A DNA stretch of 34,696 nt. Source: an uncultured Bacteroidales bacterium (GTDB lineage Bacteria > Bacteroidota > Bacteroidia > Bacteroidales > Paludibacteraceae). Where the stretch lies: the NCBI GenBank assembly GCA_902769535.1, contig CACXPH010000021.1, forward strand, positions 430 to 35,125, in the 5' to 3' direction. Below the pieces are notes generated by a model that worked only from the letters and a program-made list of their open reading frames with translations, was not told the DNA's origin and did not search any database. The position numbers and the translations under genes are program-made. Every line of letters begins with the position of its first letter. Positions within the stretch are counted from its first letter, which is position 1. Positions 1 through 34,696 of this stretch are shown here, piece after piece.

Positions 1-747
1 ACTGTTGATATAATAATAATTGGATCGCGCGTAGCACGTATATTGTTTTAATGTCACTTTCTTGGTATGAATCATATACTCCGGACCGATATAGAGTTGC
101 CGTCCCGTCGGGGCAATCATATCATACTCTTCCAAAAAACGGTCGTTTGTTCCGTCCATGTCCTTACAGAGCTCCATTCTGGCTGCCATTTCAGACGCCG
201 GGTGAATCTCATAGATAATACGCTTGGAGAGAGTAGGTTCTGTAACCACACCGGATGGATTCCACGTAAAGTCATCCTTCCAAATAGATTGATCGCACGC
301 GATGCGATACACCGAATCGCCTTTATGCATCCGGTACTTTATTTCTATATAAGATACGTCTGACGTAGTTACGCGATCCGACGCGTAATCGCAAGCAAAC
401 CATCCGTAACTATTTTTCGGCTTGAATTTCCCTTGCGTCGTATCCTTTGCCCATGTGCTCTCAATACGATCTGAAGGAATAGCACGATCCGTATCGTAGT
501 TATACCACCTTACATAAGATATAAACGACGACCGCTCAGGACGATACAGATACACCCATTCATCCGGTTTCGCATAAAGGATCTGCTTCTCTGTGTGGAC
601 AGCCTGCATCCCGTTTTCCTGCAAAGCATCGTACATTCCCACTTTATGCACAAGGCTGAACTCAGCATGCACAGGTACCGATACGAATAAAAACATCCAC
701 AAAGGAGAAATACCTAAAAAGATCTTCTTTTTAAGACTAAATACCAT
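1..747 (-). CDS. Secreted protein, 3' end cut by the window edge
   Basis: An open frame of 249 codons runs from an ATG at 747 off the left edge with no stop, so only the N-terminal part is visible. Residues 1-29 form a signal peptide: a basic start (SLKKK), a hydrophobic stretch, and a cleavage-like VHA-E. The rest is rich in Tyr, Trp, Asp and Arg and has no catalytic motif I recognise. The style (for example YLYRPERSSFISYVRWYNYD) resembles long Bacteroidales surface proteins; that is an impression, not an identification. The ATG lies about 30 nt downstream of a clear Bacteroidetes promoter (778-809). The gene sits just downstream of a short AraC-type regulator and shares an upstream dyad with it, so it is probably a target of that regulator. 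Function is unknown. Confidence 0.8.
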   Translation of the reverse strand, partial: MVFSLKKKIFLGISPLWMFLFVSVPVHAEFSLVHKVGMYDALQENGMQAVHTEKQILYAKPDEWVYLYRPERSSFISYVRWYNYDTDRAIPSDRIESTWAKDTTQGKFKPKNSYGWFACDYASDRVTTSDVSYIEIKYRMHKGDSVYRIACDQSIWKDDFTWNPSGVVTEPTLSKRIIYEIHPASEMAARMELCKDMDGTNDRFLEEYDMIAPTGRQLYIGPEYMIHTKKVTLKQYTCYARSNYYYINS

Positions 748-777
748 AATTTACCTTTCTTGTACCAAAATTCGCTG

Positions 778-809
778 CAAAATTACTACTTTTGAAGGAT
801 ACGCGCAAA
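778..809 (-). promoter_or_regulatory. Bacteroidetes promoter for the secreted-protein gene
   Basis: On the minus strand the -7 box is TAATTTTG (778-785) and the -33 box is TTTG (806-809), with 20 nt between them. This matches the known TTTG / TAnnTTTG consensus. The start codon at 747 lies about 30 nt downstream. Confidence 0.85.
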
Positions 810-815
810 AAAGAA

Positions 816-850
816 TACCGCCCATTTGGGTGCGTCCCAAATAGGCGGTA
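816..850. promoter_or_regulatory. 35-bp dyad upstream of a promoter (operator or terminator)
   Basis: Left arm 816-830 (TACCGCCCATTTGGG) and right arm 836-850 (CCCAAATAGGCGGTA) match at 14 of 15 positions around a 5-nt spacer. Its 13-bp core (818-848) begins 8 nt beyond the -33 box of the promoter at 778-809. A related dyad lies in the same place upstream of the AraC gene (1406-1436). On the minus strand the odd pair is a G-U wobble and the arm is followed by TTCTTTTTT, so it could also end transcription of the AraC gene. Operator is my preferred reading because the arms are conserved between the two sites while the spacers are not. Confidence 0.65.
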
Positions 851-888
851 AAATTTGATGTAAAGTCTAATATATTAAGATCCAATAA

Positions 889-1317
889 TCATATGTTTCT
901 ATATTCAGAGGGAGTAATTCCGAAATATTGACGAAAGAGCCGACGAAGATTGTCCGGAGTCAATCCTACTTCTCCTGCTATTTTTACTATTGATTTATTA
1001 GGACTATTTTTCAATAAATCACATGCTATATCTATTCGGATCCGGTTGAGCCATTGCGGAAAGGAAAGCCCATTGGTGTTAGAACTTATGATCTTATTCA
1101 ACGAGTGCCGTGATAGTTTCATACGTGAAGCAAAGGTTTCTCGATCCATTTGCACATCCGCGTAGAGTTTTTCCTCAAAAACAGCAGTCATAATCCGCAA
1201 GTATTTATTCTTAAGATCCTCATCCTGAGGCGTTAATAAAGGTGCTTCATTACTGCTGCGCATCTTGTGAATCATTTTGACCACCTCTACAAGATTCTTT
1301 TTAATGACCTGACGCAT
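889..1317 (-). CDS. Short AraC-family transcriptional regulator
   Basis: The C-terminal half is an AraC-type DNA-binding domain. The first helix-turn-helix lies around residues 58-80 (RETFASRMKLSRHSLNKII). The second lies around 107-131 (SIVKIAGEVGLTPDNLRRLF), followed by the typical FGITPSEYR end. The first ~50 residues are too short for the usual sugar-binding or sensor domain, so the protein is probably a bare DNA-binding unit. I chose the ATG at 1317 (142 residues). A longer frame opens at 1368, but that codon lies inside the -7 box of the gene's own promoter (1366-1373) and cannot be transcribed from it. The gene has its own promoter and upstream dyad. It is followed by a secreted-protein gene with the same arrangement, which suggests autoregulation plus control of the neighbour. 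Confidence 0.85.
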   Translation of the reverse strand: MRQVIKKNLVEVVKMIHKMRSSNEAPLLTPQDEDLKNKYLRIMTAVFEEKLYADVQMDRETFASRMKLSRHSLNKIISSNTNGLSFPQWLNRIRIDIACDLLKNSPNKSIVKIAGEVGLTPDNLRRLFRQYFGITPSEYRNI

Positions 1318-1365
1318 AACAATAAAAATACGTTTAAACAGACTAATACTAACAAAAAATTTTTG

Positions 1366-1397
1366 CAAAATTAATACTTTTTACTGACATATGCAAA
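1366..1397 (-). promoter_or_regulatory. Promoter of the AraC-type gene
   Basis: The minus-strand -7 box is TAATTTTG (1366-1373) and the -33 box is TTTG (1394-1397), with 20 nt spacing. It rules out the longer start at 1368 for the AraC gene. Confidence 0.85.
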
Positions 1398-1405
1398 AAA
1401 CGTAT

Positions 1406-1436
1406 CCGCTCATTTGGGACACTCCCAAAATAGCGG
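1406..1436. promoter_or_regulatory. Second copy of the dyad, upstream of the AraC gene
   Basis: Arms 1406-1418 (CCGCTCATTTGGG) and 1424-1436 (CCCAAAATAGCGG) flank a 5-nt spacer and pair at 11 of 13 positions. Left-arm identity to the copy at 816-850 is 12/13 and right-arm identity 10/13, while the spacer matches at only 1/5. The dyad centre is 55 bp from the first base of the -7 box in both cases. Confidence 0.65.
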
Positions 1437-1476
1437 CATTTTATCGCAAATCTATGACGGAAAGTCAATATATAAC

Positions 1477-1555
1477 AAAAAAAACGTGAACTTACTGCAT
1501 TTGGTCCGTTCGGGCTACCACACCCATAGTGTCCAATATATACAGAAAGCTCACG
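1477..1555 (-). terminator. Strong intrinsic terminator downstream of nagB
   Basis: On the minus strand a 16-bp stem (1555-1540 with 1500-1485) has one mismatch and two G-U wobbles and is followed by eight U (1477-1484). The wobbles would be A-C mismatches on the other strand, so the RNA is read on the minus strand. The 39-nt loop has its own short pairing (TTGG/CCAA). It separates the sugar operon from the AraC gene. Confidence 0.8.
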
Positions 1556-1613
1556 TGCGTACGTGAGCGTTTTGCATCTATTATAGGAACACTAATAATT
1601 CAAGTTGTGGTAG
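1477..1613 (-). ncRNA. Candidate structured RNA with alternative folds
   Basis: The stretch between nagB and the AraC gene holds no ORF but has strong structure. One fold nests CTACCACA/TGTGGTAG (arms 1606-1613 and 1515-1522), AGTGTTCC/GGACACT (1586-1593 and 1528-1534, one bulge) and a perfect 8-bp hairpin GCTCACGT/ACGTGAGC (1549-1568). The other fold is the terminator at 1477-1555. It uses the ACGTGAGC strand, so the two cannot form together. The best upstream promoter candidate, GTTG at 1663-1666 with TAGCGTTTG at 1635-1643, is poor, so the RNA may be the 3' end of the nagB transcript. I do not recognise a known family. Further upstream, 1614-1781 holds only a small hairpin (GCGCAA/TTGCGC near 1662-1677). 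Confidence 0.45.
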
Positions 1614-1781
1614 ATGAACGAATCCCTAATAAAGCAAACGCTAATTATTATATGTCAGTGCGCAACGCTTTGCGCCTTTAAAATCGGTCAATAATAGCCG
1701 ATATATTTTTACCGTTTTATAATGCTGTCAATGCCTGCGGAGAGGATCATTTCAGCAAAAGCATGCTACAAACCGAGATAG

Positions 1782-2591
1782 TTACAGCAGCGTTTTCGGA
1801 TCGAGGTTGTTTTTCTCGATATCTTTGAAATAATTGAATGTACCTACTTTGAGTTCCTCGCACGCTGCCTCGTCGCAGACGATGATGCCGTGTTGGTGCA
1901 TCTGGAGAGCGGAAACAGTCCACATATGGCTGATCGGCTCCTCGATGGCGTGCTGCAACGCACGGGCTTTGTTATGGCCGTTGACCATGATCAGCACCTC
2001 TTTGGCGTCCATGACGGTTCCTACACCTACCGTGAGAGCTGTCTTGGGTACCTTGTTCACATCGTTGTCAAAGAAACGACTGTTGGCAATAATCGTATCC
2101 GTTGTCAGCTCTTTCTTTCGGGTTCGGCTGGTGAGTGACGAACCCGGTTCGTTAAATGCAATATGTCCGTCCGGTCCGATGCCGCCCAGGAAAAGATGGA
2201 TACCGCCGATATTCCGGATCTTCTCTTCGTATCGCGCACACTCGGCCACAAGGTCGTCGGCGTTGCCGTTGAGGATATTCACGTTCTCCTTGCGGATGTC
2301 GATATGATTGAAGAAGTTATTCCACATGAAGCTGTGATAGCTCTCGGGGTGCTCTTCGGGCAGACCCACATATTCGTCCATGTTGAAGGTCACTACATTA
2401 CGGAAAGACACTTTGCCTTCCTTGTTCAGTTTGATGAGGGCCTTGTACATGCCCAGAGGCGAACTGCCGGTCGGCAGCCCCAGTACAAACGGCGTGCCCT
2501 CTTTCGGACCGAACTCGTTGATACGTTTTGCTACATAATTCGCAGCCCACTGGCTCAGCAGGTCATACGAAGGTTCAATAATTACTCGCAT
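1782..2591 (-). CDS. nagB: Glucosamine-6-phosphate deaminase
   Basis: Cytoplasmic enzyme that converts glucosamine 6-phosphate to fructose 6-phosphate and ammonia, the last step that brings amino sugars into glycolysis. Its 269 residues match the usual family length (about 266). Family motifs are intact: the phosphate-binding loop [10 protein letters not shown] (38-47), the catalytic Asp72 in FNMDEYVGL, and [17 protein letters not shown] with Asp141, His143 and Glu148. It is the last gene of a three-gene operon after a YhcH-like gene and glgB, 43 nt downstream of glgB. Together with the YhcH-like protein it points to use of sialic acid or GlcNAc. No own promoter is visible. A terminator and structured RNA follow at 1477-1613. 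Confidence 0.97.
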
Positions 2592-2634
2592 TTACTATTT
2601 ATGATTTCAATTTTCAAATTTATGGTTTCAAATT

Positions 2635-4695
2635 TTAGTCCAGTTTCTGCAATACCATCGCACAACGTGCCGGGATATACAGTTTGAGCCAGCCCTTGCC
2701 ATCCTTGTCATAGAGCGGATCGTAGTCGGTGAAGTGCTCCACGCTGTCGTCGTTGAGGCCGAAACCTGCAAACTCTTTGGCGTCGGTGTTCAGCACCACT
2801 TTGTACTTGCCCTTCGGCACAAGGATGCCGTAGTCCGCGAAGGACTTCTGGCCGTTCCAGTTGAAGATGAACAGCAGGTCGTTTCGCGAGTACGCCACTA
2901 CTTGGTCTCCCTCGTTGTCCCACCATTTCATTACCCACGGCAAGTGCTTGCCTACGTTGTATTTCTTCTCCTCGGCCGTCGGGTTCTGTGTGAGGATGTG
3001 TTTCTTGAGCAGATGGATCATCGCCTCGTCAAAGCGGTTGAGGTCCGCGAAGAAATAGTTGGGGTTATCCACCAGACTCCACTGACGACGCGCGTACTTA
3101 TAACTCCATCCGTTGCCCTCGCGCGGGAAATCAATCCACTCCGGATGACCGAACTCGTTGCCCATAAAGGTCAGGTATCCGCCATTAATGGTGGATGCGG
3201 TGATGAGTCGGATCATCTTATGCAGCGCAATACCGCGGTCGACCATATAGGTGGAATGACCATGCTCGAAATGCCAATACATGTCGGCGTCCACGAGGCG
3301 GAAGATAATCGTCTTATCACCCACCAGCGCCTGGTCATGACTCTCGGCGTACGAGATAGTCTTCTCGTCCTCACGGCGGTTAGTCATCTCGAACAGGATA
3401 TGACCGGCTTTCCAGTCCTCGTCCTTCACTTCCTTGATATACTTGATCCAGAAATCGGGAATACCCATCGCCAGACGATAATCAAAGCCCACGCCGCCGT
3501 CCGCTATCGGGCAAGCCAGACCCGGCATACCGCTCATCTCTTCGGCGATCGTGATCGCCTCGGGTTTCACTTCATGAATGAGTTTGTTAGCCAACGTGAG
3601 GTACATCAACGCATCGCCGTCTTCGTTACCGTTGAAGTAAGAAGGATAGCCGTTGAAGTCTTCGCCGAGACCGTGGCTGCGGTAGATCATCGAGGTCACA
3701 CCGTCGAAGCGGAAACCGTCGAAGTCGTACTCGTCAAGCCAGAACTTACAGTTACTCAGAAGGAAATGCAGCACTTCGTTCTTGCCATAGTTGAAGCAGA
3801 GGCTGTCCCAAGCCGGGTGCTCACGGCGACCACCGTCATGGAAATACTGATAGCCGGTACCGTCGAAGTTTCCAAGGCCTTCGAGCTCGTTCTTCACCGC
3901 ATGGCTGTGCACAAGGTCCATGATCACATGCATACCGCGACCGTGGGCATCATCGATAAGTGCTTTCAGTTCGTTCGGCGTACCGAAACGACTGCTGGCA
4001 GCGAAGAAGTTGGATACATGGTATCCGAACGAACCGTAGTACGGGTGTTCCTGGATCGCCATGATCTGCACGCAGTTATAACCCAACTCGGCGATACGCG
4101 GCAATACATCACGACGGAACTCCTCATAAGAGTTTACTTTCTCCTGCTCGGAACTCATGCCAATGTGGCACTCGTATATATAAAGCCCGCCTTTCTCTTT
4201 GAGTTTCTTTCCGCGGTTCTTCCACTGATATTCGGGTTCGTTCCACACCTGTGCGGAGAAGATCTTGGTCTGCTCGTCCTGCACCACGCGGCGCACGTAG
4301 GACGGGATACGCTCTCCGTAACCGCCGTTCCACTCGACGAGCAGTTTGTACATCTGGCCGTGCTGCATGGCTTTCTCCGGCAGTTGGGCTTCCCATACGC
4401 CGTTACCCACCGGTTGCAGACGATACGCCTCGTCCTTGCTCCAGTTGTTCATGTCGCCCTTGATATAGATGGCAGTGGCATTCGGAGCCCACTCGCGGAG
4501 CACCCAACCGGACTTTGTCCGGTGCAGACCGAAATAGAGGTAGCCGGTCGCCCATTGTGCCAACGACTGTCCGCCGGTCAACTCCGCTTCTTTATTGCGG
4601 GCGTAATCCGCGCGCGCCTGTAACGCACCCTCGTACGGTTGTAAATACGGATCGCGCGCTACGATCTTTAAGTGTTTTTCTTTCTTGGTTGCCAT
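2635..4695 (-). CDS. glgB: 1,4-alpha-glucan branching enzyme
   Basis: Transfers alpha-1,4 glucan segments to alpha-1,6 positions during glycogen synthesis; cytoplasmic. The protein has 686 residues. An N-terminal CBM48 lies about 45-135 (GYLYFGLHRT...WAPNATAIYIKGDMNNW). The GH13 catalytic barrel follows from about residue 170, with a C-terminal all-beta domain from about 585. Catalytic residues are Asp331 (GFRFDGVTSM), Glu385 (ITIAEEMSGMP) and the His453-Asp454 pair (YAESHDQALVGDK). The sequence resembles the eukaryote-like GBE1 type more than E. coli GlgB. It sits between a YhcH-like gene (41 nt upstream) and nagB (43 nt downstream). Both spacers are AT-rich with TTTCAAAT-like words and no visible promoter, so the three genes are probably one transcript. 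Confidence 0.96.
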   Translation of the reverse strand: MATKKEKHLKIVARDPYLQPYEGALQARADYARNKEAELTGGQSLAQWATGYLYFGLHRTKSGWVLREWAPNATAIYIKGDMNNWSKDEAYRLQPVGNGVWEAQLPEKAMQHGQMYKLLVEWNGGYGERIPSYVRRVVQDEQTKIFSAQVWNEPEYQWKNRGKKLKEKGGLYIYECHIGMSSEQEKVNSYEEFRRDVLPRIAELGYNCVQIMAIQEHPYYGSFGYHVSNFFAASSRFGTPNELKALIDDAHGRGMHVIMDLVHSHAVKNELEGLGNFDGTGYQYFHDGGRREHPAWDSLCFNYGKNEVLHFLLSNCKFWLDEYDFDGFRFDGVTSMIYRSHGLGEDFNGYPSYFNGNEDGDALMYLTLANKLIHEVKPEAITIAEEMSGMPGLACPIADGGVGFDYRLAMGIPDFWIKYIKEVKDEDWKAGHILFEMTNRREDEKTISYAESHDQALVGDKTIIFRLVDADMYWHFEHGHSTYMVDRGIALHKMIRLITASTINGGYLTFMGNEFGHPEWIDFPREGNGWSYKYARRQWSLVDNPNYFFADLNRFDEAMIHLLKKHILTQNPTAEEKKYNVGKHLPWVMKWWDNEGDQVVAYSRNDLLFIFNWNGQKSFADYGILVPKGKYKVVLNTDAKEFAGFGLNDDSVEHFTDYDPLYDKDGKGWLKLYIPARCAMVLQKLD

Positions 4696-4736
4696 GGTAT
4701 AAAAAATTTACAATTTCAAATATAAAATCTCAAATG

Positions 4737-5192
4737 TTAATTGTTAACGCGCGCTTTAACAATTAACTTCCTGTACTCCTTGCCCGGTGCGATACCCGGT
4801 TGGTGTGCATCGGACGGAAAGAAGACCGCGAAGTGTCCGGCGGGAACGGTGAACTTGGCGGTCGCCTTGTCACCGTAGAACTCTACGTCCTTGCCTTCGT
4901 CATACTCCTGCGTCACATCCTGGCAGTCCACCTGTGCCTTCCAACCCATTACCTCATCGCCTCCCAGCGGAATCTGGATATCGAGGTAGTCCTTATGCGC
5001 CTCCATGCGGCATTTGGACTCTTCCTTGCCCTTGAAATCCAAGATATTCACAAACAAGTCCTTACCATCCAGGTAAATCTTACATGCCGGCAGTTCCTCC
5101 AGGTCGTTGTCGTTGTAGAACTGCATAAATTCTTTCAATCCCGGTACGCTGTCGTAATACCAATCAGCGTTCTCTAATTTGTCGAGTATCAT
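4737..5192 (-). CDS. YhcH/YjgK/YiaL family cupin protein
   Basis: Small cupin-fold protein of the YhcH/YjgK/YiaL (DUF386) family. Members occur in sialic acid and other sugar-catabolism operons and are thought to act on sugar anomers or isomers. The family pattern is clear: MILDKLENADWYY at the start, EAHKDYLDIQIPLGGDEVMGW in the middle, FAVFFPSDAHQPGIAPG, and a K-IVKARV end. The conserved His/Glu/Asp positions that bind metal appear present. I place the start at 5192 (151 residues). An in-frame ATG at 5216 would leave only a few nucleotides of leader after the promoter at 5227-5258 and adds eight residues not typical of the family. This is the first gene of the operon with glgB and nagB. Confidence 0.9.
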   Translation of the reverse strand: MILDKLENADWYYDSVPGLKEFMQFYNDNDLEELPACKIYLDGKDLFVNILDFKGKEESKCRMEAHKDYLDIQIPLGGDEVMGWKAQVDCQDVTQEYDEGKDVEFYGDKATAKFTVPAGHFAVFFPSDAHQPGIAPGKEYRKLIVKARVNN

Positions 5193-5226
5193 ATAGTTTG
5201 TTTTTTGTTTGAACAAATTTTGCGTG

Positions 5227-5258
5227 CAAAATTACAATTTTTTTTGCATATATGCAAG
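5227..5258 (-). promoter_or_regulatory. Promoter of the yhcH-glgB-nagB operon
   Basis: The minus-strand -7 box is TAATTTTG (5227-5234) and the -33 box is CTTG (5255-5258), with 20 nt spacing. It interlocks with the divergent promoter at 5243-5274: each -33 box lies inside the other promoter's spacer. Confidence 0.75.
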
Positions 5259-5274
5259 ATTTTTTGTACTTTTG
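5243..5274 (+). promoter_or_regulatory. Promoter of the M13 peptidase gene
   Basis: Plus-strand -33 TTTG (5243-5246), 20 nt, -7 TACTTTTG (5267-5274). The start codon at 5299 is 24 nt downstream. It overlaps the divergent operon promoter, so RNA polymerase probably cannot occupy both at once. Confidence 0.85.
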
Positions 5275-5298
5275 CATTCGATTTTGAAAATTTATCGT

Positions 5299-7317
5299 AT
5301 GAAGAAACTTATTTTTACGCTGGCAGCGTTTGCGCTTATGACAACAGCATGCACAACCAAACAACAGACCACGGGTATTGACCCGGCTAACTTAGACACC
5401 ACGGCTATCCCGCAGAATGACTTCTATCAGTTCGCCTGCGGCGGATGGATGGCTAACAACCCGCTTACACCGGAATACAGTCGTTTCGGTTCGTTCGACA
5501 AACTCGGACTGCAGAACTTAGAGCAAGTGAACGGGCTGATCCAGGAACTGGCAGCCAAACAGCATAAACAAGGTTCGGTTGCCCAGAAGATCGGCGACAT
5601 GTACAATCTGGCGATGGACACCACTCGTCGCGATCAGGAAGGTATCGCACCCGTACAGCAGACCTTGGATGAGATAGCGGCTATCTCGACGCGTGAAGAG
5701 CTCTCAAAAGTGCTCGGCGCAGCGATGGACTACCAGCTGTGGGCCATGTATGTCGATGCCGATGCAATGAACAGCAGCATGAATATCCTCAACGAGTACC
5801 AAGCCGGTTTCTCGCTCGGAGAGAAAGAGTATTATATTGATGAGGACGAGCACACGCGTAGCATCCGCGAGGCGTACGTTGCGTACGTGGAGAAGTTATT
5901 CGGTCTGTTCGGATTTGCAGACGGTGCCGCGAAAGCGCAGACCGTGCTGCGCATGGAGACGCGTTTGGCGAAAGCGGCGTACAGCAATGTAGAACTTCGT
6001 GACCCGCAGCGCAACTACAACAAGATGAGTGTAGCCGAGTTGCAAGCGCTCGTTCCGCAAGTGGACTGGAGCGTCTATTTTGCGGCGCTTGGCGTGGAGA
6101 TCGACAGCCTGTCTATCGGTCAGATACCGCACCTGCAGGAAGCAGGACGTATGCTGGCAGACGAACCGCTGGAAGACCTGAAGACCTTGTTCACATGGCA
6201 AGTTATCGAAGGTGCTTCTTCGTACCTGACCACAGACATCTACATGACCACGTTCGATTTCTACGGACGTGTCTTATCCGGAACCGAAGAACCGCGTCCG
6301 CTGTGGAAACGTGCGGTAGGTGTCGTGAACGGTACGCTCGGCGAGGCGGTCGGTCAGATGTATGTAGCCAAGTACTTCCCGGAGGAGAACAAAGCGCGTA
6401 TGTTAGCACTCGTGAAGAACCTGCAGAAGGCACTCGGCATCCGCATCGAGAACCTGGCATGGATGAGCGACGAGACAAAAGCGAAAGCGCTGGAGAAACT
6501 GAACGCGATGACGATAAAGATCGGTTATCCGGACGAGTGGCGCGACTACAGCAAGCTCGACATTAACCCGGAGGACACCTATTACGCCAACCTGCAACGC
6601 GCCGCTAAGTTCGAGCAGGACTACAGCCTCAGCTATCTGGGCAAACCGGTAGATAAGAAGAAATGGTACATGACGCCGCAGACGGTGAACGCGTACTACA
6701 ACCCGTCGAGCAACGAGATCTGCTTCCCCGCAGGTATCCTCCAATACCCGTTCTTCGACATGAGCGCCGACGATGCGTTTAACTACGGTGCGATAGGTGT
6801 GGTCATCGGTCATGAGATGACGCACGGCTTCGACGATCAGGGTTGTCAGTTCGACAAGGACGGTAACATGGTCAACTGGTGGACGGCCGAAGACAAGGCG
6901 GCTTTCGACGCCCGCACCAAGGTGATGGAAGAGGCGTTCAACCGCATCGAGGTAGCACCGGGTGTACACGCGAACGGAGCGTTCACCTTAGGTGAGAACA
7001 TCGCTGACCACGGCGGACTGCAGGTGGCTTATCTGGCCTTCACGCTCAACGAAGAGGCGAAGCCGGAAGCAGAGCGTCTAACCACACGCGACGGCTTCAC
7101 ACCGGCACAACGGTTCTTCCTGGCCTACGCGAATGTATGGGCAGGAAACATCCGTCCGGAGGAGATCCTCCAACGCACGAAGAGCGACCCGCACTCGCTC
7201 GGTCGCTGGCGTGTCAACGGTGCCCTGCCGCAGATCAACGCTTGGTACGAGGCATGGAACGTGACGGAAGAGAGCCCGATGTACATTAAACCAGAGGACA
7301 GGGTGTCCATCTGGTAA
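5299..7317 (+). CDS. M13 family (neprilysin/PepO-like) metallopeptidase lipoprotein
   Basis: Zinc endopeptidase of the neprilysin family, probably anchored in the cell envelope and degrading small peptides. Its 672 residues match the usual M13 length. Residues 1-17 are a lipoprotein signal (MKKLIFTLAAFALMTTA) with acceptor Cys18. The zinc site is HEMTH at 505-509 (catalytic Glu506), with the third ligand Glu566 and Asp570 in ENIADHGG. The substrate-binding NAYY motif is at 464-467. The C-terminus (EDRVSIW) is typical of the family. I chose the ATG at 5299. The frame is open further upstream to 5209, but that stretch crosses the promoter and lacks a signal peptide. The gene stands alone, divergent from the sugar operon and closed by a terminator at 7321-7347. 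Confidence 0.95.
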   Translation: MKKLIFTLAAFALMTTACTTKQQTTGIDPANLDTTAIPQNDFYQFACGGWMANNPLTPEYSRFGSFDKLGLQNLEQVNGLIQELAAKQHKQGSVAQKIGDMYNLAMDTTRRDQEGIAPVQQTLDEIAAISTREELSKVLGAAMDYQLWAMYVDADAMNSSMNILNEYQAGFSLGEKEYYIDEDEHTRSIREAYVAYVEKLFGLFGFADGAAKAQTVLRMETRLAKAAYSNVELRDPQRNYNKMSVAELQALVPQVDWSVYFAALGVEIDSLSIGQIPHLQEAGRMLADEPLEDLKTLFTWQVIEGASSYLTTDIYMTTFDFYGRVLSGTEEPRPLWKRAVGVVNGTLGEAVGQMYVAKYFPEENKARMLALVKNLQKALGIRIENLAWMSDETKAKALEKLNAMTIKIGYPDEWRDYSKLDINPEDTYYANLQRAAKFEQDYSLSYLGKPVDKKKWYMTPQTVNAYYNPSSNEICFPAGILQYPFFDMSADDAFNYGAIGVVIGHEMTHGFDDQGCQFDKDGNMVNWWTAEDKAAFDARTKVMEEAFNRIEVAPGVHANGAFTLGENIADHGGLQVAYLAFTLNEEAKPEAERLTTRDGFTPAQRFFLAYANVWAGNIRPEEILQRTKSDPHSLGRWRVNGALPQINAWYEAWNVTEESPMYIKPEDRVSIW

Positions 7318-7320
7318 ACA

Positions 7321-7347
7321 AAAAGCCCGCGAGTTGCGGGCTTTTTT
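7321..7347. terminator. Bidirectional terminator between converging genes
   Basis: AAAAGCCCGC (7321-7330) and GCGGGCTTTT (7336-7345) flank a 5-nt loop, with A and T runs on either side, so it can end both the M13 peptidase transcript and the converging HIT gene. A perfect 14-bp palindrome, CACGTGATCACGTG, follows at 7354-7367; its role is unclear. Confidence 0.9.
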
Positions 7348-7368
7348 CGTGACCACGTGATCACGTGA

Positions 7369-7776
7369 TTAGAGTTTATCAATCGCCTCGGCGATCGAGT
7401 TGGCGATGAACGCCATCTCTTCAGCCGGAAGGGAGAGTTTGGGGTTGGTGAAGAGCATATCTTTCTCGCTGTTCATCGGCACGAGATGGATATGTACGTG
7501 GTTCACTTCCATGCCTAGCACGGCTACGCCGACACGCTTGCAAGCAGTAGCGGCTTTGATACCGCGTGCTACCTTGGCTGCGAAGGTAATCAGGCCTTGC
7601 AGTTGCTCGTCCGTGAGGTCGAAGATATAATCCGCTTCAGGTTCTGCGAGTTTCGGGATCACCAACGTATGACCTTTGGTCAGCGGGTTGATGTCCAGGA
7701 ACGCATAGTGCTTGTCGTCCTCAGCTACCTTGTAACTCGGGATCTCGCCCTTGATAATGCGTGTAAAGAGAGTCAT
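7369..7776 (-). CDS. HIT family (HINT-type) nucleotide hydrolase
   Basis: Histidine-triad protein, probably a nucleotide phosphoramidase of the HINT branch; cytoplasmic. The length of 135 residues is normal. The triad HVHIHLVP has His93, His95 and His97. The N-terminal FTRIIKGEIPSYKVAED and the GHTLVIPK segment are typical of HINT proteins. It follows greA by 25 nt and is transcribed in the same direction, so the two probably form an operon. The physiological substrate cannot be told from sequence. Confidence 0.95.
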   Translation of the reverse strand: MTLFTRIIKGEIPSYKVAEDDKHYAFLDINPLTKGHTLVIPKLAEPEADYIFDLTDEQLQGLITFAAKVARGIKAATACKRVGVAVLGMEVNHVHIHLVPMNSEKDMLFTNPKLSLPAEEMAFIANSIAEAIDKL

Positions 7777-7801
7777 AATAATAACGAATAAAGGTTATCG
7801 A

Positions 7802-8269
7802 TTAAAGGGAGATTTCAAGAACCTCTAATTTCATTACACCTGCGGGTACCTGGATCTCAGCGGTCTCGCCTACTTTCTTGCCCATCAGACCTTTCGCAAT
7901 CGGAGTGGTGACGGATATTTTACCCTCTGCGAGGTTCGCTTCCCCTTCGGTCACGAGATGGAAAATTTTCTCCATTCCGTTCTGCATGCGTACGCGCACT
8001 TTGGTCAAAATCTGCACCTCGTCGGTACGGATATCATTCACGTCCAACACGCGTGCCTCAGCCAAACGAGCTTTGAGCACAGCTATCTTGGTTTCCAGTG
8101 CTCCCTGTGCTTCCTTCGCTGCGTCATACTCCGCATTCTCACTCAAATCGCCTTTCTCACGTGCCTCAGCAATCGCGGCAATGATACGCGGGCGCTCAAC
8201 AGTCTCCAACTGCTGAATCTCCTCTTTCAATTTCTTCAGACCTTCTTCGGTCATATACGTTACTGCCAT
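7802..8269 (-). CDS. greA: Transcription elongation factor GreA
   Basis: Binds the secondary channel of RNA polymerase and stimulates cleavage of backtracked RNA. The length of 155 residues is standard. The N-terminal coiled coil (about 1-75) carries the catalytic tip GDLSENAEYDAAKE with acidic Asp41 and Glu44, as in E. coli GreA. The C-terminal FKBP-like domain follows (GKISVTTPIAKGLMGKKVGETAEI). A 32-codon ORF lies 57 nt upstream, and a structured leader with terminator-like hairpins lies before that. In E. coli the greA leader is also attenuated (GraL RNAs), so leader control is plausible here. Confidence 0.97.
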   Translation of the reverse strand: MAVTYMTEEGLKKLKEEIQQLETVERPRIIAAIAEAREKGDLSENAEYDAAKEAQGALETKIAVLKARLAEARVLDVNDIRTDEVQILTKVRVRMQNGMEKIFHLVTEGEANLAEGKISVTTPIAKGLMGKKVGETAEIQVPAGVMKLEVLEISL

Positions 8270-8326
8270 GTTATATTTTTGATTTATGATTTCTTAACTT
8301 GCGTACGATTATTTCAAATGTATGAT

Positions 8327-8425
8327 TTAATACTTACGCGTAAGTATCTCGTTCGCTATAATCGCTTTGCGAACTTCCTCTACATCCGTCAAATCCGGAA
8401 TTGTATTTGTATTCTCTTCAGCCAT
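8327..8425 (-). CDS. 32-residue small protein upstream of greA
   Basis: A 32-codon ORF (starts MAEENTNTIPDL, ends ANEILTRKY) opens directly after a run of eight T and ends 57 nt before greA. It is acidic at the start and amphipathic (VEEVRKAIIANEIL) at the end. It could be a genuine small protein or a leader peptide controlling greA. The frame continues upstream to 8509, but that part is the structured leader and is unlikely to be translated. I do not recognise a family with confidence. No Shine-Dalgarno is present, which is normal for this phylum. Confidence 0.55.
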   Translation of the reverse strand: MAEENTNTIPDLTDVEEVRKAIIANEILTRKY

Positions 8426-8573
8426 AAAAAAAAGCCCATAGTTAGTCTTTTGTCTAAAAACAATAGGCCTATTGGGACCTATTCTTTTTCGGCTCTTGTC
8501 TAAAAACAATAGGAAACTTCACAGCCTCCTATTGCCATTAAACCTAAACCTTAACTATGAAAATTTAATATTT
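8426..8573 (-). ncRNA. Structured leader RNA of the greA operon
   Basis: Between the promoter (8580-8611) and the small ORF, about 148 nt fold strongly on the minus strand. An outer stem pairs CATAGTTA (8552-8559) with TAACTATG (8437-8444) and is followed by GGGC and eight U (8426-8433). Inside lie two similar units (8493-8534 and 8447-8484), each an AATAGG...CCTATT hairpin followed by TTTTTAGACAA. Copies of AATAGG and CCTATT can swap partners between units, and 8461-8474 is a perfect palindrome (CAATAGGCCTATTG). This looks like an attenuator or an independent small RNA. It is not a known riboswitch that I can name. Confidence 0.55.
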
Positions 8574-8579
8574 TCAGTG

Positions 8580-8611
8580 CAAAAGTACTGCTTTTATTTC
8601 ATATAACCAAA
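8580..8611 (-). promoter_or_regulatory. Promoter of the greA-HIT unit
   Basis: Minus-strand -7 TACTTTTG (8580-8587), 20 nt, -33 TTTG (8608-8611). The predicted transcription start is near 8573, giving a leader of about 150 nt before the first ORF. Confidence 0.85.
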
Positions 8612-8655
8612 TAATTTGGCAAAAAAGTGCAGAATTTCTTCTTTTTTTCACCAAA

Positions 8656-10008
8656 TTACACTATTTCGCCTCGTAAAGTGGCGGCAGTTGCCTCTAAGAT
8701 GCGCACTTGAACGAGATCTCCTATCTTCTGATCGGTGCGCGGGAAGACCACGGTCTTGTACTGTTCGGTACGACCGTACATGTCGTCATGGCTGCGTTTG
8801 GAGAAGCCTTCGACAAGCACCTCGACGGTCTTTCCTATCTCGCGCTGGTTGGACTCCAGCGACAGTTGGGTCTGCAGCGCAATGATCTCATTGAGTCGGC
8901 GCACTTTCTCTTCCTCGGAGATATTATCCGGCAGGTGTTTATGCGCATACGTACCGGGACGCTCGGAGTACTTGAACATGAACGCCGAGTCAAAACCCAC
9001 CTCGCGCATGAGGCTCAGCGTCTGGGCATGGTCTTCGAGTGTCTCGTCGTGGAAACCGCAGAAGATATCCGTACTGATAGCCGCTGTGGGCAGGATGCGT
9101 CGGATAGCTGCGATACGGTCCAAGTACCACTCACGGGTGTACTTCCGATTCATGAGCTTGAGGATGTGATTCGAACCGGACTGCACCGCGAGATGAATGA
9201 ACTTACAGAGGTTCTTATGGCGGCTGATGGCCTCGAGCGTCTTATCACTCATATCCTTCGGGTGCGAAGTTGTAAAGCGAATACGCATGTCTGGCACAGC
9301 CTCAGCGACGATCTCTAACAGGTCCGCGAAATCCACCACCGAACCGTCCTCACGGACGAAGCGATAGGAGTTGACATTCTGACCAAGGAGGGTCACTTCT
9401 TTGTAACCGCGGATTTGGAGGTCACGTACCTCATTGAGGATAGACTCGACGTCACGACTGCGCTCGCGACCGCGGGTATACGGTACCACACAGTAGGAGC
9501 AGAAGTTATTGCAACCACGCATAATCGACACGAAGCCACTGATGGAGCGGCCGATACGCGAAGGGATGATCTGGCGGTAAGTCTCCGTCGTACTCAGTTC
9601 CACATTCATCGCCTTATGGCCTTGTTCGCACTGCGCCAGCAGGTTCGGGATATCGAGATACGCATCCGGTCCCGCTACAAAATCCACACCGAAATCATCT
9701 ATCAGTTCCTGTCCCATCCGCTCGGCCATACAACCGATGACACCCACGGTGTATTTGTGATTGGTGATTGGTGATTGGTGATTGGTGATTTTATTTTTCG
9801 CCATTAGTCCCTTCAACTCTCGAAGGCGGGCACCCACTTTCTGCTCGGCGTTATCACGAATAGAGCAGGTATTGAGCAGGATGATATCCGCATCTTCCCA
9901 GCGCTCGGTGAGTTCCGCATCGGTAGTCTCCATGATAGCTGCCACCACCTCACTGTCCGCGACATTCATCTGGCAACCATAGGTCTCTATGTAAAATTTT
10001 TTTTGCAT
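8656..10008 (-). CDS. miaB: tRNA-2-methylthio-N6-dimethylallyladenosine synthase
   Basis: Radical-SAM methylthiotransferase that makes ms2i6A at position 37 of tRNAs. From the ATG at 10008 it has 450 residues. The N-terminal UPF0004 domain carries Cys12, Cys48 and Cys93 for the auxiliary cluster. The radical-SAM motif RGCNNFCSYC gives Cys166, Cys170 and Cys173. A C-terminal TRAM domain begins near residue 390 (GKTVEVLVEG). The frame is open upstream to 10146, but that part is the antisense of the tRNA-Pro gene; the MiaB family starts at KFYIETYGCQMN. Residues about 73-85 (KITNHQSPITNHK) are an insertion encoded by a 7-bp tandem repeat (9757-9790) in a loop just before Cys93. No clear promoter was found on this strand. 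Confidence 0.96.
   Translation of the reverse strand: MQKKFYIETYGCQMNVADSEVVAAIMETTDAELTERWEDADIILLNTCSIRDNAEQKVGARLRELKGLMAKNKITNHQSPITNHKYTVGVIGCMAERMGQELIDDFGVDFVAGPDAYLDIPNLLAQCEQGHKAMNVELSTTETYRQIIPSRIGRSISGFVSIMRGCNNFCSYCVVPYTRGRERSRDVESILNEVRDLQIRGYKEVTLLGQNVNSYRFVREDGSVVDFADLLEIVAEAVPDMRIRFTTSHPKDMSDKTLEAISRHKNLCKFIHLAVQSGSNHILKLMNRKYTREWYLDRIAAIRRILPTAAISTDIFCGFHDETLEDHAQTLSLMREVGFDSAFMFKYSERPGTYAHKHLPDNISEEEKVRRLNEIIALQTQLSLESNQREIGKTVEVLVEGFSKRSHDDMYGRTEQYKTVVFPRTDQKIGDLVQVRILEATAATLRGEIV
9757..9790. repeat. Heptamer tandem repeat (GTGATTG) inside miaB
   Basis: 4.9 perfect copies of GTGATTG. Seven is not a multiple of three, so gain or loss of one copy would shift the miaB frame. 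The same unit occurs in tsaB (12997-13034). Confidence 0.95.
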
Positions 10009-10012
10009 TTTA

Positions 10013-10044
10013 TTTGCGTATTCCAAATTTTTGTTGTACCTTTG
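10013..10044 (+). promoter_or_regulatory. Promoter of the tRNA-Pro gene
   Basis: Plus-strand -33 TTTG (10013-10016), 20 nt, -7 TACCTTTG (10037-10044). The mature tRNA starts 26 nt after the -7 box. Confidence 0.85.
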
Positions 10045-10069
10045 CACCCGCTTTTGAAAAATAAAGCGA

Positions 10070-10143
10070 CGGGGAGTGGCGCAGCCCGGTAGCGCAACGG
10101 TCTGGGGGACCGGAGGTCGCGTGTTCGAATCACGTCTCCCCGA
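10070..10143 (+). tRNA. tRNA-Pro (anticodon GGG)
   Basis: 74 nt with a perfect 7-bp acceptor stem CGGGGAG/CTCCCCG. The D arm is GCGC/GCGC, the anticodon loop is CTGGGGG (anticodon GGG at loop positions 3-5), and the T arm is GCGTG-TTCGAAT-CACGT. The discriminator base is A and the 3' CCA is not encoded. The first pair of the anticodon stem is an A-G mismatch. Its 3' end is repeated downstream (10124-10342). Confidence 0.95.
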
Positions 10144-10144
10144 C

Positions 10145-10172
10145 AAAAAAGATGTCTTCGGACGTCTTTTTT
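10145..10172. terminator. tRNA terminator with UUCG loop, copy 1
   Basis: AAAAAAGATGTC (10145-10156) and GACGTCTTTTTT (10161-10172) around a TTCG tetraloop, with one G-U wobble on the plus strand. It works in both directions. Confidence 0.9.
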
Positions 10173-10243
10173 GGTAGACGGATTTGAATCACGCGTGTTC
10201 TTAGCCACAAGGGCACGATTATTTCGAGTCACGTCTCCCCGAC

Positions 10244-10271
10244 AAAAAAGATGTCTTCGGACGTCTTTTTT
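10244..10271. terminator. UUCG-loop terminator, copy 2
   Basis: Exact second copy of the hairpin at 10145-10172, carried in the second 99-bp unit. It lies just beyond the 3' end of the minus-strand porW gene, so it may also end that long transcript. Confidence 0.85.
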
Positions 10272-10344
10272 GGTAGACGGATTTGAATCACGCGTGTTCT
10301 TAGCCACAAGGGCACGATTATTTCGAATCACGTCTCCCCGACAC

Positions 10345-12945
10345 CTAAAGGGTGGATACTAAAGGCAGGTTTACTTCGGTAACTGCCTTTATTTGTATCT
10401 GTTGCAGGACAGCTTGCATGTCCGCATTCTTTCGGATCAAGTCCACCCACCACTCTGCCTCGTCGAGATCCGCAAAACCGCTGATACGCAGTGCGCATCC
10501 TTCGCCGAAGACCGGCATCTTCTGCAGGTCGAAATCACGAATAAGGAACTGCGAGAAGTTGAACAGCGCTACTTCATAGAGCATTTCGTTGAGTGCCTGT
10601 TCATCCGCTGTCGGTAGGATCAGCAGCACCACGGAGGGTTGTTTGCGGTCTTCACTCCATTGCTGCGTGGTATTGCCTTCTTCCTCTTCTTCGGTCTTAT
10701 CCGTTTGTTCCCGCAGTTCAGCCAGGTCACCGGTGGCACCACCCTTTTGGCTCTCCATGCCTTGTCCCAACATGGCGAGCATGTCTTTCGCCATCGCGCC
10801 TAACTCAGTGCTACCGTAGTTCGCAACGAGTTGCTGCAGTTCGGTCACGAACGCGTCCTGTCCTTCGGTGCGGGCTACTGCCACGGCGTTGAGGAAGAGG
10901 AAACGCGGCATGAGACGACTCTCGGGATAGTCGGTCTGCGCCTGTTGCTTGTTAGCTTTCACAACGTCATACTGTCCTTTGGTATAGGCTGCATAGGTTG
11001 CTGCATAGAGCGAGTCTTGCGTCTCCAACATCCGCCGCATGCGGGCTATATACGCCTCGTCATGACGCAGTTCGAGCAGTTGTTCTTCTTCGTGGATAGC
11101 CACCACGGACGGATGTGCACCCCAACGTTTGTCGAGTTCGGCCAGGGTCTCTTGCGCCAGTTGTTCGTCCATCAGTCGGTCGCGGTAGATATAATAGAGT
11201 GCGACCATGGCTTCGCGGCATAGGCTGTCGCAGACCGCATAGTCCTGTTCGGTCTTAGGTATCTGCTGGAGGTAGTATTCGGGCTTATGCGTGTCGGTCT
11301 CTATCTTCGCCGGCAATCCCGTTGAATCCATAGCGAGTGTATCTAATCCGATTGAATCGGATACTATCGGATCTGATCCGAAGTTATCGGAAGCTACCAC
11401 CTGCTTGTTCTGACGGCGCCAGTTATCCTCGAGCGGACGGTTACCCCATTTACGCCGCCATTCCTGCTGACCTTGTTTGATGAGTTGCGGGTTATAGAAA
11501 TACCAATCCCCTTTCTGCATACCGCCACCGCCTAACATATTGGATGTATTGACACTCCGCGGCCCCTCATCGTCATGCTCGCGGTCACGGGCTGCCTGCG
11601 CCTGCTTGATGGAGTCTTGTTTCTCCGCCTCAATGAGGTCGGCAATGATCTTATCGACGATGGCGCGCTGTTCTTCGGGCGTCATATGTCCGAGTCGCTG
11701 GAGCGAGTCCTGCAATTGGGCTTGGGTGTACGAAACGATCAGTTCATCCAACACCTCCGAGCGTTTCTGCACACGCGCATATTCGGGGTTCTCCGCCGTG
11801 AGGATGGTCACCGCCTCGCGGTAACACGGTTGTGCCTTCACGTACGCGCGTTGTTCAAAATATATATCGCCCGCGCGCAGGAGGATAGCTGCCTTGGCCG
11901 TGCCGCCTTGCGTGGACTGCTCGATGGCTTTCTCGTACATCTCAAGCGCCTTGGCAGTATCTTTGCTGGTGAGGTAGATGTTTCCCATTGCGCCGTAGAT
12001 GAGATCAAGCCGGTCTTTGAATTTCGTCTGCTTGGTCATCGTACGCAGTTTACGCAGGCTGTTCTTACCACCCAACTCCGCCATTCGGATGCGTGCATTG
12101 AAATCCATCTCGTTCTCCGGCGCCATGCGGATGACGTATTTATAGGCATGAATAGCGTCTGCGGGTTTGCTCTCCTTCTCGTATAGTTGCCCTAACACAT
12201 AAGCAAAGCGCGGACGGTATATCTTCCGTTTCTCATGCGGCATGGCTATCTTGACGAAAGGCAGTGCCTCATGGTAATGCTCGCCGTGAAGCAGCACATC
12301 CGCCTTGACGGCCGAGTAGAGTTTGGCATGCTTACGGCTGAGTGCATCTATCTGCACGCGGTTAAGCATGTCTTCCGCCTCGTACTGCCATCCTAATTCA
12401 GCATACGACCGCGCGATCCATAACTGGCACTGCGCGATCATGTCCGGGTCGTTCTGGTAATGATTGATGATATAATTGAAGGTACTGACGGCGCCCAGGA
12501 AGTCTGCCTTATGGAACTCCGCCTGACCAAGTCGCAGCCATGCGAGGTTCATGTTCGCATTGAATTCCTCGGACTGCAACCACAGTTTATATTTGGGATC
12601 GTTGGCCTTTTTCGGGTCACGTTTGGGTTTCGCTTTGATCGAGTGCAGTTTGATGCACTTACGGCATTTGTCGATGGTCTTGTCCATCTGGGAAGTAGCC
12701 GCCTGAGCCGCCGTATGGTTCGAGACGGGATAGAGATAGAGGACGCGTGTGTAATCGTCCGTGTTGGCATCGCGAATGGCCTTGAGACCGTCTTCGTACG
12801 CAATGTTACCGTTGTAAAGGATGTTATATTTGACTTTCGTCTGATGGAACGAGCGAGTTGCCCACGTATTTTTCTGCGTGGAACAACTTGCAAACGTCAG
12901 TGCAGCAAGTAAAAGGAGTACGATGTTATTTGAGACCTTTGACAT
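10345..12945 (-). CDS. porW: PorW/SprE-type T9SS lipoprotein with TPR repeats
   Basis: Outer-membrane lipoprotein required for type IX secretion and, in flavobacteria, for gliding (PorW in Porphyromonas, SprE in Flavobacterium). The 866 residues match SprE length. Signal peptide SNNIVLLLLAALTFAS is followed by acceptor Cys21. The mature start STQKNTWATRSFHQTKVKYN and the NILYNGNIAY segment are family-typical, as are DWYFYNPQLIKQGQQEW and RRKWGNRPLEDNWRR. TPR-like helices fill roughly 135-430, and a Gln/Glu/Lys-rich linker follows. I chose the ATG at 12945, overlapping the tsaB end by 20 nt; another ATG lies at 12960. Last gene of the surface operon. The DNA at 11346-11381 has two back-to-back short palindromes (ATCCGAT/ATCGGAT and TCGGATC/GATCCGA) encoding an Asp/Ser-rich stretch. 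Confidence 0.88.
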   Translation of the reverse strand: MSKVSNNIVLLLLAALTFASCSTQKNTWATRSFHQTKVKYNILYNGNIAYEDGLKAIRDANTDDYTRVLYLYPVSNHTAAQAATSQMDKTIDKCRKCIKLHSIKAKPKRDPKKANDPKYKLWLQSEEFNANMNLAWLRLGQAEFHKADFLGAVSTFNYIINHYQNDPDMIAQCQLWIARSYAELGWQYEAEDMLNRVQIDALSRKHAKLYSAVKADVLLHGEHYHEALPFVKIAMPHEKRKIYRPRFAYVLGQLYEKESKPADAIHAYKYVIRMAPENEMDFNARIRMAELGGKNSLRKLRTMTKQTKFKDRLDLIYGAMGNIYLTSKDTAKALEMYEKAIEQSTQGGTAKAAILLRAGDIYFEQRAYVKAQPCYREAVTILTAENPEYARVQKRSEVLDELIVSYTQAQLQDSLQRLGHMTPEEQRAIVDKIIADLIEAEKQDSIKQAQAARDREHDDEGPRSVNTSNMLGGGGMQKGDWYFYNPQLIKQGQQEWRRKWGNRPLEDNWRRQNKQVVASDNFGSDPIVSDSIGLDTLAMDSTGLPAKIETDTHKPEYYLQQIPKTEQDYAVCDSLCREAMVALYYIYRDRLMDEQLAQETLAELDKRWGAHPSVVAIHEEEQLLELRHDEAYIARMRRMLETQDSLYAATYAAYTKGQYDVVKANKQQAQTDYPESRLMPRFLFLNAVAVARTEGQDAFVTELQQLVANYGSTELGAMAKDMLAMLGQGMESQKGGATGDLAELREQTDKTEEEEEGNTTQQWSEDRKQPSVVLLILPTADEQALNEMLYEVALFNFSQFLIRDFDLQKMPVFGEGCALRISGFADLDEAEWWVDLIRKNADMQAVLQQIQIKAVTEVNLPLVSTL

Positions 12946-13612
12946 GACTCTGTGCTGCAATGAATTCCTTTAGATAGTAGGGTTCGTAGTATGCCAATTG
13001 GTGATTGGTGATTGGTGGTTGGTGATTGGTGATTTTCTCCGCCAATACACCCACATACTGCGCTTCGGGAACGATACTGGGGATGAAGTGCCAGTTAGGT
13101 TTGGTAAAGACTTTCGCGCACTTCTCTGCTCCGTCGCCGAAGTAATAGACCGGTTCGTCTCCGGTATACAGACTTTCTTCACTCTCTACGACCACGGCCT
13201 TCGTCTCGCCGTTAATCATCGTGTACACTTCCATACGACGTGCGTCAATCATGGGCACGAATAAAGGTGAGAGGTGAGAGGTGAGAGGTGAGAGGTGTTC
13301 TTTCGCTGACTCACATAAGACCTCTAGCGTCGGTACGGGAATTAAGGGAATGTTCAGACCGTAACAGAGACCTTTGGCAGTCGATGTACCGATACGGAGA
13401 CCGGTGTAGCTACCGGGCCCTTCGGAGAGAGCAACCGCCTCTATAGAGAGGTGCTGCTCACGCGCGAACGCGAGCAGTTCCTCTAAATAGCGAGGTAGCA
13501 ACCGTGCATGGTTGCTACCGTCGTGGCATATACACTGCTTGATCGGCGTGCCATCCTTGCAGATGGCAGCCGAACAAACCGATGTACTAGTTTCGATACA
13601 TAGTATCGTCAT
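12926..13612 (-). CDS. tsaB: tRNA threonylcarbamoyladenosine biosynthesis protein TsaB
   Basis: Non-catalytic ASKHA-fold partner of TsaD, needed for t6A at position 37 of ANN-decoding tRNAs. It has 228 residues. Family signatures are MTILCIETSTSVCSAAI at the start and EGPGSYTGLRIGTSTAKG at 64-81. Two loops are made of repeat-encoded residues. HLSPLTSHLSP (about 106-116) comes from GTGAGAG copies at 13267-13297. ITNHQPPITNHQ (about 194-205) comes from GTGATTG copies at 12997-13034. It lies 3 nt after the barrel-protein gene and overlaps porW, so it is embedded in the surface operon. The repeats could make expression unstable in length, since 7-bp changes break the frame. Confidence 0.94.
   Translation of the reverse strand: MTILCIETSTSVCSAAICKDGTPIKQCICHDGSNHARLLPRYLEELLAFAREQHLSIEAVALSEGPGSYTGLRIGTSTAKGLCYGLNIPLIPVPTLEVLCESAKEHLSPLTSHLSPLFVPMIDARRMEVYTMINGETKAVVVESEESLYTGDEPVYYFGDGAEKCAKVFTKPNWHFIPSIVPEAQYVGVLAEKITNHQPPITNHQLAYYEPYYLKEFIAAQSHVKGLK
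12997..13034. repeat. Heptamer repeat (GTGATTG) near the tsaB 3' end
   Basis: About 5.4 copies of GTGATTG with one variant (GTGGTTG). Same unit and same orientation as the array in miaB. Confidence 0.93.
13267..13297. repeat. Second heptamer array (GTGAGAG) in tsaB
   Basis: 4.4 perfect copies of GTGAGAG, related to the other arrays by the pattern GTGANNG. It sits in the coding region for residues about 106-116 of TsaB. Confidence 0.93.
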
Positions 13613-13615
13613 ACG

Positions 13616-15010
13616 TTAGAATAACTTCGAATCGTTGAAATGTTTCTTCTTCGGGAAGTTGAAATGGTAAGCCAACTTAATACCCGCGTCGAAGTAACCG
13701 AGCTTATCGGTGTACGCATGCGTAGCGGACAATACATCCAGTTTCGCTACGGAATCATCCGTCGGAGCTGTCAAGTTGAACAGACCTTCGGTGTTCGGAG
13801 TGTTCTTGAATGTATTGAATACGCTGTAGTTCGCATATGCACCCAGACCGAGCGAGTTACCGGACTTGAGGATCCACTCGTAACCGATCTCAGCGGTCAG
13901 CATGACGTTGATGTTGAACTGGATACCGTTCTTCTCCTCCGGTTGTTGGCCGGTGTAAACACCGGTCACCGTTTGGTCAACAACCGTGACGCCGGTCTCC
14001 TCGAATACCGCGGAGATATGCGTATTGTTCTGATCAACCGTTTGCTTGTACGGTGTGTAAACCGGGATCATGAACTTCGGACCGATGTTGAAGAACAGGC
14101 CGTTGTCATGGATCAAGGAGAACATTACCGGCACCTCCAGTTGGAGTTGGTGATCGGTTTCCTTTACGTTCTGAACATCTACAGCATAGTGTACGTTCGA
14201 CGTACCTGCCGTTCTGTCAAACTCCGTATGGTCAGCATCTTTTTCCAGACCACTCTGGTGGTAACCGATACCGAGTCCGGCAATGATACCGAGGTCCACC
14301 GGACGACCGTCCTTAGCCCAGTAGTGAGCATATTGGAGATCGAGCACAGCGTCACCACCGCAGGTCCAATGACCTTGGGTTGCTTGGTGCATGAGTGCCG
14401 AAGCACCACCACGCACACCGATGGTGAACCGGTCATAGTGATGTTTGAACTTTTGTTCGGCCTTGATCGAGTCAGTTTTTGCTTGCTCAGCGGCGGCAGC
14501 CTCAGCAGCTGCTTTTTCTTTGGCAGCAGCTTCCTCTGCGGCAGCAGCTTCGGCAGCGGCAGCAGCTTCAGCAGCGGCTTGTTGCTCAGCAGCAACAGCC
14601 TCCGCAGCAGCATGCGGGTCTTTACCCTCTTTCAGTGCAGCCTCGAAAGCAGCGCGCTCTGCAGCCTGTGCAGCCGATGCCTGCTCAGCAGCCTCTTGGG
14701 CATGACCGTTCACTTCTACCAAGCAGGTATCGCAGATCCAGGAGTAGATATTCATCAACAGAACACCATCCGGGAACTGGTTCGGATCTTTTTTGGTTCC
14801 AAGCTGACGTACGGTATGAATCTTATCCCATACCCAGGTAGAAGGTCTCTCACCTGTGCTGTACTTCACACACTCACGTTTGATCATAACGGAGTCGCCA
14901 ATAGCCACGTCAAACTCGTGCTTTGCGGGTTGCTGTGCATCCTGTGCCGAAATCGACATAACAGTTGCACAAAGGGTGGCTGCCAATAAAATTGATTTTA
15001 AAGTCTTCAT
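13616..15010 (-). CDS. Outer-membrane beta-barrel-like protein with Ala-rich helix
   Basis: Predicted envelope protein of 464 residues. Residues 1-22 are a signal peptide (MKTLKSILLAATLCATVMSISA). Residues 30-100 form a small globular domain (FDVAIGDSVMIKR...) with two Cys (93, 96). Residues about 103-186 are extremely rich in Ala, Glu and Gln (AAAEAAAAAEAAAAEEAAAK) and should be a long rigid helix or coiled coil. Residues 190-464 alternate polar and hydrophobic residues with many Gly and aromatic positions (TIGVRGGASALM, LGIIAGLGIGYH, GIKLAYHFNF), typical of an outer-membrane barrel. It may span periplasm and outer membrane, OmpA-like in layout. I do not see PorP/SprF signatures. The gene follows the giant T9SS cargo by 14 nt and precedes tsaB by 3 nt. 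A true Shine-Dalgarno (AGGAGGT) precedes it. Confidence 0.8.
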   Translation of the reverse strand: MKTLKSILLAATLCATVMSISAQDAQQPAKHEFDVAIGDSVMIKRECVKYSTGERPSTWVWDKIHTVRQLGTKKDPNQFPDGVLLMNIYSWICDTCLVEVNGHAQEAAEQASAAQAAERAAFEAALKEGKDPHAAAEAVAAEQQAAAEAAAAAEAAAAEEAAAKEKAAAEAAAAEQAKTDSIKAEQKFKHHYDRFTIGVRGGASALMHQATQGHWTCGGDAVLDLQYAHYWAKDGRPVDLGIIAGLGIGYHQSGLEKDADHTEFDRTAGTSNVHYAVDVQNVKETDHQLQLEVPVMFSLIHDNGLFFNIGPKFMIPVYTPYKQTVDQNNTHISAVFEETGVTVVDQTVTGVYTGQQPEEKNGIQFNINVMLTAEIGYEWILKSGNSLGLGAYANYSVFNTFKNTPNTEGLFNLTAPTDDSVAKLDVLSATHAYTDKLGYFDAGIKLAYHFNFPKKKHFNDSKLF

Positions 15011-15016
15011 AGTGCT

Positions 15017-15023
15017 ACCTCCT
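15017..15023 (-). promoter_or_regulatory. Canonical Shine-Dalgarno, unusual here
   Basis: AGGAGGT lies 6 nt before the ATG at 15010 and directly after the stop codon (15025-15027) of the upstream giant gene. Other genes in the window lack such a site, so it may raise translation of the barrel protein in the operon. Confidence 0.75.
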
Positions 15024-15024
15024 A

Positions 15025-18000
15025 TTATTTAACAATGTAACGTAAGGTTGATTTCATACTGTCAGCGCTCAGTTCAACGATATAGAATCCGTTGTCGTTA
15101 GCAGCCTTGATGGTGAAGGTTGTCTCGCCATAAGACGTGTAGGTCTTGTGGAGGAGACCTTCTGCGGTGTAGATACGGATGATCGTCTCTACCTCCGGAT
15201 CAAGGTTGATAACCTGGATATCTTCACCCGGACGAGCGAGTGACGGAACGAGAGCCGGAGCGGCTGCGTGTGCAGGAACAGTGTATTGAGCTGTTGTACC
15301 TAGTGCACCGCATGTTGCAGCTACAGAAGCCGGGATGTTCACTACTGCATAGTAGGTATATCCAGACGGCAGCGGATCACCGTTCGGCAAGGTGTAGTAG
15401 TAACCAGTAGCAACTACCGTATCAATGCCGGCCAGATCGATCTCATGCCATTCCACATATTCCGGATGGTCGATATCGAGCGAGTCGAGGTGCCAACCCG
15501 GGATAGCATTGATCTCGTTGCGGTCGATCATGATGATACGATCGCCGTAGTACGACTTAATGCTCAGTGTTGTCAGGTACGGAATATCGATCGTTGCATC
15601 GATGGTAACCGTCGAGTCACAACCCAGTGCCGTAGTGAATACGTGCGTGTACTTACCCGTGGTAGTAATGAGGGTATCAAAGCCTTGAGCCGCATCCTTC
15701 CATTGGTACATGTTACACTCGCTAACCAGGATATCCGGCATTACAACCGAGTTATTGATCGTAGCACTCAGCGTTACAACCGAGTCACAACCCAGAACAG
15801 TCTTGAAGACGTGGGTGTACGTACCGGTTGCCTTGATGGTCGTATCGGCACTTGCCCAGTAGTACTCATCACAAGCCGTAACCGGAGTTTCGGTCGAAGA
15901 CGTTGAGTAGTTGACGGTCAAGTGGAGCGTAGCCACAGAGTCACAACCGGCCACATTGGTCAGCGTAGCCTGATAATCACCGGAGGTGGTATAGGTATTA
16001 CCCTGCCATGTGTAGCTGTCGCATGCGGTTACGTACTCTTCACCTGCGTTCGAGTAGTTGATCGTCAAGTGCAGCGTGAGGATCGAGTCACAACCTACAG
16101 CATTGGCGATTGTATCCTTATAATCACCGGAAGTAGTATATGTCTGGCCTCTCCAAGTGTAGCTATTACAAGCGGTCTGAGTCTCTTCGCTAGAAGTCGA
16201 TTGGAGAATCGTCACCGTCAACTCATAATAGTGGTGACAAGTCTTATTCGGATCAACCAATTCACCTTCGTAGTAATAAACGCCGGAGGTCGTAATAGTC
16301 GTATCTTTCAGTGCCCAGTGGTAAGAGTCACACACGGATACCGGAGCCAACTTGATCGTATCGTCATCGCAAGGCGGATCGAGTACGAAGTCGATGTTTT
16401 CACTTGTCAAGCTCGTACCACAGTCGGTGGTAAGCTCATAACGCATGCGTACAAGCGTAGCGGTATGCGAAACAGTGTAAGGCATATATACCCAACCGCT
16501 GTTGTCGTCATAAACTTTCCACTTGATATCCGTTACGGCCATGGTCAGGTCGGTAGCGTCAGCCTCAAACTGCTGGAAGAGCGAACCAATCGTATACGTA
16601 GTATCGATAGCAACATCGTTTGCTACAGCCGGCAGGAGCGTCAGCTGATCCTTTGTATAGAGCGTAGGCGCTACGCGTACATAGTAAGTAACAACGGTGT
16701 CCACATAACGCGGCAGACCGAGGGTATCGATAACCGTCGTAGTGTAGCTCATCGTATCCGGGTTAACAGCCGGCATCGGAGGACAAACAGTGTCGTTCTT
16801 CGGTGCGTACTTGTACTCATCGATCGAGAAGACTACATCCTGGCGATAAGTGAATCCGCATCCGGCACCCTTAATGACGAGCAGGAGAGCGTCTGTCGAA
16901 TCATTCTTCGTATAGTACGAAGTCAGGTCGAGCGGAGCCTCTGTCGTATTATCAAGTACACCACCAACGTAAACCGGTTTAGCCCAGTAAGCGGTATCCA
17001 CCTCAGCGATGGTATCTACGGTGTTGCCTAAGTTACGATAGTACTCCGTCAGTTTGACGCTCGAGGAGTCAACGAACAGTCGCATACCCTGAACGAGCAG
17101 CGGAGCTGCACCTAACTTCTTCATCGAATCAACGGTGAGAGCTTCCGGTTTCAGCAACGGACGGATGATGAAGGTCGTAACCGAGTCACGCATCGTTACA
17201 CCGTCTTGCCATTCAACCGTATCGTTCCAGATCATAGTAGCCGTGATCGGACCATGCTTAAGGTTGGTGATAGTGTCTAAGTACAAGCTATCCTGGCATA
17301 GATAATCTCTAACCGTGTCGTAGTCACACTCACGCGGCTTATTCGGAATCAACTCAGCCCAGATATGGGATGCAGAATCCGAATTGTACTTGATAATCAT
17401 GTATGCAGGCCAACCTATCTGACGCAAGAAGTCACGGTCGATATCGAGAGTATCCTTACCGTAAGCACCTTGCTTGTAGGTCTTGCTCTTGGTTGCAGGA
17501 TCATTGCAATCGAAGTAGACCTCAGCGCTAACCTTCGCGCTATCTGCAGCCCAGTTGTCTACGTGGAGACGCAGGTCACAGGAATCCGGGATAGCAACCG
17601 AGTCAAGATTAACCTGATACCAGGTAGTCGTACCGGCCGCATTTACGTTACCGTGCTCCCAGTCGAACATCATCGCGGTATCACAAGCGTGACCGGTAGT
17701 CTGCGGAGTATTCAGTTTAGCTTTCAGTTTCTTATCACTCTTGATGCGAATATAGAAGGTTACGGAATCCTTCGTGATGAAGCGGTGCAGCAAGCTATCC
17801 ATGAACTCAGGAGCAGTACCGGAGAAGTCGAACGGATGTCCGGCCTTCTTGGTAGCCAACTCAATCAACTCACGGAGCGGTTTGGAGCCATTATAGGCTT
17901 TACCACTCTTGTTGATCGTGCGCTTACGAACAGGCATTGCGCAATTCATCTGGTCTTGGAAGGTTGCGGTTACTTCAATAGTAGCCTTTCCGTTCAACTC

Positions 18001-21000
18001 ATACTCCAGCGTGCTACCTTCCGTGTAGATGTAGTTATTCTGGATGTACGGGATACAAACCATGTACCATTTCTCCTCATTAGCCGGGATGGTGTACTCT
18101 ACGTTCGGAACGACGAGAGTAGCCTCAGCTTGTTTCGGATCAACAGCTTGCGGAGCGTAGGTACCGTTGAACTTCGTCTCGAACACGAGCGAGTCAGTGG
18201 TACGAAGCTTGATATAAAGCTCGATATCACCTACAGCGTAAATGACCTGTGCCGGAACGTTATGCGATTTACCCTCACCTTTCTTAACCGTACGCTTACG
18301 ATAATCATTCAAGCCATACTCTTCCAGAAGGTCTATTTCAGACATCAAGCCCTCATAAACCGATGCAGTAACTTCTGCATCACCGGCACCTGCATTGCGT
18401 GCATTAACCCACAGCACCTTGTTATACAAGGTCGTGTCTTTCTTCAGATCAACCGTGTTTACCTTATACCACATCTCCGTATTCGGCGACTGAGTATAGG
18501 ACTGACCCAAGCGGATAGGGAGAGCATCCTCGCGTTTGTTACCGCTGAAGGCCTTCACGAGCTCAGCACGGAACTGGAAGTCAGCCGAACCGATAGGACG
18601 GGTAATGCGAAGGATAATCGAATCTTTCTTGAGCACTTGGTCGAACGTACCGGCAGGAATGGTATCCCGGAAAGGCTTACCTGCAGCCACTTTCTGGCTC
18701 TTGGTCATCATATTCTTGCCAATCGGGAATGCAAACGCAGCCTCACCCTTGATGGTATTCTCCGAGGCACCCAAGTTGATTAGGTGAGCTACCGGCTTCA
18801 CTTTTTCGTCGAGATTGCGAACATAGTCAATCTCGGACTTCGGAATGATATACCATGCGGTATCAGTAGTCTGCGTATAGAGCGAATCCCACTGAAGCGG
18901 AATGAGCGTCAGACCGTCCGCAAAGATCGTGTCAAACGATGCAACCGGCAGGATCTCTGCCCATACGCGGAGCGATGTATTACCTTGCAGGTTGAAATAG
19001 GCCATGCTATCCTCAACCATCTCGAAGGCGCTGTTCTGAACGGTAATGCTGTGCTTACCCAGTCCGGACAGTTTGAAACTCTGAACGGACGGCGCCTCGT
19101 TGGTCGGGCACTCGTACAGCAATTGAGCGAGACCCTTGCATTGTACGTTATCCTTATTCTGCATGTGGATACGGATGTCATTGCCACCCTTCATCACACC
19201 ACGCAGGTCTACTGCATACCAGAGGTTAGCGTCAGCCGCTTGCGTGTTACCGCTTGTCCAGTTGAACGGAATAGCGGACGAACAGCTTGCACCTTCAGCC
19301 TCTTCGGTCAGACGAATCTGCAGCGAGATGTCTTGTGTAGCCTTCAAACGCAGATAAATCTCATCGGAAACGATGTTCTCAAACATGTTACGTGATATCT
19401 GCTTGCTATACGATCCATTGGCTTCGATGGTATACGTGCGCTTCTGGTTCTCGATCGAATCCGGACACTCTACAGACTGTTCCGCTTCAATCGTTACCGT
19501 CTCGGTAGAACTCAAGTTCTGTATGAATATAGTGGGGAACTTAGCGGCCATTTCACGTACAGCCGCAATATCGATCTTATACCAAACGGTGGTATCCGCT
19601 TTCACGGTGACACCCTCTTTCCAGTTGAAAGGAAGGGCATTCATACATGCGGAGTCTACCACTGCTTTTACCTGAACATCGACTGTGTCAACCCAGAAGC
19701 GGATATCTTGGTCGGTCGCCAGGCCAACCCAAACCGTATCCGGCATCATAGCGTAAGTGGAGTAGCTGATACGACGGGAGAGCGTGTCGCCTACATTCTT
19801 AATTGTTTTGGATATCTCCTGCAAGTCAATATACGGACAAGAGAATGCCAAGGATGCGGTAAACGAAGCGGAACCGCTGCCTTGATTGACTACATTCACG
19901 ATGATATCCTTCATGTTATCTCGTGCATCCGCAACATCAACTGCATACCATTGCGTGGTCTTGGCCTCCTGACGATGGCCGGCGAGCCAGTTGAAGTCGA
20001 TATTGGTCTTACAAGCCTTACCCTCACGGATGTGTTTGAAGCGGCTGATGAGTTGAACATCCTTGTCCGACTTCATCTTCACATAAACGAAAGAGTTGTC
20101 CATAGCGAGCAAGGTGTTCTTCGCAATTACCTCAATAGACTCTGCGTCTGCATCTAACTCGAGCACGTTACCTTGTGCTACATGAGCAGGTAATTCGAAT
20201 GCCATCTTGCGATCTACCTTTGCAAGCTCCGTTCCTGCATTGCGGAACGTGAACTCCGGCTCATATTTCTTGAGCGAGTTCAGCTTGGTTACGTCATACT
20301 TGAAGTAGTAGGTCACACCTGCCTGCAGGATAGTCGTATCGTACTTATGCAAAGAAGTATCAGGAACGATCTTCTCCACATACTGACCCACGTCATTCGG
20401 CATTACAGGAACAGGGGGACGTTTAGCATACTCAGTCTTCACTGTAATCGGTTGGTCGTTCTCGAGGCTCACATAGAGTTCATCGAAAGCAACACTCTTC
20501 AGCATGCTGTTCGGAATCGTGTCACGCAGGGTGTCTCCCGCTGCCAGCTCGATAGTGCGTTTGGTCACACCACTGGACGGACAGTCAAGCGACTGACCTG
20601 CATAAAGGGTCAACTTGCTTGTACCATTGTTGGCTACAACAACGCATACATCCAGCGAGTCTTTCTCTCTTGCCTCTCGGATGTTCAGTTTGTACCATAC
20701 GGGAACACCGGCAGGTTTGGTGATGCCCGTTGACCAGTTGTAGATCAATGCATCCGTACAAGTCTCATCGAGATCCTGAGCCTCGAAGACACGTGCACTC
20801 ATCATCACGGGTCCGTCGGAAGTCAACGTAAGGTAAATCTCCTTCTGCTTCAGACGAATCAACATCGTAGCGTTAGCAGACCATACGCGCTGCTGTTTCG
20901 GATGGATAGTGAACGATTTCTCGTCCGTCTGTCCGGCTACGGTAGCCTTCAAACTCGTGTGCGTGTCGTTGAACGCATCCTTGTTGGCAAGAAACAGGTT

Positions 21001-21207
21001 AAGTGCCGGGCTTTCCTCTTCGTAAAGCGGAGCCAGGTCAACTCGATACCATTTCGTCGCACCTGCACCCGTACTCGGATCATGCGTCATCGGAGCTTCC
21101 CAATCAAAGTCGATAGCATTGGCTTTGGTCGAACCGTCATTACGGCCGATAGCCATCATCGGGATGACCGTTACCAATGCTACAACTAATGTAAGAAATT
21201 TCTTCAT
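15025..21207 (-). CDS. Giant T9SS-secreted surface protein with repeat modules
   Basis: A 2060-residue secreted protein. It has a signal peptide (MKKFLTLVVALVTVIPMMA) and then about ten degenerate modules of 120-160 residues from about 20 to 1300. Each opens with C..A..FNW..G......WY.VD and includes a DCP segment and an I.L.....I stretch. After a bridging region come five short repeats (about 1640-1860) of the type ACDSYTWQGNTYTTSGDY...GCDS..TLHLTVN. The last ~80 residues are a type A T9SS sorting domain (IRIYTAEGLLHKTYTS...GFYIVELSADS...LRYIVK). It is probably exported by the T9SS whose PorW is encoded downstream in the same unit. Predicted role is adhesion or surface display; the binding partner is unknown. 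Confidence 0.88.
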   Translation of the reverse strand: MKKFLTLVVALVTVIPMMAIGRNDGSTKANAIDFDWEAPMTHDPSTGAGATKWYRVDLAPLYEEESPALNLFLANKDAFNDTHTSLKATVAGQTDEKSFTIHPKQQRVWSANATMLIRLKQKEIYLTLTSDGPVMMSARVFEAQDLDETCTDALIYNWSTGITKPAGVPVWYKLNIREAREKDSLDVCVVVANNGTSKLTLYAGQSLDCPSSGVTKRTIELAAGDTLRDTIPNSMLKSVAFDELYVSLENDQPITVKTEYAKRPPVPVMPNDVGQYVEKIVPDTSLHKYDTTILQAGVTYYFKYDVTKLNSLKKYEPEFTFRNAGTELAKVDRKMAFELPAHVAQGNVLELDADAESIEVIAKNTLLAMDNSFVYVKMKSDKDVQLISRFKHIREGKACKTNIDFNWLAGHRQEAKTTQWYAVDVADARDNMKDIIVNVVNQGSGSASFTASLAFSCPYIDLQEISKTIKNVGDTLSRRISYSTYAMMPDTVWVGLATDQDIRFWVDTVDVQVKAVVDSACMNALPFNWKEGVTVKADTTVWYKIDIAAVREMAAKFPTIFIQNLSSTETVTIEAEQSVECPDSIENQKRTYTIEANGSYSKQISRNMFENIVSDEIYLRLKATQDISLQIRLTEEAEGASCSSAIPFNWTSGNTQAADANLWYAVDLRGVMKGGNDIRIHMQNKDNVQCKGLAQLLYECPTNEAPSVQSFKLSGLGKHSITVQNSAFEMVEDSMAYFNLQGNTSLRVWAEILPVASFDTIFADGLTLIPLQWDSLYTQTTDTAWYIIPKSEIDYVRNLDEKVKPVAHLINLGASENTIKGEAAFAFPIGKNMMTKSQKVAAGKPFRDTIPAGTFDQVLKKDSIILRITRPIGSADFQFRAELVKAFSGNKREDALPIRLGQSYTQSPNTEMWYKVNTVDLKKDTTLYNKVLWVNARNAGAGDAEVTASVYEGLMSEIDLLEEYGLNDYRKRTVKKGEGKSHNVPAQVIYAVGDIELYIKLRTTDSLVFETKFNGTYAPQAVDPKQAEATLVVPNVEYTIPANEEKWYMVCIPYIQNNYIYTEGSTLEYELNGKATIEVTATFQDQMNCAMPVRKRTINKSGKAYNGSKPLRELIELATKKAGHPFDFSGTAPEFMDSLLHRFITKDSVTFYIRIKSDKKLKAKLNTPQTTGHACDTAMMFDWEHGNVNAAGTTTWYQVNLDSVAIPDSCDLRLHVDNWAADSAKVSAEVYFDCNDPATKSKTYKQGAYGKDTLDIDRDFLRQIGWPAYMIIKYNSDSASHIWAELIPNKPRECDYDTVRDYLCQDSLYLDTITNLKHGPITATMIWNDTVEWQDGVTMRDSVTTFIIRPLLKPEALTVDSMKKLGAAPLLVQGMRLFVDSSSVKLTEYYRNLGNTVDTIAEVDTAYWAKPVYVGGVLDNTTEAPLDLTSYYTKNDSTDALLLVIKGAGCGFTYRQDVVFSIDEYKYAPKNDTVCPPMPAVNPDTMSYTTTVIDTLGLPRYVDTVVTYYVRVAPTLYTKDQLTLLPAVANDVAIDTTYTIGSLFQQFEADATDLTMAVTDIKWKVYDDNSGWVYMPYTVSHTATLVRMRYELTTDCGTSLTSENIDFVLDPPCDDDTIKLAPVSVCDSYHWALKDTTITTSGVYYYEGELVDPNKTCHHYYELTVTILQSTSSEETQTACNSYTWRGQTYTTSGDYKDTIANAVGCDSILTLHLTINYSNAGEEYVTACDSYTWQGNTYTTSGDYQATLTNVAGCDSVATLHLTVNYSTSSTETPVTACDEYYWASADTTIKATGTYTHVFKTVLGCDSVVTLSATINNSVVMPDILVSECNMYQWKDAAQGFDTLITTTGKYTHVFTTALGCDSTVTIDATIDIPYLTTLSIKSYYGDRIIMIDRNEINAIPGWHLDSLDIDHPEYVEWHEIDLAGIDTVVATGYYYTLPNGDPLPSGYTYYAVVNIPASVAATCGALGTTAQYTVPAHAAAPALVPSLARPGEDIQVINLDPEVETIIRIYTAEGLLHKTYTSYGETTFTIKAANDNGFYIVELSADSMKSTLRYIVK

Positions 21208-21257
21208 AGAGTTGAATTTTTTGTTAATAAATCAGTTAATTAAAAATGTTTTGTTTT

Positions 21258-23435
21258 TTATTTTCTATTGATAGGACGACCTAAAAGGTCGTAATCTATT
21301 CCTTCACGTCTAATATAGAGGTGACCGTCAAGCATGTACTTGTACACGCCATCCGATGGAGCAGCCGTGTTCTCTATTGCCTCTGTTACCTCTACATGCC
21401 GCATGATCCATCGGGTACATTCGTTCTCCTCCTCTATCACGATGAGCGTATCGCCTGCCTCTATCATCTGCTCCGGGGTCACCGTGATCGTATCATACTC
21501 CATCTCAGGTTCTGTGAAGCGAATCGTATAGTTCGTGATCTGCCATAAGCCCGGCTCCATCCATAACGAATCGCTTACCACCGTGTCTGTCGCATAGAGC
21601 ACTTCACCTACCGTCATCGTCTTACCCATACAGAGCGTCGTGTCCGTCGTCGTTACTATCGGCGTATCATCGAAGGTAACATGGCGTTGTATCCATCGTG
21701 TGCATTGGTCTTCCGCCTCTATCACAAGGAGCGTATCGCCAAACGGCACCCCCGTTTGGAACGGATCCAGCACCAGCGTATCGTATTCGGTCACAGGGTT
21801 CTCGAAATGGATTGAGATCGTTCCGCGTTGCCATGTATCTTCATCCACCTGGATCGTGTCGTAGAACGCCGTGTCAGTCGTATAGGTTATATTATTGAAC
21901 GTGATTGCACGTCCCAGACAGAGCGTCGTATCCGTATCAGCTTCTGTCATGACAACCGACTTGTCGACATGCAACTGGATATAACGTGTACAGGTATTGT
22001 TTTTCTTCTTCACGATCATCGTGTCGCCGTAGAAGACCATCACACCAAGCGTGGAATACCAGTAACCACGGTTGGTCATTTTGCTGGGCAGTACAGAGAT
22101 CGTATCATACTCGACATCCGGCTCTGCAAAATGGAGGGTGATATGCCGTATGGTGTACGTATCCGGCGTAGCATTTGTCGCTGCTTCATAGGTCCATACC
22201 GAGTCATGGATCACCGTATCCCGAGAATAGGTCTTGCCGCTGATCTTGATCGTCTTACCCAGGCAGAGCGTCGTATCCACCACGGTCGTCGTGGTCACAT
22301 AGTTATGATCCACGTGCAGCAAGTAGCGCTCGTCGCACTTGTCGGCCTGACGGACCGTGAAGTCATAATCACCCCAACCCTCCTTCGGGAGGATGTTGTT
22401 GCGATAGGTGTACGGGAACTGTCTGTATTTGAGCTTCAGCGTATCGTATATCGGCGTCGGTTCTTCGACCGTCAGATTGAAGGTCGTCAATGCCAGCGTA
22501 TCGCGTTTCACCCAGAGCGTATCCCTTGTGTACGATGTCGTCTGCGTCAGAACGGTATCTGCCAGTTTGAGACTCTTGCCTTGACAGATCGTCGTATCGA
22601 TGGTCTGCTTGTCCCAGTTGATGGTATTGCGATACATCATACGTCCGACATAGGATGCGTCATGCGCCACATGCACAAACACGCTGTTGCCGGCATTCTT
22701 GGCTGCTTGCATCTTAACCGAATCCAGCACATAGACGTGCATCGAGTCGCTCATCACAGCACGCCCTATCTCTGTTCCGTCGCACGAACCTTCGGTGAGC
22801 CAGATCGTACCTTGTTGATTCTTCTGCTGCTGCCAACGGATGAAACCGCGTCCATAGGACGAGATCTTCGCCGGCTGGAGTTCGTACACCTCCGTATCGC
22901 GATCGCAGACATACGTCATACCCGGGAAAACCTGAAGCAGACTGTCACACGTAGATGCCGGTCCTTGGTCGTACGGATAGCAATATACCGTACCCGAACC
23001 GCCATTCGGATACACACGGATACGCGGAGTAAGAATCTGCCCCAAAGCCTCAGCCTGATCACCCATCGCTTCAAGTTTCTCATTGATCTTCTCTACGCTC
23101 ATCTCACGCATCTGATTGGCGCTGACGGTCATCGCAAACGATGGAGCTTGCGAAGAGCAGAACGCATAGATCTCAAAGGTGATCGAGCAGTCGGAGAACC
23201 AATAGGCGCACAAACCCTGCTTCATGTCGTTAAGGCTCGTCGAATACCACATCGTATCCGTCACAGCCACCTTCAGCGGGAACTGGAAAGGCTGCGCATT
23301 GCGGCAATCGCAATAGTAGTAGGGCGACGTCGGCAACTCACCCGGGCAATTACCCTGGAATAGTTGCGGTGCCTGCTCCTGCGCAAAACCGCAGAGAGAA
23401 GTCAACAAAAACAATATGTACAGCGCTCTTTTCAT
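21258..23435 (-). CDS. Secreted repeat protein with short C-terminal motif
   Basis: 725 residues with signal peptide MKRALYILFLLTSLCGFAQ. The N-terminal region (20-270) is Cys-rich (NCPGELPTSPYYYCDCRN). Four repeats of about 100 residues follow from about 282 to 698. Each opens with DTTLCLGKT.....TY..DT, then E..VEYDT..., and closes with GDTLIVI...CTRWI.RHV. The last ~25 residues (YMLDGHLYIRREGIDYDLLG) match the tails of two other proteins here and may be a sorting or anchoring signal. Its ATG overlaps the stop codon of the upstream 669-residue gene by one base (TAATG), so translation is probably coupled. The giant T9SS cargo gene follows 50 nt downstream. Function unknown; a surface structural or adhesive protein is likely. 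Confidence 0.82.
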   Translation of the reverse strand: MKRALYILFLLTSLCGFAQEQAPQLFQGNCPGELPTSPYYYCDCRNAQPFQFPLKVAVTDTMWYSTSLNDMKQGLCAYWFSDCSITFEIYAFCSSQAPSFAMTVSANQMREMSVEKINEKLEAMGDQAEALGQILTPRIRVYPNGGSGTVYCYPYDQGPASTCDSLLQVFPGMTYVCDRDTEVYELQPAKISSYGRGFIRWQQQKNQQGTIWLTEGSCDGTEIGRAVMSDSMHVYVLDSVKMQAAKNAGNSVFVHVAHDASYVGRMMYRNTINWDKQTIDTTICQGKSLKLADTVLTQTTSYTRDTLWVKRDTLALTTFNLTVEEPTPIYDTLKLKYRQFPYTYRNNILPKEGWGDYDFTVRQADKCDERYLLHVDHNYVTTTTVVDTTLCLGKTIKISGKTYSRDTVIHDSVWTYEAATNATPDTYTIRHITLHFAEPDVEYDTISVLPSKMTNRGYWYSTLGVMVFYGDTMIVKKKNNTCTRYIQLHVDKSVVMTEADTDTTLCLGRAITFNNITYTTDTAFYDTIQVDEDTWQRGTISIHFENPVTEYDTLVLDPFQTGVPFGDTLLVIEAEDQCTRWIQRHVTFDDTPIVTTTDTTLCMGKTMTVGEVLYATDTVVSDSLWMEPGLWQITNYTIRFTEPEMEYDTITVTPEQMIEAGDTLIVIEEENECTRWIMRHVEVTEAIENTAAPSDGVYKYMLDGHLYIRREGIDYDLLGRPINRK

Positions 23436-25444
23436 TATTGGATCTTCGTACCTAAAATCGTATATTTCGCTCCATTGCGAATGATTACTACTTGTCCGTT
23501 CTCCATCCGTTTGATGGCTTGTTCTTCTCCGGACACTTGTTCCGTATCTTCGGTCATGTCGCCTACCGTGAAACTGTCATAGAAGCGTTGACCGCACTGG
23601 AACTGCACCTCTATCGAGATCGTTCCCCGCTCTACCCACTGCGGCTGGGTACGGTTAATCACCACCTCGGTTTGCGACGATGCGCCACGCTCGCGGTAGC
23701 GCCAGTAGACAACCGTCACAGGCGTCAGCGGTTCTACGTAATGTTCATGCAAATTCTGCACGGCTTTAAGGAAGTTCACATATGCACCATCGTTCTTTTC
23801 GCCGGTCACCACACCCTCCATATACCATTCCTTGCTCGGCTTCTCGTAGTCGTACGGTTTGTACCACAACATCGGGTTACTGGTTGCGTCAATATGTTCC
23901 TCGATACCGCTCTTCGGGCAGTAATAGACAATCACCGTGTCATATACCGGACGTTCACTCACGGTCAAGTGGAGCGTTACTGTGGAGTCACAACCGGCAA
24001 CATTGGTCGTCTGATACGTATATGTACCGCTCTCCGTATAGGTCGTACCGTGCCATACGAACGGTTCATAGGCTGTAGCTGTCGTATCGCCGGTAGTCGG
24101 TTTGCGAAGCGTCAGACGAAGCGTGACAATCGAGTCACAGCCGGCAGCTGTAGTTCCCTTGAACGGATGGACGCCACTCTCCATATAGGTCTGGCCGCGC
24201 CATTCGAACGATGTACCGCACAGGTCGGCTATCGTATCGACAGCATAGGTCTTATTCACAGTCAAGTTCACCGTATGCACGGTGTCCATATAAACGCCGT
24301 CCTCCTTTGCTCCCAAAATAGTATCTGTAGAATAAAGTCCACTTTCCATATAGGTCTTACCGTACCACTTGAACGGCAGTTCAGAATCACAAACGCTGCG
24401 TTCAATCGTATCATTCACCTGCAGATGACGAATATACACATGCAGATTCACCATCGAATCACATCCGGCTGCATTCGTATAATACTCAATCGGCCCACCA
24501 TTCTCACAAGAGGTAGTGATTTTTTGTCCAATATTGGTGGTATAACTGTCGTAAGCAGTTACAGTACGCTCTCCTTCTGTACTATCCAAGACTCGCACCG
24601 TCTGCGTCACCACGCTGTCGCATCCGTTCACCGTCTTGAGCACTCGGGTATACGTACCGGAATCATAAATCGTGGTATCACCCCATTGATACTCCTCGCA
24701 ACTTGCTGTATCCTTCAGCGTGAGATGATACGACGAGTAAACCGTCAGATGGAGCGTAGCCGTCGAATCGCATCCCGCAGCGTTGGACGTTTTGTATGTA
24801 TAGTCGCCGGACTCTTTATACCATTTGCCGTTCCACTCCAGCGAGTCGCAAGCAGTTTCCGTCTCTTCGCTTTGCGTTGATTGATTAATCGTCAAATACA
24901 GGGTTACAATCGAGTCGCAACCGGCCGCATTCTTTGTCGTGTCTGCATAATTGCCGCTCTGCGTATAAGTCTTACCCTTCCACGTGAACGACGTGCAAGC
25001 CGTAGCTACAGTGTCACTTCCGGTCGAATAGCAGACATACGGACGGATCTCAGCCGTTGCATTCTCATGCGCAGAGAAATAGAGGCAGCGTACCTCTTGT
25101 TCGGCAACTGCAGCATCTAACTTCCAGCGCCAACCCATACGGCAACCCTCAACCACCATCTGCGCCGGCACAGTATCCGTACCGGCTTCATTGATAAGCG
25201 TCGGCAGCGGGCCAAACGCTGTGTCAGGCCAATAGTATATCGTAGCAGGCAGGTTCGCTGCCGCAATCTTGAAATAGTTTGCCGTGCCATCTACGATATT
25301 GGCACTTATCGTATCCGCGATAACGGGCGCATTGCCGGCGTTCGTACCTAACACACGTTGTGCCCGCGCGTAAGAAAAAAACGACGCAATAAAGCACATG
25401 ACCAAAGCCATGTACACTTTCCCTATGTATTTGTTACTCACCAT
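23435..25444 (-). CDS. Secreted protein with GCDS-type repeats, first gene of operon
   Basis: 669 residues. The signal peptide ends about residue 28 (IASFFSYARA). After an N-terminal domain (30-140), seven repeats of about 45-55 residues run from about 145 to 500. They share the pattern TACDS..W.GK.Y..SG.Y......AGCDS.VTL.LTV, the same type seen in the giant T9SS cargo two genes downstream. The C-terminus (MENGQVVIIRNGAKYTILGT) belongs to the short tail motif shared by three proteins in this window. The promoter at 25475-25506 lies 30 nt upstream of the start. Gene order and spacing suggest one unit through porW. Probably a surface protein; no enzyme motif is visible. Confidence 0.83.
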   Translation of the reverse strand: MVSNKYIGKVYMALVMCFIASFFSYARAQRVLGTNAGNAPVIADTISANIVDGTANYFKIAAANLPATIYYWPDTAFGPLPTLINEAGTDTVPAQMVVEGCRMGWRWKLDAAVAEQEVRCLYFSAHENATAEIRPYVCYSTGSDTVATACTSFTWKGKTYTQSGNYADTTKNAAGCDSIVTLYLTINQSTQSEETETACDSLEWNGKWYKESGDYTYKTSNAAGCDSTATLHLTVYSSYHLTLKDTASCEEYQWGDTTIYDSGTYTRVLKTVNGCDSVVTQTVRVLDSTEGERTVTAYDSYTTNIGQKITTSCENGGPIEYYTNAAGCDSMVNLHVYIRHLQVNDTIERSVCDSELPFKWYGKTYMESGLYSTDTILGAKEDGVYMDTVHTVNLTVNKTYAVDTIADLCGTSFEWRGQTYMESGVHPFKGTTAAGCDSIVTLRLTLRKPTTGDTTATAYEPFVWHGTTYTESGTYTYQTTNVAGCDSTVTLHLTVSERPVYDTVIVYYCPKSGIEEHIDATSNPMLWYKPYDYEKPSKEWYMEGVVTGEKNDGAYVNFLKAVQNLHEHYVEPLTPVTVVYWRYRERGASSQTEVVINRTQPQWVERGTISIEVQFQCGQRFYDSFTVGDMTEDTEQVSGEEQAIKRMENGQVVIIRNGAKYTILGTKIQ

Positions 25445-25474
25445 GCTTCACACGTGTGCATACGAAAAATCGCG

Positions 25475-25506
25475 CAAAGATACATCTTTTTCCCGAAATA
25501 CACAAA
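25475..25506 (-). promoter_or_regulatory. Promoter of the 15-kb surface/T9SS unit
   Basis: Minus-strand -7 TATCTTTG (25475-25482), 20 nt, -33 TTTG (25503-25506). I found no further consensus promoter in the gaps down to 10345, so six genes may depend on it. Confidence 0.85.
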
Positions 25507-25563
25507 TAAATTTTAAATATTTTTTGCGAAATTCAATAAATTTCAACTAATTTAAACCAAACA

Positions 25564-25578
25564 CAACATGCTATGTTG
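25564..25578 (-). terminator. Weak hairpin after the 618-residue protein gene
   Basis: CAACAT/ATGTTG with a 3-nt loop lies 4 nt past the stop codon. The downstream sequence has only short T runs, so termination may be incomplete and transcription could continue into the operon. Confidence 0.35.
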
Positions 25579-25582
25579 CATT

Positions 25583-27439
25583 TTACTTCACTTCTATCCG
25601 TATCGTTTCGTTCGCACCCTTGAGGGCATATACACCCGTTTGAAGGACAACGGAATGAGTAGCGTTTGCCATCTGGTGCCAATTCTCAATGGGAGCTAGG
25701 CTTGCAATATTATCGGGTTCTCCCGAATAGATCGCCAAGTCTTGTTCGACTGCCACACGGATGATATATTGCTGTCCTTGAGCCGTCGGCTCGCCATCGC
25801 AAGCAACAGAAATGGTAGCCGCCGGATACACCTCCGGCTCAGGATCCACTTCCTCGGGAGCGTTAGAAGTCACCGTTATCTTCGCTTTCGCATTCGAATA
25901 GAATCGGATATACAAATACCCATCCGGATCCACATAGGACGCCCAGGAATCAACCGTTGCCTGAACAATAGTAGTAGTTCCTTTCTTAGGGGCGCTGCCC
26001 GCATAGAACACCCGGCCGGAATTTGTATTCGGCACCTCGCACGTATCTGCGATATAGAACGGACAGGCCGCTTGCGTGCTAGACCACGCCACAGTCATAT
26101 CTCCCCCCCTCAGTTCCTCGAAATACAGGCTGTAGATAGTTTTCGATTTGGAAGCGACTTCAAACTGCTTACCTAGCTGAATACGCTCCGCTTTATTCAC
26201 ACAATCAGACGGAGTCCAGAGCATTGGCAGGATAGTGGTGTTTTCCGTACATTCAAAACGAATATACAGATAACTATCATCCGGCCGTTTATGAGTCCAA
26301 ATAGAAGCCATGTCAGACTCCATCAGACTTAACTCATGCCCTGTATCTGTTTTATCGAACTGATAGGTGACAAACGCATCCTTAAGATAGAAATCCGGTT
26401 TGTTACCGATATACATCTTGAAGATATGATTAGTTGGAGTCGTGAATTGCATCGCTTTCACCCAACTACTCGGCATCGCATATACTTGGGATGTATCGTT
26501 GCGGTAGACATTCGCCTTTGTTCCATATTTCAGCAAGGTCGCGCCGCCGGCAGGAGGTGGAGACGGTATTTTCTCTACCTTCATCACGCCCGGTTCGGTA
26601 CTATAGAACTTTGCGAAATACATACCCGCATCATTCGGGTAATTCTTCTGGTCAGAGACATACTGCATCAACAGTTCGCTGGATACTTTCGCCATTCCAC
26701 CGGGCTGTATGGTTACCTTATCAATGATAACATCATCATTTCCCGTTGGATCGAAATCGCATTTATTACCCACCGCCATGGTACAAGCTTGGGTACCTTG
26801 CCATACATAGCGTATAGAATCATACTGCCATTGCACATAAGGCACAATCACATGGCGATCCCCATCATATGGCTGTACATTTACCGTATCTCCTAAGTGC
26901 ATAAACTTAGGTCCGTCCATACAGTTACCGAACGCATCGGGCTCCATCGATAACTCACCTGCGCCGGAGAATACGACGCGAATATATACCGGTACGCTAT
27001 AGTCGATACCCTGGGAGTACAACATATCACGGTAGAACTCGCCGAACTCCACCAGATATCTCGGTCTGTTCTGTTCGTCATATCCAAGAGAAGGTATCTG
27101 CTTGTACGGCAGAGAGATATAAGCACTATTAGCGGAGCAGAATAGACTACAGAGAATCGGATCTTCATATACACCTGGTGTACAGCCGAAGTCTAAATAC
27201 AACTCCGGAGCCGCCTGATTGGGATTGTTAGGATAGAACGCAATGGCCAAAGGCAGATCGATAGTATTCGCCACATACCATTTCTCTCCCGCTTTCGTTA
27301 TAGTCGCGCTATAGTTTTTGCTCAACACAATCGGATTGGAGCAGCTCGAACCCTGTTGCGCGGACATAGGCGCGCATACGCACACTAGCGCGAGCGCTAA
27401 TAATAAGGAGTATCGAATTATTTTATTTTTTTGTTTCAT
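25583..27439 (-). CDS. Secreted protein with repeated beta-sandwich-like modules
   Basis: 618 residues with a long hydrophobic signal peptide (IIRYSLLLALALVCVCAPMSAQ). Three or four modules recur, with the pattern C..A..I.LG......Y.........M.V.....AC.......C....N followed by a segment ending GYLYIRFYS. The architecture resembles the modules of the 2060-residue protein. The C-terminus (GVYALKGANETIRIEVK) is strand-like and could be a sorting tail, but it does not match the short motif of the neighbours. The start is set at 27439: an in-frame ATG at 27466 overlaps the promoter's -7 box (27464-27471) and cannot be used from it. The gene has its own promoter. Function unknown. Confidence 0.8.
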   Translation of the reverse strand: MKQKNKIIRYSLLLALALVCVCAPMSAQQGSSCSNPIVLSKNYSATITKAGEKWYVANTIDLPLAIAFYPNNPNQAAPELYLDFGCTPGVYEDPILCSLFCSANSAYISLPYKQIPSLGYDEQNRPRYLVEFGEFYRDMLYSQGIDYSVPVYIRVVFSGAGELSMEPDAFGNCMDGPKFMHLGDTVNVQPYDGDRHVIVPYVQWQYDSIRYVWQGTQACTMAVGNKCDFDPTGNDDVIIDKVTIQPGGMAKVSSELLMQYVSDQKNYPNDAGMYFAKFYSTEPGVMKVEKIPSPPPAGGATLLKYGTKANVYRNDTSQVYAMPSSWVKAMQFTTPTNHIFKMYIGNKPDFYLKDAFVTYQFDKTDTGHELSLMESDMASIWTHKRPDDSYLYIRFECTENTTILPMLWTPSDCVNKAERIQLGKQFEVASKSKTIYSLYFEELRGGDMTVAWSSTQAACPFYIADTCEVPNTNSGRVFYAGSAPKKGTTTIVQATVDSWASYVDPDGYLYIRFYSNAKAKITVTSNAPEEVDPEPEVYPAATISVACDGEPTAQGQQYIIRVAVEQDLAIYSGEPDNIASLAPIENWHQMANATHSVVLQTGVYALKGANETIRIEVK

Positions 27440-27463
27440 TTGATTCTTGCACACTTTTGCGTG

Positions 27464-27495
27464 CAAAAGTACTGCTTTTTTTTGACATATGCAAA
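27464..27495 (-). promoter_or_regulatory. Promoter of the 618-residue protein gene
   Basis: Minus-strand -7 TACTTTTG (27464-27471), 20 nt, -33 TTTG (27492-27495). It fixes the start codon at 27439. Confidence 0.85.
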
Positions 27496-27529
27496 TAAAA
27501 AGCGCAGATTTATGAAATTAAACGAAAAA

Positions 27530-27567
27530 TTATAACAAAAGCAGGCCGAAACCTGCTTTCGTTATAA
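27530..27567 (-). terminator. Terminator after the 51-residue peptide gene
   Basis: Arms 27530-27545 and 27552-27567 match at 15 of 16 positions around a 6-nt loop. The minus-strand stem ends in TTATAATTTTT. It closes the transcript of the giant gene plus the peptide. Confidence 0.85.
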
Positions 27568-27583
27568 TAACCTTCAAGTGAGA

Positions 27584-27739
27584 TTAGAACACCTGCACGG
27601 AGTCGTTGCCTAATGCCGGCACTTTACGGCCAGGAGCGCTAAACGGATCCTTAGGCATGCTGGCCTCACCGAAAGCCTGCATTACTACTGTGTTTACGTT
27701 CATTACCTCTGTGAGAGGACTAATATATTGCTTTTTCAT
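27584..27739 (-). CDS. 51-residue small protein
   Basis: A 51-codon ORF (starts MKKQYISPLTEVMNVNT, ends LGNDSVQVF) lies 39 nt after the 2190-residue gene and just before a terminator, so it is the second gene of that transcript. It has no signal peptide or membrane segment. The MKK.YISP..EV..V start followed by a short variable Gly/Pro/Asp-rich tail resembles small proteins I associate with Bacteroidales genomes. The layout of a conserved head and a variable tail is also seen in peptide precursors. No modification enzyme is visible here. Function unknown. Confidence 0.7.
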   Translation of the reverse strand: MKKQYISPLTEVMNVNTVVMQAFGEASMPKDPFSAPGRKVPALGNDSVQVF

Positions 27740-27778
27740 ATCTTCTTTAATTCATTAATTCATTAATTCTCTCATTCT

Positions 27779-30700
27779 TTACTTAACTAACTGACCATCG
27801 ATCGTGTAAACATTCTCTCCACGGATGATGAAGACCTTATCGTTGATGATCACTTTCTTAATCTCGCCTTGTGCATCTACGACTGCTTCATCCACACCGG
27901 TAGCTACAGACGGACTCTTGCGGGCACTCAGACGCAGACCATAGGACTTATTCGTGCCGGCTGCCAACTCAACGGCATACTCGCTGCTGCTTAGGTTCCA
28001 GATGGCTTCGCCGTTCAGCGTGAGGTAAACCGCATATTCGTCATCCGGCTCAGAAACAAGACTGAGGGTATATTGACCAGCTTTCGGAGCATAGATGTTA
28101 ACAGGGAACTCAGCTACTCCGTCCATAGGAGCGGTAGTGTTCAGACCCAAGTTCACATCATAACGCTTAATCCATATTTGCGGTTTCTTGGTACTCATAC
28201 CGAACTTCGACAAGTCATGACCGATAATGTATTGGTCCTCTTTGTCCTCTTCCGGCAGGACATAAACACTTCCTCCCTTGGTTGTCTCATTGGCAATAGA
28301 CACATGATAGTAGTCACTCAACGAGAGATACTCTTTATCGGTTGCTTTAGCAGTACGGCGCGCCGGAGCGGCTACTGGACTAATCGGCGCTGCCGAAGAC
28401 GGGTTCACATCTACGGTGCTTGTGTTATTTACTTGTACATAAACCGCTTTACCTACAATGAAGCTCTTTCCGTTGATATCGTACTCATCATAGCCATCAC
28501 TTCCTATCTCTCCACCATCGTGTACATAACCTACAGTAGGACCGGCATTCATCGATGCATGGTAAGCCATCGGGTTGGCAATCGCATTGATACCCTGATC
28601 TGCTCCTGAGCCTGCTCCGGATACATTCACCGTGCCGGTGAAGAGCACCGGTGTTCCTGTTGCTTTTGCAAAACGGATGGTGTTCACATGGCTGGTGAAG
28701 GCAATCATATAACCCTGACCCGGCGTTAGTATATGCGCATTATGCTCCACGTATTCCCAGCAATGCGATCCTGCGCCTTGGGATGCACGTTTCGCGGTGT
28801 TATACCAGATGATATCATAGTCGCGACCGAGCACTAACGTACGACCGGACTCTACTTCCGTCAGCGGAGTAGCATCCAGATCCACTGCCCAAGGCACACC
28901 GAAGGCATGCCAGTGACGTGCATCGGTGTTGAGCGTCAAGTCAAAGTACGCATTCCCAGTAACCGTAAGGTTTTCTGCTTTCAGTAATTGACCAGATTCG
29001 CCCGCTGATGCTTGGAGAATTAAATTCGGGACGGTAGTAGGTTTTTTAACCTCCACACCCTCGTTCAATCCCACTACCAAATTTTGCTCCTTGATTACTG
29101 CTCTATACGTTTTGTTTACAGTTATCGAAGTAGTAAAGTTTGCCGGTTCAGTTATATCTTCATATACATCACCGTTTTTAATCTGCCATTTTACGAACTC
29201 ATATCCCAAATTCGGGACAACACTTATCTGTACAGCATGATCATCTGCATTATAATCATACGTACCTGCACCTGTGAATGCACAAACCGCATCATTGTTA
29301 CTGAGCAACGTGAGAGTGTATTTATTCTTTGTCGGTGTAAAAGTAGCCTTATAGTTGGCATCTCCCACAACGGTTTGTATCTGCGGTGTCCATGCGAAGG
29401 AATAAGACCATTCGGCGGTATTCGCTTTCGTTGGAGTTTTGGAGCACAGCGGTGTTGCACCATAGGGCAATACAAGCGTTTCCAAAACATCGCCTGCTAC
29501 CGCCGGATTACCATTCTCTTTCACGAATTTGATGGTATAAGGTCTGCGCTGCGAAGCATATTGCGCAGTATAAATAGTCGGCGCAGTAGGAGCCGGCAGA
29601 ACGTCCGTCGGCGCAAAATCACGCGCTTCGCCATCAATAATGGCACGCCAGCCGGTGAACGTATAGACGTTCTCTGTTGTCAGCTCTGTTTCCTCAGCAG
29701 CTGAAGTAAAGGCCTTCTCCGGCGTTGCGCCATCGTAAATCACAGAGGGCTCTGCATCCAGACGAACCTCATAAACTGCATCCTCGATGCCACCTGTTTT
29801 CTTGAGCAGCGTACCGTCGTTGTTGACGAAGGAGACAGGATAAGTCTCCGGCAGTTCCTCAATCCATGTAGCAGTATAGGTTTGGGTACCGATTACGGGT
29901 CGGAGAGCAGGTTCCCACTGGAGGATATAACCTTTCTGGCTCGGTACGTTCTCGCACACAGGCACTTCGCCATAGGGCACGAGATGGCTCTCTATCAGTT
30001 TGCCGCCGTTCTCGCAGAAAGTAATTGTATATTCACGCGGCGAAGCACTGAACACCGCCGTATAAGTCACATCGCCCGTTACTTTGCCTAACTCCGGCTG
30101 CCAGCCTACGAAACTATAGGTAGAGTCTATATCGTTTGCACGTGTCGGATTGGCTAAACCATTAAACTCGGCTATCGTACCATAAGGAACATAATACGAA
30201 TTCACTAATGTACCATCGGATTCGGCTGTCGGGATGATGGTGTCGTTGTAGTTCTTCCATGTAATCAGACATGTCTTTTCCATCCAATCTTTTTCTGAAT
30301 TATCATAGTAATAGTACATGTCGTTCTTCTCACAGTAATAGAGACTATCCTTCAACACTACTTCCCACCATTGGCATCCGTTGTCCTTCAAAATGAACAA
30401 GCGTCCTGCTCCGTTGGCATCACTATAGGTATGATCCTTATTGCCGACTATCTTGTTATTCTCCATTTTTGCATCCAGTGCGACATACTCACTCGGCTTG
30501 GCATAGTAGGTGTCGTAATTATCCTTCATGAAGCAATAATTATCATCGACTACCTTGAGAATCGTCCATTTGCCATCCATATAGCAGTAGGCATCATCGG
30601 CTTTCGCTTCCTCAGTCGGTGCTGGCTCTCCGTTGCCGTTACGCAACTTGACGGAAGTGAAGGTGATAGGTATATACTGGTCTTGACTGTTTCCTATCCC

Positions 30701-33700
30701 GTTAATCTGATAAACCGTACGTTCACCGGCTTCAGACGCATTATCGCTGAAGATAAAGGTACCCGCATCCGCATCCGTTGAATAGATATTCACAGCATGC
30801 TCGGAAGAATACACATAACCTTTCTCCGTATCAAACGTACCATGGACAAAGATTGCCGTATCGTTGAACTGAGTGAGGTTAGAGATTGCACCAAGGCGCA
30901 CGGTAGGTCTGCCGTTTTCGGCACCTTTATCAGCCCAACTTGGTGAATAGTTCACCACCTTGGTGTATGTGCTCCCTTCCGGGTCATAGGCGTAAGTATC
31001 CCAGTCTTCTTTACCGAATACATAAAGTGCTCCGGTATAATATACACGGTCTTCATCATTATTCTGCTTCGCTTCATATTCCTCATCGCTCATGGATACC
31101 GTTACACGCGCTTCCTTATCCACCTCCACGTTCGCACCCGGGAGCAAGCAGGTATTCTGCTCAAAGCCCATTGAACCGGACAAGAGATGGATCTTCATGT
31201 TATTGGTAATCGGCAGGTCAAACTTGGCTGAGTTCAATTTGACAGGAAGCGTGTAACCCATCAATGACAACTCTTTCATATCAATTACCATCGAACCGAT
31301 GTTAGCGCCACTATTGATCTCATAGGTCTGTACATCCCTGTCTACATCATACCATTTGCGCACCCATGTGTTATCCGCATCGGCACCACGATCCATTAAG
31401 AAGATTGCTTCATCATCTTCATTCAAACCTATAATCTTGATATCGGGAGCCGCCATAGCGATATTGATTTTTTTGTTACCTCCCAGACTAATTCCTTCCG
31501 ACACCGTAGCACATGTAGAAAGAACTGCGCCCGGATGGTATTTCACCGGCGATTCTACATTCTGGATGAAATACTGGGTAACCGGGAAGATTTTCTTGTC
31601 GCTATAATCGCCCACATTTAATGGGAAATCGCTTGGCACCAAACCGGTAATAGCTACTGAAGTGAAAGCCCCTTTCCAATCGCCCATCTGGAACATCTCT
31701 CGAACCGTTGCGCCACGACGCGCATCCGTTTCTCCTTTACCGGTCATATATCCCCAAGCGCGTAACTCGGCTCCTTCCGAGAGGGTCATGTGACTACCTT
31801 CCTCCATCACCAGACGTCCGTAAGGTCCGTGAGGATAACTGTTGTAGGCCTTGTTAGTGGAGAACTGGGTTCCGGTCATCTCAATCTGACCATGTACCTC
31901 CATATTCACACCCGATGCGAAAGTAAGACGACGGTACTCCGTCGGCACCTCATAATCAATCCGATCAGCATCGTTTGACACGACACGCGGACATACCGGA
32001 TTGGCTTCTTTTGCTTGCGAGTCGCTCATCGGGATAACCAGCGTTGCTTTTTTCGGCAAGGTATAATAACCGGCAGGAAGCACCTCATCACGGAGCATAA
32101 AAATAATCAACTCCTCCTCCGGATAGTTGTTGGCATACGACAGGGCTGCTTTGAGAGATGGGTATCCAGTAGAACCAATACGGCATGCAGGCACAAATTC
32201 AGCAGGATTAGCATTATCAGCTACGGCTATATACCGATAGCCGTCTATGTAATCCTGACTGCCCTTGACAACACTATAGTTGCGATAAGTGGGGTGATCA
32301 AACGATGTTTCAAAACGATCGTCTTCCGTAAAGAACTTCTCCGTCTGGCAGGTACCGGACTTGAATGTAAAATTGGAATAGTCCACGCCGAATACAGCAG
32401 GGTTATTGGTCTCTCCGGATGTATTATCCGTATATTTACCGTCAAACCTACCACCATTGATAGTAATACTTCCTGCCATGATAGCTACCGGGAAGGAAAA
32501 CATATTATTCGGTGACTTGGCACGAACGGTAGCACCTTTGTTCACCGTCAGGGTACCACCGAATCCCGCCAGCGCAGAAACGGCATAGGCACGATCGGCG
32601 TTCGTAGCCTCCGCATACAAATCACCGCCATTAACCGTAACCGTACTACCGGCTGCCACATGTACTGCATAGGCATTGGTCCAAGTAGCAATCGCAGCAG
32701 GGGTTAAGTTTCCATTGAATTCACAGGTACCGTCTTCTTCTTTCGCCAACGCGGACAACGAACCACCGTCAATAGTGGTCGTAGAACCGTCTAAAGCATA
32801 GACCGCCATCGCATTATTAAAGCCTGCTTCAGCTCGAACAGAGCCATCACGGATGATAACCGTACCTTCGTTGTAGATACCGAAAGCGTTCGGACCGGCA
32901 GAAGTAGCCGTAATCGTAGCACCATCTTGGATGAGGGTAGCGTCCGCATCTACTTTGACAGCCGCAGTTTGGGCTGCCTCACCATACGTAGTCAAAGCGT
33001 TTTCGGATGCAATCGTACCACCATTGAGAACCAATGTTCCCGCAGCAACCTCTACACCAAGACCTCCCATGACACCAAACCCACCAACTGCCGGAGCTGC
33101 TTGAATAGCACCACCTTGTTTATTGTAAGCCAAAGTTACTGTTTTGCCATCGGCATTGATTTTCAATACCGGTTGACCTACCATGCCTATTGCATTAGCG
33201 GCGCTCAATGTATAGCCATTCAAGTCCAACGTCATCGTATTGGTTAATACAACCGAACTGGACACTGCAACATCCTTCAGTAAGGTCAACACTACGTCCC
33301 CACTAGCGCCATTAGCAGCACTCACAGCCTGAGCCAAAGTCGGGTACTCCACCGGATCCGCATCACCGATCCGAACGGATGCTTCGTTGGCACTAACAGG
33401 ACGTGCCAAAACCGTCAATGGGATATTCAGCGCTGACGGATTAGTGCCCTGCATACTTACAGGAAGGGTAGCTTTATAAGTTCCTTCTGCAATTGCTTTT
33501 TTTGTCGTTACCGTAATAACCAGATGTGCACGTCCTTTTTGGGGATTGAGTATCTCAGAAGGGTTGGCTGCCAATGCCCATGACCATGCTACATCTTCGT
33601 TTTGATAGAAAGTAGTCATCGGCAAAGCGAAATCCGCATAACCCGGCTTGAGTTGCGACATATCGCCCTCTATATCCACCGACACATCAATCGTTGCCTG

Positions 33701-34351
33701 GCTACCCTCAGCGGTTCCTACCGAACCATTGTTCTTTACTACAGGATTAGAGAGGATATATTTCTTGAATACCGCATAGATATTATTCGGATTTGCCTGT
33801 ACATTTGCGTAAGCAGCAGCAATATCAGGTGTAGTACCATTACGCATGTATCCTTTGTTAACAGTATCTGCCAGCACCTTAAAATAAGCGCTCTCCGGAT
33901 GAGACTTATCCATCGCGGTATCCTGACGAGTGATTGCGGCTTCCGTAAAAGTCCAATCATAAAGATACGATCCCGGTACGCCCTGCGCATCAGCCTTGAA
34001 ATAAGCAAAGGGGGTCACAAAAACATGGTCACCCATTTTTATCAAGTCCGACTCTACGCTTTCAGCTGCGATAAGCGTACCACCAATAATCTGCGCGGTA
34101 TTTCCCATGTCGGTGTCGTATCGGCCTCCATTCAAATTCGTAGCCAACGAGTTATCAAACCCCTCTCCATGAATATCGATTAGGGTTAACTGAACCTCAC
34201 CTGCGCCGGCATCGACAGCACTCTGAGAAGCCGACTGGGCTTTGAGAGAGACCAGATAAACCGGCTGATCATCAGCCGCCCATGCACTACTCGTGACACC
34301 AATCAGAAAGGCACACGTAACAATCAAAAAAGATAAAAATTTGTTCTTCAT
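27779..34351 (-). CDS. Giant surface protein: beta-helix plus InlB-like repeats
   Basis: 2190 residues with a signal peptide (FLSFLIVTCAFLIGVTSSAWA). From about 330 to 700 lies a right-handed beta-helix-like region (YPTLAQAVSAANG...LTLDLNGYTLSA; many T/V/N turns). From about 1365 to 1730 lie several InlB/Listeria-Bacteroides-type repeats (TYTAVF, YTITFCENGGKL...VPYG, YTFTGWRAI, YKATFTP). A beta-sandwich region (WHAFGVPWAVDL) follows near 1800-1900. The last 26 residues (IINDKVFIIRGENVYTIDGQ) match the short tail motif of two neighbours. The start at 34351 is preceded by a 200-nt leader with an intrinsic terminator. It is a likely surface adhesin or host/polymer-interaction protein; the ligand is unknown. 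The long frame shows no stop or frameshift. Confidence 0.87.
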   Translation of the reverse strand: MKNKFLSFLIVTCAFLIGVTSSAWAADDQPVYLVSLKAQSASQSAVDAGAGEVQLTLIDIHGEGFDNSLATNLNGGRYDTDMGNTAQIIGGTLIAAESVESDLIKMGDHVFVTPFAYFKADAQGVPGSYLYDWTFTEAAITRQDTAMDKSHPESAYFKVLADTVNKGYMRNGTTPDIAAAYANVQANPNNIYAVFKKYILSNPVVKNNGSVGTAEGSQATIDVSVDIEGDMSQLKPGYADFALPMTTFYQNEDVAWSWALAANPSEILNPQKGRAHLVITVTTKKAIAEGTYKATLPVSMQGTNPSALNIPLTVLARPVSANEASVRIGDADPVEYPTLAQAVSAANGASGDVVLTLLKDVAVSSSVVLTNTMTLDLNGYTLSAANAIGMVGQPVLKINADGKTVTLAYNKQGGAIQAAPAVGGFGVMGGLGVEVAAGTLVLNGGTIASENALTTYGEAAQTAAVKVDADATLIQDGATITATSAGPNAFGIYNEGTVIIRDGSVRAEAGFNNAMAVYALDGSTTTIDGGSLSALAKEEDGTCEFNGNLTPAAIATWTNAYAVHVAAGSTVTVNGGDLYAEATNADRAYAVSALAGFGGTLTVNKGATVRAKSPNNMFSFPVAIMAGSITINGGRFDGKYTDNTSGETNNPAVFGVDYSNFTFKSGTCQTEKFFTEDDRFETSFDHPTYRNYSVVKGSQDYIDGYRYIAVADNANPAEFVPACRIGSTGYPSLKAALSYANNYPEEELIIFMLRDEVLPAGYYTLPKKATLVIPMSDSQAKEANPVCPRVVSNDADRIDYEVPTEYRRLTFASGVNMEVHGQIEMTGTQFSTNKAYNSYPHGPYGRLVMEEGSHMTLSEGAELRAWGYMTGKGETDARRGATVREMFQMGDWKGAFTSVAITGLVPSDFPLNVGDYSDKKIFPVTQYFIQNVESPVKYHPGAVLSTCATVSEGISLGGNKKINIAMAAPDIKIIGLNEDDEAIFLMDRGADADNTWVRKWYDVDRDVQTYEINSGANIGSMVIDMKELSLMGYTLPVKLNSAKFDLPITNNMKIHLLSGSMGFEQNTCLLPGANVEVDKEARVTVSMSDEEYEAKQNNDEDRVYYTGALYVFGKEDWDTYAYDPEGSTYTKVVNYSPSWADKGAENGRPTVRLGAISNLTQFNDTAIFVHGTFDTEKGYVYSSEHAVNIYSTDADAGTFIFSDNASEAGERTVYQINGIGNSQDQYIPITFTSVKLRNGNGEPAPTEEAKADDAYCYMDGKWTILKVVDDNYCFMKDNYDTYYAKPSEYVALDAKMENNKIVGNKDHTYSDANGAGRLFILKDNGCQWWEVVLKDSLYYCEKNDMYYYYDNSEKDWMEKTCLITWKNYNDTIIPTAESDGTLVNSYYVPYGTIAEFNGLANPTRANDIDSTYSFVGWQPELGKVTGDVTYTAVFSASPREYTITFCENGGKLIESHLVPYGEVPVCENVPSQKGYILQWEPALRPVIGTQTYTATWIEELPETYPVSFVNNDGTLLKKTGGIEDAVYEVRLDAEPSVIYDGATPEKAFTSAAEETELTTENVYTFTGWRAIIDGEARDFAPTDVLPAPTAPTIYTAQYASQRRPYTIKFVKENGNPAVAGDVLETLVLPYGATPLCSKTPTKANTAEWSYSFAWTPQIQTVVGDANYKATFTPTKNKYTLTLLSNNDAVCAFTGAGTYDYNADDHAVQISVVPNLGYEFVKWQIKNGDVYEDITEPANFTTSITVNKTYRAVIKEQNLVVGLNEGVEVKKPTTVPNLILQASAGESGQLLKAENLTVTGNAYFDLTLNTDARHWHAFGVPWAVDLDATPLTEVESGRTLVLGRDYDIIWYNTAKRASQGAGSHCWEYVEHNAHILTPGQGYMIAFTSHVNTIRFAKATGTPVLFTGTVNVSGAGSGADQGINAIANPMAYHASMNAGPTVGYVHDGGEIGSDGYDEYDINGKSFIVGKAVYVQVNNTSTVDVNPSSAAPISPVAAPARRTAKATDKEYLSLSDYYHVSIANETTKGGSVYVLPEEDKEDQYIIGHDLSKFGMSTKKPQIWIKRYDVNLGLNTTAPMDGVAEFPVNIYAPKAGQYTLSLVSEPDDEYAVYLTLNGEAIWNLSSSEYAVELAAGTNKSYGLRLSARKSPSVATGVDEAVVDAQGEIKKVIINDKVFIIRGENVYTIDGQLVK

Positions 34352-34377
34352 ATTATTTTGTTTTTATTACTACACAC

Positions 34378-34550
34378 AAAAAAAGCGAAACTACTCTCGT
34401 TAGTTCCGCATATCGGGGTCAGGTAATTTACAACTCAAAACAATAAAAAACGGAGTCCATAGAAGGACATCTGTCACCATGTTTCGGAGTTGAATGAATT
34501 TACCAGATTCGATATGCCAAAACTTAGTGCGATAGACGCTTTTTCTAAAT
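34378..34550 (-). ncRNA. Structured leader or small RNA upstream of the giant gene
   Basis: About 170 nt from the promoter to the terminator. A long helix is built from GCATATCG/CGATATGC (34510-34517 with 34408-34415), GGTAA/TTACC (34500-34504 with 34422-34426) and CAACTC/GAGTTG (34487-34492 with 34431-34436). It has an apical loop of about 50 nt containing GTCC/GGAC. The 3' strand of the outer helix shares two bases with the terminator stem. This could be a riboswitch-like attenuator or a stand-alone RNA. I cannot match it to a named family. Confidence 0.5.
34385..34409 (-). terminator. Intrinsic terminator inside the leader of the giant gene
   Basis: GCGGAACTA/TAGTTTCGC on the minus strand (34401-34409 with 34385-34393), with a 7-nt loop and one G-U pair, followed by seven T (34378-34384). 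It sits between the promoter and the ATG, so it must be bypassed for expression. Confidence 0.85.
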
Positions 34551-34556
34551 CCGCTG

Positions 34557-34588
34557 CAAAGGTACAACAAAAAAATCAATTGTACAAA
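34557..34588 (-). promoter_or_regulatory. Promoter of the giant surface gene
   Basis: Minus-strand -7 TACCTTTG (34557-34564), 20 nt, -33 TTTG (34585-34588). A perfect dyad ATATTTCG/CGAAATAT (34588-34595, 34604-34611) directly abuts the -33 box and may be an operator. Confidence 0.8.
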
Positions 34589-34696
34589 TATTTCGGCAAA
34601 AAACGAAATATGCTTGCATAATTTTGTTGTTTTGACAAAATGGTTGTCAGTTGCAGGATACTGCGACTGTACCTTCGAAGGGTTCCCTCTCAGGGT
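34589..34696. other. Non-coding right edge with inverted repeats
   Basis: No ORF is visible. Besides the dyad next to the promoter, a 9-bp hairpin CAGTTGCAG/CTGCGACTG (34648-34656, 34661-34669; one wobble on the plus strand) is present, followed by the palindrome CCTTCGAAGG. These may belong to the end of a gene outside the window. Confidence 0.5.

Follow-up and report, generated by a model that had tools for sequence, protein, structure and literature searches.

Two similar inverted repeats, D1 and D2, are probably operators for the short AraC-type protein encoded between them, which would bind each as an inverted pair and likely activate, in the class I manner, its own gene and a neighbouring gene for a large exported protein. 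The prediction of an operator pair for an autoregulated AraC-type protein is well supported by the sequence comparisons below; the arrangement is of an ordinary kind, and its symmetry is unusual for the group. The window, meaning the whole 34,696-nucleotide stretch that was analysed, covers positions 430-35125 of contig 21 in a 1.89-Mb draft assembly (completeness 84.85%) of an uncultured Bacteroidales bacterium. The minus strand, which is the sense strand for both dyads and both promoters, carries in order a nagB-like gene, D2, the AraC-type gene, D1 and the exported-protein gene (Table 1).

Table 1. Positions of the features discussed, numbered from the first letter of the window.
Feature	Position	Strand	Basis and remarks
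Dyad D1, predicted operator of exported-protein gene	816..850 (31-bp core 818-848)	-	dyad search; also in G014, G029, G130
Dyad D2, predicted operator of AraC-type gene	1406..1436	-	dyad search; self site in 18/18 subfamily genomes
-33 box TTTG, exported-protein gene promoter	806..809	-	sequence
-7 box TAATTTTG, exported-protein gene promoter	778..785	-	sequence; read 785-778
-33 box TTTG, AraC gene promoter	1394..1397	-	sequence
-7 box TAATTTTG, AraC gene promoter	1366..1373	-	sequence; read 1373-1366
Large exported protein, 5' part of gene, runs off contig	1..747	-	ORF
Short AraC-type regulator, 142 aa from ATG	889..1317	-	HTH_18 E 7e-15
RNA-like element, ~170 nt	about 1477-1647	-	covariation; just upstream of D2; copies in L195-L242
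nagB-like gene	1782-2591	-	head of minus-strand order

The mechanical dyad search gave D1 arms of 15 bp (93% complementary) and D2 arms of 14 bp (86%). The left 13-bp arms, CCGCCCATTTGGG and CCGCTCATTTGGG, were identical at 12 of 13 positions and the right arms, CCCAAATAGGCGG and CCCAAAATAGCGG, at 10 of 13, while the spacers were unlike (TGCGT and ACACT); both the search and a reading of the sequence therefore bore out the shared arms and differing spacers described in the earlier note, as well as its assignment of one dyad to each gene. The two -7 boxes belong to Bacteroidetes-type promoters. Measured from the dyad centres at 833 and 1421 in the direction of transcription, the -7 box had its first base 48 nt away and its last base 55 nt away in both cases, so the 55 bp reported previously was the right number attached to the wrong end of the box. 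Similarly, the reported gap of 8 nt between dyad and -33 TTTG held for both 31-bp cores (818-848 and 1406-1436), and measured from position 816 the gap was 6 nt. The pattern TTTGGGN{2,9}CCCAAA was present twice in the window, where shuffles gave an expectation of 0.01, and the longer pattern CATTTGGGN{2,9}CCCAAA matched only D1 and D2 in the entire assembly. A scan of the same genome with the outer arm of D2 fixed in the pattern gave no match.

The window AraC protein scored 55.5 bits with HTH_18 (cut-off 33.6) and 39.1 bits with HTH_AraC (cut-off 26.6), as a double-HTH AraC domain, and the domain search found nothing else in it. A TTG at 1368 offers an alternative start, which however would overlap with the -7 box. 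The exported protein had no match in Pfam or NCBIfam; its full-length counterpart in genome G029 has 1405 aa. Genomes G014, G029 and G130, like the window genome (G000), carried the exported-protein gene with a dyad in front and repeated the whole dyad, AraC gene, dyad and exported-protein gene module. Together with the dyads found upstream of the subfamily's own genes, this argues for the two-gene module with autoregulation that the earlier note had suggested, as far as sequences can tell. Over the first ~380 residues the exported protein of G130 was 86-89% identical to those of three close genomes (86% to the window, L094 against window 1-1368), and the AraC proteins of the same genomes were 57-59% identical (58% to the window), with the arrangement unchanged; either the regulator diverges faster or the target gene was transferred between species.

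We searched 178 genomes of the genus with an AraC-domain profile at E <= 1e-20. The subfamily was found in 18 of them, in a single copy each and at 3e-57 or better, and with a loose cut-off the next-best AraC domains began at 1e-13 (six genomes). Among 200 genomes sampled from the family, six carried the subfamily, every one of them belonging to the genus. All 17 loci in named genomes belonged to MAGs of Bacteroidales or Paludibacteraceae, and some of the record titles mention sheep, goat or roe-deer. In the open-access literature, we recognised no description of the subfamily or its site.

Independently of the subfamily search, the same 178 genomes were searched for dyads with a degenerate pattern and spacers of 5 or 6, with a spacer of 4 as control. 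With spacer 5, 0-1 mismatch was seen in 16 dyads and 2 mismatches in 12; for spacer 6 the numbers were 10 and 1, and the control gave three dyads, each with 2 mismatches. Promoter placement was found for all 26 dyads with 0-1 mismatch and for 4 of the 13 with 2; the remaining nine comprised eight within ORFs (spacer 5) and one that had no -7 box (spacer 6, G162). In all, 20 genomes carried 30 promoter-placed dyads, two of which, situated between divergent genes, face two promoters each and thus raise the number of dyad-promoter pairs to 32. An exact TAnnTTTG began 48-50 nt from the dyad centre in 31 of these 32 pairs, against a background of 0.16% of positions per 3-nt slot, and the exceptional pair (G004) had TACCTTTT as its -7 box at the same offset. 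An early, looser pattern was set aside: it matched 44 of 151 genomes, mostly with 2 mismatches and at a chance-like level, its reversed control also matched some genomes, usually once, and the two matches inspected (in G042 and on G014:C11) were both inside ORFs.

Three other readings of the dyads were considered. A dispersed or mobile repeat was rejected, given that the core pattern occurred just twice in the assembly and that every genus dyad with 0-1 mismatch was promoter-placed. An invertible promoter found no support, with order and orientation identical in G014, G029 and G130. An RNA family was likewise rejected, as window 1-3000 gave no Rfam match up to E 1.

Every one of the 18 subfamily genomes had a dyad upstream of the subfamily gene (a self dyad), and placed dyads of any kind occurred in 18/18 genomes with the subfamily versus 2/160 without it (Fisher 9e-23). 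Since the self-dyad association could reflect mere linkage, self sites were set aside in a second test. Non-self dyads were then present in 9/18 subfamily genomes versus 2/160 others (Fisher 6e-9); with the 18 genomes merged into 9 lineages, the test gave 2e-6, 6e-5 and 1e-3 when the rest were counted as 160, 80 and 40. Raw spacer-5 matches, with placement ignored, were found in 13/18 versus 8/160. Conservation of the dyad and promoter near homologues, for which the earlier note had proposed a search, was thus present at self sites, at non-self sites and in the spacing. Non-self sites preceded the exported-protein gene in G000, G014, G029 and G130, an outer-membrane efflux gene heading an apparent efflux operon in G114, and unassigned sequence in G158 and G160; in G177 and G194, a lipoprotein-like gene and an MFS gene diverge from a dyad that they share. 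Two genomes, G138 (92% complete) and G117 (80% complete), bore promoter-placed dyads with no subfamily gene at E <= 1e-20. One dyad of G117 preceded the same efflux gene as in G114, and another preceded sequence with no clear gene; a search near the G138 dyad found no subfamily remnant. In G049 and G011 the exported protein was present (60% and 53%), with neither the dyad nor the subfamily. Dyads with a promoter and no clear gene directly downstream were seen in G117 (L189 position 9086), G158 (L151 position 3829), G160 (L190 position 2646) and G138 (L096 position 2463), where a small RNA or small gene possibly lies.

The half-site consensus was derived from 34 half-sites of 17 of the 30 dyads, with spacer-6 dyads and most exact repeats in close relatives omitted. 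It reads YCRYYNATTTGGG, with position 6 free, and the inner TT.GG (positions 8, 9, 11 and 12) was invariant in all 34. Two blocks about one helical turn apart would fit a single AraC domain with its two HTH units, and the inverted pair of half-sites would fit two protein molecules. At self sites, the third base was G in 12 of 12 half-sites of six genomes whose second HTH reads DNLRR, and A in 11 of 12 half-sites of six genomes with NNFHR; the TPR form, with NNFLR, had G and T. The rule is not strict, because the shared non-self dyad of G177 has T and A as third bases. The NNFHR members form one group in the subfamily tree of 14 of the 18 proteins (support 93/93, not starred), so the link between base and residues amounts to about one evolutionary event. 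If it holds, the protein would be oriented with its first HTH inward on TTTGGG and its second HTH outward.

Among 11 proteins examined for hydrophobic stretches, none was found in those of the window genome, G130, G033 and G216, one near the N-terminus occurred in G058, G208, G102, G177 and G194, and in G160 and G004 the stretch followed a long N-terminal region. The window protein thus lacks a membrane-segment-like stretch, whereas 7 of its 10 relatives have one. In G004, a TPR-TM form with an HTH, the long N-terminal region gave weak TPR matches below the Pfam cut-off. In our reading, the short forms arose by loss of the sensor, on one or more occasions in the tree. A broader account, which we put forward tentatively, is that a genus-restricted AraC subfamily may have kept its compact inverted-repeat operator while first the TPR sensor region and then the membrane segment were lost, with the second HTH reading the outer block. 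If true, sequences would reveal both how specificity changed in natural evolution and which way round the protein sits on its site. The members would also form a series, running from TPR-membrane-HTH to lone HTH, with the operator retained and the sensor gone.

Among solved chains, the subfamily profile matched an AraC-type hybrid two-component system (HTCS; 12aw, E 9e-8), a response regulator (6swi, 2e-10), MarA (1bl0, 1xs9) and SoxS (7w5w). Like the window protein, MarA and SoxS consist of the DNA-binding domain alone; MarA- and SoxS-type proteins, however, bind in monomeric form, and their sites lack the dyad symmetry found here. HTCS and the AraC-type RhaR of Bacteroides resemble the present system in having an AraC-type DNA-binding domain and an operator upstream of target promoters. 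However, the motifs of HTCS and SusR (PMC3878776) and of the AraC-type rhamnose regulators of Bacteroides (PMC3870299) are described as direct repeats, while the half-sites were inverted in all 30 promoter-placed dyads. HTCS also contain kinase and receiver domains that are absent from the subfamily relatives seen here; instead of a periplasmic sensor with such domains, the window protein has the AraC domain only and that of G004 an HTH with the weak TPR matches. According to PMC3870299, E. coli RhaR and RhaS are AraC-family proteins with inverted-repeat sites, and RhaR activates its own operon; its half-sites and spacer are 17 bp each, compared with half-sites of ~13 bp and 5 or 6 bp between arms here. 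The inverted symmetry is therefore unusual among the AraC-type sites of Bacteroides described in PMC3878776 and PMC3870299 and not for the AraC family, E. coli RhaR being a case of it.

We infer that two AraC-type molecules would bind and pair on each dyad in inverted orientation, one per half-site, and that the site is centred about 60 bp ahead of the predicted start of transcription. The bound regulator would most likely aid RNA polymerase in the class I manner, with both its own gene and that of the exported protein next to it as targets. Class I activators usually sit upstream of the -33 box at about this distance, and for this reason activation is preferred. The position was estimated from Flavobacterium psychrophilum, where the -7 box lies at -12 to -5 (PMC9723704); with start sites placed in this way, the dyad centre falls near -60 to -62 and so beyond the -33 box on its upstream side, as expected of a class I site with a fixed promoter distance. 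Because the window protein has no membrane-segment-like stretch, its own level may perhaps be the main input. A lone AraC domain need not dimerise, which counts against paired binding. The model predicts, for uncultured ruminant Bacteroidales (Paludibacteraceae), an operator whose half-site and promoter geometry are exactly specified, together with a small regulon.

The bound protein might instead repress both genes, or repress itself and activate its neighbour. The sequence is compatible with either sign of control, and AraC-type genes are often negatively autoregulated; nevertheless, the dyad lies entirely upstream of the -33 box, at a fixed distance in 31/32 pairs and in the usual place of an activator, and we regard repression as rather doubtful. 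It is quite unlikely that another dimeric regulator, for example of the CRP type, binds the dyads and has the AraC gene merely as one target. Long palindromes are typical of CRP-type dimers, and dyads occurred without the subfamily in G138 and G117. Moreover, PMC3878776 and PMC3870299 describe direct repeats for the AraC-type motifs of Bacteroides and attribute a 22-bp palindrome there to a Crp-like factor. Against such a regulator, dyads at other genes tracked the subfamily, and no match of any placement with 0-1 mismatch occurred in the other 158 genomes.

The earlier note had also raised the possibility of terminators with a U tract that doubles as the -33 box. On this reading each dyad would serve the gene upstream as an intrinsic terminator, and its U tract would have been reused in the promoter. 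D1 lies ~40 nt past the AraC stop codon, six T follow both window dyads, and in G033, G058, G208 and G102 a dyad stands behind a same-strand sufS-like gene. Across 29 pairs, however, hairpin energy spanned -5 to -24 kcal/mol and T runs were between 2 and 9 long, and in the window the T run begins ~5 nt past the stem. ORF maps further showed that the upstream gene points away at five dyads (those of the AraC genes of G130 and G177, that of G138, and the shared lipoprotein/MFS dyads of G177 and G194). A stable hairpin with an immediate U tract and a same-strand gene upstream was thus not a feature common to the dyads; what is conserved is the base identity of the inner block and the promoter distance. 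The variable hairpin and T run and the five divergent upstream genes indicate that termination is not the common function, and as the main role of the dyads it is highly improbable. D1, just behind the AraC gene, could possibly act as a weak terminator in a side role in the window.

Apart from the operators, a covarying RNA-like element lies just upstream of D2 and may be more novel than the operator pair. Its relatives were found at E <= 1e-3 in 104 of the 178 genus genomes. Fifty copies were compared, namely that of the window and better-scoring relatives. In 40 of them a structure of 44 pairs, itself predicted from this alignment, was 97.9% paired, against 28-39% when slid, and double-change cells numbered 178 versus a shuffle mean of 47. 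Rfam gave no match to window 1-3000 up to E 1; two relatives of the element gave only matches far below the gathering score, among which MicX (E 0.05, 23.6 of 75 bits) overlaps the element. Among 48 copies examined, 45 were anchored and 43 of these had an ORF; judged by eye, 41 of the 43 encode exported-looking proteins, with starts 3-105 nt downstream of the element. The motif GCTCACG in the apical hairpin is repeated before the final T run, making an attenuator or riboswitch-like leader possible.

Two further observations concern sequences upstream of AraC genes. The sequence TTAGTCTG occurred between promoter and AraC start (for example at window 1333-1340) in 7 of 11 non-TPR subfamily genomes, namely G000, G014, G029, G058, G102, G177 and G194, and its reading frame was closed in G177. 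Upstream of the AraC gene of G029 (L006), another sequence showed a similar fold, with a AGCGTTTGCT start, a long stem and an apical hairpin, one arm of which (CGTCCG) reappears before the T run; this fold may be a diverged version of the window element.
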